DNA of 64,000 nucleotides, from positions 2,170,001-2,234,000 of the forward strand of contig NZ_VOBC01000001.1 of NCBI RefSeq assembly GCF_008369195.1, written 5' to 3'. The stretch is from Sporosarcina sp. ANT_H38 (GTDB lineage Bacteria > Bacillota > Bacilli > Bacillales_A > Planococcaceae). Position numbers and translations under genes: made by a program. Within the stretch, counting starts at the first letter, position 1; the number at the start of each line of letters is the position of its first letter. Below, in pieces: positions 1-64,000 of this stretch. A model generated the notes under the pieces. That model saw nothing but the letters and a program-made list of their open reading frames with translations, searched no databases and had not been told where the DNA came from.

Positions 1-644
1 CGTGCGATATGAACCGATTCTGCAATAGAAGGAATGCCAGGAAGACCGAGTTCTTTATTACGTTTGCCTTCGTGCATTGCGCCACCGTAGATAAGCGAAT
101 TATCTTCACAATGTGCAACAATCGGCATACCTATTTCAGCTGCGTCCTGCATCGCTTCGTACATCATTCCTGCCTGTTGTATACCAACACCATCGTCTGT
201 GAATGCGAAGGCTCCGTGTTCTTTCAGTTCCGCAAGATTCGTCCGTTCTTTACCTGCTTCCCGAATCGTAATAGAAGCGTATGGAAGGACACGGATTAGG
301 GACTTCTGTGCGATTAAATCATTAACGAGTGTCAGATTTTCTTTTGTATCCGGCACAGGGCGTGTATTTGGCATTGCGCAGATAGTCGTGTAGCCGCCTT
401 TCGCTGCTGCAAGTGTTCCACTTTCGATTGTCTCTTTATGCTCCCCGCCCGGTTCACGGAGATGCACGTGGACATCGATGAAACCTGGTGCTAGTAAAAG
501 TCCGTTGCCCTCGATTATTTCTGCGTTTTCAACTGTTAGCTGATGACCGATTTCTGTGATTTTATCACCCGTTACTTTTACATCTGTTGTGACAAGTACC
601 CCATCGCCGTTAAGCATCTGAACCCCTTGAATAAGTTTCTGCAT
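1..644 (-). CDS. pyrC: Dihydroorotase, 3' end beyond window
   Basis: Dihydroorotase closes carbamoyl-aspartate to dihydroorotate, the third step of UMP synthesis, in the cytoplasm. My translation from the ATG at 644 begins MQKLIQGVQ and contains the zinc-binding HVHLREPG motif near residue 60, typical of class I amidohydrolase-type dihydroorotases. About 214 codons are present; the gene runs off the left edge, so the rest of the metal site is not visible. It starts one base after the pyrB stop, behind a GGAGG site, so it is the next gene of the pyr operon and should share its PyrR control. The identification rests on the motif and on position. Confidence 0.93.
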
Positions 645-645
645 G

Positions 646-1615
<970 letters not shown>

Positions 1616-1621
1616 TACATA

Positions 1622-1659
1622 TAAAAAACGAGCCTTTCCGACAGGCGGAAGGGCTCGTT
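1622..1659 (-). terminator. pyrB attenuator terminator
   Basis: On the minus strand a 13-bp stem (ACGAGCCCTTCCG with CGGAAAGGCTCGT, one mismatch) is followed by a run of six T. It lies between pyrP and pyrB, downstream of a PyrR-type site, as in the intercistronic attenuators of Bacillus pyr operons. Confidence 0.85.
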
Positions 1660-1708
1660 AGGCGTGACAGTCCAACACTTACACTTGTTGTGTAAAATGG
1701 TTGTCAAA

Positions 1709-1733
1709 CGAACCTTTCCCTGACTCTCGGAAC
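1709..1733 (-). promoter_or_regulatory. PyrR RNA-binding site of the pyrP-pyrB attenuator
   Basis: Reading the minus strand, TTCCGAGAGTCAGGGAAAGG matches the leader site at 3781-3813 (TCC-GAGAG-C-GGGAA-GGTT) with one base missing and one added. It precedes the terminator at 1622-1659. PyrR bound to UMP would favour termination before pyrB. The site is less canonical than the upstream one. Confidence 0.65.
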
Positions 1734-1748
1734 AGTGTTAAAAGGTCT

Positions 1749-3035
1749 CTATTCTTTTTCATCAACTAAACTTTCGTTTGTTCTGCCAGGCAGTACAAAG
1801 TTGAGTACTACTCCAACAATTGCAGCTAGCGCCATTCCTTCAATCTGGAATGTATCGCTAAATTTGATGCTCGCACCGCCTATGCCGATTACTAGAATGA
1901 CTGAAGCGATGACCAAATTGCGTTGGTTGCCAAAATCGACTTTGTGATCGACAAGCATGCGTAGCCCTGACGAGGCGATAATTCCGAAAAGGAGAATCGA
2001 AACCCCACCGAGCACTGCCGTCGGAATCGTTGCAATCAATGCCATTGCTTTCCCTAAGAACGAGAAGGCCATGGCGAAAATTGCAGCTCCTAATATTACA
2101 TATACACTGTAGACGCGAGTAAGTGCAAGGACACCGATATTTTCGCCATATGTCGTTTTAGGCGGACCTCCTACAAGTCCACTTATGAGGGTTCCAAGTC
2201 CATCACCAAGTAACGAGCGGTTCAATCCTGGATTTTTTATGTAATCTCTTCCTACGATTCGACCAAGGACTAGCTGATGGCCGATGTGCTCCGATATAGT
2301 GACAATAGCTATTGGTACCATAAGAACAAGGAGCGTAGGTGTAATAATGAATTCATAATCTACACCTGGCAAAAGCAATTCAGGAAATTCAAACCATTTC
2401 GCCTTCACAACCGCTGTGAAATCCAATATCCCAATGAAAGCCGAGTATATATAACCAACGATGATGCCGACAAGTATTGGCATCAGGCTGATGATTCCTT
2501 TGAAGAACATGATACAGACGATTGCTGCGGCCAATGTGACAAGTGCTGCCGAGAAGTGAAGCAGATTGTACACCTTTTCATCTCCGACTTGAATTGTACT
2601 TGCCATGCTAATTGCAGTTGGTGAAAGTGCCAGTCCGATTACGATAATGACAGGTGCCACAACAATCGGCGGCAATACTTTCATGATCCAGTTATAGCCC
2701 GTTTTCCAAATGAGTAATGAAATGATTCCGTAGACTAGAGCGACAAACATACTGCCGATCATTGCACTTCCAATCCCGCCTGTCTGAGTCGCAACTTGTA
2801 TCGGAATGATGAAGGCGAAAGAAGAGCCTAAGTACGCCGGCACTTGGAATCGTGTAACAAGGATAAAGACGATGGTTGCAATACCGCTTGTCAGTAGGGC
2901 AATTGCTGGACTTAATCCGACGAGTTGAGGTACTAATATTGTTGACCCGAACATGGCAAACATATGTTGCAAGCTAAGGATAATCCATCTAGATGGTGCC
3001 GGTTTTTCATGTACGTCTAATACTTTTTCAACCAT
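1749..3035 (-). CDS. pyrP: Uracil permease, NCS2 family
   Basis: Proton-linked uracil uptake protein of the cytoplasmic membrane. The roughly 428-residue sequence is hydrophobic throughout with the 12-14 helices of nucleobase:cation symporter-2 proteins. It carries LQHMFAMFGSTILVP at the N-terminus, the SEHIGHQ segment and the GGPPKTTYGENIGVLA signature typical of UraA/PyrP. I chose the ATG at 3035, behind a G-rich ribosome site, over a TTG two codons upstream. It follows pyrR by 30 bases, with no attenuator between them, so PyrR and the permease should be co-expressed. Confidence 0.94.
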   Translation of the reverse strand: MVEKVLDVHEKPAPSRWIILSLQHMFAMFGSTILVPQLVGLSPAIALLTSGIATIVFILVTRFQVPAYLGSSFAFIIPIQVATQTGGIGSAMIGSMFVALVYGIISLLIWKTGYNWIMKVLPPIVVAPVIIVIGLALSPTAISMASTIQVGDEKVYNLLHFSAALVTLAAAIVCIMFFKGIISLMPILVGIIVGYIYSAFIGILDFTAVVKAKWFEFPELLLPGVDYEFIITPTLLVLMVPIAIVTISEHIGHQLVLGRIVGRDYIKNPGLNRSLLGDGLGTLISGLVGGPPKTTYGENIGVLALTRVYSVYVILGAAIFAMAFSFLGKAMALIATIPTAVLGGVSILLFGIIASSGLRMLVDHKVDFGNQRNLVIASVILVIGIGGASIKFSDTFQIEGMALAAIVGVVLNFVLPGRTNESLVDEKE

Positions 3036-3065
3036 TGTCAATTCCCCCCCGTGCGGCTTATATTT

Positions 3066-3650
<585 letters not shown>

Positions 3651-3691
3651 TCAAATGCCTTCCAGGAACCAGTCGGGTTGGATAATCAACA

Positions 3692-3728
3692 TAAAAAACC
3701 CTCCCGGCCTAGGATGGCGGGAGGGTTT
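3692..3728 (-). terminator. pyr leader attenuator terminator
   Basis: Minus-strand stem of 11 bp (AAACCCTCCCG with CGGGAGGGTTT) followed directly by a T run. It lies between the PyrR-binding site and pyrR, in the classical attenuator layout. Confidence 0.9.
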
Positions 3729-3780
3729 ACCTGCAGAAAAAATGTACATAGAAACTGCGCGCAGCAGTTTGACTGTACTT

Positions 3781-3813
3781 CCGTGCAACCTTCCCAGCCT
3801 CTCTGGACTGATT
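3781..3813 (-). promoter_or_regulatory. PyrR RNA-binding site in the pyr leader
   Basis: The minus strand reads AGTCCAGAGAGGCT followed by GGGAAGGTTGCA, an essentially perfect match to the known PyrR anti-antiterminator consensus. It lies about 25 bases after the predicted transcription start and upstream of the terminator at 3692-3728. Confidence 0.9.
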
Positions 3814-3844
3814 TTAAAGGTATCGCTATTCATTTGCTTCGTTC

Positions 3845-3874
3845 ATTATATATTCTACTCTTCTGTTTTGTCAA
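3845..3874 (-). promoter_or_regulatory. Sigma-A promoter of the pyr operon
   Basis: On the minus strand TTGACA (3869-3874) and TATAAT (3845-3850) are both exact consensus, with an 18-bp spacer. It overlaps the 3' end of rluD and would start transcription near 3838, just ahead of the PyrR site. Confidence 0.85.
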
Positions 3875-4781
3875 CGCTTTTCCTAACTTTATCGACCAAC
3901 TCTGTAAAGTCCTCAGGTAGGGGGCTGTTGAATTCCAAATACTCACCTGTTACAGGATGATCAAAACCGAGCGTTCCTGCATGTAATACTTGTCCATTAA
4001 ATTCAAGTGTTTTTTTCGGTCCATATTTCGGATCTCCAACAAGCGGATAACCAATATATTTCATATGAACCCGAATTTGATGCGTTCTACCCGTTTCCAA
4101 TCTGCATTCGACAAGTGTGTAATCGCCGAATCGTTCCAATACTTTGAAATGCGTCACCGCATGCCTTCCTTTATCAACGATAGCCATATTTTGACGCTCC
4201 CGTTGATCACGGCCGATTGGTGCATCAATTGTTCCATTATCGTGCGGAATATGGCCATGGACAAGTGCTGTGTAAACACGTGTTACAGACCTGTTAACAA
4301 GCTGGTCCACTAACGACACATGCGCCTTATCATTTTTCGCCACCATCAAAAGCCCGGACGTATCTTTATCAATACGATGGACAATCCCTGGACGAACTAC
4401 ACCGTTGATGCCAGAAAGGTCCGTGCAATGGTGCATAAGTCCATTGACGAGCGTTCCTGATGGATGACCTGGTGCAGGATGAACAACCATGCCACGCGCT
4501 TTATTGACAACGAGCACGTCTTTATCTTCATAGACAATATCGAGATTTAACTCTTCTGCAACTACATCCAGTTCTTCCAGTTCAGGTTCTTCCACCGTCA
4601 CTGTATCTCCTAGCCTTACTTTATAATTCGGTTTCACTGTAATCCCGCTTACCAGAACAAGACCATCTTTCAGCCATGTTTGAATTTGGGTACGTGACCA
4701 TTCGGGATTGACCGCCGACAATGCTTTATCGATACGGCTTCCTTTGTGTTCTTCAGTTATTTCAATTTCAATCTTTTCCAT
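3855..4781 (-). CDS. rluD: Large-subunit rRNA pseudouridine synthase, RluA/RluD family
   Basis: Converts specific uridines of 23S rRNA to pseudouridine. An S4 RNA-binding domain (RIDKALSAVNPEWSRTQIQTW) occupies roughly residues 14-75, followed by the catalytic domain with the HRIDKDTSGLL motif, whose Asp is the nucleophile, and RTHQIRVHMKYIGYPLVGD near the C-terminus. Length of 308 matches B. subtilis YlyB. It follows lspA by two bases on the same strand, the usual lspA-ylyB pairing, and its 3' end contains the pyr promoter. The exact rRNA target cannot be told from sequence. Confidence 0.92.
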   Translation of the reverse strand: MEKIEIEITEEHKGSRIDKALSAVNPEWSRTQIQTWLKDGLVLVSGITVKPNYKVRLGDTVTVEEPELEELDVVAEELNLDIVYEDKDVLVVNKARGMVVHPAPGHPSGTLVNGLMHHCTDLSGINGVVRPGIVHRIDKDTSGLLMVAKNDKAHVSLVDQLVNRSVTRVYTALVHGHIPHDNGTIDAPIGRDQRERQNMAIVDKGRHAVTHFKVLERFGDYTLVECRLETGRTHQIRVHMKYIGYPLVGDPKYGPKKTLEFNGQVLHAGTLGFDHPVTGEYLEFNSPLPEDFTELVDKVRKSVDKTEE

Positions 4782-4783
4782 TA

Positions 4784-5257
4784 CTACACCTTTTTCTTGT
4801 TCTTTTTTTCATCCAAAATAATATGGATGATGATCATAATCACACCAACAGTTAATGCTGCATCTGCAACATTGAAAATCGGGAAATCATAGTTGATAAT
4901 CGGGATTTTCACATCGACAAAATCGACAACTTCCATACGCCATAGACGGTCGATGAAATTACCAATCGCCCCCCCAAGAAGAAACATTAAACTGAACCCA
5001 AAGAGCGGTTGCCCTTTCGCTTCTTTATGGAAGTAATAGATAATACCAATTACAACGACAACAGTAACGATATAAAATAACCACATTTGACCTTCAAGCA
5101 TGCCCCACGCAGCTCCCCTATTACGGTGAGAGAGAAGCCCTAAATAAGGATCTACAATGCTAATTTTTTCGCCAAGTTCCATGTTTTTAACGACTAGCCA
5201 TTTCGTCAACTGATCCAAAATAATAACGAATGCAGCCAATCCGTAATAAATGAACAA
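4784..5257 (-). CDS. lspA: Lipoprotein signal peptidase II
   Basis: Membrane aspartyl protease that removes signal peptides from diacylglyceryl-modified prolipoproteins. Four hydrophobic segments are visible, with family blocks DQLTKWLVV, HRNRGAAWG, GGAIGNFIDR and FNVADAAL; the Asp of the last two supplies the catalytic pair. I chose a TTG start at 5257 with a G-rich ribosome site 8 bases upstream, giving 157 residues. A longer reading from 5368 adds 37 unrelated residues and would start inside the ileS terminator. Co-transcribed with rluD. Confidence 0.92.
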   Translation of the reverse strand: MFIYYGLAAFVIILDQLTKWLVVKNMELGEKISIVDPYLGLLSHRNRGAAWGMLEGQMWLFYIVTVVVVIGIIYYFHKEAKGQPLFGFSLMFLLGGAIGNFIDRLWRMEVVDFVDVKIPIINYDFPIFNVADAALTVGVIMIIIHIILDEKKNKKKV

Positions 5258-5330
5258 TCCAAATACCCCCGTCCGACAGATTACGTTCCATTTTACCACA
5301 TCGACACCGACATGACCGCATTTCAATGCT

Positions 5331-5376
5331 AAAAAAAAGACGCTGAGGTCAGCCTTATAAAAAGACAACCCCAGCG
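5331..5376 (-). terminator. ileS terminator
   Basis: On the minus strand CGCTGGGGT pairs with ACCTCAGCG (one G-T pair) around a loop and is followed by TCTTTTTTTAG. It sits 18 bases after the ileS stop and separates ileS from lspA. Confidence 0.75.
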
Positions 5377-5393
5377 GCTTCAGTTTGACAATT

Positions 5394-8156
5394 TTACGAA
5401 TAATGCATTTTTACAACTTCTGCACAACGCGTACATAGTGTAGGGTGTGTTTCGTCTGATCCGATTGTTTCAGAAATCGTCCAGCAACGCTCACATTTTT
5501 CGCCATCTGCCTTTTCAACTAGAACACTTACAGTATCCAGTTTCAAAGTACCTTCCGGCATATTACCAATATCTCCTTCAACGAACTTCGATACGATGAA
5601 GAATTGTGCAAAGTCGATATCATCCGCAGCGAATACATCTTTCAGGCTTTCAGGGACAGCAACTGTCACTTTCGCTTCAAGTGATTTCCCGATAACTTTA
5701 CCATTACGTGCTTCTTCTAGTGCCTTCAGTACGTCATCACGGACAAGCATCAAGGTAACAAATCGTTCACGCAACGCTTGTGCTTCCACTCCTAGATCTT
5801 GTGCTTCTGGCATATCTGTTAGCTGAATACTTTCTTCAGTTTTATGCTCGATAAATGCCCACATTTCATCTGTCGTATGCGGCACAATTGGTGTTAACAA
5901 TTTCAACAGTGTAATCAGCGTTTCATACATCACTGTCTGCATTGCACGACGATGTGAATGGTCTGCACCTTCGATATAGACAACATCTTTCGCTATATCA
6001 AGGTAGAACGAACTCAATTCACCCGTACAGAAATTATTCACCGCATGATAAACACTAGCAAATTCATAGTTTTCATAAGCATTACGCACTTCTTTAATCA
6101 AATCCTGCAATTTCACATAGACAAATTTGTCTACTGTACGAAGATTTTCAAACGCCACAGCATCTGTAGCCGGATTGAAATCTGATGTATTGCCGTGTAA
6201 GAAACGAAGTGTGTTACGAATTTTTCTGTACACTTCAGAAACTTGCTTGAAGTTAGAATCAGAAACTCGTACGTCCGCTGTGTAATCAACAGAAGATACC
6301 CATAGGCGAAGAATGTCTGCACCAAGCTGGTTCATTACTTTTGCAGGAATAATAACATTACCGATTGATTTACTCATTTTACGCCCTTCACCATCAAGCG
6401 TGAAACCGTGGCTTAGCACGCCTTTATATGGTGCATGGCCATTGATGGCAACACTTGTCGTAAGAGATGAGTTAAACCATCCTCGGTATTGGTCAGACCC
6501 TTCAAGATATAAGTCAGCAGGGTAAACGAGGTCGTCCCGTTCTACTAGCACACCTTGATGTGTTGAGCCTGAATCGAACCAAACGTCCATGATGTCCGTC
6601 TCTTTTGTAAACTCTCCGTTCGGGCTTCCTTCGTGCGTGAAACCTTCTGGTAGTAAATCTTTTGCTTCTCTTTCAAACCAGATATTCGATCCATTTTCAC
6701 GGAACAATTCTGAAACGTTAGCAATTGTTTCATCTGTAATAATCGGTTCTCCGTTTTCTGCGTAAAACACAGGAATTGGAACTCCCCATACACGTTGACG
6801 AGAAATACACCAGTCGCCGCGATCACGAATCATATTGTATAGTCTTGTTTCACCCCATGATGGAGTGAATTTTGTTTTTTTGATTGCATCCAGCAACTCT
6901 GTACGGAACGATTCAATCGAAGCGAACCATTGTGCAGTCGCACGGTAGATAACTGGCTTTTTCGTACGCCAGTCATGCGGGTACGAGTGAGTGATGAATG
7001 ATAATTTTTGGAGTGCGCCGACTTTTTTGAGCGCTTCTGTAACTGCTTTATTAGCATCCTCGTAAAATAATCCTTCAAAGCCAGGTGCTTCGTCTGTCAT
7101 GACACCACGGTCATCGATAGGAGAAAGGGCATCAATACCATAAGATTTAGATACGTAGAAGTCATCTTCCCCGTGGCCTGGCGCTGTATGGACACAGCCA
7201 GTACCTGCTTCAGCTGTAACGTGCTCACCAAGCATGACAAGAGAGTCGCGTTCATACAATGGGTGCTTGGCAACGACACGGTCTAGTTCAGAACCTTTCA
7301 ATTCACGCTCAACAGCATAATCTTCCCAACCAAGTTCTTCTGCAACGAATGTAAGAAGATCTTTAGCAATTAGGAATTTCTCTGCTCCAGCTTTAACAAT
7401 TACGTAAACGAATTCTGGATGTACAGAGATTCCAAGGTTTGCAGGAATTGTCCACGGAGTCGTTGTCCAGATTAAGAAATTAACATCTTCATCAATTACG
7501 CCTAGTCCATCTTTCACAGGGAAACTAACATAAATAGATGCTGACTTCTTATCTTGATATTCGATTTCTGCTTCAGCGAGTGCGGATTCACTAGATGGTG
7601 ACCAGTATACTGGTTTTAGACCTTTATAGATAAATCCTTTTTTCGCCATTTCTCCAAAAACTTGAATTTGACGCGCCTCAAAAGAAGGTTTCAGCGTGAT
7701 ATATGGATTATCCCAGTCGCCACGTACACCAATCCGTTTGAACTGGCTACGTTGGTTGTCAATCTGGCTAAGCGCATATTCCTCACACATTTTGCGGAAC
7801 TCTGCTATTGACATTTCTTTTCTTTTTACACCTTTGTTCACTAATGCCTGTTCAATCGGCAATCCGTGGGTATCCCAGCCTGGAACGTATGGCGCGTGAA
7901 ATCCTGTCATTGACTTGTGGCGAACAATCATATCTTTCAATACTTTATTCATCGCGTGCCCCATATGAAGATCACCATTCGCATATGGAGGGCCATCGTG
8001 TAATACGAAAAACGGGCGACCTGCAGTTCGTTCCTGTACTTTTTTATAAATGTCCATCTCTGCCCATTTCTCTTGCATTAATGGCTCTTTATTAGGCAAG
8101 TTACCTCGCATCGGGAAATCTGTTTTCGGCATAAGTAATGTATCTTTGTACTCCAT
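5394..8156 (-). CDS. ileS: Isoleucyl-tRNA synthetase
   Basis: Class I aminoacyl-tRNA synthetase charging tRNA-Ile. About 920 residues from the ATG at 8156, which has an ideal GGAGG site; a start 19 codons upstream would read into leader repeat DNA. The HIGH-type motif appears as [10 protein letters not shown] near residue 59, the KMSKS loop as [10 protein letters not shown], and the C-terminal zinc knuckle as CERCW with CTRCAE. The presence of the zinc knuckle and overall length fit the bacterial type found in B. subtilis. It is preceded by an isoleucine T-box leader (8552-8805), so uncharged tRNA-Ile should raise its expression. Confidence 0.97.
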
Positions 8157-8178
8157 ATTGTTTCCTCCTCTAAAATTG

Positions 8179-8357
8179 AAAAGCTCAAGGCGCCGTCCAG
8201 CCCCGTCAGGCATAAGTGAAAAGGAAGGCAGTCTGAGTGCGCACGTCCTGTCGCGACGACTGCATACCTACATCCTGTAGGCACGAGGAGACGTATTTCA
8301 GCCACCACGGCAAAGCGACTTATGACCCGAGGGGGTGGCGCCTGGAGCTAGACACCG
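8179..8357. repeat. Full-length dispersed hairpin repeat
   Basis: The edges form a long imperfect inverted repeat: GCTCAAGGCGCC at the left against GGCGCCTGGAGC at the right, then GGCATAAGTG against CGACTTATGACC further in. Inside are small perfect hairpins such as GCGACGACTGC-like blocks and CCTACATCCTGTAGG. Related copies lie near 1547, 33160, 45893, 52108 and 55063. It lies in the ileS leader, 23 bases from the start codon. No open frame or transposase is inside. Confidence 0.8.
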
Positions 8358-8410
8358 TTCTACGTTACAAAAGCTAATACTTTTTATCATTCGAAAAACG
8401 TAAACGGATC

Positions 8411-8550
8411 GCAGTTTAAGTGCGCGACGTTCTGTAGTAACAATGAGGGATGAAGTTCAATCCCTCTCCACTGCATACCTACATAAGGAAGGCAGTCTAA
8501 GTGCGCGACGTCCTGTCGCGACGACTGCATACCTACATCCTGTAGGCATA
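8411..8550. repeat. Partial copies of the dispersed repeat's inner hairpin modules
   Basis: Two inner modules recur here: GAGGGATGAAGTTCAATCCC (a 7-bp hairpin, completed by TC) and the block GTGCGCGACGTCCTGTCGCG followed by CCTACATCCTGTAGG. The second block is nearly identical to 8237-8280. It ends at the T-box terminator, so it lies in the leader read only after antitermination. Confidence 0.65.
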
Positions 8551-8551
8551 G

Positions 8552-8805
8552 GCACAAAAAAATCCCCGCCCCTAAAAAGGGACGAAGAATTATTCTCGCG
8601 TTACCACCCTACTTGTAGCAAATGAATTTGCTACCACTCAGACACTGTAACGGAGTGTTTCCGGGATTACGTAAAACATTCCGCAATCCGGCTCGAGAGT
8701 GATTTTCATTTCCAATCCGTTGACCGGGCTCCCACCGCCCCCGGCTCGCTGTTCATAGATTTGGAAGGTACTTTCTCTTTCAACGCCTGTTCTAAATATA
8801 TGCCT
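8552..8805 (-). promoter_or_regulatory. T-box riboswitch, isoleucine specific
   Basis: Minus strand shows the T-box core AGGGTGGTAACGCGAGAA (about 8592-8609) ahead of a terminator. Upstream, Stem I has the AGTA bulge, the AGCGAGCC and GGTGGGAGCC elements of the apical loops, and a specifier loop ending GAAAATCACTC, where ATC (complement at 8701-8703) is an isoleucine codon. It senses uncharged tRNA-Ile and controls ileS. The core departs from the commoner GGTGGTACCGCG by one base. Confidence 0.93.
8554..8583 (-). terminator. T-box regulated terminator
   Basis: CGTCCCT pairs with AGGGGCG around a T-rich loop and is followed by GGGGATTTTTTT on the minus strand. The CGTCCC side overlaps the region that would pair in the antiterminator downstream of the T-box core. 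Confidence 0.85.
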
Positions 8806-8808
8806 ATA

Positions 8809-8838
8809 AGTATATGTGTGGATTAAGACCAAAGTCAA
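8809..8838 (-). promoter_or_regulatory. Sigma-A promoter of the ileS T-box leader
   Basis: TTGACT (8833-8838) and TATACT (8809-8814) on the minus strand with an 18-bp spacer, immediately downstream of divIVA and just ahead of T-box Stem I. Confidence 0.75.
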
Positions 8839-8844
8839 GTTTCC

Positions 8845-9354
8845 TTATGAATCTAGGTCGGATGCCATTTCTAAACGCTCTGCATCAATTTCATACTCCA
8901 GCAAAACATCCCAGTCATCTGACTGAATCAAATCAAGTTGGGCTTCAATAAGCATTTTGAAACGCGTACGGAAAACCTTTGATTGTTTCTTAAGATCTTC
9001 AATTTCCACAGAAATTCTACGTGCACGCGAAAGTGCCTCATTGACAATCCGATCTGCATTCTTTTCTGCTTCCTTGACAATCAGTTTCGACTCTTTCATA
9101 GAGTTACGACGTACATCTTCCGCAGCCTCTTGAGCGATAAGAATCGATTTTTGCAGCGTTTGCTCGATTGAGTTAAAATGGGAGACCTGTGCTTCTGTTT
9201 GTTTCAAACTGCTTTTTAATGCTTTGTTTTCTTCAAGAATATTTTCATAGTCTTTCATGATTTGTTCTAGAAATTCATTCACTTCATCTTCATCGTAGCC
9301 ACGGAACTTATTGGCAAATTCTTTATCGTGTATATCAAGTGGTGATAAAGCCAT
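8845..9354 (-). CDS. divIVA: Cell-division/polarity protein DivIVA
   Basis: Coiled-coil protein that binds negatively curved membrane at poles and septa, directing division-site and chromosome-anchoring proteins. The N-terminal block MALSPLDIHDKEFANKFRGYDEDEV is the family lipid-binding domain, with the Phe and Arg pair at residues 17-18 in the KFRGY stretch. Heptad-rich coiled coil covers roughly residues 30-135. At 169 residues it matches the B. subtilis length. It follows the ylm cluster, as in relatives, about 270 bases after ylmH; I see no clear promoter or terminator in that gap. Confidence 0.94.
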   Translation of the reverse strand: MALSPLDIHDKEFANKFRGYDEDEVNEFLEQIMKDYENILEENKALKSSLKQTEAQVSHFNSIEQTLQKSILIAQEAAEDVRRNSMKESKLIVKEAEKNADRIVNEALSRARRISVEIEDLKKQSKVFRTRFKMLIEAQLDLIQSDDWDVLLEYEIDAERLEMASDLDS

Positions 9355-9625
9355 TTAAAGCATCTCCCCTTTAACTTATTCATTCTCTATTATACATGTT
9401 GAGCCCTCAGATAACAGTCCTTTTTTAAACTATTGTCTGATAAATAGAAACTTCTATCTATTCGGTTTTTCTCTCCGTTGGTTAGTAGTTCAACCAATCA
9501 GGTTTTTCGGGCAGACGTCCTCGCTTGTGCATCCACGCTAAGTGGGTATATGACATACAGGTTGTACTAATGCCGACATTGTCACAGGATGAGGTAATAT
9601 CCGCCTACCTGTTAATATGGAAAAG

Positions 9626-10402
9626 TCATTCTAATTTCCCAATAATGAGCCTGATTTTATCTTTACGCGTTCTTCCTTCAATTGCAATCACTCTAAAACG
9701 ACCCGATCCTCTAATTGATAACATATCTGATTCTTGAAGTTCGAACGCGGGCTGATCCCTAACAGCCCAGTTCACTTTCACTTTTTCACCATGCACAAGT
9801 GATGCCGCTTTTTGGCGCGGAATATTGACTAATGCTGCGGTAACTACATCCAGTCGTAAAGAACTGACGATATGCATTTCCTCTGTCCAAATATCCGATG
9901 TAACTATCCAGTCTTCCGGACGATTACTTACTTCAACCGTCACTTTCGCTTTCCCAATCGATAAAAAATTAGCTACCATATAATCCTTTAGCTCTTCTGC
10001 TACTGCAAAATGAACTTCACCATCCCCCACTCGGATGTCTCCGAATTTAGAACGGTCTATGCCTAAAGACATCATTGAACCTAGGATGTCCTTATGATCC
10101 AGTTTTAAAAACTTAGAAGCATATTTCACTTCGAACACGGCTATACGATAATCTATTGGTTCTGGCACATAATAATCCGGATAAATAAGAATTCTTCTTC
10201 TTTCCGCTTCTGGAAAAGCACCATACAATCCGACCAACAGCATAGAACTGCTTGCTAGTGATTCTACAATACGCTGTTGCCTAGGATCAAGGAATCCAGT
10301 TAGTTTGGGAGAATAGGTATCCTCCACCTCACGTATCCAGCCGATCGCCATTTCGATGAAAGGCTGTTCATCTTTTCTGAAATGCTGAAGTATAGTTTCC
10401 AT
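9626..10402 (-). CDS. ylmH: S4-domain RNA-binding protein YlmH
   Basis: RNA-binding protein of the ylm cluster, 258 residues. The S4 domain is in the C-terminal third (ALVNIPRQKAASLVHGEKVKVNWAV, then SDMLSIRGSGRFRV), the part of the protein that contacts RNA. The N-terminal domain is the family-specific YlmH fold. Homologues are linked to rescue of stalled 50S subunits and to division phenotypes. It follows ylmG by about 55 bases and has a GGAG site ahead of its ATG. Confidence 0.9.
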   Translation of the reverse strand: METILQHFRKDEQPFIEMAIGWIREVEDTYSPKLTGFLDPRQQRIVESLASSSMLLVGLYGAFPEAERRRILIYPDYYVPEPIDYRIAVFEVKYASKFLKLDHKDILGSMMSLGIDRSKFGDIRVGDGEVHFAVAEELKDYMVANFLSIGKAKVTVEVSNRPEDWIVTSDIWTEEMHIVSSLRLDVVTAALVNIPRQKAASLVHGEKVKVNWAVRDQPAFELQESDMLSIRGSGRFRVIAIEGRTRKDKIRLIIGKLE

Positions 10403-10456
10403 TTCAACGGCTCCTTATAGAAAAATCCTCACATAAGTGAGGACAACTTAATCATT

Positions 10457-10735
10457 TTATAGAATTAAATTAAATATTGCTGTAACACCATTAGAAATTA
10501 AACTCAACGCAAATATACCAACAATAGGTGAAATGTCAATCATTCCAAGTGGCGGTATGAACTTTCTGAAAAATCCTAAATAAGGCTCAGCAATTTTCTC
10601 AAGTATTTTACCAAATTTCGTTTCACGTGAAGCAGGAACCCATGACATTAAAATATAAATAATGAGAAGGACCGAGTAGATCTGAATTACACTAGCTATT
10701 CCATTATGGAGTAAAACTAAAATATTATCTGACAT
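10457..10735 (-). CDS. ylmG: YggT-family membrane protein YlmG
   Basis: Small integral membrane protein of 92 residues with two hydrophobic segments, around residues 12-32 and 65-90, joined by a short loop with the family motif SWVPASRETKFGKILEKIAEPYLGFFRKFIPP. The YggT family is widely conserved next to sepF and is implicated in division or membrane organisation; its biochemistry is unknown. It lies between sepF and ylmH with a GAGGTG site, in the standard order. Confidence 0.9.
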   Translation of the reverse strand: MSDNILVLLHNGIASVIQIYSVLLIIYILMSWVPASRETKFGKILEKIAEPYLGFFRKFIPPLGMIDISPIVGIFALSLISNGVTAIFNLIL

Positions 10736-10761
10736 TATATTCCCTACACCTCATTCAAGTT

Positions 10762-11208
10762 CTATCGTTCAAAATAATCGGTAATTGCACCCGCAACTTC
10801 CACATTTTCCGGCACGCAAAGGAAAATATCCGTTCCAATTCGCTGAATGTCTCCACCAAGCGCATAAACAGTACCGCTTAGGAAATCGACAATCCGAATT
10901 CCTTGATCGCGCTCAATTCGCTGTAAATTTACAACAACTGCACGTTTATTTTTCAAGTGCTCTGAAATATCTTGCGCTTCTGCATAGACACGTGGCTCGA
11001 TAAGAATGACTTTAGAAGACTTCTGTACACTTTGCAAGCTGACAACAGTTGCTGATTGTTGTAGTTCGCCTACTGTTTGTTTCTTCGTTGGCGCCCTACG
11101 AGGCTGCTCACGCACAGGACGCTGTTCTTCCCGACTCGGCTGTTCTTGTACTTCTTTTTCTTCATCGTCCAGATAAAACCATTTCTCGAACTTGTTTTTA
11201 ATGCTCAT
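10762..11208 (-). CDS. sepF: Cell-division protein SepF
   Basis: Ring-forming FtsZ-binding protein that helps anchor the Z-ring and shape the septum. It has 148 residues: a short N-terminal amphipathic segment [15 protein letters not shown] for membrane binding, a linker rich in Glu, Arg and Pro (residues 18-45), and the globular core from about residue 55 with [14 protein letters not shown] and [21 protein letters not shown], which contacts the FtsZ tail. It overlaps the end of ylmE by four bases, so translation is probably coupled. Confidence 0.95.
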
Positions 11209-11897
11209 ACGTCTCCCTCGCTTTCTGCTCCGACAAGTGCAGTCCCGATTCTTACATGAGTTGCACCTTCTTCAATAGCGATAATGAAATCATTTGACAT
11301 CCCCATAGACAATTGAGTACAAGGCGCATATAGTAAATTTTTCACTGAAATACCGTCTCGAAGTTCCCTTAATGAGCGGAATACGGAACGAATCTCATCC
11401 ACATCCTTTGTGAATGGAGCCATTGTCATTAAACCTATAATTCGAACTTTATCGTAAGTCGCCACTTCTTTAATAAAACTATCAAGTTCAGCTGGTGTTA
11501 CACCTGATTTACTTGCTTCACCGGAAACGTTTACTTGAATAAAACAATCAACAACATGATCTGCCCGCTTATGAATTTCTTTAACCAAACTCATTCGATC
11601 AACAGAATGTAAATAATCAATTTGATTGATGATTTCTTTCACTTTTCTACTTTGAACATTACCGATGAAATGCCAAATGGCACCACTTTGTATCGTTAGC
11701 TGTTTCCCCAGAAGACCTTCAGGACGATTTTCACCAAGATGTTGGATATTTGCATCCAACACTGCAGATGTCCTTGCTGTCGAAACTTCCTTCGTAACAG
11801 CAACGACCGTAATTTCAGCTCTATTTCTACCTGTTCTGTCACAAGTTGCTTGTATATCATGCTCAATATTTTGTATTCGTTGTTGAAGATTCCCCAT
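11205..11897 (-). CDS. ylmE: Pyridoxal-phosphate homeostasis protein, YggS family
   Basis: PLP-binding protein with an alanine-racemase-like barrel that buffers cellular pyridoxal phosphate and affects amino-acid metabolism. From the ATG at 11897 there are 230 residues; the PLP lysine is in VVAVTKEVS near residue 36, and the family blocks [28 protein letters not shown] and LSMGMSNDF are all present. An upstream ATG at 11954 has no ribosome site and adds 19 unlike residues. In B. subtilis ylmD lies just upstream, but no ylmD is present here. Confidence 0.92.
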
Positions 11898-11966
11898 TTT
11901 TATCACTACTTTTCTTCTATCTTTCACTTCATTGTACCAATCTAGGCTGAACATATCAATAAATAA

Positions 11967-12212
11967 TCATTTATCTGCATTCTTTTTACCTACAAGGACA
12001 ATATCTTTTCCAATTGTAGTAATCTCTTTAAGATTGACTTTTTTCGTTTCCTTGTCTTTTGTATCAAAAAAATTGTTACGTTCTCCACCGCCAACATGTA
12101 AGGATTCAACTTTACCATTCACAGTGTCAATCGTCGCATCTTGGACAAATCCAAGGAATGCCCCTTTGGTAGTGTCAATAACTTCTTTTTTCTGAATTTC
12201 CGAAAACCTCAT
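11967..12212 (-). CDS. ylmC: PRC-barrel sporulation-associated protein, YlmC/YmxH family
   Basis: An 81-residue PRC-barrel protein: FSEIQKKEVIDTTKGAFLGFVQDATID, then LHVGGG, then LKEITTIGKDIVLV. Family members are small, found in spore formers, and of unknown biochemical role. Start at 12212 follows a GGAGG site; the reading from 12242 lacks one. It lies between sigG and ylmE, as in B. subtilis. The terminator at 12250-12285 separates it from sigG. Confidence 0.85.
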   Translation of the reverse strand: MRFSEIQKKEVIDTTKGAFLGFVQDATIDTVNGKVESLHVGGGERNNFFDTKDKETKKVNLKEITTIGKDIVLVGKKNADK

Positions 12213-12249
12213 AAAATCCCTCCTTACAATGAATATATGCACCTAAGCG

Positions 12250-12285
12250 CAAAAAAAACGCAATGCAGTTAGCGCATTGCGTTAC
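12250..12285 (-). terminator. sigG terminator
   Basis: Minus strand: ACGCAATGC and GCATTGCGT pair perfectly around a short loop, followed by a run of eight T. It lies nine bases after the sigG stop. Confidence 0.9.
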
Positions 12286-12293
12286 ATTTGTTA

Positions 12294-13073
12294 TTATTGT
12301 TCCATTCCTTCTCGAATAGTTTGAACTGCACTCTTCTCCAACCTTGAAATTTGAGCTTGTGAGATGCCCAGTTCCTTGGCGATTTCAGTCTGCGTTTGTC
12401 CCAGGTAAAAGCGTTTTGAAAGGATTGACTGCTGTCTTTCATCCATAGTAGACACCGTTTCTTTTACAGATACATACGTCAACCACCGTTCTTCTGAAAC
12501 AGTTTTATCCTGTATCTGATCCATCATGAACACAGGATCACCCCCGTCACCGTTCATAGGCTCATGAAGAGACATGGGATCTTGAATTGCATCAAGTGCA
12601 AACAAAATGTCGTCTGCTGGGATGCCTGTCGCTTCTGACAGGTCTGATATTCGTGGTTCTCTTTGATTATCGTTAATGAACTGCTCTTTCGCTCTTATTG
12701 CCTTATAAGCAGTATCTCGAAGTGACCTTGATACCCGTATTGAATGATGATCACGTAGATGTCTTTTAATTTCTCCAATAATCATCGGGACTGCATATGT
12801 TGAAAATCTGACATTGTGTTTCAAATCGAAGTTGTCAATTGATTTAAGCAAGCCGATACATCCGACTTGAAATAAATCATCCGCTTGTTCCCCCCTATAT
12901 GCGAATCTTTGAACCAGACTAAGGACGAGTCGCAAATTTCCAATAACGAGTTCTTCTCTTGCTGCATGATCTCCGCTCTGTAACCTGATAAACGTCGCTT
13001 TCATAACGTCGTTTGTGAGTAACGGCAATTCGGACGTATCGATTCCACAAATTTCAACTCTTGTACGCACCAT
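12294..13073 (-). CDS. sigG: Late forespore sigma factor, sigma-G
   Basis: RNA polymerase sigma factor that switches on late forespore genes. From the ATG at 13073, behind GGAGG, it has 259 residues, close to the 260 of B. subtilis. It begins VRTRVEICGIDTSELPLL, a sigma-G hallmark, and has region 2 with DDLFQVGCIGLLKSIDNFDLKHNVRFSTYAVPMIIGEIKR and region 4 with the helix-turn-helix TQTEIAKELGISQAQISRLE. The 13109 start would add 12 residues with no ribosome site. It lies downstream of sigE with its own sigma-F-like promoter. Confidence 0.96.
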   Translation of the reverse strand: MVRTRVEICGIDTSELPLLTNDVMKATFIRLQSGDHAAREELVIGNLRLVLSLVQRFAYRGEQADDLFQVGCIGLLKSIDNFDLKHNVRFSTYAVPMIIGEIKRHLRDHHSIRVSRSLRDTAYKAIRAKEQFINDNQREPRISDLSEATGIPADDILFALDAIQDPMSLHEPMNGDGGDPVFMMDQIQDKTVSEERWLTYVSVKETVSTMDERQQSILSKRFYLGQTQTEIAKELGISQAQISRLEKSAVQTIREGMEQ

Positions 13074-13111
13074 TCGCTTTTCCTCCAGATTCTGTAGATG
13101 ACTGTACAAGA

Positions 13112-13140
13112 TAGTCTGTCCGCAGTTGTCCAGAATATGC
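13112..13140 (-). promoter_or_regulatory. Sigma-F-like promoter ahead of sigG
   Basis: The minus strand reads GCATA (13136-13140), a 14-base spacer and GGACAGACTA (13112-13121). The second element fits the sigma-F -10 pattern GGnnAnAnTw exactly. In B. subtilis sigG is transcribed by sigma-F in the forespore, so place and pattern agree. Confidence 0.7.
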
Positions 13141-13167
13141 GAGAATCCACATCGCCAATTTCACCCA

Positions 13168-13878
13168 TTATGCAATTGGATGATTCAAGCTTTCACGCAG
13201 TTCAGAGATGATTTTCTTTTCGAGTCGAGAAATATAGGACTGGGAAATTCCAAGTAGTTCTGCCACTTCTTTCTGTGTCATTTCTTCTTGTCCTGTCAAA
13301 CCAAAACGGCATTCCATAATATAGCGCTCTCGTTCGTCGAGACTCGTAATCGCTTCAATCATATGCTGGCGCTCTATTTTTCTTTCGACGTCGTCAATGA
13401 TAATGTGCTCATCTGTCCCAAGAATATCCGATAACAGTAATTCATTTCCATCCGCATCAGAATTTAACGGTTCATCAAAAGAAATCTCAGATCGTGTCTT
13501 GTTTGTTTTACGAAGATGCATCAGAATCTCATTTTCAATACAACGAGAAGCATAAGTAGCTAATTTGATGTTTTTGTCCGTCTTAAAAGTTTCGATTGCT
13601 TTTATAAGTCCGATAGCACCTATGCTGATGAGATCTTCAATATGTGTATTCGTGTTATCAAAACGTCGGGCAATGTAAACAACAAGACGAAGATTTTTTT
13701 CAATTAACCTGTCGCGCGCGTTCATATCGCCTTCCATAAATGCTTTTATTGTTATTGCTTCTTCTTCCCGAGTCAATGGCTTTGGAAGAGACTCATGACC
13801 TCCGATATAGTATGTGCCGCTTTTCCGTTTAAAAAAGCTGGTGATTATCGACATCCATTTTCTAAATTTAAACAACAT
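13168..13878 (-). CDS. sigE: Early mother-cell sigma factor, pro-sigma-E
   Basis: Sigma factor that drives early mother-cell gene expression; made as an inactive precursor. The 236-residue protein has a basic, hydrophobic pro-region (residues 1-27) ending near [14 protein letters not shown], where SpoIIGA is expected to cut. Region 2 reads [17 protein letters not shown] and [21 protein letters not shown]; region 4 has the helix-turn-helix [23 protein letters not shown]. It overlaps spoIIGA by 11 bases, so protease and substrate are translationally linked. Length is close to the 239 of B. subtilis. Confidence 0.96.
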
Positions 13879-14722
13879 AAGCAGTTCCCCTCTCCCTATT
13901 TAATGACTCCATTGCCGATACATGTAAGATTGCTTCCGCACCGTCAGGATAACGGCGGTCATTTTTTGTCACTACAATATAACCTGGTTGCAGTGCGTTA
14001 CCTTCCGCTAATACCCATTGTTTAAATCTAAAGCCAACTGCCCAAGACTGTCCTTGTACCGTTACTAATCGAATCAACCGTATTTGTTTGTGATAGTAAT
14101 CAGGAAACTCCGACATTGAAGGTGTACCCTGAGGATTCCAAGCAACCAAAGACTTCATCAAATCTTCCGGTATATGCTTCTCCAGCACCTTTAACGATAC
14201 AAAATGGACAGGTGACCCCGACAATGGCTCCGTGCAGCCGTTCCCAGAATCGATGAATACATCAATCTCAACTTCCGCATCCCAAATAGAGAGAACAGAA
14301 GATGCCCGAAGCTCGGATACATGGCGTGCGGTTCTGACATCAAGCCACTTTTTCCTCATGAAATAAAGAGAAACGTATGCAACAACTGCATAAGCAAGAA
14401 CTGTAAACGACGAACTGGACATATCGATGCGGTATTGAAAAGCCGTTAGTAAACCTCCAGCAAATACCGCCCCTACCAAAACCATTGTCGCAGACTTCTT
14501 CCACAGTTCAAAAGCCTTTCCAAAAGCGCAAACAGTCATGCAGATAAAAGAAAAAATCACAACACTAGCCGATGATGGAAAGATAACGACAGGCACCGCA
14601 CCCACAAAAGAGGCGAACACTAGACGTCCGCGTGCGGCTTGTACGTTTCCTACTTTGTTGGCGAATGAAAGGATTGCATAATTGAATAGCATATTCACTC
14701 CGACAATGAATTCCCCGTACAT
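13868..14722 (-). CDS. spoIIGA: Pro-sigma-E processing protease
   Basis: Membrane-embedded aspartic protease that removes the pro-peptide of sigma-E in the mother cell. Five hydrophobic segments fill residues 1-122. The cytoplasmic half contains the single catalytic aspartate in [15 protein letters not shown] near residue 158, and the dimer would form the two-Asp site. At 284 residues it is slightly shorter than the B. subtilis protein (about 309). It is the first gene of the spoIIG operon, followed by sigE. Putative Spo0A boxes lie upstream at 14771-14809. Confidence 0.93.
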
Positions 14723-14770
14723 GAGCCGCCCTCCCTGACAACAACGATAGCATCTAGGTTATGAAATGTT

Positions 14771-14809
14771 TGTCGGAACGGGGGGCAGACAAAAAAAAGA
14801 AATCGACAA
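14771..14809 (-). promoter_or_regulatory. Putative Spo0A boxes upstream of spoIIGA
   Basis: TTGTCGGA (14770-14777) and ATCGACAA (14802-14809) each match the Spo0A box TTGTCGAA, or its complement, at seven of eight bases. They lie 50-90 bases before the spoIIGA start. In B. subtilis spoIIG is directly activated by phosphorylated Spo0A at boxes in this region. The promoter boxes themselves are not clear. Confidence 0.5.
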
Positions 14810-14859
14810 GATTCGATTTTAGATTTAGGGATTTCTAGTTGATTGAGAGAGGGGATATG

Positions 14860-15038
14860 ATTGGTCGAATCGGTTTTATGTTTGGTTGGACATATTATAT
14901 GATCGCTTGGCTAAGTTTTATGTTCGGTCAGTCATGCTATATGATCGCTTGGCTAAGTTTTATGTTCGGTCAGTCATGCTATATATCACTTAGCTGAGTT
15001 ATATGTTCGGTCAGTCATGCTATATGATCAGTCTATCC
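14860..15038. repeat. Tandem repeat with 42/21-bp period
   Basis: Copies of 42 bp at 14897-14938, 14939-14980 (only a base or two different) and 14981-15021 (41 bp, more diverged), with partial copies at both ends. Each 42-mer is two related 21-mers: ATATGATCGCTTGGCTAAG and TTATGTTCGGTCAGTCATGC share TATGnTCG in phase. The 436-base gap between spoIIGA and ftsZ holds this, the Spo0A-like boxes and the ftsZ terminator; I see no open frame. Confidence 0.8.
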
Positions 15039-15100
15039 AGGAATACAGTCGCTCAGTACTATTCAGGCAGCACTAATCCACAACATGCCTAACCAAACGT

Positions 15101-15144
15101 AAAAAAACTTTCCAAAAAGTGCGATTGCACTTTTTGGAAAGCTT
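15101..15144 (-). terminator. ftsZ terminator
   Basis: Minus strand has a perfect 15-bp stem, CTTTCCAAAAAGTGC with GCACTTTTTGGAAAG, loop of four, then a T run. It lies 15 bases after the ftsZ stop. Confidence 0.95.
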
Positions 15145-15158
15145 TTGGTCTTTCATTA

Positions 15159-16328
15159 TTAACGACGACGATTGCGTAAAAACGTCGGAATATCGAGTGT
15201 ATCATCTTGTTGACCACTCTGAGATTGGCGTGTCGGTTCCTGTTGTTGGAACTGTGGCGCTTCCTCTCTACGCTCCCGCGTTGGCGGCTGTTGTATCGGC
15301 GATTGCTGCTCACGTGGTTGCGAACGGCTTGCACCGAAGCCAGGGCTTCTTGCAGGACGCGATACGGTTAGTTGTTCTTCACTGAATCCTGTTGCAATGA
15401 CTGTTACGATAATCTCATCTTTCAAATTGTCGTTGATGACAGAACCGAAAATCATATTCACATCTTCATCTGATGCAGAAGCAACGATATCGGCTGCTTC
15501 CTGTACTTCGAACAGACTCAAGTTTGAACCGCCTGTAATATTCATAAGCACACCTTTTGCACCATCGATTGATGTTTCAAGTAGTGGGCTGGAAATGGCT
15601 TTTTTCGCCGCTTCGGAAGCTCTATTTTCTCCCGTAGACATCCCGATTCCCATAAGAGCAGAGCCTTTATTCGACATGATCGTTTTTACGTCGGCAAAGT
15701 CCAAGTTAATAAGTCCAGGTACAGCAATCAAATCAGAAATACCTTGTACCCCTTGACGCAGTACATTATCAGCCTCACGGAAAGCCTCTAGCATCGGTGT
15801 ATTTTTATCTACAATTTCAAGCAATTTATCATTAGGAATGACGATTAATGTATCCACAGATTCTTTCATCGCAGTAATACCGCCGATTGCCTGTGTTTGA
15901 CGTTTCCGTCCTTCAAAAGTAAACGGTCTAGTAACAACGCCTACAGTCAGTGCACCAATATCTTTCGCAATTTGAGCGATGACAGGAGCAGCTCCAGTAC
16001 CTGTTCCGCCACCCATACCCGCAGTCACGAACACCATATCAGATCCACGCAATGCTTCTTCGATTTGTTCTCTGCTTTCTTCAGCAGCTTTTTTACCGAC
16101 TTCCGGATTTGCACCTGCTCCTAATCCGCGTGTCAATTTACCACCAATTTGCAATTTCACTTCAGCAGTCGATAGGTTTAATGCCTGAGCGTCCGTATTC
16201 ACCGCTATAAATTCCACACCTTGTACACCATGTTCAATCATTCTATTTACAGCGTTATTGCCGCCGCCACCAACACCAATTACTTTGATGACTGCAAGGG
16301 CGTCAACATTCGTATCAAATTCTAGCAT
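15159..16328 (-). CDS. ftsZ: Cell-division GTPase FtsZ
   Basis: Tubulin-like GTPase that forms the Z-ring. The signature [10 protein letters not shown] starts near residue 106; the Walker-like [15 protein letters not shown] is at residues 16-30; and the catalytic T7 loop NLDFADV is near residue 208. The globular domain ends around residue 320, followed by a Gln/Arg/Pro-rich linker and the conserved tail [15 protein letters not shown], which binds FtsA, SepF and other partners. Length is 389, as in relatives. It follows ftsA by 41 bases and ends at a strong terminator. Confidence 0.98.
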
Positions 16329-16369
16329 CGTCTCTCCTCCTAGTCCATTTCATACAGTTGTTCATTGAC

Positions 16370-17653
16370 TCATTCGAAGAAATTGTCAAAGACTTTCTTT
16401 GCTTTATCTAAAATACCAGGTTTCTTTTCTTTGTTTCGGTCTACTGATTTTTTCTTATTAGTCTGTGCCGGCATATGATTCTCGGAAGCCGCAACTGTCT
16501 GTAAATCGGGTTCATGTCCGAAATAAGTATCTTGCATATGTGCATAGTTTATAAGTCCTACCGCAGTTGTATACATCGGTTCTCTTACACCAATGTACTC
16601 CGGTGTATGGATACGGACTCTAGTTTTTAACACATGTCTCGCTAATTGAAGAAGACCATCCATCTTCGTTATCCCACCGGTCAATACGACTCCGCCTGGT
16701 AGATCATGCACGCCCATACGATACAATTCTTCCAGTACGAGATCAAAAAGTTCTTCAAGTCGTACACCAATAATTTCCGATATGTATCTCTGGCTGTATT
16801 GATCTTTTGAGTCAGCCCCAATGACAGGTACTTCAAACAACTCATCATCTGATGCATCATCTGAGAATGCATGTCCATACTGATGCTTAATTTTCCTTGC
16901 CTGCTCGGTTGGTGTTTTCAATATAATTGAAAGATCTTTTGTAATATGATCTCCGCCTACCGGTATGACTGCTGTCGCCATGAATCTATTTTCGCCAAAA
17001 ATGGAGACTGTGGTAGAACCTCCCCCAATATCGATGAATGCACTGCCGTGATTCTTTTCATCTTTCGTAAGAGCAAACGTGCCTGCCGCAAGTGGTTGCA
17101 AATAGATTTCTCGTATAACAAGACCCGCTCGTTCTACACAGCGTAATATATTATGAACAAGTGTTTTTGATGTAGTAATAAGTGTTCCGTCCATTTCGAG
17201 CCGAACACCAATCATTCCTCTTGGATCCGTTATCTCATCATAATCATCAACGATGAATTGTTTCGGAATGATATTAACGATTTCCCGATCAGGAGGAACA
17301 GACATGACTTGTGCTGATTTCATAACCCTATCGAGGTCATCATCAGTAATTTCACGATTTTCCGAGTTAACTGCCACAACTCCTTTGACGTCCTGTAACA
17401 AAACGCCATTTGCAGGAATGCCCAGAATGACCTCACGGATTTGCATCCCCGTCATCCTCTCGGCCTGTTCGACCGCTTTTCGGATAGTTTGGACAGTTGC
17501 ATCGATATCGATGATAGTCCCTTTCCGGATTCCTGCGGATTGAACATTGCCAACTCCAATAACGTGCAAGGATCCGCCATCCACTTCACCGATTAACACT
17601 TTAACCGACGAAGAACCTATATCAAGTGATACATATAATTCTGATTGGCTCAA
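16370..17653 (-). CDS. ftsA: Cell-division protein FtsA
   Basis: Actin-like ATPase that ties FtsZ filaments to the membrane. The phosphate-1 motif is in VSLDIGSSSVKVLIGE at the N-terminus, phosphate-2 in SAFIDIGGGSTTVSIF near residue 205, and the adenosine motif in PGGVVLTGGITKMDG. The C-terminus ends in the amphipathic membrane-targeting helix ILDKAKKVFDNFFE after a charged linker. At 427 residues it fits the B. subtilis protein (440). It lies between sbp and ftsZ in standard order. Confidence 0.97.
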   Translation of the reverse strand: MSQSELYVSLDIGSSSVKVLIGEVDGGSLHVIGVGNVQSAGIRKGTIIDIDATVQTIRKAVEQAERMTGMQIREVILGIPANGVLLQDVKGVVAVNSENREITDDDLDRVMKSAQVMSVPPDREIVNIIPKQFIVDDYDEITDPRGMIGVRLEMDGTLITTSKTLVHNILRCVERAGLVIREIYLQPLAAGTFALTKDEKNHGSAFIDIGGGSTTVSIFGENRFMATAVIPVGGDHITKDLSIILKTPTEQARKIKHQYGHAFSDDASDDELFEVPVIGADSKDQYSQRYISEIIGVRLEELFDLVLEELYRMGVHDLPGGVVLTGGITKMDGLLQLARHVLKTRVRIHTPEYIGVREPMYTTAVGLINYAHMQDTYFGHEPDLQTVAASENHMPAQTNKKKSVDRNKEKKPGILDKAKKVFDNFFE

Positions 17654-17750
17654 TTACTGGCACCTCCCAAATCAACTCTTAATTCCCATTCTATTGTATC
17701 CGAAGCATATTGTCTAAATAATTTCGACATCTTTTATCCAAACCCCTTCA

Positions 17751-18119
17751 TTAAGGTGCATTCGTATTTGAAACCTTACCACGTTCTGTCCATTTCGTAA
17801 GCATAATTCTTCTTATAACAGCGATGTTCTGAAATAACCTAACACCGAATGCGAAAATGGCCGCAAGATATAAATCGACTCCTAGATGCACCCCTAGAAA
17901 CGCGAGTGCGGCCGCCAGAGCGATGTTGAAGAAGAATCCGGATATAAACACCTTATCATCGTACACTCGCTGTAAATGAGCCCTGATGCCCCCGAATAGC
18001 GTATCCAGAGCAGCAAGGACGGCAATCGATAAGTAATCGTCATATACCGTCGGAATTTGAAGGTCTGATAATAGCCCCAAAGAAATCCCGAGTATGAGCC
18101 CAAGTAATGGTAACCACAT
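17751..18119 (-). CDS. sbp: Small basic protein, DUF1290 family
   Basis: A 122-residue membrane protein with four hydrophobic segments, conserved in the dcw cluster just upstream of ftsA in Bacillales. Its start MWLPLLGLILGISLGLL and the block AVLAALDTLFGGIRAHLQRVYDDKVF are typical of the family. The function is not known. It starts three bases after ylxX. The sequence KWTERGKVSNTNAP forms a short charged tail. The 97 bases between it and ftsA hold no clear signal. Confidence 0.88.
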   Translation of the reverse strand: MWLPLLGLILGISLGLLSDLQIPTVYDDYLSIAVLAALDTLFGGIRAHLQRVYDDKVFISGFFFNIALAAALAFLGVHLGVDLYLAAIFAFGVRLFQNIAVIRRIMLTKWTERGKVSNTNAP

Positions 18120-18122
18120 AAG

Positions 18123-18842
18123 TCATTCCCCTTTCGGCAATTCCTCTAAAAACTGATTTTCTAACCTTTCTGGGTAACCGCGGACTTTTACCGCCATTTC
18201 TGGCTTCCCAACTTCAAAGATTAAATCGTCAAGATAAAAATCATCATGAATCGCCGAGGCTACTAAATAATTGTACAATTTCTCACTGTCCGTTAAGGTC
18301 GGGGAAATGATTTTCATGGTGAATGGTGGTGTTGAAACATTCAATCCATTTACAGTTGTCATTCCATTAATATCTCTGATCGAGCTCAACATCGTATATC
18401 GTTTGCCGTCAATTTCGAATATGATGCCTTTAAAACGATTCAACTCATTGACGAAACGGGTGAGCAGATCCGGGGAAATTCCGGTGATTGGAACACCGAA
18501 TGCTACACTTTCAGCAGATGGCCGAACGTTGATAATAATACCTGGTCCCTCAACGTCTGTGACACCTGCTTGACGATAGAGCTTGTCCACTGTTTCGTTT
18601 AGAGCCCTTCCCGTGTTTTCATTATTTAACGATTTATAAGTAAGAATCGTTTTGTCCAACTCCCGAATTTCTGAAAGCAATTCGGAGTGGAATTGCTTTT
18701 CGGTTGCCAGGTCTTGACGGATTGCCCAGATGTCCCTTGTATCTCGTTCTTCAGGATTATTCATCGAATTAAATTGGACGGCTGTCATAAACCCGACAAG
18801 GAGCAAGATCAATGTGAATCTCCAATGCATTGTTTTTCTCAC
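18123..18842 (-). CDS. ylxX: DUF881 protein YlxX
   Basis: One N-terminal membrane helix (residues 7-24) followed by a short coiled-coil region (EKQFHSELLSEIRELDKTILTY) and the extracytoplasmic DUF881 domain, with VEGPGIIINVRPSAES, INGMTTVNGLNVSTPPFTMKII and the late LIFEVGKPEMAVKVRGYPE. It is the second of two tandem DUF881 paralogues here. In B. subtilis both lie between divIB and sbp. Their role is uncertain; a part in division or wall synthesis is inferred from place. Confidence 0.87.
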   Translation of the reverse strand: MRKTMHWRFTLILLLVGFMTAVQFNSMNNPEERDTRDIWAIRQDLATEKQFHSELLSEIRELDKTILTYKSLNNENTGRALNETVDKLYRQAGVTDVEGPGIIINVRPSAESVAFGVPITGISPDLLTRFVNELNRFKGIIFEIDGKRYTMLSSIRDINGMTTVNGLNVSTPPFTMKIISPTLTDSEKLYNYLVASAIHDDFYLDDLIFEVGKPEMAVKVRGYPERLENQFLEELPKGE

Positions 18843-18866
18843 CCGTCCAGCCTCCTAAACTATTAC

Positions 18867-19589
18867 TCAACTCTCATTGCGTAAAGCGGACAGCCGGATA
18901 TCCTTTGATTGTTCCGTAGTGACAACGATATTATCCCGAATAAGGCTGTCAATCACACCGCCTTTTAAATGCAATGCCGAAGATAGAACATCCATATCAC
19001 CAATCGCCTCTATTACGAAAGGGGCTGGAAAAGTTCTTCCATCGACCGTAATAACTGGCCCAGTGCATTTTATATAAGAGTTTGCTGTTATTCGTTGTCC
19101 ATTTATCGCTAATCCTTGTGCGCCCGAAATCCTTAATTCATTGACGACCCGAAAAATATGACTTTCATGAACAATATAATCGTTCGGATTTTGTTCAACA
19201 GGATCGTAATCGGCATCCTTCAAAGTAACCTTAACACCTTGTCCGGCAGCAGGGATTACACCAAGCAGCAAGCGGAGATTTTTGGCCTCTTCAACGAGGC
19301 TGGCATGATCTTCCTCCCCCACGGAGAAAGAACGTTCATACTCACGTATCTCTTCCTGCTTGGCGGCGATTTCATCGGTCAGTTCTTTATTTCGCTCCTG
19401 TTGACTGATTAGTCCTTCTCGGAAATCCTCTCCCTTAGTAAATGTAGGGGATTTCATGCTATTGGACTCCTGATTTATGCCAAGGGTTCGATATGAAAAT
19501 GCGAGGATGAAACCGAGTACGAGAAACACGACTGAAAAAAGAATGTTTCTACCCCTCTTTTTGTATTCATCATTCACCTTCTTCATCAA
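18867..19589 (-). CDS. ylxW: DUF881 protein YlxW
   Basis: Paralogue of ylxX: N-terminal membrane helix (residues 15-31), coiled coil with QERNKELTDEIAAKQEEIREYERSF near residues 63-90, then the DUF881 domain (GQGVKVTLKDADYDP, ELRISGAQGLAINGQRITAN, GPVITVDGRTFPAPFVIEAIGD). It overlaps the end of divIB by 20 bases, implying coupled translation. Function unknown, topology suggests an outward-facing domain. Confidence 0.87.
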   Translation of the reverse strand: MMKKVNDEYKKRGRNILFSVVFLVLGFILAFSYRTLGINQESNSMKSPTFTKGEDFREGLISQQERNKELTDEIAAKQEEIREYERSFSVGEEDHASLVEEAKNLRLLLGVIPAAGQGVKVTLKDADYDPVEQNPNDYIVHESHIFRVVNELRISGAQGLAINGQRITANSYIKCTGPVITVDGRTFPAPFVIEAIGDMDVLSSALHLKGGVIDSLIRDNIVVTTEQSKDIRLSALRNES

Positions 19590-20358
19590 CGATATCTTCC
19601 TCCTCCATTATCCCATATGCCTTACTAAAAGGAGTGAAGAACGTCCCGACTTCCATGTCTATTACACCTTTTTCATAGCTGTTCAATTGTGCCGTAATAT
19701 CCGGATAATAAGCCATTTTTTCAGCAAACGTTGAGATGAATGCACGGACCTCGAATCCGTCATCCATATAAACTGTAATACTATCCGAATCCTTTTCATC
19801 CCCTACAACAATTATTTCCGAAATCAAGCGATAAACATTATCGTCCATTTTCAGCAGCTGTGCTGTTAACCGCTTCCGTGTGTCGGGATTCTTAAAATTA
19901 TTTAAGACGGGCGACTCAGCCTCAGGTAACAATATGCCGGCTGGAAACGTTTCTCCACTTTCTAACAGTAAACTATATTGTCCACCGTCTTCCAGATAAG
20001 CCACCGTCTTCCATTCAGTAATTGCGATTTCAATATCCCTAAACCACTTCCGTGACACGGACACTTTTTTTACGCCTTCTACTCTCCCAAGTGTCTCTTC
20101 AATACTACCGATACTGAAGCTCCAAATTGGCTTGTCCAAAGTTAAACCACTCTGTTCTTTATAAAATGCTTCCTCATGAAGAACCGCGCCACTTACTGTA
20201 ATTTCTCCCACTTTACTTAGCGGTGATTGAAAGTAAAGAATAGCTAGGAGCGCAATAACGAACACAGTCAACATGAACAGGAATTTTTTATTCGTTTTCC
20301 TGCGGCGCTTTTCCCGCAAGGATGGAATTCGCTCCTCGATGTCAATGACTTTGTCCAT
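19570..20358 (-). CDS. divIB: Cell-division protein DivIB/FtsQ
   Basis: Bitopic divisome protein that works with FtsL and DivIC. It has a basic cytoplasmic N-terminus (SLREKRRRKTNKK), a membrane helix around residues 28-46, then the extracytoplasmic POTRA domain (LSKVGEITVSGAVLHEEAFYKEQSGL) and the beta domain with RDIEIAITEWKTVAYLEDG. Length is 262, as in B. subtilis (263). It is next to spoVE/ftsW because murG and murB, which precede divIB in B. subtilis, are missing here. Confidence 0.93.
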   Translation of the reverse strand: MDKVIDIEERIPSLREKRRRKTNKKFLFMLTVFVIALLAILYFQSPLSKVGEITVSGAVLHEEAFYKEQSGLTLDKPIWSFSIGSIEETLGRVEGVKKVSVSRKWFRDIEIAITEWKTVAYLEDGGQYSLLLESGETFPAGILLPEAESPVLNNFKNPDTRKRLTAQLLKMDDNVYRLISEIIVVGDEKDSDSITVYMDDGFEVRAFISTFAEKMAYYPDITAQLNSYEKGVIDMEVGTFFTPFSKAYGIMEEEDIVDEEGE

Positions 20359-20374
20359 ATCGGCCCCTCCTCTA

Positions 20375-21466
20375 TCAACTCGATTTTTTACTAACTGTAA
20401 AATGCATGATGGTTCCCGCTGCGATCCACGTCGTCATCAATGATGAGCCACCATAGCTTATAAAAGGTAATGTAACACCCGTTACAGGCAATAACCCAGA
20501 TACGACGCCAACATTCAGGAACGTTTGAAAAATGATCATTGAACCCATACCCGCGACCATCAGAAATGCGTGCCGCCCTTTCGCCCTAATCGCAATTCCG
20601 AAAGTCGATGCCAGTAGAACTGCAAAAAGTAACAGGACGATTGTCGCCCCAATGAATCCCGATTCTTCTGAGATAATTGAAAAGATGAAGTCATTTTGGG
20701 GTTCAGGCAAATAGAGATACTTCTGACGGCTATTGCCGTAACCATGGCCGACCAATCCACCAGGTGCAATCGCAAACAGTGATTGAATCGCCTGAAAGCC
20801 TGTGCCGAGCGGGTCATTCCAAGGGTCGACATAAGATTTGATACGTTCTAACCGGTAGGGTGCCGCGGCTATTAACGCGATAAAGGCCCCTATTCCACCC
20901 AACCCTAAAAATGCAAAGAAACGTATCGGATAACCTGCAATGAATAACATGACGAAGGCAGAGACAATCATTATGACGGCTGAACCGAGATCAGGTTGCA
21001 ACATGATCAAAATTGCAGGCAGGAGTATCAATCCAAAATGGCTGAACCGAAAAACTCCTTTCCCACTTGTATTGCTCATATTACACGCCAATTTGCCAAT
21101 AAGTGCGACCTTGATGAATTCCGCGGGCTGTATACTAAATGGCCCAAAAGCAATCCAACTTTGAGACCCATTTCTGACTGCACCGACTCCGGGTATGAGA
21201 ACCGCAACGAGTAATAGGATTGTTAAGACATAAAAAGCCGTCCACGTTTTTGGGCTAGATGTCAGCGGACTTTTCATGATGATTAGACCAATACCAACTG
21301 ACACCGCCATATAGATTGCTTGTTTTACAATGAACGGCGAAGAATCCGCATAATGGACTGCCCCCCAATATGAACCGGCGGAATGGACAAAAGCCAATCC
21401 GATAAGTGACAGCGCTACGGCAGAAACGATAAATGACGTTTTCAACTTAGCTTCCAGTGAACGCAT
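20375..21466 (-). CDS. spoVE: SEDS-family glycosyltransferase, SpoVE/FtsW type
   Basis: Membrane enzyme that polymerises lipid II, paired with a class B penicillin-binding protein. About ten hydrophobic segments; family blocks FGPFSIQPAEFIKVALI, DLGSAVIM, PYRLERIKSYVDPWNDPLGTGFQ, HGYGNSRQKYLYLPEPQNDFIFS and TLPFISYGGSSLM are all intact. Its place after murD is that of spoVE in B. subtilis. Start is uncertain: ATG at 21466 gives 363 residues, a TTG at 21445 has the better ribosome site (GGAAG, 5 bases), and an open frame extends to 21547. Whether it serves division, cortex or both cannot be told from sequence. Confidence 0.88.
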   Translation of the reverse strand: MRSLEAKLKTSFIVSAVALSLIGLAFVHSAGSYWGAVHYADSSPFIVKQAIYMAVSVGIGLIIMKSPLTSSPKTWTAFYVLTILLLVAVLIPGVGAVRNGSQSWIAFGPFSIQPAEFIKVALIGKLACNMSNTSGKGVFRFSHFGLILLPAILIMLQPDLGSAVIMIVSAFVMLFIAGYPIRFFAFLGLGGIGAFIALIAAAPYRLERIKSYVDPWNDPLGTGFQAIQSLFAIAPGGLVGHGYGNSRQKYLYLPEPQNDFIFSIISEESGFIGATIVLLLFAVLLASTFGIAIRAKGRHAFLMVAGMGSMIIFQTFLNVGVVSGLLPVTGVTLPFISYGGSSLMTTWIAAGTIMHFTVSKKSS

Positions 21467-21595
21467 CCTTCCGCAAATTTGCTGAATCATGTAAATGACT
21501 AGATAGATTGAATGATATCGTTGAATACCGCTTCGACTAGCCTGCAAAGCACCTACGCTAGTTTATATACCGTATTTAACAAACCCCGGTGACAC

Positions 21596-22945
21596 TTACA
21601 GTTCCATAACCGCTTCGATAAACTGATCGCCCCGTGCTTCAAAACTAGGGTACTGATCCCAACTTGCACAAGAAGGGGAAAGCAAGATAATATCTCCCGC
21701 TACAGTAATCGGATAGGCTTTTCGCACGGCATCCCTTACATCGGCGGCAGTCATGATCATTTCGACTCCGCATGACGCTGCAAATTCCGAAAACTCCCTA
21801 GCAGTTTCCCCAACAGCGACGACCGCTTTTACATTGCTCATGTAAGGCCGTAACTCTTCAAATGACTGTCCTCGATTCAACCCGCCAGCAATAAGAATTG
21901 TCGGCACTTCGAACGCAGCCAAAGCACTTTTCGTAGCTAGCGTATTCGTTGCTTTTGAATCATTGTAAAACTTTCTGCCATTTAATTCCTTAACGAATTG
22001 CATCCGGTGCCGAACACCAGTAAAGGAACTTAAAACATTTTCAATTGCTTTTTTGTCACAGCCCAAAAGGATTGCAGCCGCAGTCGCAGCAAGAATATTT
22101 TCAAGATTGTGCTGTCCTGGTAACTTGATGACGGATCGCATTACATAAGGTGACCCATTCCAGTATATTTGCTCGTCATCTGCCGATATACCGTTTTCTT
22201 TCATTCCAGTCAAAGAAAAAGGAACCTTCGTAGCTGATGAGCGAATCACATACTTCCTCAGTACCGGCTGATCATCGTTGTATATAAAGTAATCTTCAGC
22301 AGTTTGGTTTTTTGAAATACCGTATTTTGCTTCCGCATACGCTTCAGAAGTCCCGTGATAATCAAGATGTGCATCATACAAATTTGTCCAAATCGCTATT
22401 TTAGGTCGGAATGTATCTGTCCCCATAAGTTGAAAGGACGATGCCTCTAAGACGATGATGTTTTCTTTCGTTGCTTTTTCAGCAACTGCACAAGAGACCG
22501 TTCCAATGTTCCCCGCAATAAGTGGGTGCTTATCACCAATATTAAGCATGTGGTACAACAAAGTGGTTGTTGTCGTTTTACCATTCGACCCTGTAATCCC
22601 AACAATTGGCGCTTCACTTATCCTGGAGGCAAGTTCAATCTCTGTCCATACCGGAATTCCTTTGTGAATCGCTTCCGCTATAACTGAATTACTGTAAGGG
22701 ATTCCAGGATTTTTCACAACGATGTCATATCCCCCGTCGAGGATATCTGCAGGATGACCCCCGCATATCACACGAATACCTTTCAAACGAAGCTCTGCAG
22801 CTTCTTCATTACCGTCTTCTGGTGATGCATCATTGACCGTTACATGAGCCCCAGCTGTATGCAAAAGCGATGATGCTGCATAGCCACTTTTTGCAAGACC
22901 TAGGACAAGTACCTTCATTCCTTTAAATTGATTGCTACTTTCCAC
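21596..22945 (-). CDS. murD: UDP-N-acetylmuramoylalanine--D-glutamate ligase
   Basis: Adds D-glutamate to UDP-MurNAc-L-Ala in the cytoplasm, using ATP. The N-terminal nucleotide-binding domain begins KVLVLGLAKSGYAASSLL; the ATP loop VGITGSNGKTTTTTLLYHML is near residue 118; the central motifs GVRHRMQFV and FYNDSKATNTLAT follow; LSPSCASWDQYPSFEARGDQF closes the protein. At 449 residues it has the expected length. It abuts mraY with no gap between the mraY stop and its own ATG. Confidence 0.97.
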   Translation of the reverse strand: MESSNQFKGMKVLVLGLAKSGYAASSLLHTAGAHVTVNDASPEDGNEEAAELRLKGIRVICGGHPADILDGGYDIVVKNPGIPYSNSVIAEAIHKGIPVWTEIELASRISEAPIVGITGSNGKTTTTTLLYHMLNIGDKHPLIAGNIGTVSCAVAEKATKENIIVLEASSFQLMGTDTFRPKIAIWTNLYDAHLDYHGTSEAYAEAKYGISKNQTAEDYFIYNDDQPVLRKYVIRSSATKVPFSLTGMKENGISADDEQIYWNGSPYVMRSVIKLPGQHNLENILAATAAAILLGCDKKAIENVLSSFTGVRHRMQFVKELNGRKFYNDSKATNTLATKSALAAFEVPTILIAGGLNRGQSFEELRPYMSNVKAVVAVGETAREFSEFAASCGVEMIMTAADVRDAVRKAYPITVAGDIILLSPSCASWDQYPSFEARGDQFIEAVMEL

Positions 22946-23917
22946 TTACATCACCTCCAGCAAGACAGGAAGTATTGCCGCCAAAAACGCGACTCCCCAA
23001 AATACAATTACGATTTTCCATTCGGACCATCCGGATAATTCAAAATGATGATGTATCGGACTCATCTTGAATACCCGTTTACCAGTTGTTTTAAAACTAA
23101 TCACCTGAATAATAACTGAAAGCGTCTCTATGACATAAACAATTCCGATGACAACAAGAAGAAATTCTTGTTTAATTAATACGGAAGTCATTGCTAGTGC
23201 CCCACCTAATGCCAAAGATCCCGTATCACCCATGAATACCTTGGCAGGCTTGACATTGAAAACCAAAAACCCGAGCATTGCTCCTGTAACCACGAAAGCA
23301 AAGAGCGCAATATCATGCTGTCCGTATATAAGGGCATGAACACCAAATGCAGCAAAAGCAATAGACGCTGTACCCGCAACAAGCCCATCCAATCCATCAG
23401 ATAGATTAACGGCGTTAGAAAATCCAACAAGCCAAAAAACAAGGAATGCAATATAGAATACACCGAGTTCGATTTTAAATTCCGTGAAAGGAATTTGTAC
23501 TGCAGTTTCAAATGGCCCCAACTTCAAGAGGAAGAATGCTGCAACTGAAACGATAATTTGCCCAATTAACTTTTGAATGGATGTGAGCCCCAGATTCCTT
23601 TTCAAAACGACGATGATAAAATCATCAAGAAAACCGATGACACCAAAACCTACGAGAACGAGCAATAAGACAATCGTCTGTGTCGTCAGTATGCCGTATA
23701 TGTATGAAAGGGCGAGCGTCGAAATGATGATTGAACCAATGAAAATAAGTCCGCCCATCGTAGGCGTACCCGCCTTTTTTTGATGGGTTTTGGGACCTTC
23801 CTCCCGGATACTCTGCCCAAACTTTAATCTCCTGAGAGCTGGGATAATAACAAATCCCAATAGTGTTGAAATAATAAACGCGACCGCAATGGCCGTCAAT
23901 GTAGTAACAATCGTCAT
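22946..23917 (-). CDS. mraY: Phospho-N-acetylmuramoyl-pentapeptide transferase
   Basis: Integral membrane enzyme that transfers phospho-MurNAc-pentapeptide to undecaprenyl phosphate to make lipid I. Ten hydrophobic helices are predicted. The catalytic aspartate blocks are visible: FLDDFIIVVLKRNLGLTSIQK, NAVNLSDGLDGLVAG and VFMGDTGSLALGGALA, and the late histidine loop reads MSPIHHHFELSGWSEWKIV. Length 323 matches B. subtilis (324). In most Bacillales murE would lie directly upstream; here spoVD does. Confidence 0.97.
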   Translation of the reverse strand: MTIVTTLTAIAVAFIISTLLGFVIIPALRRLKFGQSIREEGPKTHQKKAGTPTMGGLIFIGSIIISTLALSYIYGILTTQTIVLLLVLVGFGVIGFLDDFIIVVLKRNLGLTSIQKLIGQIIVSVAAFFLLKLGPFETAVQIPFTEFKIELGVFYIAFLVFWLVGFSNAVNLSDGLDGLVAGTASIAFAAFGVHALIYGQHDIALFAFVVTGAMLGFLVFNVKPAKVFMGDTGSLALGGALAMTSVLIKQEFLLVVIGIVYVIETLSVIIQVISFKTTGKRVFKMSPIHHHFELSGWSEWKIVIVFWGVAFLAAILPVLLEVM

Positions 23918-23986
23918 AATTTTTTCTCCTTCTAACTTCTGATACAGCGCGCAAAAGTGGCTGCATCAGACTTTGCATTTAAATAG

Positions 23987-25900
23987 TCATTCAGTGTAAA
24001 CGTGAATAACATCATCAATCTCGATTAATGTGTCAGCAACTGGTAACTGATATTTCACTTGATCCCCAGAACCGTGCCATTCAATACGATACGTATATAA
24101 TTGGCTAGTGATTTTCGCTTTTTTCATTCCTGTAAGGTCGGGAACCCTGTGCGATAATGGGTCTCCCCATCTGTATTCTTTTTCAATTTGCCCTTCCCTG
24201 TTCGTAATACCAGCAAGTGGGGCAATTTCTTCAATAATTCGACCAACAATAGGAGCAGCTATTACGCCCCCGAACTGGACAGAGTTTTTAGGGCTATCAA
24301 TCGCGAGATAGACGAGTAATTCGGGATCATCTGCCGGTGCAAACCCAATGAATGAAACGATATAATCACCGTCTTTATAAGCACCGTCAACAACTTTCTG
24401 TGCAGTTCCGGTCTTTCCACCAACACGAAGTCCATCTGTAAATGCATTACGACCAGAGCCATTTGCGACAACTGACTCAAGCGCTTCCCGCACTTGTTTT
24501 GACGTTTCCTCACTGATGACCTGCCGCTGCATTTCAGGTTCGTATGATTGAAGTACCTTTCCCTTATCATCCGTAATTTCCTTTACAATATACGGACGAT
24601 ACAGATAACCACCGTTTATCGCTGCGGCAACTGCTTGAACTTGTTGAATCGGTGTCACTGAAATCCCTTGACCAAATGCAGTTGTCGCTTGCTCGACGGG
24701 GCCAAAATTCTTTTCAGAAAAAAGAATCCCTTTTGACTCACCTGCAATTCCTGAACCTGTCGATTCACCGAAACCGAAGTCCTTGATGTATTTACTTAAC
24801 TTTTTAGGACCTAGCCTTTGCCCGATTTCAATGAATCCTGGATTGCATGAATTTTCGACGACTTCAAGGAACGTTTGATCCTTGTGCCCTTCTCTTTTCC
24901 AACAGCGCAGCCTTGCTTTTCCAACCATTGAATATCCAGGATCGTAAAAATGTTCCTTATGAAGATCAATTACTTTTTCTTCAAGTCCTGCTGCAAGAGT
25001 TAAGATTTTGAATGTCGAGCCCGGCTCGAAAGTCATCCAAACAGGTAAATTTCGGTTGTAAATACTTGGATCTACGTCTTGATATTCAGCCGGATTAAAC
25101 GTCGGTGCTGAAGCGAGCGACAGTAATTCACCCGTTTTAGGGTTCATGACAATTGCAAGCACTTGGGCAGCGTCAAATTTTTCCATCGCTTGCGACAATT
25201 CACGTTCAACAACCTTCTGCATGTTTAAATCGATCGTCAACTCGACATTTGCTCCATTTTCCCCCGTCTTAAAACCATCATCGACATGTGGAAGCGGTAT
25301 TCCTTTTGCGTCTGTGTACAAACGGATTTTATCGCCCGTTCCTTGCAGAATTTCATCATATGCGTATTCGATACCTGCCAATCCATTTCCGTCATAGCCC
25401 GTAAAGCCAATGAGTCTGGATAGCAGGTCACCATTCGGATAATGTCTTTCAAAATCTACGCCTGTATACAATCCATCTATTTGCAGACGGGCAATTTCAT
25501 CTGCCTGCTCTTTTGTAATGTTTTTCCCCTCAGGCGCGAGTTTAACCATATATGCTTTTTCGGACAATTTCGTTTCCAAATCAGCTGCATTTACTCCAAG
25601 AATGGGTGCCAGTGCAATTGCTGAACTCTTCAATTCATGATTTTGGGATGGCATGAAGTATAAGGTGGGTGCCAGTTTGTTACCGACAATCAGATCACCA
25701 TTCCGATCGACTATATCCCCGCGTACTCCACCGAATGGGATTTCACGGTCCCAGTTCGCTTCCGCACGCTCTTTCAGTAATTCATGTTTAATGATTTGTA
25801 TATGGAATAGCTTTGCAACGACCATTCCTAGACAAATTAGAAATATGACAAATACTGCTCGTAACCTTTTTTTAGATTGTAATTGTATAAACGTCCGCAG
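23987..25900 (-). CDS. spoVD: Sporulation class B penicillin-binding protein, SpoVD type
   Basis: Transpeptidase for spore cortex synthesis, probably working with the SEDS protein nearby. From a proposed CTG start at 25900 there are 637 residues, near the 646 of B. subtilis: a membrane helix at residues 14-33, the dimerisation domain, the transpeptidase with nucleophile Ser in PGSTFKILTL (about residue 295), SCN, and KTGTAQ, and one PASTA domain (VPDLTGMKKAKITSQL). The first ATG in frame, at 25825, cuts the membrane helix and has no ribosome site. CTG has AGGTG 8 bases upstream and no other start fits. Confidence 0.85.
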   Translation of the reverse strand: MRTFIQLQSKKRLRAVFVIFLICLGMVVAKLFHIQIIKHELLKERAEANWDREIPFGGVRGDIVDRNGDLIVGNKLAPTLYFMPSQNHELKSSAIALAPILGVNAADLETKLSEKAYMVKLAPEGKNITKEQADEIARLQIDGLYTGVDFERHYPNGDLLSRLIGFTGYDGNGLAGIEYAYDEILQGTGDKIRLYTDAKGIPLPHVDDGFKTGENGANVELTIDLNMQKVVERELSQAMEKFDAAQVLAIVMNPKTGELLSLASAPTFNPAEYQDVDPSIYNRNLPVWMTFEPGSTFKILTLAAGLEEKVIDLHKEHFYDPGYSMVGKARLRCWKREGHKDQTFLEVVENSCNPGFIEIGQRLGPKKLSKYIKDFGFGESTGSGIAGESKGILFSEKNFGPVEQATTAFGQGISVTPIQQVQAVAAAINGGYLYRPYIVKEITDDKGKVLQSYEPEMQRQVISEETSKQVREALESVVANGSGRNAFTDGLRVGGKTGTAQKVVDGAYKDGDYIVSFIGFAPADDPELLVYLAIDSPKNSVQFGGVIAAPIVGRIIEEIAPLAGITNREGQIEKEYRWGDPLSHRVPDLTGMKKAKITSQLYTYRIEWHGSGDQVKYQLPVADTLIEIDDVIHVYTE

Positions 25901-25927
25901 CGGTTACACACCTCTCGTTTTTCTATC

Positions 25928-25956
25928 AACGTATGATGTGACGCGGACGGCTATTC
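25928..25956 (-). promoter_or_regulatory. Sigma-E-like promoter ahead of spoVD
   Basis: Minus strand: GAATAGC (25950-25956), 14 bases, CATACGTT (25928-25935). This is close to the sigma-E pattern kMATAtt-N13/14-CATACAnT. It overlaps the pbpB stop and would give a leader of about 20 nucleotides before the CTG at 25900. B. subtilis spoVD is sigma-E dependent. Confidence 0.6.
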
Positions 25957-25957
25957 G

Positions 25958-28162
25958 TTAGCCGCCTACAATACTCTCTTCTTTGGTGTCCTCTTCAACG
26001 GGTTTATAGATTTCAGACGGCGACTTCAAATGAATGACAACCGGCTCATCTTGCCCAATTACAGCCCCTTTTGATAGGCTTTGCTCAGTTACATAACCAT
26101 CCCCGTTAATGCGAATATCTAGCCCAGATAACATTTTATATGAAATCACCATTTTTTTCGACCACCCGGTAAAATCTGGCAAAGTGATTGGTCCTTTCGT
26201 CTGTAAAAGTATGACCGATCCTTCTGCGAGTTTTGTACCAGGTTCAGGGTATTGAACATCAACTTGGCCCCCCTCACCTATGATTTCAGGAACAAAACCG
26301 TCTGCTAGCAATTTCTCCATTGCTTCAGTCGAATTTTTACCGTTATAATCTTGTAGGACAGTCGCCTCAACTATGTCTTCCCCATTAGGTACGATATTCA
26401 AATATCTCAAACTATTATCCATTATTGAGGTGAACAGTTTCGAAACCGGATCAGAACCGATTTCTCCAGCTTTCAGTTTCGGTTGCTGTACAAGTACATA
26501 CGTCAGTAACTGGGGATCTTCTGCAGGTGCCATACCAAGAAATGAATACAAATAATTCCCGTGTCCAGATAAATAGCCACTCCCCGATGGATCCGGAATT
26601 TCTGCAGTACCGGTTTTCCCCCCTACTGTATAGCCATTAAGTGCAAACTTTTTACCGGTACCATGTTCAGACGTAACTGTCGAAGCAAGTAATTCCCTTA
26701 CTTCCTTTGCAGTCTTAGCGGAAATCGGACTTCCATTCTCCTCCGGTTTTTGATCCCGTATAACTTTATCTGTATTCGGATCAGTAATTTTATCAATCAC
26801 ATATGGTTTCATCATAACACCATCATTTGCGATTGCAGTTGCAGCTTGTACCATTTGCATTAACGTAACAGTTGAACCTTGCCCGAATGCAGTTGTCAAT
26901 CTTTCGATAGGATAAGTGTCTAGAATTCTACCTGGCGCTTCATTTGGCAAATCAATTCCGGTCTTTTCTCCGAATCCGAACTTCCGTAAATACTCTATAT
27001 ATGTTTTATCACCCATGCGTTCCAGTAAATAAGCCATCGATACGTTAGAAGACCGTTGGAAACCTTCAAGGAATGAAATATAACCCCAGCCTGTAATATT
27101 ATGGTCGCGTATTGTTCGATCATAAAGTGTATATTGTCCCGAATTATAGAAATCTGTTGGAACCCATTTTTTCTCTTCAATCGCTGCGGCTACTGTAAAC
27201 ATTTTAGTTGTAGACCCCGGTTCGATTGTTGTTTCCACAGCCTGATTTAACCAGTTCTCTGTAAGCCCTTCACGCGTAGACGGATGAAAGGCAGGGCGCT
27301 GACTCATCGCCAATATTTTGCCTGTTTTCGGATTTACTACAACAGCCAATATTTTTTTCGGTGAATATTCACTTTCCACACGATTCATCGCATCTTCCAT
27401 GAAATTTTGAATTGTCTTATCGAGAGTCAACTGAATTTCATAGCCGTCTTTGGCAGGGACAATTGCTTCTTCTGCTTTCGGTAACATGAAACCGAAGCCA
27501 TCCGACTCAAAATCTACTTTGCCATCAGTACCGTTCAACTCTTTATTATACGTTTTCTCCAAACCCATTTTCCCAACAGTAGATATATTTCCTTCGTCAT
27601 CTTCTTCCTTCATCGCAAAGCCGATTAAATAAGATGCAAAAACGCCATTTGGATAATATCTTTTTTGGTCTTCAATGAAAAGTACCCCAGGAAGCTTCTG
27701 CTTTTTAATCGCCAAAACGGTTTCGTGACTAATATCTCGGCCAGCCTTCCCGAATTCTACTTGATACTTATCTCCCTCTTTTGCAGTTGTTAAGCGAGAT
27801 ACAATTTCATCTTTTTCAAGTGGAATATATTCAGCCAGTACTTCAGCCGTTTTTTCAATATCAGTAATATGCAATGGTTTTTTCGAACCCTTACTTGCAT
27901 CTTTACTCATTACGGCAATAAGGCGGTAACTCAACGTATCGGAGGCGATTAGCTCTCCGTTCCGGTCAACAATCGTTCCCCGCTCTGCTTTCAACACCGA
28001 TTCTCTCGAGTATTTCGACTCTGCAAGCGTAGCCATAACTTTACCTTCCGCTTCCCCCGTTACTTGGATGTATAAAATCCTTCCAAACAAAAGGAAAAAG
28101 AGCCCTCCGTATACCAAAAACATCAGAAAGGCTCCCCATTGGAATCGAAACTTTTTTTTCAT
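25958..28162 (-). CDS. pbpB: Division class B penicillin-binding protein 2B
   Basis: Septal transpeptidase that cross-links peptidoglycan with FtsW. From ATG 28162 it has 734 residues: a membrane helix at residues 11-33, the dimerisation domain, transpeptidase motifs STTK (Ser about residue 317), SSN in FQRSSNVSM and KTGTAE, and two C-terminal PASTA domains (from about residue 600, VEATVLQDYNGKN and ITLPDFTGWSKK). The start overlaps the ftsL stop (ATGA), giving coupled translation; the ribosome site itself is weak. A start at 28228 would put 22 extra residues inside ftsL. Confidence 0.95.
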   Translation of the reverse strand: MKKKFRFQWGAFLMFLVYGGLFFLLFGRILYIQVTGEAEGKVMATLAESKYSRESVLKAERGTIVDRNGELIASDTLSYRLIAVMSKDASKGSKKPLHITDIEKTAEVLAEYIPLEKDEIVSRLTTAKEGDKYQVEFGKAGRDISHETVLAIKKQKLPGVLFIEDQKRYYPNGVFASYLIGFAMKEEDDEGNISTVGKMGLEKTYNKELNGTDGKVDFESDGFGFMLPKAEEAIVPAKDGYEIQLTLDKTIQNFMEDAMNRVESEYSPKKILAVVVNPKTGKILAMSQRPAFHPSTREGLTENWLNQAVETTIEPGSTTKMFTVAAAIEEKKWVPTDFYNSGQYTLYDRTIRDHNITGWGYISFLEGFQRSSNVSMAYLLERMGDKTYIEYLRKFGFGEKTGIDLPNEAPGRILDTYPIERLTTAFGQGSTVTLMQMVQAATAIANDGVMMKPYVIDKITDPNTDKVIRDQKPEENGSPISAKTAKEVRELLASTVTSEHGTGKKFALNGYTVGGKTGTAEIPDPSGSGYLSGHGNYLYSFLGMAPAEDPQLLTYVLVQQPKLKAGEIGSDPVSKLFTSIMDNSLRYLNIVPNGEDIVEATVLQDYNGKNSTEAMEKLLADGFVPEIIGEGGQVDVQYPEPGTKLAEGSVILLQTKGPITLPDFTGWSKKMVISYKMLSGLDIRINGDGYVTEQSLSKGAVIGQDEPVVIHLKSPSEIYKPVEEDTKEESIVGG

Positions 28163-28530
28163 CGTCCAGACACAACCTTTACGTTGTTCTCGTTTGGATT
28201 CAAGCCAAGTTCTTTCGCTTTTTTCCATATCCGATCATATGTAGATTTTTCTTTGACTTGGATGGACAATTCCATATTTTGTTTTGTTATTTCAGAAATA
28301 TCCTTTTCAAGCAATTGTACTTCCCTGTTTGTATCATTAATTTGGGCTTGTCCCTGAAGAATCACTGTTAAAAATAGAACAAGGATTGTTGCAAACAGCA
28401 CAAAAAGGAATTTCTCCCCGACAGAAAAGACTTTTCGAGAAGGTCGTACTTGAGGCTGTTTTCTTGGAACTACTGGCGTTTCAAGTTCACGTATATATGA
28501 CGTCTGGAATTTTCTCTGTTCTAATGCCAT
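28159..28530 (-). CDS. ftsL: Cell-division protein FtsL
   Basis: Small bitopic divisome protein of 123 residues. The cytoplasmic part is basic, the membrane helix is at residues 42-62 (FLFVLFATILVLFLTVIL), and a coiled coil with leucine repeats (QLLEKDISEITKQNMELSIQVKE) extends outside. It is expected to bind DivIC and DivIB and activate the PBP2B-FtsW pair. It lies between rsmH and pbpB and overlaps pbpB by four bases. Confidence 0.93.
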   Translation of the reverse strand: MALEQRKFQTSYIRELETPVVPRKQPQVRPSRKVFSVGEKFLFVLFATILVLFLTVILQGQAQINDTNREVQLLEKDISEITKQNMELSIQVKEKSTYDRIWKKAKELGLNPNENNVKVVSGR

Positions 28531-28546
28531 TCACAAATTTCCCCTT

Positions 28547-29479
28547 TCATTTCTTTTCAACAATTCTGAGCTTAGCGGATCTTGAACGCTTATTCTCTTC
28601 TATCTCTTTTTCGCTCGGTATTATTGGTTTTCTTGTTACTAATTTCAGTATTGGTTCCATGCCTTCCGGTATTACAGGTAAATTCGGAGGAAGATCTGGT
28701 AAAGAAGAAGCTTCTTTGAATATGGTTTTACACAATCTGTCTTCTAAAGAATGGAATGTGATGACGCTAATACGTCCTCCAGGGTTAAGTACTGTAATTG
28801 CATCCGTTAAAGAATCCTCAGCTGCGCCAAGTTCATCATTCACAGCAATTCGAATTGCTTGGAATACTCTTTTTGCAGGATGCCCTCCAGTCCGCCTCGT
28901 TGCCGCTGGTATGCTTAGCTTGATCAGTTCAGCAAGCTCCGCAGTCGTCTGGATTGGGGATTGCTGTCTTGCTTCTTCAACTTTACGTGCTACCCTTTTT
29001 GAGAACTTTTCTTCACCGTAACGGAAAAAGATGCGGACCAAGTCTTCATACGACCAGTCATTGACAACATCATACGCAGTTAATGGAGCATCTGTATCCA
29101 TTCGCATATCAAGTGGCGCGTCCAAATTATAGCTGAATCCTCTTTCAGGTGTGTCAAGCTGCGGCGATGAAACCCCTAAGTCATAAAGAATGCCATCAAC
29201 AGTTGAAATACCTATCTTTTCTAGTTCGGATTTTAAGTTCCTGAAATTCGAATGTACAAATGTTACTTGAGGAAGGTAATCCTTCAATCGCTCTTTCGCA
29301 ATTTCAATCGCCGTTATATCTTGATCGAAACAAATAAGTCTACCTTCTGGCGATAATTTCTTAGCTATTTCTATGCTATGACCAGCTCCACCTAAAGTAC
29401 AATCAACGTATATGCCATCATTTTTTATATTTAAGCCTTCAATGGCTTCATGAAGTAAAACTGTTGTATGGTTAAAAAT
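28547..29479 (-). CDS. rsmH: 16S rRNA (cytosine-1402-N4) methyltransferase
   Basis: Methylates C1402 of 16S rRNA using S-adenosylmethionine. Core blocks are [12 protein letters not shown] (SAM loop), [29 protein letters not shown] and [14 protein letters not shown]. No ATG, GTG or TTG gives a full-length protein. Starting with ATT at 29479 gives (M)[16 protein letters not shown] and 310 residues, matching B. subtilis in length and N-terminus. A GTG at 29498, with a good AAAGGA site, is one base out of frame and would need a +1 slip. TTG at 29287 would remove the SAM loop and is not credible. Confidence 0.9.
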
Positions 29480-29509
29480 TGAAACCGCCCACTTTCACAA
29501 ATTTCCTTT

Positions 29510-29941
29510 TTAAAAATCAAAGTCGATAATATTTTCTGCAATTTCATTGAACGATTGTTCAGATTCATCATAATAGGCATCCCACAATGCTTTTGACCAG
29601 ATCTCAATACGGCCAGAAACACCAATTACGACACAATCTTTTTCAACCTTTGCATATTGGAGCAATGATGATGGAATATTGATGCGCCCTTGCTTGTCCA
29701 GTTCAACTTCCGTTGCACCAGAGAAGAAGAACCTCGCAAAAGCACGAGCATCTTTTTTCGTCACAGGTAAAGCTTTAAGCTTTTCTTCAAGACGTTTCCA
29801 TTCATCTATCGGGTAACCGAAGAGACAGTTGTCCAGGCCACGAGTCAATACAAAGCCTTCACCTAAATGTTCCCGAAATTTCGAAGGAACAATCAGGCGA
29901 CCTTTTATATCGATAGTATGCTGATATTCGCCCATGAACAT
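29510..29941 (-). CDS. mraZ: Transcriptional regulator MraZ
   Basis: AbrB-like DNA-binding protein that controls the dcw cluster from its own promoter. From the ATG at 29941 there are 143 residues, as in B. subtilis, beginning [22 protein letters not shown]; the second half repeats the fold with [26 protein letters not shown] longer frame to 30112 contains unlike sequence and the predicted MraZ operator. It is the first gene of the division cluster, 11 bases ahead of the GTG proposed for rsmH. Confidence 0.96.
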
Positions 29942-29972
29942 ACTCTTCACCCCACTATATAAAATTAATGTA

Positions 29973-29996
29973 CCACATCCCCCCACATTCCTCCAC
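29973..29996 (-). promoter_or_regulatory. MraZ-type operator: three GTGG boxes 10 bp apart
   Basis: On the minus strand GTGG occurs at 29993-29996, 29983-29986 and 29973-29976, exactly 10 bases apart (GTGGAGGAATGTGGGGGGAT, then GTGG). MraZ proteins are known to bind direct repeats of about this kind with 10-bp spacing upstream of mraZ. It lies 31-56 bases ahead of the start codon. Confidence 0.7.
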
Positions 29997-30015
29997 CGGT
30001 TTCCTATTATTTCTA

Positions 30016-30040
30016 CCGTTTTTACGTGAAAATGTGTCAA
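30016..30040 (-). promoter_or_regulatory. Possible promoter of mraZ
   Basis: TTGACA (30035-30040) is exact on the minus strand, followed after 17-19 bases by a poor -10 (TAGAAA or similar). It lies just upstream of the MraZ boxes, which would make them a downstream operator. Tentative because of the weak -10. Confidence 0.4.
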
Positions 30041-30077
30041 TAGTACTTGTTTCAGTGAGATTTTTCTGAAAATAAAG

Positions 30078-30124
30078 AAAGACACCCTTACAGCACGACT
30101 TTGTGCTTGCAAGAATGTCTTACT
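30078..30124 (-). terminator. bshC terminator
   Basis: Minus strand: AAGACATTCTTGCAAGCAC pairs with GTGCTGTAAGGGTGTCTT, with small bulges, and is followed by TCTTTATTTTC. It follows the bshC stop by about ten bases. Confidence 0.65.
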
Positions 30125-30134
30125 AATTCAATTA

Positions 30135-31751
30135 TTATAGATAGATGACTTTATGAGTCCCATCCATCACTAACGGCAATCTCAGAAGTTCCTGGATAAG
30201 CGTTGGTCCGTAACTGTTTAAATAGGTATATGGTGTATAAAGCCGTTCTTGCAATACGCCTTCAGGGAACAATTCCCCTTCCAATAAACCGAATGCACGA
30301 AGTACCGTGTCATGCTTCAACAATTCCGCCTCTTCTGCTTTCCCTTTAAGATAGTCCAATTGCTTAGTATGAAAAAGAAGATTTTTTTTGAGTAGTTCTT
30401 GCATCATTTGCCCTTGCTGTTCTGTAAACTCAGCGATTTTTTTGTACTGAATGTCTAACATGTTTTCCGTTTCATTCAGCACCGCGTCGAAACATTCATC
30501 ATGTAGACCTTTGACAAAATGTTCACGGGCATTTACTACTGCTCCTGACATAACGTCTTCAACCGTGAAGTTTTTTTCACTAAGTGTATGCTTCACTTGC
30601 GGTGTTACTAACGTCATCGACATACGCGGTACAATAATAGGCATTTTCATACCTAGATGATGAAACGCCTCTTTCAAAACTGCCCAATAAGCGATTTCTC
30701 CCGGACCTCCAACGAATGCAAGCACGGGGAAGACCATGTCCTGCATAAGCGGTCTTGTCGCAACATTATTACTCAAAAGCCAAGGTTCTTCTTGAGCAAT
30801 TTTGAGCATATCCGTTTTTGAAAATCGGAGTCCCAAGCTTTCATTAACAAAATAGTCATCTTTTCTCGAAAGAAGAACTCTCCCCGTGTCATGTACGTAA
30901 AAAAGATTAGCAGCATCAATCTCAGCGACAAGCGGAGAACCAAAACCTTTTTCTACGAATAGTTCTTCTTTTTTCGAAATTTTTTTAGCAAGCTGCTCAG
31001 ATTCTTCAATTAGATGCGCAAAACTGGATTTTTCGAGCTCCCGTAATTGCTTGGTTGCAGAATCAATGAACAATAGGCCTTCCTCTTTGAAAAGACCGTT
31101 CATGAGCCTGACAAAAAATCGTGTAAACGTTTCTTCCTTGTCCACAGCACCAAGGACCTCATCCAACAGATCTTTTGTATATGCCGTTTCACCAAACTTG
31201 CCAAAAATATCTTTAACTAATGATGCCATCAATTCTTTGTCATACTCCGCATCTGACGCCATCAGCTTTAGTACGAAGTTTTCTCGATATTGATGTTTCG
31301 TTGCGCGACCTTCCAATCGCGTATAAACATGATTAATCTCATTCAAGTCATGATCTTCACCTGCAACCCAAAATACCGGCACAACAGGTACACCTAATTT
31401 ATCTCTTTGCTCTTTCGCAAGTAAAATAACCGTAATCGCTTTGTGAACAGAGTATAAAGGGCCCGTCAAAATACCTGCTTGTTGGCCACCAATTACGACA
31501 ACTGCATTTCCCGAAAGTTCGTCAATATGTTTGCTAGCATTCGCGGATATTCCAAAAGGCTCCATAAATGAACGGATTGTTTCTGCAAGCTGAGTTCTTC
31601 CAAATGTTCGTCCTGCAAGCTCCTCTAACCTCTCGGGATAGGAACTTTCTTCGTTTTTATAATCAAAAAACGTATGTAAAAAATCTTTATCATTATTATA
31701 CGATTGCATCACTTTATTGTTTTCTTGTAATGCCACAATTTCCAATTTCAT
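30135..31751 (-). CDS. bshC: Bacillithiol biosynthesis cysteine-adding enzyme
   Basis: Putative ligase of the last bacillithiol step, adding cysteine to glucosaminyl-malate. At 538 residues it matches B. subtilis BshC (YllA). The Rossmann-like segment has VVVIGGQQAGILTGPLYSVHKAITVILLA and PVFWVAGEDHDLNEINHVY, both family signatures; a long coiled-coil is present in the last third (ENMLDIQYKKIAEFTEQQGQMMQELLKK). In the genome it sits between panE and mraZ, as yllA does. Bacillithiol use is typical of Bacillales. Confidence 0.94.
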   Translation of the reverse strand: MKLEIVALQENNKVMQSYNNDKDFLHTFFDYKNEESSYPERLEELAGRTFGRTQLAETIRSFMEPFGISANASKHIDELSGNAVVVIGGQQAGILTGPLYSVHKAITVILLAKEQRDKLGVPVVPVFWVAGEDHDLNEINHVYTRLEGRATKHQYRENFVLKLMASDAEYDKELMASLVKDIFGKFGETAYTKDLLDEVLGAVDKEETFTRFFVRLMNGLFKEEGLLFIDSATKQLRELEKSSFAHLIEESEQLAKKISKKEELFVEKGFGSPLVAEIDAANLFYVHDTGRVLLSRKDDYFVNESLGLRFSKTDMLKIAQEEPWLLSNNVATRPLMQDMVFPVLAFVGGPGEIAYWAVLKEAFHHLGMKMPIIVPRMSMTLVTPQVKHTLSEKNFTVEDVMSGAVVNAREHFVKGLHDECFDAVLNETENMLDIQYKKIAEFTEQQGQMMQELLKKNLLFHTKQLDYLKGKAEEAELLKHDTVLRAFGLLEGELFPEGVLQERLYTPYTYLNSYGPTLIQELLRLPLVMDGTHKVIYL

Positions 31752-31846
31752 TATTCATGCCCCTTTGTAACTAACGATATGAACAGAGTATAGCATTTCA
31801 TGCTACAGGATTGAAATACATACGCTTATACACTAAACACTGACGT

Positions 31847-32236
31847 TCATCCTACATATTCAACGATTTTCAAAACCATTCCGGTGATTAGAAGAATGAC
31901 ATAAGCTACAAATAAAACAAGAAAATAAAATCGCCAAGTTCTCCGTAAGAGCCGAACAATCTGGAATTCCTTCATCTTTCTGCGCTCAATGAGGGCGAAG
32001 ATGATGGCAATGATGATGGCAATTCCCACTATGTAAACCCATATCCCTTGCCCAAATACCGTCCTTGATACGACATAGACGGCTAGAAACAGCAACGGCG
32101 TCGTGACATCTGCTGCAAGCCCTAGGTTTGACGCCGGAGCTTTCCCCATTTCCCGTATGACAACCATGAATACAATCGTGACAAGGAAAGGAAACAAAAT
32201 AATTGCCGCTAAAAATGCAGTGATCACTTCGTTCAT
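31847..32236 (-). CDS. DUF3397 membrane protein
   Basis: A 129-residue protein with four hydrophobic segments, arranged roughly as residues 5-27, 38-57, 60-78 and 100-122, and a basic loop ERRKMKEFQIVRLLRRTWRF. I recognise it as the DUF3397 family, found in Bacillales near bshC; its function is unknown. The ATG at 32236 overlaps the panE stop (ATGA) and has a GGAG site, so it is translated with panE. The longer reading from 32254 runs into panE. Confidence 0.75.
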   Translation of the reverse strand: MNEVITAFLAAIILFPFLVTIVFMVVIREMGKAPASNLGLAADVTTPLLFLAVYVVSRTVFGQGIWVYIVGIAIIIAIIFALIERRKMKEFQIVRLLRRTWRFYFLVLFVAYVILLITGMVLKIVEYVG

Positions 32237-33135
32237 AGCTTCGCTCCTTGCCACTCTATGGCAAATAGCATTTGTTCAAAGGCTGTAAGAAGCGGCAAAG
32301 ACTTGTTACATCCATCCGCTTTCCGGATAACGGCAGTGACAATTGTCTCGATTTCCATCGGCTGATTAGCCAAGCGATCGACTAACATCGATGAACGGTT
32401 TTGCGCTGTTTTTCTACAGATGCCCTTCACTGCTTCGAACGGAAGGATTGACTGCATTTCAGGAAATGCACTTAGCAGTTCTGCATACAAGGAATTGAAA
32501 AGTGTTAGACAATGATCGTTGGTAAGTAATTCTCCGTTTTTCACACCAAGGATAGCAGTCAAAGGATTAATCATGCAATTGATAAGTACTTTGCGCAGAA
32601 GAATCTGTTCTGCATCCGAATGATGGCTTACCGGAAATAAGTCCGAATGCGCCTGTCCAATTATTTCGAATACACTGTTACTACCACGGGCGGTAGCAAT
32701 TGTTATCATTCCAACCCCATTATGGGAGACGGTACGATCATCCAACCGACTAGCTCCATGCTCGACAGTGGCAAATGCGACGTGCGGTAATTCAAGATTA
32801 TTCACTAATTCCAAATGCCCAATGCCATTCTGTACGAACAACACAGGGTTGTATACATGTGCTTCCTGCATTTCTGACAAGAGTTCACGGAGACCTGCAT
32901 ATTTGACCGCGACAATCCAAAGAGCTGTAGTCGACAGATTCCGGATATCCGTCGTAGCATTGACATGCAATACCTCTTTAGTATTATCTTGATTAATGCG
33001 TTGAATACCATTCACGCGAATATGTTCCGCTTGCTCTTCTCTTCTTACATAGAATGTCACTTCTATTCCAACTTCCGACAAATAAGACCCCATCAGAAGT
33101 CCAATCGAACCCGCTCCAGCAATGATTACCTCCAT
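32233..33135 (-). CDS. panE: 2-dehydropantoate 2-reductase family protein
   Basis: NADPH-dependent reductase of the ketopantoate reductase family, for pantothenate synthesis. The N-terminal nucleotide-binding motif is IIAGAGSIGLLMGSYLSEVG; KYAGLRELLSEM and LFVQNGIGHLELV follow, with the catalytic-lysine segment KVLINCMINPLTAILGVKNGELL near residue 173. At 300 residues it matches B. subtilis YlbQ. Several bacteria carry more than one such gene, so the pantoate role is likely but not proven. A dispersed repeat abuts its ribosome site. Confidence 0.85.
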   Translation of the reverse strand: MEVIIAGAGSIGLLMGSYLSEVGIEVTFYVRREEQAEHIRVNGIQRINQDNTKEVLHVNATTDIRNLSTTALWIVAVKYAGLRELLSEMQEAHVYNPVLFVQNGIGHLELVNNLELPHVAFATVEHGASRLDDRTVSHNGVGMITIATARGSNSVFEIIGQAHSDLFPVSHHSDAEQILLRKVLINCMINPLTAILGVKNGELLTNDHCLTLFNSLYAELLSAFPEMQSILPFEAVKGICRKTAQNRSSMLVDRLANQPMEIETIVTAVIRKADGCNKSLPLLTAFEQMLFAIEWQGAKL

Positions 33136-33159
33136 ACATTAGTCCTCCTTCCTAAGTAA

Positions 33160-33343
33160 AGTGTAAGGCACCATCCAGCCCCGACAGGTATAAGCGAAAA
33201 GATAGGCAGTCTACTATTGCGACTTCCTGTGGTAACAAGGAGGGATGAAGTTCAATCCCTCTAACAGTAAAACGGCAATAGACCGATGAACTGTTTGTTT
33301 CGCTTATGACCTGAGAGGTGGCGCCTGGCGCTAGACACTGTTC
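33160..33343. repeat. Dispersed hairpin repeat upstream of panE
   Basis: Left edge AAGGCACCATCCAGCC and AGGTATAAGCGAAA pair with the right edge TTTCGCTTATGACCT and GGTGGCGCCTGG to form a long imperfect inverted repeat. Inside is the hairpin GAGGGATGAAGTTCAATCCC. The left edge is about 25 bases from the panE ATG, as at pyrB and ileS. Confidence 0.8.
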
Positions 33344-33375
33344 CATATAGAAAAAATTATACTCTTGTATCTAAA

Positions 33376-33414
33376 AAAGAAAAGGTCCACCTGAATACAG
33401 TGGGCCTTTTTATT
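33376..33414 (-). terminator. Terminator of the acyl-CoA carboxylase operon
   Basis: AAAGGCCCAC pairs with GTGGACCTTT on the minus strand around a nine-base loop; T-rich sequence follows. It lies about ten bases after the carboxyltransferase stop. Confidence 0.75.
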
Positions 33415-33424
33415 CTTTGCTTGA

Positions 33425-34975
33425 TTATACAGGATACACTGGATGTTTTCTCGGTGGCTGCGGAAGATCTTTTGTACTGTAGAAACGGTATCGGTCTGCA
33501 AGTACACCTCTTAAGCTTGATGGCGCCACAATTTCATCGATGATTAGTTCAGATGCCATCTTGTAAATATCAATTTCTTCCTTATATTCTTTATGCTTTT
33601 CTTGAACGAACGCAAGCCGTTCCTTTGGATCTTCAATTGCTTCAATTTTATTTGAATAGACTGCATTTACTGCCGCTTCAGGTCCCATAACGGCAATTTG
33701 AGCAGTCGGTAACGCGATACAAACATCCGGCTCAAACGCAGGACCCGCCATCGCGTAAAGACCAGCTCCATATGCTTTACGGACAATAACTGAAATTTTC
33801 GGCACAGTTGCTGAGCTCATTGCCATAATTAGTTTTGCACCATGACGGATGATTCCCGCACGCTCAACTTTCGTTCCAATCATAAAGCCTGGAACGTCAG
33901 CAAGAAACAGCAGGGGAATCGAGAATGCATCACAAAGGTTGATGAATTTTGTTGCTTTATCAGCGGAATCAACGAACAGTACTCCGCCTTTTACTTTCGG
34001 CTGATTAGCAATGATACCAACTGGCTGTCCTTCTATTCTTGCCAATCCTGTAATAATTTCGCCAGCAAATAACTTCTTGACGTCGAAGTAACTGCCTTCA
34101 TCAATCAGTGCATCAATCGCTTCGTACATATCGAATGGTGCATTTTGATTTTCCGGAATAATCGCTTCAAGCGTCCGTCCAACTTTCGCCTCCACTGATT
34201 CTTTCAAGGCAGGCTTCTCTGTGAAGTTTGCAGGGAAAAACGCTAGATAACGGCGAGCTTCCGCGATAGCTTCTTCCTCGTTCGCTACAAGTACGTCTCC
34301 ACAACCGCTAACTGAACAATGCATGCGCGCGCCGCCCATTTCTTCAAGTGTTACTTTTTCACCGATTACTTTTTCAGCCATACGCGGTGAACCTAAATAC
34401 ATCGAAGCATTTCCATCCACCATAATAACAATATCGCAAAACGCCGGTATATACGCACCTCCGGCAGCAGAAGGGCCGAACAGAATACATACTTGCGGTA
34501 TGAAACCCGATAATCTCACTTGGTTGTGGAATATCTTCCCTGCGCCACGACGGTTCGGGAACATATCAAGTTGATCTGTAATACGAGCACCTGCTGAATC
34601 GACAAGATACAACAGTGGCACACGGTTCTTCTCAGCTATTTCCTGGATACGGATAATTTTCTCAACTGTACGAGCACCCCAAGAACCCGCTTTTACCGTT
34701 GAATCGTTCGCCATAACGCAGACCGTCTGACCGTTCACTTTCCCCATCGCTGTAACAACGCCGTCTGCTGGCAAATCCCCTGCTTCACAATTGGCAAACC
34801 TGCCGTCTTCTGTATACTCCCCGCCATCAAAAAGAAGCTCCAGCCGATCACGTACGAAAAGTTTGTTCTGTTCCTTCAATTTCTCGTGGTATTTAGAATG
34901 GCCCCCTGCATAAATTTCCCGCAATCTAGCGTCAAGCTTGTCATTGTAAACTGTCTTTTCAGTTGTTTTATTCAC
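33425..34975 (-). CDS. Acyl-CoA carboxylase, carboxyltransferase subunit
   Basis: Biotin-dependent carboxyltransferase of the PccB/MccB type, transferring carboxyl from carboxybiotin to an acyl-CoA. At 516 residues it has both crotonase-like halves: SAGARITDQLDMFPNR and PSAAGGAYIPAFCD in the first, ADVPGFMIGTKVERAGIIRHGAKL and MAGPAFEPD in the second. It forms a set with the biotin carboxylase and biotinyl carrier upstream, resembling B. subtilis YngE. Substrate cannot be settled from sequence: methylcrotonyl-CoA or propionyl-CoA are the main options. Confidence 0.9.
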   Translation of the reverse strand: MNKTTEKTVYNDKLDARLREIYAGGHSKYHEKLKEQNKLFVRDRLELLFDGGEYTEDGRFANCEAGDLPADGVVTAMGKVNGQTVCVMANDSTVKAGSWGARTVEKIIRIQEIAEKNRVPLLYLVDSAGARITDQLDMFPNRRGAGKIFHNQVRLSGFIPQVCILFGPSAAGGAYIPAFCDIVIMVDGNASMYLGSPRMAEKVIGEKVTLEEMGGARMHCSVSGCGDVLVANEEEAIAEARRYLAFFPANFTEKPALKESVEAKVGRTLEAIIPENQNAPFDMYEAIDALIDEGSYFDVKKLFAGEIITGLARIEGQPVGIIANQPKVKGGVLFVDSADKATKFINLCDAFSIPLLFLADVPGFMIGTKVERAGIIRHGAKLIMAMSSATVPKISVIVRKAYGAGLYAMAGPAFEPDVCIALPTAQIAVMGPEAAVNAVYSNKIEAIEDPKERLAFVQEKHKEYKEEIDIYKMASELIIDEIVAPSSLRGVLADRYRFYSTKDLPQPPRKHPVYPV

Positions 34976-35064
34976 TTAAAAAACCCCTTTCGTAAATCAT
35001 CTCCACATATTCACCTTATGTCTAGCTTATATGCGACCAGATACCACAGGCCGCCTCCGCGTTT

Positions 35065-35280
35065 CTATCCTTCGACCGTAGCTAAAACATCTTCTTCGTT
35101 AACAAAGTCACCGACTTTTACATTGATAGCTGTTACTTTTCCAGCCGTTTCTGCTTCAATTGGAATTTCCATTTTCATCGATTCGAGTACGACGATTACT
35201 TGCCCTACCGCTACTTCTTCTCCCACTGCTACATTTACAGTAAATACAGTACCCGCCATCGTTGATTTCACTTGTGTCAT
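35065..35280 (-). CDS. Biotinyl carrier protein of acyl-CoA carboxylase
   Basis: A 71-residue stand-alone biotinyl domain. The biotinylation motif is ESMKMEIPIEAETAGKV, with the modified lysine between two methionines, near residue 38. It starts at 35280 and overlaps the accC-like stop (ATGA), so the two are co-translated. It lies between the biotin carboxylase and the carboxyltransferase, matching YngHB of B. subtilis. A start at 35313 would add 11 residues inside the upstream gene. Confidence 0.92.
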   Translation of the reverse strand: MTQVKSTMAGTVFTVNVAVGEEVAVGQVIVVLESMKMEIPIEAETAGKVTAINVKVGDFVNEEDVLATVEG

Positions 35281-36638
35281 TTTGTCATTTCCTCCTTTTG
35301 TTTTGCGCTCCATGTTGTTAAAACTGATGTTAAATAGTCCCCCGCAATAAACTCTTCAGATTCCAGAAATTTATTGAATAAAGGTATGTTCGTTTTCAAA
35401 CCTTCAATTTCCACCTTCGACAAAAATGCTACTGATTTCCGAATTGCTTCTTCCCTTGTTTGTGCATGTACAATTACTTTCGAAATAAGCGGATCATAAA
35501 ACGGCGTCACTTTGCCACCTTCGATGTATCCGTGGTCAACACGAATTCCCGTCGTATCTCCCCAATCAAGTTTTTTGATTGTTCCCGGTGAAGGCATGAA
35601 TTTGATTGGATCTTCTGCATAAATGCGGAATTCAATTGCATGTCCTTTAGATTTGATGTCATCCTGATTTATCACAGGAAGTTTATTCCCTTTTACAATT
35701 TCTATTTGCCATTCAACAAGGTCAAATCCAGTCACTTCTTCAGTAACAGGATGTTCAACTTGTAATCTAGTATTCATTTCAAGAAAATAGACTTCATTGT
35801 TTTCATCGACAATGAATTCGACAGTTCCTGCATTTTTATAAGATACGGCTTTCGCTGCATCGACTGCCGCTTTGTAAAGGCGCTGACGTGTGTCTTCAGT
35901 TAAGTGCGGTGAAGGTGATTCTTCAATCACTTTCTGATTGCGTCGCTGAACTGAACAGTTACGCTCAAACATATGTACAACATTTCCAAAATTATCTCCG
36001 AAAATCTGCACTTCGATATGACGTGCATTGGCTATGAACTTTTCAAGGAAAACAACGTCATCACCAAAATACGTTTTCGCTCGCGTTTTTATAGATTGAA
36101 AGTGTTGACTGAGCGCTTGCTCATCTTCACAACGAACCATACCAATTCCGCCGCCACCAGCACTTGCCTTTAACATAATCGGATAGCCGATTTCAATTGC
36201 AGCTTGTATGGCATCTTCTAAAGAAGCGATTCCTTCGTCTGTTCCGGGTACAACTGGCACCCCTGCCGCTTTCATTGTCCCACGGGAACCGATTTTATCG
36301 CCCATTTTTTCAATTGTATCTACGTCAGGTCCGATGAATCGAATTCCTGCCTCTTGTACTTTACGTGCAAATGCGGCGTTCTCCGATAGCAAACCATATC
36401 CTGGATGAATAGCATCTGCCCCGGTCCGAACCGCGATTTCGATTATATCGTCTGCTTTCAAATATGATTGTTGAACTTGTGCAGGTCCTAACAAAAACGC
36501 CTCGTCCGCTTCTTTCACGAACGGCATGTCCACATCCGCTTCCGAATAGACAACAACAACGCTAATACCAAGACGCTTACAAGTCTTTATGATTCTAAGA
36601 GCGATTTCCCCACGATTCGCAATCAGTATTTTATCCAT
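35277..36638 (-). CDS. Biotin carboxylase subunit of acyl-CoA carboxylase
   Basis: ATP-dependent enzyme that carboxylates the biotinyl carrier. At 453 residues it has the biotin carboxylase fold: ILIANRGEIALRIIKTCKRLG at the start, the glycine-rich ATP loop KASAGGGGIGMVR, the metal and catalytic segment FLEMNTRLQVEHPVTEEVTGFDLVEWQI and RIYAEDP. It resembles YngHA. Fatty-acid accC would normally pair with accB elsewhere, so this is probably a second, catabolic enzyme. First gene of a three-gene operon. Confidence 0.92.
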   Translation of the reverse strand: MDKILIANRGEIALRIIKTCKRLGISVVVVYSEADVDMPFVKEADEAFLLGPAQVQQSYLKADDIIEIAVRTGADAIHPGYGLLSENAAFARKVQEAGIRFIGPDVDTIEKMGDKIGSRGTMKAAGVPVVPGTDEGIASLEDAIQAAIEIGYPIMLKASAGGGGIGMVRCEDEQALSQHFQSIKTRAKTYFGDDVVFLEKFIANARHIEVQIFGDNFGNVVHMFERNCSVQRRNQKVIEESPSPHLTEDTRQRLYKAAVDAAKAVSYKNAGTVEFIVDENNEVYFLEMNTRLQVEHPVTEEVTGFDLVEWQIEIVKGNKLPVINQDDIKSKGHAIEFRIYAEDPIKFMPSPGTIKKLDWGDTTGIRVDHGYIEGGKVTPFYDPLISKVIVHAQTREEAIRKSVAFLSKVEIEGLKTNIPLFNKFLESEEFIAGDYLTSVLTTWSAKQKEEMTK

Positions 36639-36876
36639 GTTAATCCCCCAAACGATTTGATATGTATTTCTCCATCCCCCTTTAGTTTATACGATGAATG
36701 AAAGCGATTTCAACCTTTGTCTGAAAAAAACATCTTTTTATATCATTTCACCAATGAATTCCAGGGAATTCAGCAGTAAAAAAGTATTTAACTATATAAG
36801 TTGAACATAGGATTCCATACTCGAGTTGTTTGTTGGTTCAAAGTAAATGCATTGAACAATTTTGTGTGAGTAGCAT

Positions 36877-37008
36877 ATGGCGGTCATAATATGGCCGATG
36901 CCGGTCATATTCAAAGCCGTGGAGAGCATAACAGGGCTCATGCCGGTCATAATTGCATCCATGGCGAGCATAACGAGCTTCATGCCGGTCATAACACGAT
37001 AGCCGGCC
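36877..37008. repeat. Tandem repeat with 21-bp period
   Basis: Six adjoining 21-mers start at 36877, 36898, 36919, 36940, 36961 and 36982; typical units are ATGCCGGTCATAACACGATA and ATGGCGAGCATAACGAGCTT. Alternate units are more alike, giving a 42-bp super-period. The 490-base gap between the enoyl-CoA hydratase and the biotin carboxylase holds this array and the hydratase terminator; an open frame across it with recurring MTGM is only a product of the repeat. Confidence 0.85.
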
Positions 37009-37078
37009 ACATTATTACAGCTAAGAACGTCTTAATGCAAACAAGCATTACTTAAACTCAACTTATTTATGGCAATCA

Positions 37079-37117
37079 AAAAAACCGCCGCACATGTCCA
37101 AGACTTGTACAGCGGTT
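37079..37117 (-). terminator. Terminator of the enoyl-CoA hydratase gene
   Basis: AACCGC and GTACAAGTC pair with GGACATGTGC and CGGTT around a short loop, followed by seven T on the minus strand. It lies about 12 bases after the hydratase stop. Confidence 0.8.
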
Positions 37118-37128
37118 AATTTCACGTT

Positions 37129-37887
37129 TTATTTTTTCGATAAAAACTGTGCCACCGCATCATGGTGCGTGTCACTTCCCCAAAGAATTGAACATTGACG
37201 TGATTCTTCGATCATTCTGTCACGCATAAAATCAGCCGTCCATTTCCGGATGGCAATTGTTTTATACGCTCGATGGACAGACGGATGATGGGCGGACATT
37301 TTGGCAAGAAACTTTTTAAGCCCTTCTTCAGCAGTACCCTCATAAATTTCCGTTGCCCAACCCGTTTCAAGCATTTGATCAGCCGTATGTACCTCAGCTT
37401 CAGAAAGCAAGCGTAACACCCGATCATGCTTGCCATCTTTTTCAAATAGCAGAGTAGCTCCACCCCACCCCGTCGTAATAGCAAGGGTCCCTTGAATGAA
37501 ACCCGCTTTTGCAGTGGATGAAATGATGCGGTAATCACAAGCAGTAGCGATTTCACAACCACCACCTACTGCGGTACCATTTAGAAGCGCAATGACAGGC
37601 ATCGGTAGGGTAGCTACCCTGTATAATAGGCCAGCCATTTTGCTTAACATCGGATATGCTTCATCCGCCGTTCGCAAGGAATGGAATTCAGATAAATCTC
37701 CACCCGAACAGAATGCCCGATCACCCGCTCCTGTAATAACGGCAAATGCAACATCCGGATTTTCTTCTATGCGGACAAGAAATTGTTTAAGTCCTTCCAT
37801 GACAGCATAGTTGACTGCGTTGCGCATTTCAGGACGATCGATAGTAAACGTAGCAATTCCATTTTCGATAGCAATCGTATAAGACAT
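37129..37887 (-). CDS. Enoyl-CoA hydratase/isomerase family protein
   Basis: Crotonase-family enzyme of 252 residues from the ATG at 37887, which has a GGGAGA site 7 bases upstream. The oxyanion-hole segments are AFCSGGDLSEFHSL near residue 60 and LNGTAVGGGCEIATACDYRI near residue 103. The usual second catalytic Glu region is replaced by GTLAITTGWGGATLLFE, so hydration as opposed to isomerisation is not certain. It lies next to the carboxylase set but has its own terminator. A part in leucine or fatty-acid breakdown is inferred. Confidence 0.85.
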   Translation of the reverse strand: MSYTIAIENGIATFTIDRPEMRNAVNYAVMEGLKQFLVRIEENPDVAFAVITGAGDRAFCSGGDLSEFHSLRTADEAYPMLSKMAGLLYRVATLPMPVIALLNGTAVGGGCEIATACDYRIISSTAKAGFIQGTLAITTGWGGATLLFEKDGKHDRVLRLLSEAEVHTADQMLETGWATEIYEGTAEEGLKKFLAKMSAHHPSVHRAYKTIAIRKWTADFMRDRMIEESRQCSILWGSDTHHDAVAQFLSKK

Positions 37888-38007
37888 ATCCATTCTCCCA
37901 TCGTCTGTTATTATTTCCCCACTAAACACATTATTAAGCTACAGGCGCCAAACCGTATTATGCCTGTCGCGCCTAAACGACACCATCTGCATTTCTATGT
38001 ATAGGAA

Positions 38008-38046
38008 AAAGGCCACCGAGAGCCATGGTCTCACGGTAGCCTTCAT
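38008..38046 (-). terminator. rpmF terminator
   Basis: Minus strand GGCTACCGTGAGA pairs with TCTCGGTGGCC with small mismatches and is followed by TTTTTCC. It follows the rpmF stop by about 14 bases. Confidence 0.75.
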
Positions 38047-38059
38047 AGGCAAATCTTAC

Positions 38060-38233
38060 TTATTCGCCTACAACTTCTTTTCCTTTGTAATTTCCACATG
38101 ATTTACAAATGTGGTGAGCCAATTTGATTTCGCCACAGTTAGTACAAGTAGTCATTCCCGGTACTTGCAATTTATAATGCGTACGGCGCTTGTTTTTAAC
38201 TGTTTTGGATGTTCTTCTTTTTGGTACAGCCAT
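38060..38233 (-). CDS. rpmF: 50S ribosomal protein L32
   Basis: Ribosomal protein of 57 residues, [21 protein letters not shown] at the start and a zinc-binding pair CTNCG and CKSCG in the second half, so this is the zinc form. The ATG at 38233 lies 8 bases after GGAGG; an upstream GTG overlaps that site. It follows ylbN by 23 bases, the usual ylbN-rpmF pairing. Confidence 0.97.
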
Positions 38234-38256
38234 CTGGGGCACCTCCTTACGTTCGC

Positions 38257-38790
38257 CTATTCGCCCTTGGATTCAAAGAGCTTTGCCAAATCGGCAAGTC
38301 TAGGATCCACTTTCGTTTCCAGTTCCTTTCGGAGCCTGGCATTGTACACCTCATCAGTCGCATATGACCAGCCTTTTCCTTCTGCCTCTTGCATATCCTC
38401 GGCATTTTCACCGTAAATTTGAAGCGGCACTTCAAGGAGGACGAGCTCCTCAAATACAGGGGTCATGTCTACTACCTCACCCACAACAGGATGAATTTCA
38501 TCATCTGCTGCAAGAACTTCTTCATCCCAGCTGAACTGTTCGTCAGCTTCGATTGAGAATGGTAATTCGACGTCTTCCCATGTTCGTGAACAGGGCAATG
38601 TCAACGTACCTTCGAGCCGGAATCGGCATATCAATTTCTTGGAGCCGATTGTACAACTCCCGGTCACTCGGACAGGCGTAATATTCCGGATTTCCGGATT
38701 CCGTTTTTTCACGGATTCAAGGTCGACAGCTTCGTCAAGCGGCATCGCACCTTGTCTGTATCTCTGCAATTGATGGATTGACCATTTCAT
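38257..38790 (-). CDS. ylbN: DUF177 (YceD/YlbN) family protein
   Basis: A 177-residue acidic protein of the YceD family, linked to 23S rRNA accumulation in other organisms and almost always adjacent to rpmF. It starts [20 protein letters not shown] and contains the family motif [34 protein letters not shown]. The ATG at 38790 has GAGGTG 7 bases upstream; the open frame extends to 39045 but overlaps the divergent ylbM and has no ribosome site. Two cysteines in the motif may bind metal, unproven. Confidence 0.9.
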
Positions 38791-38916
38791 GTCTATCACC
38801 TCAAGACAACAATGTTGATTATATAATGGGCGAAAAGGGATGTCAAGATATTTTCTTGTCACTTCATCAACCGCATAGGTATAATTAATATTCATTGTAG
38901 CAAAGGAGTGAAGAAT

Positions 38917-40137
38917 TTGAAAGCCATAGGAATTATTGTCGAATATAACCCATTTCATAACGGCCATCATTACCATGCAAAGCAAGCGAAAAAGATGACT
39001 AACTCTGATATCGTCATTGCCGTCATGAGCGGTAATTTCCTTCAACGGGGAGAACCCGCATTTGTCGACAAATGGACACGCGCCAACATGGCTCTAAATA
39101 ACGGCGTGGACATCGTTCTAGAGCTTCCTTACGCATTCGCTACCGCTAATGCTCCAACCTTCGCGCGTGGCGCTATACAGCTGTTGGACGCCGCTCAGTG
39201 CAATGCATTTTGCTTCGGCAGCGAAGATGGTGCAATTGAACCTTTTGAGAGAAGTCTTCGCCTCATCGAACAAGCCGGGGAAAATTATGAGTCAACTGTA
39301 AAAGAAGCCGTCAGTCGCGGACTTAGTTATCCAAAAGCATTAAATGAGGCCTATCACTCGGCTGCCAATTCCTCTACGATTGAAGGTACGCTTGCTGATC
39401 TATCAAAGCCAAATAATATTTTAGGATTTCATTACATGGAAGCGGCCAATACAATAGGCTCGGCAATGAAAGCTGTCACAATTCCGCGTATTGTTGCACA
39501 GTATCATGACGATGCAATAGAGGGCAACCATATAGCGAGTGCAACTGGAATCAGAAAATCCTTTTTCGGATCAGACACATTAGGGTCAGTTACAGACTTC
39601 ATACCTGATGCAACACGCGAAATTTTACAAGGGTGGCAAGAGGAACATCAATCATTCGGAAACTGGCCGTCTTTCTATCCTCAGCTCCGTTTCACAATTT
39701 TACGGGAAGGTCCCGAACGTCTCGCGATGATTGCGGACGTCACGGAAGGGATTGAGAATCTTTTGTACCGAGCAGCAGCTAATAACGGAACATTTGAAGG
39801 CTTTATGGATCAAGTGAAATCAAAACGATACACCTGGACTCGCCTCCAACGAATGCTGACTCATATATTTACTGGTTTTACGTACGATATTCGGAGCAGA
39901 ATGGAAGCCCCTTCCTATTTACGGTTACTTGGAATGACAACCGCCGGAAGATTATATTTGAATGAACATAAAAAAAGGCTGAAGCTTCCTCTTGTTAGCA
40001 AAGCAGCAGCCTTCTCAAATCCTTCACTTGAATTCGATATCCACGCATCAGATATGTATGCACTCGGAATCGGAAACGGAACTTCTAGCACCCGAATCGG
40101 TGTCGATTATAATACACATCCAATTATAATTCAGTGA
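38917..40137 (+). CDS. tmcAL: tRNA(Met) cytidine acetate ligase
   Basis: Uses acetate and ATP to make N4-acetylcytidine at position 34 of elongator tRNA-Met; called YlbM in B. subtilis. The nucleotidyltransferase motif is EYNPFHNGHHYH near residue 10, and GNFLQRGEPAFVDKWTRANMAL follows. I chose TTG at 38917, which lies 6 bases after AAGGAG and gives the family N-terminus MKAIGIIVEYNPFHNG; a GTG at 38908 overlaps the ribosome site. About 406 residues. It is divergent from ylbN, with 126 bases between them. Confidence 0.93.
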   Translation: MKAIGIIVEYNPFHNGHHYHAKQAKKMTNSDIVIAVMSGNFLQRGEPAFVDKWTRANMALNNGVDIVLELPYAFATANAPTFARGAIQLLDAAQCNAFCFGSEDGAIEPFERSLRLIEQAGENYESTVKEAVSRGLSYPKALNEAYHSAANSSTIEGTLADLSKPNNILGFHYMEAANTIGSAMKAVTIPRIVAQYHDDAIEGNHIASATGIRKSFFGSDTLGSVTDFIPDATREILQGWQEEHQSFGNWPSFYPQLRFTILREGPERLAMIADVTEGIENLLYRAAANNGTFEGFMDQVKSKRYTWTRLQRMLTHIFTGFTYDIRSRMEAPSYLRLLGMTTAGRLYLNEHKKRLKLPLVSKAAAFSNPSLEFDIHASDMYALGIGNGTSSTRIGVDYNTHPIIIQ

Positions 40138-40250
40138 AGATAGTTAGGTTGAGATAAAGATTCCGTTCAACACCTCTACGGCACTCTGGGATGCCTCCCG
40201 CCTTAAGCCAAGCAGTTTCGCCGCCAACCTTAGGGATTCACCTTACAGTG

Positions 40251-40283
40251 TCCAGTTACGGGACACTGTAAGGAGCCTGCGCT
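40251..40283. repeat. REP-like hairpin, 13-bp perfect stem
   Basis: CCTTACAGTGTCC pairs perfectly with GGACACTGTAAGG around AGTTACG-like loop sequence. A second, shorter relative, GTGCCAGTTACTGACAC, lies at about 40337-40353. The CAGTTAC loop is shared. The 299-base gap between ylbM and ylbL shows no open frame or clear terminator besides these. They resemble REP hairpins moved by Y1 (IS200-like) transposases, but no such gene is nearby. Confidence 0.6.
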
Positions 40284-40436
40284 AACTCTACATGGATAAA
40301 GCGATTACTCTAGTAGAGTGAAGGAAAAATGCAACGTGCCAGTTACTGACACCACACACCGGTTAACAAAGCTCACATTGAACAATCTCTAGGAGTGTAA
40401 AGGACATAAAAATCCCCTTCGCTATATCCAAACAGT

Positions 40437-41483
40437 TTACTTTTCTTCAAGTGTCGCTAAATAATCAAGTGCATCATCCACGGTTTTCACTGGCACAATC
40501 TTCATTTTTGTGCCTATTTTTTCTGCCACTGCTACAGCTTCTTCGTAATTAGTCAGTATTCCCGGATTCGCAACCCTTACTTCATCAGGCAAATCATCCT
40601 CTGGTGCGAAGAATATTTCCACGTCTTGGCGAGATGCTGCTATCACTTTAAAATCCGCTCCCCCAATCCTTCCGACGGTTCCATCCTCCAGCATTTCTCC
40701 AGTTCCAGCTATGTTATATCCTTTAGTAAGGTCTTCATCTAGCAACTGGTTCATAATTTCAAGAGTGAACATTAGTCCCGCAGATGGTCCACCTATATTC
40801 GATGTTTTGAAATCGACTTCCGGATCAGTCGTGAGTGTTCTATCCTCTTCAAAACGTACGCCGAGTCCAGCACGCCCATCACTGTCAGGTATCTCTTTCA
40901 AGACGAGCGTTACATCGAGCTTCTTGCCATCCCTGTCCAACGAAATTTTTACTTCATCTCCCAATTTCTTATCTCCAATAAGGGTAAAGAATTGTCCTGA
41001 TTCTTTCAACTCGACATTGTCAACCATACGAATCTTATCTCCGAGTTCCAAGATACCGTCGGCCGCTCCCCCTTCAAGGACCATCATGACAAAGACACCA
41101 TCATACTGGATGTCAACGGGAAGCCCTGCTTTTTCAAAAGCAACTGTAATTGCATTGAATTGTGAGCCAGTCATGAGTTTCTTCTGCCGAATATTATATT
41201 CCTTATCATCTTCTCCATCTCTTCTTACATTTTCAGCAGGAAGAAGCTTCTTCTTATCGGTGAATTTCGATAAAACATAAGAAGCTGGTGTCGCTTTGGA
41301 AACGGAAATCGTCATAAGACTGAAACTTCCAGAATCGTTCTCATCTCCGCCAACTACCTCGACGAGTGGATCCAATTCATATGCTCCTCCCGGCTGCGAT
41401 ATATAAGAATCGAGTGGATAAACAAATAAAATGGCTACGATGACAAGCGAAATACCTATCCCACCGAATTTTTTCTTTTTCAT
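40437..41483 (-). CDS. ylbL: PDZ-domain secreted Lon-like serine protease
   Basis: Membrane-anchored protease (SepM/YlbL family) with a PDZ domain and a C-terminal Lon-type domain facing outside. From the ATG at 41483 it has 348 residues: an N-terminal helix at residues 7-24, PDZ around residues 110-190 (GVFVMMVLEGGAADGILELGDKI), then the Lon fold with catalytic Ser in NIGGPSAGLMFTLEI and Lys in GGADFKVIAA. GGAGG lies ahead of the start; the frame to 41570 lacks a ribosome site. In B. subtilis YlbL degrades the cell-division inhibitor YneA. Confidence 0.92.
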   Translation of the reverse strand: MKKKKFGGIGISLVIVAILFVYPLDSYISQPGGAYELDPLVEVVGGDENDSGSFSLMTISVSKATPASYVLSKFTDKKKLLPAENVRRDGEDDKEYNIRQKKLMTGSQFNAITVAFEKAGLPVDIQYDGVFVMMVLEGGAADGILELGDKIRMVDNVELKESGQFFTLIGDKKLGDEVKISLDRDGKKLDVTLVLKEIPDSDGRAGLGVRFEEDRTLTTDPEVDFKTSNIGGPSAGLMFTLEIMNQLLDEDLTKGYNIAGTGEMLEDGTVGRIGGADFKVIAASRQDVEIFFAPEDDLPDEVRVANPGILTNYEEAVAVAEKIGTKMKIVPVKTVDDALDYLATLEEK

Positions 41484-41610
41484 TTTAGGGACACCTCCGT
41501 TAATAGCCTGTACTTTCTTTACATATATATAAGTGTAGCACCAAAAAAAGACTGACAAAAGATTTTTCACTAATTTTTCGTCATACTCGAAAATCGAAAG
41601 GAGCGGGTGC

Positions 41611-42531
41611 GTGATCGAAGGAATGCATGCACGCCTTTATAATGTGATCAACCTTGTAGTCATTTGGGGACTTATCATTCTGTTCATTTTACAGCCAAGC
41701 ATTGCACACGCTGGAGCCAAAGCCGGTGCACAGCTGTTTATCCATGCACTGCTTCCGTATTTACTTCCCTATATCATATTGACACAATGGCTTTTAAAAA
41801 TGCCGAATCGTACACAAAAAGTACCCAAGTGGAGACGCTTTTTGAAAGCATATGTACTAGGATCGTTCGGCGGATTCCCAGTTGGTGCTGTAACTGTAAC
41901 CGAAATGATGAAAAATGGTGAATTATCGCAGAAGCAAAGCAGTCTACTTCTCGCCGCATGCCATGCACCAGGGCCGATGTTCATCATTGGTTTCGTGGGA
42001 ACTGAATTATTTGGAAACGTCAGCGCAGGATGGAAGTTGCTTGCAGCCATTCATATCGCAAATGTTCTATTCTTTTTACTAGCAGTTTTATTTCTGCACC
42101 GCGAAGATGATACAGAAATACCCCTTTCACAACTTCCAAAGAAAGTAAAAGGGATGCCACTTCTTGACGCTATCAAGGAAAGTTCGACAATAATTGTTCT
42201 TGTCGCAACCACCGTCATTTTCTTTTCTTCACTTGGAACTGTGCTATCAACAGTTTTTACTTCGGCATTCACAGTGGAGATGGGAATTTCAAAAACCTTT
42301 GCTTTATCCATTTTCGAAATGACTTCAGGTGTTCAATCTGCAACAGATCACTTTTATGGTTCTCCTATTTTTCCTTTTCTTGTTGCAGCAATCATTTCCA
42401 TGAACGGAATGAGTATCCATATGCAAGTTTTCGTCATCGCAAAGACCTGCAACATTTCTATGACACCTTACGTAATCGGACGAATCTGGAGCGTCATTCT
42501 CGTTCCGGTAATCTTCTACCTTATCTACTAA
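41611..42531 (+). CDS. ylbJ: Sporulation integral membrane protein YlbJ
   Basis: Membrane protein needed for normal spore cortex in B. subtilis. At 306 residues it starts at a GTG (41611) with a GGAG site, and about eight hydrophobic segments are visible. Family blocks are LLPYLLPYIIL, LGSFGGFPVGAVTVTEM and CHAPGPMFIIGFVG, of the nucleoside-recognition GATE fold. It is shorter than B. subtilis YlbJ (about 408), apparently at the C-terminal part. It is divergent from ylbL; no strong promoter is clear, although CATACTCG at 41583 resembles a sigma-E -10 box. Confidence 0.87.
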   Translation: MIEGMHARLYNVINLVVIWGLIILFILQPSIAHAGAKAGAQLFIHALLPYLLPYIILTQWLLKMPNRTQKVPKWRRFLKAYVLGSFGGFPVGAVTVTEMMKNGELSQKQSSLLLAACHAPGPMFIIGFVGTELFGNVSAGWKLLAAIHIANVLFFLLAVLFLHREDDTEIPLSQLPKKVKGMPLLDAIKESSTIIVLVATTVIFFSSLGTVLSTVFTSAFTVEMGISKTFALSIFEMTSGVQSATDHFYGSPIFPFLVAAIISMNGMSIHMQVFVIAKTCNISMTPYVIGRIWSVILVPVIFYLIY

Positions 42532-42535
42532 AAAA

Positions 42536-42577
42536 CAAAAATGGTTATGATGAAAAGTTGATTTCATCATAACCACG
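42536..42577 (-). terminator. coaD terminator
   Basis: A perfect 14-bp stem, TGGTTATGATGAAA with TTTCATCATAACCA. The T-rich run lies on the minus-strand side (CCATTTTTGTTTTTT), so it ends coaD transcripts; it may also slow ylbJ transcription arriving from the other side. Confidence 0.85.
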
Positions 42578-42586
42578 GGACAATCA

Positions 42587-43624
<1,038 letters not shown>

Positions 43625-43628
<4 letters not shown>

Positions 43629-45064
43629 TTGTCGACCTCCTCTATCAATGCTGACATTCTGACGATATCAATCGTATTTGCCGTTTTCTCAATACTTAAC
43701 AGGAATAACCGCTTGAACCAACTCTCTTCGAAATATAAATCACCTTCCAAAATTTCGAACGGCATCGTTACAACATCATACTTTTTTTCATTATAGACAT
43801 AAAAAAGTTCTTTCTTAGGGAATCTAAATTTCCTTGTGCCATTTTCAATATAAATGGACCGGTCATTCGATTTGATGGTATAACCCGCAAGGTTCAAGAT
43901 TTTCTTTGCAGGATACAGGGTTTTTCCATCTTTTAATATGAGTTGAACACCCGTAGTACTCGCACCTTCAAATTTGGTTTCTCGCGGATCTTCAATGAGA
44001 AACGGATGGAAGGCTGTAGCGTCATATATATTTTTCGTGAAATACGATGTCTTAAAGCCTGTTACTTCTCCTGCTAACGAATCCAAAACTGATGCATTAA
44101 CTTCCTGCCCTGAGCTATCATTCAACATTTTTTTGAACTGTTTAAGTTCCTCTACTGTAATTGATTCAGTTAGCATTTTATAAGCTTTACGTGATTTCTC
44201 CATTCCTATTGGCTTTCCTCCTAGAATCGAAGCAACCAGTTCAGCCGTCATACGTTCTTTTTCCGGTATTGTAAAACGCGCATACATACTTCCCCTTAGA
44301 AATCGGTCGGATACTTTATCCACATCTGCATTTTTCGAAACAATAAATCTGGTTGCATTTACAGAGGGATTTGTAGCATCAACTACAATTGTCGAGTGGT
44401 TGGCATCAATTGCTTTGAGCGCACTATCCACTTCCTCAAGTCCCGCAGTATTGCTTCCAGCTCCATATACCGAAAGCCTATCCCCCGCATAGAGTACCGG
44501 CAAATTAGTACGCTGCCAGTAAAGATCCTTGACCTCACCCTCGCCACGGAATAATGCATAATTGATGTTCGTCATTTTTTTAGCACCAACCCGCTTCAAG
44601 CCATTTACCCATAATCCACCAATTCCAGTTTCATCGGTCATATGAAATAATGTGTATGAAGCAGAAGATCCATGTAGGCCGGCGAACGGTTCCCTGTATA
44701 GAGCCGTTTGTTTCATTAATCCTTCTTTTGGTATTACATATGAAATGGATTGACGGTCATTCTCCCCTTCAAGGAAGGCTATAGAATTCTCGTCCAATCG
44801 ATTACAGGACGTTGCGTCCACAAGATAACAAGAACGATTAATGCTATCTTTAGGCCAAACAATTTCATGTCGCACGTTCGATAAACCGCTGAAATGCTGG
44901 CGAATATGAAGGCCCTCGGGACGATTTACCACTTCAATTTCCTGAGTGAACGTCGCAATATCAAGCTCATGGCCATTTGCGCCTTCCGCTTGATAATAAT
45001 GCATATAAATTAGAAGGCTGTTCACAATAAGTAAAAGGACCATAGTTCTTACTATAAATTTCAA
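43625..45064 (-). CDS. Exported protein of unknown function with stalk-like C-terminal domain
   Basis: I do not recognise the family. The 479-residue protein has an N-terminal signal anchor (basic residues, then hydrophobic residues 7-22). The middle 280 residues are without a motif I can name. The C-terminal 85 residues (VQLILKDGKTLYPAKKILNLAGYTIK, FRFPKKELFYVYNEKKYDVVT) resemble the stalk or copper-amine-oxidase N-terminal repeat found on secreted Firmicutes proteins. It overlaps rsmD (GTGA), so it is translated with it. GGAGG lies ahead of rsmD, inside this gene. Confidence 0.6.
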
Positions 45065-45161
45065 ATCCTACGCCTCCCTGAAAGAATTGATGAATGCGCC
45101 TTAGCAATTGGAATGGTATGATGAGTCTAGATTTATGTATTCAGAGAGGTAGTGTTTATAT

Positions 45162-45557
45162 ATGATATTAAACCAACGATTCATAGAGCTCGGCGAAGGA
45201 TATGGAGATGTTTATGAACTATGTGAACTGATCAAAACGAATAGCGACCGCCTGCATAGGACATTAATCTTATCCTCGGAAACGCCAACAGGTCATGCTT
45301 TGTCATTCGCAGCAGCCTTTGAGCCCGCAAATGATAGTAAGTTCATGCCAATTTACATTTGCAGGGAAGGGATTATCCAGCAAGATACCATCAAATCGAA
45401 AAGAAGACTACTCTTTGAAGAAACGGCTGAAAAGGTCGGGAGTACACCAGCCGTTATCGAGTTGAAAAACTCTTCAGTATTTGCAGAACGAGAATTATTC
45501 TATCAATACACGATTGGGATTCTACGTCTCAACAAACTGCTACCTCCATTGAGATAA
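45162..45557 (+). CDS. Conserved hypothetical protein, possibly DUF7147
   Basis: A 131-residue acidic protein starting MILNQRFIELGEGYGDVYELCEL, with the core MPIYICREGIIQQDTIKSKRRLLFEETAEK and ending YQYTIGILRLNKLLPPLR. From memory it resembles a small Bacillales family (DUF7147 type) of unknown function; I hold that recall as uncertain. It is divergent from the exported protein and convergent with ylbG, whose stop lies two bases away. GAGGTAG is near its ATG. Confidence 0.6.
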   Translation: MILNQRFIELGEGYGDVYELCELIKTNSDRLHRTLILSSETPTGHALSFAAAFEPANDSKFMPIYICREGIIQQDTIKSKRRLLFEETAEKVGSTPAVIELKNSSVFAERELFYQYTIGILRLNKLLPPLR

Positions 45558-45559
45558 TT

Positions 45560-45829
45560 TTATAATCCAGTTTTATAGTCATATTCTTTCGCTTTATCAG
45601 GTTTTGCATTTTCATATTCTGTTTTCACAAATGGACGGTATGATGGCAAAACTTTTTTCACAGATGGAAGACGTTCTATTTTACCCATGACCGTATCGAC
45701 ATCCTCCTTATTACAATATAGGACGACATACTTCATTGTGCGTGATATATAATGGACATGACCGTATTTACGAAATGATTTTGCTTGTTTCAAATGATGA
45801 AGAAAGACAATAATACCTTGACGATCGAT
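45560..45829 (-). CDS. ylbG: DUF2129 protein YlbG
   Basis: An 89-residue cytoplasmic protein of the YlbG family with no known activity. It begins [45 protein letters not shown] and ends [25 protein letters not shown], matching B. subtilis YlbG end to end. ATG at 45829 follows a GAGGGG site; the reading from 45868 does not. In B. subtilis it lies between ylbF and ylbH, as here in spirit, though other genes have been inserted. Confidence 0.88.
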
Positions 45830-45892
45830 CATAGATTTCCCCTCTTTTCCTAACCCATAGAATACCATAGGACTGAAAAGCCCTGCAAGAAC

Positions 45893-46232
45893 AAAAGCGG
45901 AAACGCCTGTTCAAAGACGGTAGGCTTAAGAAGGGCACGCTTTACCAGAGAAGGACGCAGTTCAACCCTTACTAGCCAGACCAGCTTATAACCAAGCCTC
46001 TAGGTACTGCAATCTGGAATTGGAGTATCGCCCTTCATAGGTTATCCACAGGTTAAGAATTTTATAATTCCCTAAGCAACAAAAGAAAGGCTGAAGGTAT
46101 ACTAAAATTCCAAATCCTGTAGAACAAGGAGGAAAGTAGTTCTATCCCTCCCTACCGCATGACCTAAATCCTGTAAACACAAGCGACTCGAACGTCTGGC
46201 GACTGGTGCCTGGAACCTGGAGCTGGACCTGA
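45893..46232. repeat. Degenerate dispersed repeat upstream of ylbG
   Basis: The 474-base gap between ylbG and the glycerophosphodiesterase has a left-edge relic AAGCGGAAACGCC at 45896 and a right-edge relic TGGCGACTGGTGCCTGG, with CTGGAGCTGGAC, ending at 46232. Between them are eroded inner modules (GAGGAAAGTAGTTCTATCCC at 46129) and a consensus DnaA box. No open frame. The promoter of the next gene begins seven bases after its right edge. Confidence 0.55.
46042..46050 (+). other. Isolated consensus DnaA box
   Basis: TTATCCACA is an exact DnaA box. It stands alone, 250 bases ahead of the glycerophosphodiesterase, with no AT-rich unwinding region and no further boxes close by, so it is not an origin. 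Confidence 0.35.
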
Positions 46233-46238
46233 ACATTG

Positions 46239-46267
46239 CTGACAACGCCAATCTTTTGCCCTATAAT
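46239..46267 (+). promoter_or_regulatory. Sigma-A promoter of the glycerophosphodiesterase gene
   Basis: CTGACA (46239-46244), 17-bp spacer, TATAAT (46262-46267), an exact -10. The start codon at 46304 follows an AAGGAGG site. Confidence 0.75.
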
Positions 46268-46303
46268 GGAGAAATATAGCTGATTAATTAAGGAGGCTTC
46301 CGA

Positions 46304-47215
46304 ATGGGTAGAAAAACAAATGTGGCACTTACAGTAGGTGCGGCCGGCGTTGCCGCATGGGCAGCTTCCAAAGTTGTCGCAAAACCGGTACCGCGTAAAG
46401 GTAAAAAAGCACTTGCTTTCGATACGCCGGTCATTCTTGCTCACCGGGGTGGTCTATCAGAAGCTCCCGAGAACACATTAGCAGCATTTTCAAAATCGGC
46501 TGAGCTTGGGATACATGGATTTGCAGTCGATATCCGGTTAACAAAAGATGAAGAGATTATTGTCTTCCATGATGAATTTGCAGATCGGACAACAGATTTC
46601 TCTGGAAGAATTGCTGACTATACCCTAAGCGAATTAAAAATGGCTGATGCAGGCTATTGGTTTGAAGATGAGAATCAAAATCTTTCTTATCGTGGAAAGA
46701 ACGTAGAAGTACTTTCTCTCCGCGAACTGCTTCAAAAATTCCCACATATGCTAATAGCCATCAATCTGAAAGATTCTCCCGATACCTATGAAGGAAGCTT
46801 GATGCCTTCAAAACTATGGAGACTTCTTGAAGAGTTGGGTGCTGAAGACTGTGTTGTTGTAACAAGTTCATATGATGAACAGACCGACAGATTCAACTTA
46901 TATGCGCAAAACAAAGTAGCTATCGGTGCAGGTGATAACGAAGTAAAAAAAGCATATGCCTCTTTTTCAAGTATGTTCGGTCATCTTTATAGCCCACGTG
47001 CAGATTTATTCAGAATTCCAGAAAAACTAGGCGTGTTTTCTATCGGCACTGAAAATTTCATCAAGTTTCTCTCACAAATTAATATCCCCGTTTATTTTGA
47101 AGGAGTGAATGATAAAGAGTCGTTCGTTAAACTTCTACATGTTGGAGCAGCAGGTTTCATCACAGATCGACCGACTGTCGCAATGGAAGTTGTGCAAGAA
47201 AACTTAGGCGAATAA
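46304..47215 (+). CDS. Glycerophosphodiester phosphodiesterase family protein
   Basis: TIM-barrel phosphodiesterase expected to hydrolyse glycerophosphodiesters to glycerol 3-phosphate and an alcohol. After a short hydrophobic N-terminus (VALTVGAAGVAAWAASKVVA, residues 6-25, probably a membrane anchor) comes the signature ILAHRGGLSEAPENTLAAF, with catalytic His near residue 47, then VDIRLTKDEEIIVFHDE with the metal ligands. Length 303. It is not part of the ylb cluster in B. subtilis and stands between its own promoter and terminator, so it looks like an insertion. Confidence 0.88.
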   Translation: MGRKTNVALTVGAAGVAAWAASKVVAKPVPRKGKKALAFDTPVILAHRGGLSEAPENTLAAFSKSAELGIHGFAVDIRLTKDEEIIVFHDEFADRTTDFSGRIADYTLSELKMADAGYWFEDENQNLSYRGKNVEVLSLRELLQKFPHMLIAINLKDSPDTYEGSLMPSKLWRLLEELGAEDCVVVTSSYDEQTDRFNLYAQNKVAIGAGDNEVKKAYASFSSMFGHLYSPRADLFRIPEKLGVFSIGTENFIKFLSQINIPVYFEGVNDKESFVKLLHVGAAGFITDRPTVAMEVVQENLGE

Positions 47216-47220
47216 ACAAA

Positions 47221-47271
47221 GATAGGTTGCATCCATGTCGACTTTCCGACATAGATGCAACCTATTTTTTC
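47221..47271 (+). terminator. Terminator of the glycerophosphodiesterase gene
   Basis: ATAGGTTGCATCCATGTCG pairs with CGACATAGATGCAACCTAT (one mismatch) around a six-base loop, then TTTTTTC. One of the strongest hairpins in the window. After it, 47290-47399 carries only eroded repeat-like sequence. Confidence 0.93.
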
Positions 47272-47399
47272 ATGTCTAGACTACCTAAGCTAAACGGCGC
47301 TTCTGCTTTTTTTCTAAGGTAATTATAAACTCTCGGACTCTGGATAACCTGCGAAAGATGATATCTCGCCTAGACTCCAGGCCCCTTACCCTTTTCTTA

Positions 47400-47840
47400 T
47401 CAAGCCGAACACGAACAGCCTCCGCCTGTGCCGCAACTTCCACCACAAGAAGAGTCGGAAAAGAATGCACTGCCAGCTGGAACTTTTACTTCATCTGAAA
47501 CCGATTTAGCGATGATTGAACCAATTTCGTCAAACATATATTGAACGTCATTTTCAGCCAATCGAAGCGCTGCAACTTGTTCATTCATATCAAGCTCACG
47601 TTTTTGTACGCGTATGCTTTTCATTACTATATTATGATCCGGATGGTATCTTCCAAATCGTTGGACTTCTTCATAACGTTCCTTCATTGCCGTGAACTCT
47701 TGAATTGATTTCACAAGTTCCGTGTCCGAATAGACATCATCATGGGCTTTGCGATATTCAGCCACCTCTTCAGAAGAAAGCATCATTGCCGTTAGATCTT
47801 CTGCATTTTCAATGATGGTGATCCATTCGTCTGTCATCAT
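47400..47840 (-). CDS. ricF: RicF (YlbF) subunit of the RNase Y-regulating complex
   Basis: Part of the RicA-RicF-RicT complex that steers RNase Y processing and promotes sporulation and competence. About 146 residues: a helical bundle (AEYRKAHDDVYSDTELVKSIQEF, MNEQVAALRLAENDVQYMFDEIGSIIAKSVS) and a C-terminal cysteine-rich tail SSCGGSCGTGGGCSCSA, with five cysteines. The Ric complex binds two [4Fe-4S] clusters, so the tail may contribute ligands. ATG at 47840 follows GGAGGGG. It is downstream of murE on the same strand with a 57-base gap. Confidence 0.9.
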   Translation of the reverse strand: MMTDEWITIIENAEDLTAMMLSSEEVAEYRKAHDDVYSDTELVKSIQEFTAMKERYEEVQRFGRYHPDHNIVMKSIRVQKRELDMNEQVAALRLAENDVQYMFDEIGSIIAKSVSDEVKVPAGSAFFSDSSCGGSCGTGGGCSCSA

Positions 47841-47897
47841 AGAATGATCCCCTCCAATCACACACTTATCATAACAGATGAAACGGTGTGCATGCAC

Positions 47898-49358
47898 TTA
47901 TTCAATATTTATTTCTTTAATATCCAAAAATGTTTTTTCAGAAAGAGCTCGCTCTGCTTCTTCGAGATCGGAAAACGGTAACAAACCATCAGCCGTGTGC
48001 TGTGTTTTTTCATGACCTTTCCCTGCAATAAGGACGATATCTCCCGGTGCTGCACAGAAAATCGCTTTACGAATCGCATCTTTCCGGTCGAGCTCAGCTT
48101 CAATCGCTGAACAATCTCCTCCAAAACCTTCCATAATATCCGAGATAATTGCTTTCGGATCTTCATTTCTTGGATTATCCGATGTAACAATGACGATGGA
48201 AGAATATAGAACAGCGAGTTCGCCCATCTCAGCTCGTTTTCCTTTATCTCGCTGGCCACCGCATCCAAAGACCGTAATCAGTCTTCCATAACACGAATTG
48301 AACAGTGTCTGTAATACCGCTTGGAGCGCATCTGGCGTATGTGCGTAATCTACGTAAACCTTTACACCATCGCGCTCTATCTGCTGCAACCTGCCTTCTG
48401 GAAGTTGCAAGAGTTCGCAGTGCAGCAAAATATCATCCAAGTAATACCCTAGGACTAGAAGAGCACTAATTGCCGCTAATGCATTCATTCGATTGTAATG
48501 TCCCAGAATATCTGGATTCATTTTCAGTTCCGGGACTCGGACGTCAGCCGACGAATCCATCCCAAAATAAACCAATGGGATAGTTGCTTCTTGAACCATT
48601 TTGACACAGTGTTCATCATCTTTGTTAACAATGATTGTTTTCGCCAATCGAATTAAACGCTTTTTAGCATTGATATAAGCAAGCTTTCCACCATGTTCTT
48701 CGTAATGATCAGTCCCAATATTCAATAATACCCCAATGTCGATTTCACAATGATTTAAACGATTCGAAGACAATCCTTGTGAAGATGCTTCAAGAACAAC
48801 ATGACTGACGCCTTCGCCTACACATTTTTTCAACAATGGATGGAGGTATTCCGCAGGTAATGTTGTCATTTGAGGGCATTCATAGTCAATCTTTACGCCA
48901 TCGATAAAAATTCCCGTCGTGCCAATTACCGCCACCCGGTTTCCGAATTTCCGTAACAATTGACCAACAAAGTGAGTGACTGTCGTTTTTCCATTTGTTC
49001 CAGTCACTGCAATCATCTTCATTCTTTTCGCAGGATCACCAGCTAACCGTGCACTTGCATGGGACATGAACATCGTGCAATCCGAAACGGTAATGACAAC
49101 AACATTATCCTGTATTTCAGTCAGAAATGTTCTATCAATAACAATAGCTACAGCACCTTGTTCAATCGCTCTTTCAATATACATCGCACCATCGCTTTGA
49201 TTTCCTTTCCTTGCTACAAAAACGTATCCTTTCTTTACCCGTGAAGAATCTTCGGTTATTCCCGTGACTACAGTCCTGAGTTCCCCGCCACTGACTGTAC
49301 AAGGCCAGTCTTTTAAAAGCTCCGTTATAAACAGCACCACTCTCCCCTTCCCGAACAT
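47898..49358 (-). CDS. murE: MurE-like UDP-MurNAc-tripeptide ligase, stand-alone
   Basis: Adds the third stem-peptide residue to UDP-MurNAc-L-Ala-D-Glu. ATP loop VTGTNGKTTVTHFVG near residue 115, VYVDYAHTPDALQAVL, GCGGQRDKGKRAEMGELA and LIAGKGHEKTQ are intact. The specificity motif is SDNPRNEDP: DNPR marks diaminopimelate enzymes, where lysine enzymes usually have another residue after DNP. The central LEASSQGLSSNRLNHC differs from the usual EVSSHAL. Start is ambiguous: ATG 49358 or GTG 49337; the frame to 49418 runs past the putative promoter. Not in the dcw cluster, and divergent from an aspartokinase-like gene. Confidence 0.85.
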   Translation of the reverse strand: MFGKGRVVLFITELLKDWPCTVSGGELRTVVTGITEDSSRVKKGYVFVARKGNQSDGAMYIERAIEQGAVAIVIDRTFLTEIQDNVVVITVSDCTMFMSHASARLAGDPAKRMKMIAVTGTNGKTTVTHFVGQLLRKFGNRVAVIGTTGIFIDGVKIDYECPQMTTLPAEYLHPLLKKCVGEGVSHVVLEASSQGLSSNRLNHCEIDIGVLLNIGTDHYEEHGGKLAYINAKKRLIRLAKTIIVNKDDEHCVKMVQEATIPLVYFGMDSSADVRVPELKMNPDILGHYNRMNALAAISALLVLGYYLDDILLHCELLQLPEGRLQQIERDGVKVYVDYAHTPDALQAVLQTLFNSCYGRLITVFGCGGQRDKGKRAEMGELAVLYSSIVIVTSDNPRNEDPKAIISDIMEGFGGDCSAIEAELDRKDAIRKAIFCAAPGDIVLIAGKGHEKTQHTADGLLPFSDLEEAERALSEKTFLDIKEINIE

Positions 49359-49370
49359 TTTTCTTTGAAA

Positions 49371-49425
49371 ACGAATATATTGAGAGCGAACATACTTTAT
49401 CGTATGAAACGAACTCAATGAACGT
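49371..49425. promoter_or_regulatory. Divergent sigma-K/sigma-E-like promoters on one inverted repeat
   Basis: CATACTTTATCGTATG (49391-49406) is an inverted repeat. On the plus strand CATACTTTA (49391-49399) fits the sigma-K -10 CATAnnnTA, with AC at 49371-49372 about 18 bases upstream. On the minus strand CATACGATA (49398-49406) fits the same pattern, with ACG (49423-49425) 16 bases upstream. Sigma-E -10 (CATACAnT) is also close. Short -35 elements make chance matches possible. Confidence 0.5.
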
Positions 49426-49448
49426 CACGAAGAAAGTTGGGAGCCTTT

Positions 49449-50180
49449 ATGATCATCCAGAAATTCGGTGGGGTAGCAATGAAAAACGAAGAAATGAGAT
49501 TGAATTGCATTAACCATATAAAGGATGGATTGAATGAGTTTGGCGACGTTGTCATTGTAGTTTCTGCAATCGGTCGTTATGGAGATCCTTATTCTACAGA
49601 CAGCCTTCTGCAACTGACAGACGCCTTTACATCTTCATCAGCAGCCAGCGACCTTGCAGCCTCTTGCGGTGAACTCATAGCCGCAGCAGTTTTATCCGCA
49701 GAATTAGCTCGTGCAGGTGTCATCAACACAGTTTTACACGGCAATCAGGCTGGAATAATGACAACAGGGGAATTCGGAGATGGCACGATTACACACATTG
49801 ATACTTCGACTATTCTCAAAACACTTGAAACAACACGTTGCATAATTATTCCAGGATTCCAAGGGATAGCTACAAACGGTCAGGTGATGACACTTGGAAG
49901 AGGAGGCAGCGACTTGTCTGCCATCGCATTAGCAGGAGCACTCCAAGCATCGCATGTAGAGTTCTTTAAAGATGTCCCTGGCGTTATGACTCATGATCCG
50001 CGAGAAGTCGAGAATACCCGCAAACTGGACTTTCTGAGAATGGATGATTTCATTCCACTTCTAGATTGCGAAAGACCTGTCATTCAAAAACGGGCTGCAC
50101 TACATGCCATAAAAACAGCGACACCTCTTTATATAAGAGGTGTCGCTAGTACGGAGATAGGAACTTGGATTCTACCTTAA
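49449..50180 (+). CDS. Aspartokinase-like amino-acid kinase without ACT domains
   Basis: About 243 residues resembling the kinase half of aspartokinase I (DapG): IIQKFGGVAMKNEE, SCGELIAAAVLSAEL, VMTLGRGGSDLSAIALAGAL and VEFFKDVPGVMTHDPR. It lacks the C-terminal ACT domains, so feedback control by amino acids is not expected. The usual KFGGTS is KFGGVA and the late GAK/HPRA segment is altered, so catalytic activity is open. ATG at 49449 has GGAG 5 bases upstream; an alternative TTG 12 bases earlier overlaps that site. It is divergent from murE and ends at its own terminator. Confidence 0.75.
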   Translation: MIIQKFGGVAMKNEEMRLNCINHIKDGLNEFGDVVIVVSAIGRYGDPYSTDSLLQLTDAFTSSSAASDLAASCGELIAAAVLSAELARAGVINTVLHGNQAGIMTTGEFGDGTITHIDTSTILKTLETTRCIIIPGFQGIATNGQVMTLGRGGSDLSAIALAGALQASHVEFFKDVPGVMTHDPREVENTRKLDFLRMDDFIPLLDCERPVIQKRAALHAIKTATPLYIRGVASTEIGTWILP

Positions 50181-50212
50181 GCAGCAATGAATTTCATTGC
50201 TGTCTTTTTTCT
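50181..50212 (+). terminator. Terminator of the aspartokinase-like gene
   Basis: CAGCAATGA pairs with CATTGCTG across a short loop, followed by TCTTTTTTCTTC on the plus strand. It begins right after the stop codon and overlaps the end of ylbC. Confidence 0.85.
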
Positions 50213-51264
50213 TCTACAGTCTTACGAACTAAAACCTGTGTATAATATTTTCCATATGCACCCGTCCCAAGATGTGTCAAATCCTCTTCGAGCAGAACAT
50301 TACGGTGTGCGGGAGAATTAAGCCAACCATGGACTGCCTCAATTGCGTCTACGTAGTTGAAGGCGATATTTTCCCGTGCTTTGCGATGTTCAATTTCCGC
50401 CTCTTTTAACCTGTCCGCTAGATCACCGGTAACAGGAGATTCATGGGAAAAATAATTTTCAAGCGCCATATCTTCACTATGTTTTCGCGCCACTACAGTA
50501 AGATTGTAATCGCCCAAAAGTTCCTCCAACCCATGACTCTTTCGATATACGTTGGTCAAATCTAAAATTTGACGCTCCATTGCTCGGTCCACTTCAATCT
50601 GCATCGTTGACGATGGACGGTCAGCACTGACGATTTCACCCATATAAGCCATGTCATAAGGTTGGTGTAGGATTAGCGTAATTGGGTCGATGAAACGTAT
50701 ACCTTCTAACTCCCCATCCTCACCGTCGATATAAAGCTGTGCATAGACATTTTCATATTCAATAAGCAACCTATTATTTACGTCATCACTGTTTAATGTA
50801 AATGTATACTCACTTTCTCCAATTTGGACACCAACTTCCGACTCAACAATCGTAAATCGATAGATGTCTTTTACATCCTGCCCAATCTTAAATGGTTCAA
50901 CATCAGATGACAAATCTGCAGTATACACTTGGTTTACCTTCCCATCCAATACTCCCACCATTAATTCCCGATCTTTATTATATATCCACCAATCGTAACC
51001 ATAGCCCGAAGGCTCAATACGGTCTGGCTCCCCTATCTGTTCACGTAAATTGCTCACACTCTTTCCTACAAAAAGGGAAATTCCTGATTCTGGACGCGCA
51101 GCTTGTGGCAGCGGTAAACCCGCTCCCTTTCCAGGTACAGGGATGGCCGTTCCATGTTTCACAGGCGACTCAAGCGGTTTATTTTCTTTTACTCGATCAT
51201 CTATAATATAAAATACCAATAGGACGATGATGAGCAGAAGTATTATTTTCCAGAGTACTTTCAT
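50194..51264 (-). CDS. ylbC: CAP/SCP-domain extracellular protein YlbC
   Basis: Secreted or membrane-anchored protein of 356 residues. A hydrophobic segment at residues 4-21 is followed by a Pro/Gly-rich linker, a CAP-associated domain (SLFVGKSVSNLREQIGEPDRIEPSGYGYDWWIYNKD near residues 65-100, then LLIEYENVYAQLYI) and the CAP domain with DLTNVYRKSHGLEELLGDYNLTVVARKHSEDMALENYFSHESP and AHRNVLLEEDLTHLG. ATG at 51264. Its function is not known. In B. subtilis ylbC is followed by ylbD and ylbE; here murE and the kinase lie there. Confidence 0.85.
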   Translation of the reverse strand: MKVLWKIILLLIIVLLVFYIIDDRVKENKPLESPVKHGTAIPVPGKGAGLPLPQAARPESGISLFVGKSVSNLREQIGEPDRIEPSGYGYDWWIYNKDRELMVGVLDGKVNQVYTADLSSDVEPFKIGQDVKDIYRFTIVESEVGVQIGESEYTFTLNSDDVNNRLLIEYENVYAQLYIDGEDGELEGIRFIDPITLILHQPYDMAYMGEIVSADRPSSTMQIEVDRAMERQILDLTNVYRKSHGLEELLGDYNLTVVARKHSEDMALENYFSHESPVTGDLADRLKEAEIEHRKARENIAFNYVDAIEAVHGWLNSPAHRNVLLEEDLTHLGTGAYGKYYTQVLVRKTVEEKRQQ

Positions 51265-51499
51265 TTTTCGACCTACTTTCAAAAGGCTAAGTTTAATCAG
51301 TTCTATTCAGGCTAATACTGCTTGATGAATGCCTCTTTTCATTATACTTCGTCAACCAGTTAAAAATGTTGAGGATTGGCTTATTTATTAAATTATCAGT
51401 CGCATTGACACAATGTTGCCATTGCAACTGATGATGATTTGTTCTATTATAAAAAGGTATAGGGAATTGGCTGGATGATATATAAGGAGGATATAAACT

Positions 51500-51865
51500 A
51501 TGTATATTGAAGATACAGGCATTGAAAATATCGTTACTGACTTATCAATACTTGATGAAATCATGTTAAAACACGACCTTGTCCGCGCAGGTCAATGGGA
51601 CTATGAACGGGCAACATTTGATAAGAAATATATGATCAAAGAAGGTACATATTATTTGCGCGTATTCAGTTATACAACTGATGGAGATGTTGATACACGG
51701 AAAGCTACTATGATTCTGAAAAAGCCGGTTGTCGGCAAACATTATTATCCGCACGGCGTTGAATACGGCGAAGGGGAACATTTCCCTGAAAGTCTACTTA
51801 AAGACTGTGTCGCAACATTGAAAGCAGTAAGTGCAGAATTAGAACCTTTTAACCTTAAAAAGTAA
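51500..51865 (+). CDS. YugN-like family protein
   Basis: A 121-residue cytoplasmic protein with ideal AAGGAGG ribosome site. I place it in the YugN-like family of Bacillales, known only as conserved proteins of unknown role; typical blocks are HDLVRAGQWDYERATFDKKY, YYLRVFSYTTDGDVDTRKATMILKKPVVGKHYYPHGVEYGE. It stands alone, divergent from ylbC, and has its own terminator. The 217 bases upstream show no obvious promoter beyond AT-rich sequence. Confidence 0.75.
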   Translation: MYIEDTGIENIVTDLSILDEIMLKHDLVRAGQWDYERATFDKKYMIKEGTYYLRVFSYTTDGDVDTRKATMILKKPVVGKHYYPHGVEYGEGEHFPESLLKDCVATLKAVSAELEPFNLKK

Positions 51866-51879
51866 ATATGTGCTGATGA

Positions 51880-51910
51880 CTGGAGAACTCATTGTTCTCT
51901 AGTTTTTTTT
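51880..51910 (+). terminator. Terminator of the yugN-like gene
   Basis: CTGGAGAAC and GTTCTCTAG form a nine-base stem around TCATT and are followed by eight T. Confidence 0.9.
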
Positions 51911-51974
51911 CTGCTTAGAAAATCATATAATCTCGCATCTCGGATAATTTCAAAAGTAGAAATTTCACGTTAAG

Positions 51975-52232
51975 ACTCGATGACCTACAGGATGTAGATG
52001 ATATAGCGGAGGTGAAAAAAACGCCATTTCGACTTATGCCACTCACGTCTTAGAGGGCACCTTGCGCTTTTATTAAAAGAAAAGAAAGTATAATTTTTTT
52101 GACATGGAACAGTGACTAGGCTCCAGGTGCCCCCTCGAATCATAAGCAGTCCGGAAAGTTCACCAGTCCATCGTCGTTTCAATTCCTCGAAAACCACCTT
52201 TTGGCTGTCGGGGCTGGACGGCATTTTGCGTT
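51975..52232. repeat. Dispersed hairpin repeats in reverse orientation
   Basis: A reverse copy at about 52108-52232 runs from AGGCTCCAGGTGCC to GGGGCTGGACGGCATTTTGCG, the complement of the family edges. A second, shorter reverse fragment (51980-52072) ends GAGGGCACCTTGCGCTTTT. The left edge again faces the next gene, the permease at 52338. The 470-base gap holds these and the terminator at 51880. Confidence 0.65.
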
Positions 52233-52337
52233 TTTCTCACATAATTCCAATAAAGAAGCAAAATCGGTAATATTTACTACTCAAACATCTATCATTTGGT
52301 TATAATTGAATTAGCGAATAATTTGGAGGAATTGCTG

Positions 52338-53396
52338 TTGTCAAAATGGTTAAAAAAGGGTAATTTAATTATTACAATAAGTATATTTGTCATCATATTA
52401 GTTATTATTTTTATCTTGCCTGTTTCATTACCTATCATTTTCGCACTACTTACCGCCATCATCATTAATCCCTTAGTCAAACTGACTGAAAAAAAATTCA
52501 AATGGAATCGTCAAATATCAGTCATCTCCGTTTTCATTTTGATCCTCGCAATTATAACGTCTTTGCTCTATTTTACAGTCACACAATTGATTGGTAAAAT
52601 TATTGACCTTACAAAAGTAGCTCCAGACTATTTTAATACACTGTCAGGCATGTGGATTGACGTTCAAAATAAACTTTTACAATACACCTCTGGAATGCCT
52701 GAAGAAGTAGTTATTGGTATTCAAAAGGAATTCAAAAATGTATTTGACTCCATACGTGAATCTATCCTGAATTTACTGAGCTACGATAAGATCATGTCCC
52801 TCATGACGGAAATCCCAAACTTCCTAGTCAGTTTTACCGTATTTATTATTGCATTATTTCTATTTATGCTCGAATTACCCGAATTGAAAAGATTGTTATT
52901 CAGACACTTAACAACGTCAACTGCAGAAAAAGCTCGATTTATGATTACACGGCTCAATTCTGTGATTTTCGGTTTTTTGAAAGCGCAAATACTTGTCAGT
53001 TTAATCGTTTTTGTTGTCACTTTTATCGGTCTTTTACTTGTCATTCCTAAATATGCAATCGTCATGTCGCTTGTCATTTGGATTATCGACATTATCCCGA
53101 TTTTGGGCTCAATAATTATATTAGCACCTTGGTCCTTATATATGTTTATCAGTGGAGATATTGCAACTGGAACACAATTAGCCATTCTAGCCGCTGTTTT
53201 AATGATTATACGGAGAACTGTAGAGCCGAAATTGATGGGATCTCAAATCGGTTTATCACCGCTTCCAACATTAATCGCCATGTTTATAGGACTAAAGCTA
53301 TTCGGCTTCATTGGATTTTTTATCGGACCATTAGCCGTCATCCTCTTTACAACAGCCCGTGAAGCAGGAATTATTAAAGTTAATTTCAGAGTTTAA
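52338..53396 (+). CDS. AI-2E-family transporter
   Basis: Integral membrane protein of about 352 residues with eight hydrophobic segments, as in the AI-2E transporter (UPF0118) family. The family block appears as LVIWIIDIIPILGSIIILAPWSLYMFISGD and ILAAVLMIIRRTVEPKLMGSQIGLSPLPTLIAMFIGLKLFGFIGFFIGPLAVIL at the C-terminus. I chose TTG 52338, 8 bases after GGAGG; the reading from 52296 lacks a site. Substrates of such proteins vary (autoinducer, ions, lipids) and cannot be assigned. Confidence 0.85.
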   Translation: MSKWLKKGNLIITISIFVIILVIIFILPVSLPIIFALLTAIIINPLVKLTEKKFKWNRQISVISVFILILAIITSLLYFTVTQLIGKIIDLTKVAPDYFNTLSGMWIDVQNKLLQYTSGMPEEVVIGIQKEFKNVFDSIRESILNLLSYDKIMSLMTEIPNFLVSFTVFIIALFLFMLELPELKRLLFRHLTTSTAEKARFMITRLNSVIFGFLKAQILVSLIVFVVTFIGLLLVIPKYAIVMSLVIWIIDIIPILGSIIILAPWSLYMFISGDIATGTQLAILAAVLMIIRRTVEPKLMGSQIGLSPLPTLIAMFIGLKLFGFIGFFIGPLAVILFTTAREAGIIKVNFRV

Positions 53397-53398
53397 AG

Positions 53399-53434
53399 CA
53401 AAACGCTTCCACAATTTTGTGAAAGCGTTTTTTT
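53399..53434 (+). terminator. Terminator between permease and ctaM
   Basis: AAAACGCTTCCACAA pairs with TTGTGAAAGCGTTTT around a two-base loop, followed by T on the plus strand; the mirror A-run means it can also serve ctaM arriving on the minus strand. Confidence 0.85.
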
Positions 53435-53439
53435 GTTTA

Positions 53440-53901
53440 TTAAAAACCCAGGATTGCCTTGAACATGGATGTTACTTCTCCACCCTTATAAAAAACGTAA
53501 AGAAGTAAATAAACAGCAACACCTGTTATTGCAGAGAAGAACCAAATAACACTTGTGATTGGACCTAGTTTCCGGTGTCTGACCAAATTTTTCTTCAGAC
53601 CTGCATTAATCGTCACAGCACCAAATACTGCACCTGTTGTCGCCAGCACTATGTGGAATATAAGGAAAATCGTATAATAGATTTTCAAATTATCCGGTCC
53701 GCCAAACGATGTATTACCAACCACTATAGTCCTCGACACATAGATGATTAAAAAAAGAATAGCTGATACTGCGGCTGCCAACATTACTTTCTTATGTGCT
53801 TCTACTTTCTTTTTACGGATTAAGTTCCATCCAATTGCAACTAGTACAGCCGATAATATAATAAAAAATGTACTGAGAGTTGGTAGAAAAGGTAAATTCA
53901 T
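53440..53901 (-). CDS. ctaM: DUF420 protein, cytochrome oxidase maturation factor CtaM
   Basis: A 153-residue membrane protein with four to five hydrophobic segments. Family features are the histidines in KKKVEAHKKVMLAAA, FLIFHIVLATTGA and VRHRKLGPITSVIWFFSAITGVAVYLLLYV, likely for heme or metal handling. DUF420 proteins (YozB, CtaM) are needed for maturation of heme A oxidases. It lies next to ctaG at the distal end of the caa3 genes, which fits that role. Confidence 0.88.
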   Translation of the reverse strand: MNLPFLPTLSTFFIILSAVLVAIGWNLIRKKKVEAHKKVMLAAAVSAILFLIIYVSRTIVVGNTSFGGPDNLKIYYTIFLIFHIVLATTGAVFGAVTINAGLKKNLVRHRKLGPITSVIWFFSAITGVAVYLLLYVFYKGGEVTSMFKAILGF

Positions 53902-53944
53902 TCGTTATTCCCCCTGTGCGTAAAACATGTCTATATCTAACCTA

Positions 53945-54868
53945 TTATCTGTACAATGTCATTTTTTTGCGTTCTAATAATGCGTTAGCAGTAATCTCTT
54001 CTGCATTGTCTTGTTCTTCCTTATGCCATTTAATAAAAATACTGCCGAGAACACCAACATAAATAATTTCTTGGAATACCTTCATAATAATTCCACCAAG
54101 TTGCTGATCAACTAATGTAGGCATATTTGTGAATAACTCAGGACCTGAAATACCTAAACCCGACAATCCCGAAAGTGTACTTGCGGGCACACAAAGGGCC
54201 ATCGCCTGTAACCATGCTTCGCCAGATTTATATGTTTCATACACAGGTATATCTACGAAAATGATAAGGGAACATGCTGGTGTGATTAATATTGCACTTA
54301 ATATAATATAACCGATTTTTTTCAGACCATGAAGCTTCGGTTGCCCTTTCAACGTGTTAATGATTGGCCACCAAAAAAACACTGCTGAAACAAAAAGCGT
54401 TATAGTAAAAATCGTATGCAGTGGAGCACTTAATTTCACATTGTCTAAAATAAGTGGAATATGGTAAACGGAAAACATACCACAGAATAACAATAGGCTG
54501 AGAACTGGTTTAGTAAAGAAAGTGATCACGCGGTCAAGAATCTTAATATCAAAAACCTTTTTCCACATCCAGTTAGGAATTCCCAACATGAGTAACGGAG
54601 CAACCATAAGCAATAGAACCGCCATTTGTACCATGTGAACTGAAAATAAGATATGACCAAGTAAGTCTACAGGTGAACCTTTGACAACATAAAGCACAAC
54701 CATCCCGGACATGAATAAGAATATTTGTTTCTTAGTAACCGGATGCGTATCTTGAAATCGATGACGCATTTTAGTCGTCAGTAATAAATATAAGGCCATA
54801 CCAAGTAGGATAATTAGTAGGAACCACGGACTCCACAAAGCTCGGAATCCAAATATACTCAAAGGCAT
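53945..54868 (-). CDS. ctaG: Cytochrome c oxidase assembly factor CtaG
   Basis: Membrane protein of the CtaG_Caa3 family, needed for assembly of the caa3 oxidase, probably for copper delivery. From ATG 54868 there are 307 residues with seven hydrophobic segments; IFGFRALWSPWF at the start, SPVDLLGHILFSVHMVQMAVLLLMVAPLLMLGIPNW and FCGMFSVYHIP are characteristic, and histidines recur in the helices. The C-terminal KWHKEEQDNAEE is charged. It is separated from ctaF by 490 bases of repeats. Confidence 0.92.
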   Translation of the reverse strand: MPLSIFGFRALWSPWFLLIILLGMALYLLLTTKMRHRFQDTHPVTKKQIFLFMSGMVVLYVVKGSPVDLLGHILFSVHMVQMAVLLLMVAPLLMLGIPNWMWKKVFDIKILDRVITFFTKPVLSLLLFCGMFSVYHIPLILDNVKLSAPLHTIFTITLFVSAVFFWWPIINTLKGQPKLHGLKKIGYIILSAILITPACSLIIFVDIPVYETYKSGEAWLQAMALCVPASTLSGLSGLGISGPELFTNMPTLVDQQLGGIIMKVFQEIIYVGVLGSIFIKWHKEEQDNAEEITANALLERKKMTLYR

Positions 54869-54984
54869 TTGCCATCGCTCCCTCAATAAATTCTTTCTTT
54901 ATTATAAAGCTAATATGGATGTAACTCAATGTACGAACTATGACAATTAATAAGAACAGCACGAAGCATAGTCTAGCCCCCACA

Positions 54985-55275
54985 CAAAACGGCAACGGAC
55001 CAATGAACTTACCGGGCTGCTTATGACCCGAGGGGGGGACGCTTGGAGCTAGACATCAAGAAAAGCGTAAGCGCCTTGGTAGCTCCGAAAAGCGCTGGAG
55101 GGCCTTAAGATAAAGCGTTTTTTGCCTTTAACTTTAAGGACCGAAGACAGAAGAAGGCAGCCTAAGCTCGCGACGTCCTGTCGCAACAAGGAGGGATGAA
55201 GTTCAATCCCTCACCACTGCATAACCCACTTCGTGTGGGTCCAGGGGCTAGGCGCTGGAGTCTAGACATCCCATC
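54985..55275. repeat. Composite of dispersed hairpin repeats between ctaF and ctaG
   Basis: A right-edge fragment (CTTATGACCCGAGGGGGG to GGAGCTAGACATC, 55011-55050) is followed by a second element: left edge AAAAGCGTAAGCGCCTTGG (55063), inner modules (CTCGCGACGTCCTGTCGC and GAGGGATGAAGTTCAATCCC) and right edge GGCGCTGGAGTCTAGACA (55252). The 490-base gap holds this and the ctaF terminator; no open frame. Confidence 0.7.
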
Positions 55276-55310
55276 TTGAAAAACCTATGCTTTCTTATCT
55301 TTCAAAAAAG

Positions 55311-55349
55311 AAAAAGCCTGTGAAGAATAAATCTTCCACAGGCTTTTTC
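55311..55349 (-). terminator. ctaF terminator
   Basis: AAAGCCTGTGGAAGA pairs with TTCTTCACAGGCTTTT on the minus strand around an eight-base loop, ending in TTTTTC-type sequence. It lies ten bases after the ctaF stop and ends the ctaCDEF message. Confidence 0.9.
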
Positions 55350-55358
55350 ATCGAAAAA

Positions 55359-55706
55359 TTACCACCAAATGATTGTTACAAATGTTAATACAACAGTGAA
55401 TGCAAGAATAACTCCCGTATACATGAACATTTGTGGAACACCATGTCCTTTTTCATTCATGTGCATGAAGTAATACATTTGTAGGCCAACTTGAACTGCT
55501 GCGAACAGCATCAGCGTTGGGAAAATCAAGTATTTCGAGAATCCAATGACTCCAGCTTCATAAGCCATAACCATTGAGAACGACATAATTGTTAGGAAAA
55601 TCATAAGTGAAAACATCATAACCTGACTGCGCATCGACTGACGTGCGCGTCTTTGACCTAAATTAAATTCAGCTGGTGACTTTTTATAAACTTGAACGTC
55701 CGACAT
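55359..55706 (-). CDS. ctaF: Cytochrome c oxidase subunit IV
   Basis: Small membrane subunit of the caa3 oxidase, 115 residues with three helices. The family block FPTLMLFAAVQVGLQMYYFMHMNEKGHGVPQMFMYTG is typical of Bacillus subunit IVB. The N-terminal VYKKSPAEFNLGQRRARQS is cytoplasmic and basic. It is two bases after ctaE, so co-translated. Confidence 0.93.
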   Translation of the reverse strand: MSDVQVYKKSPAEFNLGQRRARQSMRSQVMMFSLMIFLTIMSFSMVMAYEAGVIGFSKYLIFPTLMLFAAVQVGLQMYYFMHMNEKGHGVPQMFMYTGVILAFTVVLTFVTIIWW

Positions 55707-55707
55707 A

Positions 55708-56334
55708 TCAACCTATCACTCCCATCAAATAGACTACAGTGAAGATGAATACCCAAACAACATCAATAAAGTGCCAGTATAGCGAGAACGTATAGAACTT
55801 CGTCGCGTTATACAAGTTCAGTCCACGCTTCGAGTTACGATAGATGAGTAGCGTAATCCAGACAAGTCCGATTGCCACGTGAAGACCGTGCGTCCCAACT
55901 AACGTGTAGAAAGCAGAACTGAATGCACTGTTGTCATATGTGAAGCCTAAATGTACGTAGTGTACAAACTCGTACACTTCAAGTGCAAGGAAACCAAGTC
56001 CAAGGAATGCAGTAATGGCAAGCCATAGTTGCATTTTCTTGAAATCATAATTTTTCAAATGGTACATCGCATATACACTCGTCAAAGATGAAGTTAGTAG
56101 TAGCAACGTCATGACGAATACAAGCGGCAATTCGAACAATTCTTGTGTCGAGAATTTAAATCCACTTGGACCTTTGTTTTTCAACGCCAGGTATGTCGCG
56201 AAAAGTGTTGCGAACAAGATAGTTTCTCCACCAAGGAACAACCAGAAACCGACAAACTTATTCTTTGCCTCTAGTGTCGCTCTTTCTGGATGATCAGGCC
56301 ACGTCTCAGGGGTGAATTTTTTATTCAAATCCAT
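55708..56334 (-). CDS. ctaE: Cytochrome c oxidase subunit III
   Basis: Subunit III of the caa3 oxidase, 208 residues, five hydrophobic helices. The family blocks KNKFVGFWLFLGGETILFATLFATYLAL at the start, FYTLVGTHGLHVAIGLVWITLL near residue 147 and YWHFIDVVWVFIFTVVYLMG at the end are intact. It overlaps ctaD by one base, typical of coupled translation. Confidence 0.97.
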   Translation of the reverse strand: MDLNKKFTPETWPDHPERATLEAKNKFVGFWLFLGGETILFATLFATYLALKNKGPSGFKFSTQELFELPLVFVMTLLLLTSSLTSVYAMYHLKNYDFKKMQLWLAITAFLGLGFLALEVYEFVHYVHLGFTYDNSAFSSAFYTLVGTHGLHVAIGLVWITLLIYRNSKRGLNLYNATKFYTFSLYWHFIDVVWVFIFTVVYLMGVIG

Positions 56335-58208
56335 TATTGTTTGCCCCCTTTACGTTTCATATCTTTTAAGATGTCTTCTTTCTTAACATAGAAGCCAAGA
56401 TCGTCTTTCAATGAACGCATTGCCATAGCAGCGAAAGTCCATACAAGACCTATTATAAGAAGTGGCATACCCCATGATTCTTCAGTGCGGAACATTGCAC
56501 CAAATCCTGCAATGAACAAACCTAAACTCATCATGAATGGAATGAATGAACCGTTTGGCATATGAATGTCCTGAACCGGTTCAGCCGGAGTAATTCCCGA
56601 CAGATTACCTTCCATTTTTTCAATGTACACTGTATCAAGACCACGTACAAGTGGTGTCTGAGCGAAGTTATAGAATGGCGGTGGTGATTCAATAGCCCAT
56701 TCAAGCGTACGCCCGTCACCCCAAGGGTCATTTCCTACACGTACATTTTTAATTGAAGTTACGATAATATTATACACTAAAACTATAATCCCGATTGCCA
56801 TTAATATGGCTCCAACAGTACTAATTAAGTTTGCCGAGTTCCAACCTTGACCATCCATGTATGTAAATACACGACGCGGCATCCCCCAGAAACCTAACCA
56901 GTGTTGGATTAGGAATGTTAAATGGAAACCGATAAAGAAGAACCAAAACGTTACTTTACCAAGCATTTCATTTAGCATTGTACCGAACATTTTCGGCCAA
57001 TAAAGGTGTGTACCAGCAAGTATACCGAATACAACGCCACCCACAATTACATAGTGGAAGTGAGCAACAACAAAGTATGTGTCATGCAATTGGTAATCAA
57101 GTGGAGCAGTACCTAGCATAACACCCGTAACTCCACCCATAACAAACGTTGGAATGAAGGCTAATCCCCAAAGCATCGGTGTTGTTACTTTTATACTTCC
57201 GCCCCATATGGTGAGAAGCCAGTTAAATATCTTAACTCCTGTAGGTATGGCGATAGCCATTGTCGCTACAGAGAAGATAGCATTTGCTGTTGGCCCAAGA
57301 CCAACTGTAAACATATGGTGAGCCCAAACCATGAAGCCTAAGAACCCAATAAGGACGGTAGCGAATACCATCGCTGAATAACCAAAAAGTCTTTTTCTTG
57401 AGAAGATCGAGAATATCTCTGAGAAAATACCGAAAGCCGGTAAAATAAGAATATATACTTCAGGATGACCAAATATCCAGAATATATGCTCCCAGATAAT
57501 GGTGTTCCCGCCCATTGTATGATCGAAGAAGTTAGCTCCGAACATTCTTTCAAATGTCAGAAGGAAAAGTCCGACAGTAAGTGGTGGGAATGCGAAAAGA
57601 ATCATAGCTGATGCTACAAACGTAGTCCATGTGAATAATGGCATACGCATATAAGTCATCCCTGGTGCACGCATATTGATAATGGTTACAAGGAAGTTAA
57701 TCCCACCCAATAATGTACCACCACCGGCAATTTGAAGACCTATTGCATAAAAATCAACACCATGTCCTTCGGAAGCCATAGCAAGTGACGCGTAAGAAGT
57801 CCAACCAGCATCAGGAACTTGACCCATGAACCATGACATATTTAAGAATACGCCACCAAAGAAGAACATCCAAAACCCTAATGAGTTTAGGAATGGAAAC
57901 GCAACATCACGTGCCCCGATTTGAAGCGGCATGATAGCGTTCATAAATCCAATTAATATAGGCATGGCTGCCAAGAAGATCATCGTCGTTCCGTGCATCG
58001 TAATCATTTGGTTAAATAACCCCGCACTGACGAGATCGTTGTTTGGCGTTAAAAGTTGCAAACGAATGATCATTGCTTCTATACCGCCGACTATGAAGAA
58101 GAATCCTCCACCTAGGAGATAAAGGATACCGATCTTCTTATGGTCGACTGTTGTAAGCCAATCCCATAGCGTTGCGCCAAAACCTCTTTTTTGAGCAACT
58201 GAACTCAA
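56334..58208 (-). CDS. ctaD: Cytochrome c oxidase subunit I
   Basis: Catalytic subunit of the caa3-type terminal oxidase, reducing oxygen to water and pumping protons. It has 624 residues with 14 or so hydrophobic helices. The binuclear-centre ligands are in [27 protein letters not shown], in [10 protein letters not shown] and in [19 protein letters not shown], the last holding the heme a and a3 histidines. The HPEVY motif (His-Tyr crosslink) places it in type A heme-copper oxidases. Operon ctaC-ctaD-ctaE-ctaF. Confidence 0.98.
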
Positions 58209-58242
58209 TTTGTTTACCTCCTCTTCAAATTCACGTTAATAG

Positions 58243-59313
58243 TTATTTTTCTACTGAAAGTCCCATGAGGTACTCAGCAATTGCATTTAGTTCTTCGTCA
58301 GAAAGTTTTTCACCGAATGCCGGCATCAAGTTTCCTGGCTTATGTTTTTGAGTGTCTGAAATCCAATCAACTACTTTTTCTTGCGTGTGATCCATGAAAC
58401 CAGCAACACGATTACGGTCACCAAATGACGCTAGGTTTGGTCCAATCGCTCCGCCTTCACCGACTGCAGATGTCGCATGACATGCAATACAGCTTTGTTG
58501 GAACAATTCTTCACCTTGACCGGCTGCAGCAACATCTGTTGTTTCTTCGCCAGTTGCTTGCATTGCTGTAACCCATTTGTCGAATTCAGCACGTGGTAAT
58601 GATTTTACTTTGAAGTCCATAAGTGCGTGTGATGGACCACAAAGCTCCGCACACTTCCCGTAAAACACTCCGTCTTGCACGTCTTGAGATTCTTTATCAA
58701 ACGTTAAATAAAATTTGTTTACGTTTTCAACGTTTGTATCGAGTTTACCTCCGATTGCTGGAATCCAGAAGGAGTGCTTAACATCTGCTGCAAGAAGGTT
58801 GAAATAAACTTTTTCTCCAGTTGGTACAACAAGTTCTTGTGCTGTAACAATTCCGAGAGAAGGGTATTCAAATTCCCACCAGTACAACTTCGCCGTAACA
58901 TCTACGACTATGTTTTCTGACTCTCCATCTTCATTGACTTCATTCATCGCGCTTACATCGCTTAGTTTATATGTGTAATAAACTGTAGGTACCGCGAGAA
59001 GTAAAATAAGGAGAACAGGAATAATTGTCCATACTAATTCTAATGTATGGCTTCCTTCAACTTCTTTAGGAACAAAGTCCTCACCCATTTTCGAGCGTCT
59101 AAAACGAATAACTGCAACTACATAGATAATCACGACTACTAAAATAACCAGTAACATGATTCCTGATGATAACATCAGCAATTTGAATTGATCTTTCCCG
59201 ACTTGACCAGCCGGAAGAAGTGTGGATAGCCCTTCCTGACCACATCCCGCTAGAAACACGGTAAGAGCTGCTAATAAAGAAAAAAGACGCCACTTTTTGA
59301 GTCCTTTCATCAT
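58243..59313 (-). CDS. ctaC: Cytochrome c oxidase subunit II with fused cytochrome c
   Basis: Electron-entry subunit, 356 residues. A lipoprotein signal peptide (SLLAALTVFLAGCGQ, Cys near residue 24) is followed by two helices, the CuA domain with the ligands in YGKCAELCGPSHALMDFKV near residue 220, and a C-terminal cytochrome c with CIACH near residue 275 and a distal Met in GNLMPAFGEKL. The fusion defines the caa3 type. It lies 34 bases ahead of ctaD and follows ctaB. Confidence 0.97.
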   Translation of the reverse strand: MMKGLKKWRLFSLLAALTVFLAGCGQEGLSTLLPAGQVGKDQFKLLMLSSGIMLLVILVVVIIYVVAVIRFRRSKMGEDFVPKEVEGSHTLELVWTIIPVLLILLLAVPTVYYTYKLSDVSAMNEVNEDGESENIVVDVTAKLYWWEFEYPSLGIVTAQELVVPTGEKVYFNLLAADVKHSFWIPAIGGKLDTNVENVNKFYLTFDKESQDVQDGVFYGKCAELCGPSHALMDFKVKSLPRAEFDKWVTAMQATGEETTDVAAAGQGEELFQQSCIACHATSAVGEGGAIGPNLASFGDRNRVAGFMDHTQEKVVDWISDTQKHKPGNLMPAFGEKLSDEELNAIAEYLMGLSVEK

Positions 59314-59413
59314 CGCTTAATGATACCTCTCTTTCTAAAAAAATGTTTTTCTTCTTGTGAGGACTGCTGACCTCTTTATGTGAATTCCTATGCAAAGAAA
59401 GAATTCCAATATG

Positions 59414-60331
59414 TTAGATGAATATCGAGAAGATAATCATGGCAACAAAAAGGATCGTCATGTAATTTAATGAATAGATGAACATACCCGTTGCCCATTT
59501 TATATCATCTTTTGCTTTAAATCCTTTAAGTGCTAAATACAGCCATCCTATATTTAACGCACTCGCAAGTACTAAGAAGCCTACCCCTAGTTCGGTAAGT
59601 AGAAACGGCAATGGAAATAAAAACAGTACCCATGCCAACATCGATTTCTTCGTTCTTGCAAAACCTTTTACAACAGGTAGCATAGGAATATTTGCTGCAC
59701 GGTATTCGTCTGTCCGACGCATCGCTAACGCATAAAAATGCGGCGGTTGCCAAACAAACATAATCAGGAATAGTGCCAAAGCACCTGCACCAAGTGCTGG
59801 TTCGACCGCAGCCCATCCGATTAAAGGTGGAATTGCCCCCGAAATACTACCAACAACTGTGTTGGCGACGTGCCTACGCTTCGACCACATCGAATAGAGT
59901 ACAACATAGCTGAATATACCTGCAAGCCCCCAAAGACCAGCTGCTATAGAAGCAGAAAACAAAAGTACTTCGCCTACAACGATGAAAGTTAACGCAAGTG
60001 TCAATACAGCCGGCCACTTGAATCGTCCGGTAACTGTTGGTCTTGATTTTGTTCTCGTCATAACAGGATCAATATCACGATCAATCAAATTGTTAAGTGC
60101 CGCAGATCCAGCAATTATCAATCCTGATCCGAGAAGAGCGAAGATAAGCAGATCTAGATTATGTAGAAAGTTTGTACCAGTGAACTGAAAAGCAAGAAAA
60201 AGTCCCGTAAAAGTTGTAATCATGTTCGAATTAACAATGCCGATTTTAATGAGCGCAAGGAAGTCCTTATAAAGAGACACCGTTACTGCATCTGATTCGA
60301 CAGGTGTGGATATTGTATGACCATTTGACAA
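59414..60331 (-). CDS. ctaB: Protoheme IX farnesyltransferase, heme O synthase
   Basis: UbiA-family enzyme that farnesylates heme B to heme O, for the oxidase. At 305 residues it has eight or nine membrane helices. The two Asp-rich motifs are NNLIDRDIDPVMTRTKSRPTVTGR near residue 92 and TDEYRAANIPMLPVVKGFARTKK; WQPPHFYALAMRR is typical of heme O synthases. It is divergent from ctaA, whose product uses heme O, with 324 bases between the starts. Confidence 0.96.
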   Translation of the reverse strand: MSNGHTISTPVESDAVTVSLYKDFLALIKIGIVNSNMITTFTGLFLAFQFTGTNFLHNLDLLIFALLGSGLIIAGSAALNNLIDRDIDPVMTRTKSRPTVTGRFKWPAVLTLALTFIVVGEVLLFSASIAAGLWGLAGIFSYVVLYSMWSKRRHVANTVVGSISGAIPPLIGWAAVEPALGAGALALFLIMFVWQPPHFYALAMRRTDEYRAANIPMLPVVKGFARTKKSMLAWVLFLFPLPFLLTELGVGFLVLASALNIGWLYLALKGFKAKDDIKWATGMFIYSLNYMTILFVAMIIFSIFI

Positions 60332-60569
60332 GTTACCCCTCCTTTCAAAGTTATAAGCGATGACCGCTATTGTTAACTATATCGAAATTCGCGAAGTATT
60401 TCTATACATATACAAAATTTCTACTGAATTACTTGAAATTTCGACACATTTAATTAGTAACCACCTCTATAGTAAAACATTTCTCTAGGTCTTTTGTGAA
60501 GCTAATGCGTCTTATTTATGAACAATTTGTGAAATGGAGCGTTACTGAGGCATTTTTAGCCATTCTTCA

Positions 60570-60598
60570 TTGTCTTTTCACTTTATTTTAGTTATCAT
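60570..60598 (+). promoter_or_regulatory. Promoter of ctaA
   Basis: TTGTCT (60570-60575), 17-bp spacer, TATCAT (60593-60598): one mismatch in each box from sigma-A consensus at positions often tolerated. The rest of the 60332-60655 gap is AT-rich; I did not find a clear ctaB promoter or ResD-type sites, though relatives use them. Confidence 0.6.
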
Positions 60599-60655
60599 CA
60601 GAAAAGCAAGGACCTTTTATACGACGGTCATCAATTAAAAAGTAGGTGTTATTTT

Positions 60656-61567
60656 TTGCGATCTAATAAATATTTAAAATGGTTCGGTGTCGCTTCGACT
60701 ATAGGCATGCTTTTAATACTACTCGGAGGGGCGCTCGTAACAAAAACTGACAGTGGCCAAGGCTGCGGAAAACATTGGCCTGGATGTAACGGACAACTTA
60801 TTCCCGACGAGATTACCCCAGAAGTACTTATTGAATTTTCACATCGTCTTGTAACTGGGTCTGTTGGAATATTTATAGTTATATTAGCTGTCTGGTCATG
60901 GAGGTCAATCGGACATATTAGAGAAACAAAATTTTTAGCAGTTTCAGCTGTATTCTTCCTTATATTACAAGCATTGATTGGTGCTGCTCAAGTACTATGG
61001 GGGCAAGGCGATTTCATACTTGCGCTCCATTTCGGAATTTCACTTTTAAGTTTTGCATCAGTCCTTCTTTTAACCCTGCTCATATTTGAAGTGGATCGAA
61101 AGTTTGATGCAGATAAGTTACAAATAGGTAAAAGGTTGAAATGGCATACAATAGGTGTATCCATTTACTCTTACTTTGTAGTTTATACCGGAGCACTCGT
61201 CCGTCATACTGAGTCTGGGCTCGCCTGTCTAGACTGGCCGCTCTGTAAGAATGAAACCTTTGCCCTTCCGCGTAACATGTACGAATGGGTTCAGATGGGT
61301 CACCGTACTGCCGCGGCATTTATTTTCATCTGGTTATTGGTCATCATGATTCATGCAATTCGTCATTACAAAAATCAGCGCGTCATCTATTGGGGCTGGA
61401 GTATCGCATTTATCCTTGTAGCGCTCCAAGCAACAACAGGAATGATGGTTGTTCTGACTAGACTAAACCTTTACATCGCTTTGCTACATTCATTGTTTAT
61501 CACGTTGTTATTCGGTTTGTTGACGTACATGATTCTACTAGTATCTAGAAGTAAACTAACCAAATGA
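60656..61567 (+). CDS. ctaA: Heme A synthase
   Basis: Oxidises the heme O methyl group to formyl, giving heme A. The 303-residue protein has eight helices and the paired histidines: [12 protein letters not shown] near residue 60, LALHFGISL near 125, [12 protein letters not shown] near 215 and LLHSLFI near 278. A cysteine pair in [11 protein letters not shown] and [13 protein letters not shown] on the outer face is typical of the Bacillus type. Start is TTG at 60656, with an AGGTG site. Divergent from ctaB; monocistronic, with its own terminator. Confidence 0.96.
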
Positions 61568-61570
61568 ATG

Positions 61571-61600
61571 TAAAGGACTGGCCTCCAGGTCAGTCCTTTC
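61571..61600 (+). terminator. ctaA terminator
   Basis: AAAGGACTG and CAGTCCTTT form a nine-base perfect stem around GCCTCCAGGT; a weaker T-rich tail follows. Confidence 0.8.
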
Positions 61601-61629
61601 TAATTGTCTACCCAACTTATTAGAAAAAA

Positions 61630-61668
61630 TAACAAAGGCACCCGAATTTAATCCGGATGCCCTTGTTA
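61630..61668 (-). terminator. pyc terminator
   Basis: On the minus strand ACAAGGGCATCCGG pairs with CCGGGTGCCTTTGT around a T/A-rich loop, followed by TATTTTTTC. It lies just after the pyc stop. Confidence 0.85.
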
Positions 61669-61674
61669 ACATTA

Positions 61675-64000
61675 TCAATGCTCCAATTCAACGAGCAAAT
61701 CCCCTGTAGCTATTGATTCTCCAGCGGTTACAAATATTTCTTTCACTGTACCATCGAAAGGTGCCTGAATCGTAGTTTCCATTTTCATAGCTTCTGTTAT
61801 AAGCAAGTGTTCGCCTCTCTTCACTTTCGCCCCTTTTGAGACTGCAACTTTCAATACAGTTCCTGGCATAGTAGCAGCAATATGCGCATCATTTGAAGTA
61901 TCCGCTTTTTGTTTCCTAACAGTGACAGATTCTACATTCATATCTTCAATAACCACTTCACGCGGCTGTCCATTTAACTCGAAATAAATGACCCTCGTTG
62001 CATCTGATTGCGGTTTACTAATCGATACAAGCTTAACAATTAAGGTTTTCCCTTTTTCAATCTCCACTTCTATTTCCTCACCGAGACGCATTCCATATAA
62101 GAATTCTGGTGTGTCAATGACAGATACATCACCGAACTCTTTATTGGTCGTGGAATATTCTTTAAAGACTTTCGGATAAAGGGCATATGAAAGTATTTCA
62201 TGACTCGTAACCGGACGCTCTAGCAAGCCATTCAATTCATCCCGCAGCTTTTCGAAATCGACATCTTCCAATAGCTCTCCTGGACGTACAGTAATTGCTT
62301 GTCGTTCTTTTAAAATAATTTTTTGAAGTTCTTCTGGGAATCCACCGTATGGTTGTCCAATATACCCCTCGAAAAATTCAATAACTGATTCCGGGAAGTC
62401 AATTGTCTTTCCGCGAACAAGGACCGACTTTTCATCGAGTTCATTTTGCACCATGAATAATGCCATATCTCCAACCACTTTGGATGAAGGCGTCACTTTC
62501 ACGACGTCACCGAATAATAAGTTCACACGAGAATACATATCCTTCACTTCTTCCCAGCGCTCCCCTAAACCTACCGCCCTTGCTTGTTGCTGAAGGTTAG
62601 AATACTGACCGCCAGGCATTTCGTGAACATAAATTTCCGAATGCGGACTCATCATACCACTTTCAAAGTGCTGATAATACTTCCTAACATCTTCCCAGTA
62701 ATACGATAAGTTCTCAAGCGATTTCACATTTGCACGTACATTGCGCTTACCACCTTGTAACGCATAGTGTAAAGAGCTTGCCGACGGTTGTGAAGTTAGG
62801 CCAGCCATCGAACCTAAAGCCGTGTCAACGATGTCTACGCCAGCCTCAATCGCTTTAGCATACATATAGATACCGTTCCCACTCGTATCATGTGAATGCA
62901 AATGAATAGGGATATCAACCGTAGCTTTCAATTCAGAAACAAGGCGATATGCAGCTTCCGGTTTTAAAAGACCGGCCATATCTTTGATAGCAAGAATATG
63001 GGCTCCGGCTGACTCAAGTTCTTTTGCCATATTTTTATAATAATTTACCGTGTATTTCGCTCGAGAATCGTTAAGAATATCCCCTGTATAGCAAATTGCC
63101 GCTTCCGCAACTTTTCCTGCTTCCCGTGTAGCGTCAATTGCGACTTCCATGCCTTTTATCCAATTCAAACTGTCGAAGATACGGAATACATCAATACCGG
63201 CATCAGCTGACTTTTTAACAAACTCACGGATAACATTGTCCGGGTAATTCGTATAACCTACAGCATTTGCACCGCGGAAAAGCATTTGGAAAAGCACATT
63301 AGGAATTTGTTGACGCAGTTTTAACAACCTGTCCCATGGATCTTCTTTCAGGAACCTATAAGCAACATCAAATGTCGCCCCGCCCCACATTTCATAAGAA
63401 AACAGATCAGGCATCAGTCTTGCCGACTCGGCCGCAATTGACGTCATATCCGAAGTACGAACCCGCGTAGCTAACAAGGATTGGTGTGCATCACGGAATG
63501 TTGTATCCGTCAGCAGTACATCATCTTGTTCTTTGATCCACTTGATAAGTCCTTCTGCCCCCCGCTCGTCCAAAATCTGTTTTGTACCCGGTTTTGGCGG
63601 AGTAAGAAGGTCAACTATTGGTTTTCTTACAGGATGAAGTACCGGTTTCGACTGTTTACCGATTCCCGGGAATCCATTAACGGTAACATTTCCAATATAA
63701 TTCAACATCTTCGTTCCTCGGTCTTTACGGTTTGGGAACAGGAACAATTCCGGCGTCGAATCAATAAAACTCGTATTATAATTCCCTGTTAAGAAGTTTT
63801 TATGCTTCACAACATTCCCAAGAAACGGGATATTCGTTTTGATGCCTCGAATCCTAAACTCTTGTAAGTTTCTGTCCATCTTGGAAGCCGCTTCACGGAA
63901 CGTCATACCCCATGTAGACACTTTAACTAGTAAAGAATCATAATACGGCGTGATGACAGCACCTTGGAACCCGTTACCCGCGTCAAGACGGACACCGAAT
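61675..64000 (-). CDS. pyc: Pyruvate carboxylase, 5' end beyond window
   Basis: Biotin enzyme that makes oxaloacetate from pyruvate, replenishing the TCA cycle. The visible part starts inside the biotin carboxylase domain (FGVRLDAGNGFQGAVITPYYDSLLVKV in my translation up to 64000), then the carboxyltransferase with LLTDTTFRDAHQSLLATRVRT and a metal-site region DTSGNGIYM, and the C-terminal biotinyl domain with ITEAMKMETTIQAPF. About 775 codons of the usual 1,145 are present. The reading frame remains open to the window edge. Upstream of ctaA as in B. subtilis (pycA-ctaA). Confidence 0.97.
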   Translation of the reverse strand, partial: FGVRLDAGNGFQGAVITPYYDSLLVKVSTWGMTFREAASKMDRNLQEFRIRGIKTNIPFLGNVVKHKNFLTGNYNTSFIDSTPELFLFPNRKDRGTKMLNYIGNVTVNGFPGIGKQSKPVLHPVRKPIVDLLTPPKPGTKQILDERGAEGLIKWIKEQDDVLLTDTTFRDAHQSLLATRVRTSDMTSIAAESARLMPDLFSYEMWGGATFDVAYRFLKEDPWDRLLKLRQQIPNVLFQMLFRGANAVGYTNYPDNVIREFVKKSADAGIDVFRIFDSLNWIKGMEVAIDATREAGKVAEAAICYTGDILNDSRAKYTVNYYKNMAKELESAGAHILAIKDMAGLLKPEAAYRLVSELKATVDIPIHLHSHDTSGNGIYMYAKAIEAGVDIVDTALGSMAGLTSQPSASSLHYALQGGKRNVRANVKSLENLSYYWEDVRKYYQHFESGMMSPHSEIYVHEMPGGQYSNLQQQARAVGLGERWEEVKDMYSRVNLLFGDVVKVTPSSKVVGDMALFMVQNELDEKSVLVRGKTIDFPESVIEFFEGYIGQPYGGFPEELQKIILKERQAITVRPGELLEDVDFEKLRDELNGLLERPVTSHEILSYALYPKVFKEYSTTNKEFGDVSVIDTPEFLYGMRLGEEIEVEIEKGKTLIVKLVSISKPQSDATRVIYFELNGQPREVVIEDMNVESVTVRKQKADTSNDAHIAATMPGTVLKVAVSKGAKVKRGEHLLITEAMKMETTIQAPFDGTVKEIFVTAGESIATGDLLVELEH

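Follow-up and report, generated by a model that had tools for sequence, protein, structure and literature searches.

A dedicated DNPR-type MurE in spore-forming Planococcaceae, with a divergent ACT-less aspartokinase-like gene in half of the genera: a candidate source of cortex diaminopimelate

The window analysed here, a stretch of 64,000 nucleotides from Sporosarcina sp. ANT_H38, carries a MurE-type ligase gene (hereafter MurE2) that lies head to head with a gene for an aspartokinase-like protein devoid of ACT domains. Our analysis confirms the pair, which occurs widely across the family and is linked to sporulation. The role of MurE2 is most likely the addition of diaminopimelate for the spore cortex, as judged from its motif and its distribution, and we consider with good confidence that it does so in the mother cell and that a DapG which has moved and lost its ACT domains feeds the supply in half of the genera. 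MurE2 would thus probably explain how diaminopimelate comes to be in the cortex of spore-formers that appear to use lysine for their ordinary wall.

In the proposed scheme, MurE2 would act in the mother cell and attach meso-diaminopimelate to UDP-MurNAc-L-Ala-D-Glu, and cortex lipid II would thereby carry diaminopimelate. A MurE with a DDPR motif, encoded at another locus, would build the vegetative wall and the germ-cell wall with lysine. In half of the genera, the ACT-less kinase encoded divergently from MurE2 would be switched on together with it. This kinase is probably a DapG displaced from a dpaA-dpaB-asd-[dapG]-dapA operon and would raise the supply of aspartyl-phosphate to diaminopimelate and dipicolinate, free of end-product inhibition.

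MurE2, its site and the second MurE

MurE2 (47898..49337, minus strand) is a UDP-MurNAc-tripeptide synthetase of the DNPR type. Its longest open reading frame spans 47898-49418 on the minus strand, and the best start is near the GTG at 49337, set by the start LAELLKDWP conserved in relatives. The protein scores 415.5 bits against the murE model TIGR01085, above the curated cut-off of 257.3 bits, the reading frame is intact, the active-site blocks of Mur ligases are present and the motif region reads TSDNPRNEDP. An alignment of 21 MurE2 sequences from 12 genera (locus L068 was left out because its coordinates ran into stops) has invariant columns at T112-T118, K225, D330-T334 and G439-E443, which we take to be the P-loop TGTNGKT, the carbamylated lysine, DYAHT and GKGHE. 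The D, N and R of the DNxR motif are invariant as well, and in genera g13, g18 and g19 A, S or C stands in place of the proline (DN[ASC]R). The closest named records are from Sporosarcina strains (61-89% identity). A record titled Arthrobacter beigongshangensis (locus L011) holds a Sporosarcina-like locus with 72% identity, and its title is probably wrong.

The initial annotation had described a MurE with a DNPR motif outside the dcw cluster, which is borne out by the motif, by the TIGR01085 match and by the position of the dcw genes at 20.4-28.2 kb of the window. This cluster comprises pbpB, a spoVD-like gene (667.9 bits, cut-off 688), mraY, murD and an ftsW-like gene, and its open reading frame list holds no murE. 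In B. subtilis, murE lies between spoVD and mraY; in the window, the spoVD-like gene and mraY are separated by a gap of 69 bp (23918..23986, minus strand).

The annotation had also made its reading depend on further murE copies and their motifs. A second copy exists elsewhere in the genome (G000:C1, locus L001), so MurE2 is not the only murE, and its motif is TTDDPRDEP, DDPR rather than DNPR. It adjoins a gene for an M42-type peptidase, which matches TIGR03106 below the cut-off, and a nearby gene is presumably prfC. DDPR was found in all 30 vegetative MurEs fetched from g1, g3 and g11 and in one from g17, the four genera in which this motif was read.

MurE2 is flanked by a downstream YlbF/YmcA-like gene (47400..47897, minus strand, PF06133) and, beyond the kinase gene, by a YlbC-like CAP-domain gene (50194..51282, minus strand, PF14504 and PF00188). 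Conservation of the neighbours within the family, proposed earlier as a check, holds at this site: both ylbC and ylbF are beside MurE2 in 71 of 75 loci from 13 genera, some of these loci coming from the same genome, and one of the two is present in the other four. Between the ylbF and ylbG homologues, the window also contains a gene of the glycerophosphodiester phosphodiesterase family (46304-47215), the nearest model of which is a lysophosphatidylglycerol phospholipase D, below cut-off.

Co-occurrence and co-decay with spoIVA

A profile of the 21 MurE2 sequences, run over 261 genomes of the Planococcaceae, gave bimodal scores. Twelve genera (193 genomes) score high: g1 (68 genomes), g3 (8), g4 (19), g5 (3), g10 (25), g11 (9), g13 (16), g14 (32), g15 (1), g17 (4), g18 (5) and g19 (3). 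Their best E-values are below 1e-140 except in G085 and G246 (about 1e-111, split matches); the split match of G085 corresponds to an open frame of 490 aa, and G246 was counted among the 193 on its split matches only. Six genera (64 genomes) contain other MurEs only, namely g6 (3), g7 (46), g8 (2), g9 (8), g12 (2) and g16 (3), with best E-values of 1e-108 to 1e-123, the level of an ordinary MurE.

The sporulation gene spoIVA, the single marker used, is above its curated cut-off in 192 of the 261 genomes: 191 of the 193 with MurE2, plus G020 of a thirteenth genus, g2. The two exceptions are G099, which has a spoIVA fragment at the edge of a contig, and G248, where, as the tally implies by elimination, the score falls below the cut-off. 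No spoIVA match at E 1e-5 was obtained in the 64 genomes of the six other genera, and the profile search found MurE2 in none of these 64. MurE2 is therefore restricted to genomes with sporulation genes as far as this marker indicates. The non-sporing genera may represent few independent lineages, so the co-occurrence events may be fewer than the genomes.

In g2, MurE2 decays along with spoIVA; the decaying copies of MurE2 lie at the usual ylbC-ylbF site, which was read in three of the four genomes (G020, G054 and G001; the fourth is G038). Three g2 genomes carry fragments of spoIVA. G020 has a diverged MurE2 of 436 aa that keeps TGTNGKT and DNPR, reads GKGNE and faces a diverged kinase. Between ylbC and ylbF, G054 (locus L172) retains C-terminal remnants of both MurE2 and the kinase, and G001 (locus L173) a MurE2 remnant. 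A third MurE-like frame of G001, G038 and G054 was considered as MurE2 and ruled out, being nearest to a type with an FDDLN motif. The link to sporulation put forward in the initial annotation thus finds support in the almost perfect tracking of spoIVA and in this co-decay, as well as in the mother-cell-type promoter motif described below.

In a sample of 151 genomes, g2 and g4 lack a MurE of the DDPR type and have other MurE-like genes, so that they may use a different amino acid in the wall; all 19 g4 genomes nonetheless have MurE2. These other genes (for example at loci L139, L121, L132 and L312-L314) have FDDLN or SDDRN motifs, one type being without GKGHE, and are perhaps for another diamino acid. 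A search at the level of the order returned matches from the same family only. By pattern search, the second MurEs of family f16 comprise DDPR enzymes and a type without such a motif, and a genome of family f6 has a second MurE with DNPY (L299, 5735-7216).

Promoter region, ACT-less kinase and dipicolinate operon

MurE2 and the kinase gene are transcribed divergently, with about 110 bp between their starts, and share the region 49338..49448, which was read in the window and compared across relatives. On the minus strand, CATACGATA (49398..49406) is a putative -10 element of the mother-cell type for MurE2, and an AC lies 17 bp farther upstream (49424-49425). On the plus strand, CATACTTTA (49391..49399), a single match in the window, may serve as a -10 element for the kinase. 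The two overlap in the inverted repeat CATACTTTATCGTATG; because the MurE2 -10 element of the window is an inverted repeat, the kinase strand reads CATACTTTA.

The motif CATANNNT lies upstream of MurE2 in all 68 loci with a placed start, from 12 genera, and was seen by eye in one more, L156, which the start finder had missed. Among one representative per genus (11 of the 12, g3 having been missed by the start finder), 10 carry CATANNNTA (probability of 10 or more, 6e-14) and all 11 the looser CATANNNT (1.6e-9), values obtained from 2000 dinucleotide shuffles of each sequence, which were treated as independent and, being related, are not wholly so. By chance, CATANNNT arises in 7-31% of shuffled regions. 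For comparison, CATANNNTA is upstream of 1 of 30 vegetative MurEs and in 10 of 168 regions upstream of seven neighbour genes (ylbF 1/28, ylbC 1/27, GDPD 1/25, ylbG 5/22, DUF7147 0/21, AI-2E 1/17 and YugN 1/28). In the positive control, CATANNNT lies no more than 110 bp upstream of spoIVA in 11 of the 12 genera, the remaining one being g13, where the spoIVA start was not placed. The B. subtilis consensus sequences given in the accessible text of PMC3416734 are KCACM / GCATANNNTA for sigK and TYATATTT / KCATANANTN for sigE. Against these, the -10 part of the MurE2 motif fits sigE and sigK alike and its -35 region loosely resembles that of sigK. The motif is of the mother-cell type, the sequence leaving sigE and sigK on an equal footing; separating the two by the -35 region was dropped, as the spoIVA control has the same -10.

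The kinase open reading frame spans 49437-50180 on the plus strand, and with its best start, the ATG at 49449, the gene (49449..50180) encodes a DapG-like aspartokinase catalytic domain. The initial annotation had described an aspartokinase-like gene without ACT domains in head-to-head orientation, and its description stands: the only domain match is PF00696 (118.7 bits), and the domain search found no ACT domain at E 0.001. The best model is PRK08210 (235 bits), presumably DapG, over positions 3-245 of 405, which is the catalytic part only; it is also the best model for the ACT-less copies of g4, g11 and g17. The domain has GRGGSD and KFGG, and it lacks the ACT pair and a full-length curated score (168.8 bits against TIGR00657, cut-off 208.7). 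The genome has in addition an ACT-bearing kinase that best fits models of the PRK06635 type, with neighbours that we take to be uvrC and sdh. In G116, G003 and G017, the LysC-type ACT-bearing kinase is absent and only the ACT-less kinase and one of another class are found. Aspartokinase-like pieces with the C-terminal (ACT) part only are present at G032:C1:3160825-3161295 and G037:C9:148236-148715.

Within the 151-genome sample, all 57 genomes of g1, g3, g4, g5, g11 and g17 have the kinase facing MurE2, as judged by eye from match coordinates and loci, and such a recurrence is not due to chance. Reading 19 loci from g10, g13, g14, g15, g18 and g19 revealed no kinase next to MurE2; among the matches listed, the best kinase match is 3e-30 or weaker in the 56 genomes of these genera in the sample, and MurE2-linked copies reach 1e-52 or better. 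A requirement of the kinase for MurE2 function is thereby ruled out, and its linkage in six of 12 genera suggests an optional helper. The kinase part of the module proposed initially is therefore the weaker one. In the MurE tree, the six kinase-less genera form one clade (99/96), suggesting a single loss.

The kinase might also be unrelated to the chemistry of MurE2, a degenerate or regulatory remnant that shares a divergent promoter by chance, a possibility that we regard as appreciable yet doubtful. Besides its absence from the MurE2 locus of six genera and its score below the aspartokinase cut-off, the KFGGTS loop is altered to KFGG[VIA]A in all eight ACT-less copies aligned. Moreover, the promoter motif on the kinase side is conserved in some genera only: CATANNNTA is found in the kinase direction in g4 (16/16), g1 (17/22) and g5 (1/2), but not in g3 (0/7), g11 (0/1) or g17 (0/2), compared with 2 of 18 loci in the kinase-less genera. 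Against a remnant stand the pairing kept in every sampled genome of six genera despite strong divergence, the retention of the GRGGSD, CGE, SA[IM]G, TD.L and K[DN]VPGV blocks, and the absence of dapG from its operon.

This operon has the order spoVFA, spoVFB, asd, dapG, dapA in B. subtilis, according to the available part of PMC2444029. One genome was read from each of the 12 genera, and in all of them a DpaA-like gene is followed by DpaB, Asd and DapA, with no kinase between asd and dapA or elsewhere in this run of genes. Compared with B. subtilis, dapG is thus absent from the operon, and the ACT-less kinase is plausibly the displaced DapG. In the genome of the window, three of the four proteins (DpaB, Asd and DapA) exceed their cut-offs, and DpaA stays below its own, with weak matches to DpaA models; the DpaA cut-off of TIGR02853 was reached in none of 19 genomes. 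That DpaA is missing from the family was ruled out: as a gene of the right size directly precedes the DpaB homologue in the 12 genera and gives weak model matches, DpaA appears diverged, not absent. This gene (L300, 5543-6373, and its equivalents) lies so far below the curated model that an annotation based on cut-offs would miss it.

Substrate, origin and biological meaning

In solved MurEs of the diaminopimelate type, the second and fourth residues of DNPR (N and R) bind meso-diaminopimelate, contacting the side with the free carboxyl, as stated in the sections available from PMC3829189. According to the same sections, the substitution A409R failed to make the S. aureus MurE a diaminopimelate enzyme. 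The DDPR enzyme of T. maritima accepts diaminopimelate in vitro and can use both amino acids (PMC9434261, from its available part). DNPR by itself is therefore no proof of specificity, and the vegetative DDPR MurE might accept diaminopimelate too. These two cases, together with the DN[ASC]R variants, leave room for MurE2 being a second lysine or broad-range ligase of stationary phase or stress, linked to spores only because spore-formers meet such stress. We consider this unlikely, since all 21 aligned MurE2 sequences keep the N and R that hold diaminopimelate, the N being a D in the partner enzyme, and since MurE2 is lost along with a spore gene, leaving remnants, and has a mother-cell-type motif. 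An Mpl-like role in peptidoglycan recycling or tripeptide salvage during sporulation or germination, instead of in new cortex precursors, would suit an accessory Mur ligase outside the dcw cluster and is highly improbable, as murE models fit best, far above murC (415.5 against 59.6 bits), and the MurE active-site blocks are retained.

For diaminopimelate addition in the cortex, the nearest precedent is biochemical. Lysine-walled relatives have diaminopimelate in the cortex, an observation about fifty years old, and in the 1970s Tipper and Linnett reportedly described an activity that adds diaminopimelate during sporulation of the lysine-walled Bacillus (now Lysinibacillus) sphaericus. That organism is said to resemble the present case in its lysine vegetative wall, its diaminopimelate cortex and the appearance of the activity in the mother cell; what is proposed here is a gene, with a distribution, a promoter motif and a partner. 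The wall of this genome's strain had been left open in the initial annotation, and an example from the genus now points to lysine, the wall of Sporosarcina highlanderae being A4alpha L-Lys-L-Ala-D-Asp in the available text of PMC10628120.

Several known systems share single features with the pair. The moss paralogues PpMurE1 and PpMurE2 also make two MurEs in one organism, and the T. maritima MurE has DDPR like the second MurE here; in the available part of PMC9434261, however, the former have no spore link and no change of amino acid, and the latter is one enzyme of mixed specificity and not one of a stage-specific pair. Our kinase fits PRK08210 best, as would be expected of a relative of B. 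subtilis DapG, but its ACT domains are gone and it faces MurE2 instead of lying in the spoVFA-spoVFB-asd-dapG-dapA operon. The MurE of B. subtilis is, like MurE2, of the diaminopimelate type, yet it is single, lies in the dcw cluster after spoVD and serves both wall and cortex, whereas here a dedicated copy sits at ylbC-ylbF and a DDPR MurE elsewhere. A literature search, weak on subscription journals, found no named spore murE gene for this family, and 'MurE' and 'diaminopimel' are absent from the main text of PMC3533761, which deals with sporulation gene sets.

Phylogenetic reconstruction places MurE2 in a single clade (100/100) with a long stem, and the DDPR vegetative MurEs in another (100/98) together with DDPR MurEs of two other families. 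A genome of another family, G370, has both kinds: a DNPR murE directly after spoVD (locus L294; spoVD at 759.8 bits, above cut-off), exactly where the window has its 69-bp gap, and a DDPR MurE next to an M42-type peptidase and close to a prfC-like gene, the arrangement also seen in Sporosarcina (loci L294 and L295). G370 appears to represent an earlier step, before loss of the dcw copy, and suggests that the DDPR enzyme was gained while the diaminopimelate enzyme was still intact, the latter becoming spore-only afterwards. MurE2 may descend from the dcw copy, although the tree program warns of long branches. We lean, with moderate confidence, towards a fuller history in which the family runs two wall chemistries with two MurE genes: the old diaminopimelate MurE would have become a fast-evolving, spore-specific enzyme and an acquired DDPR MurE would have taken over the vegetative wall, and the kinase would be the DapG that once belonged to the dipicolinate operon and has since left it, lost its feedback control and come under the same divergent mother-cell promoter.

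A single NCBIfam model for diaminopimelate ligases matches both MurE2 and the DDPR MurE above its cut-off, which is relevant for annotation, and MurE2 is a candidate sequence marker of spore-forming ability in the family. If the proposed role is true, a gene would be assigned to the old observation of a diaminopimelate cortex under a lysine wall, and the question of why the cortex keeps diaminopimelate after the wall abandoned it would become directly testable. The family would then offer a case of a stage-specific switch in peptidoglycan chemistry made through two copies of one enzyme.
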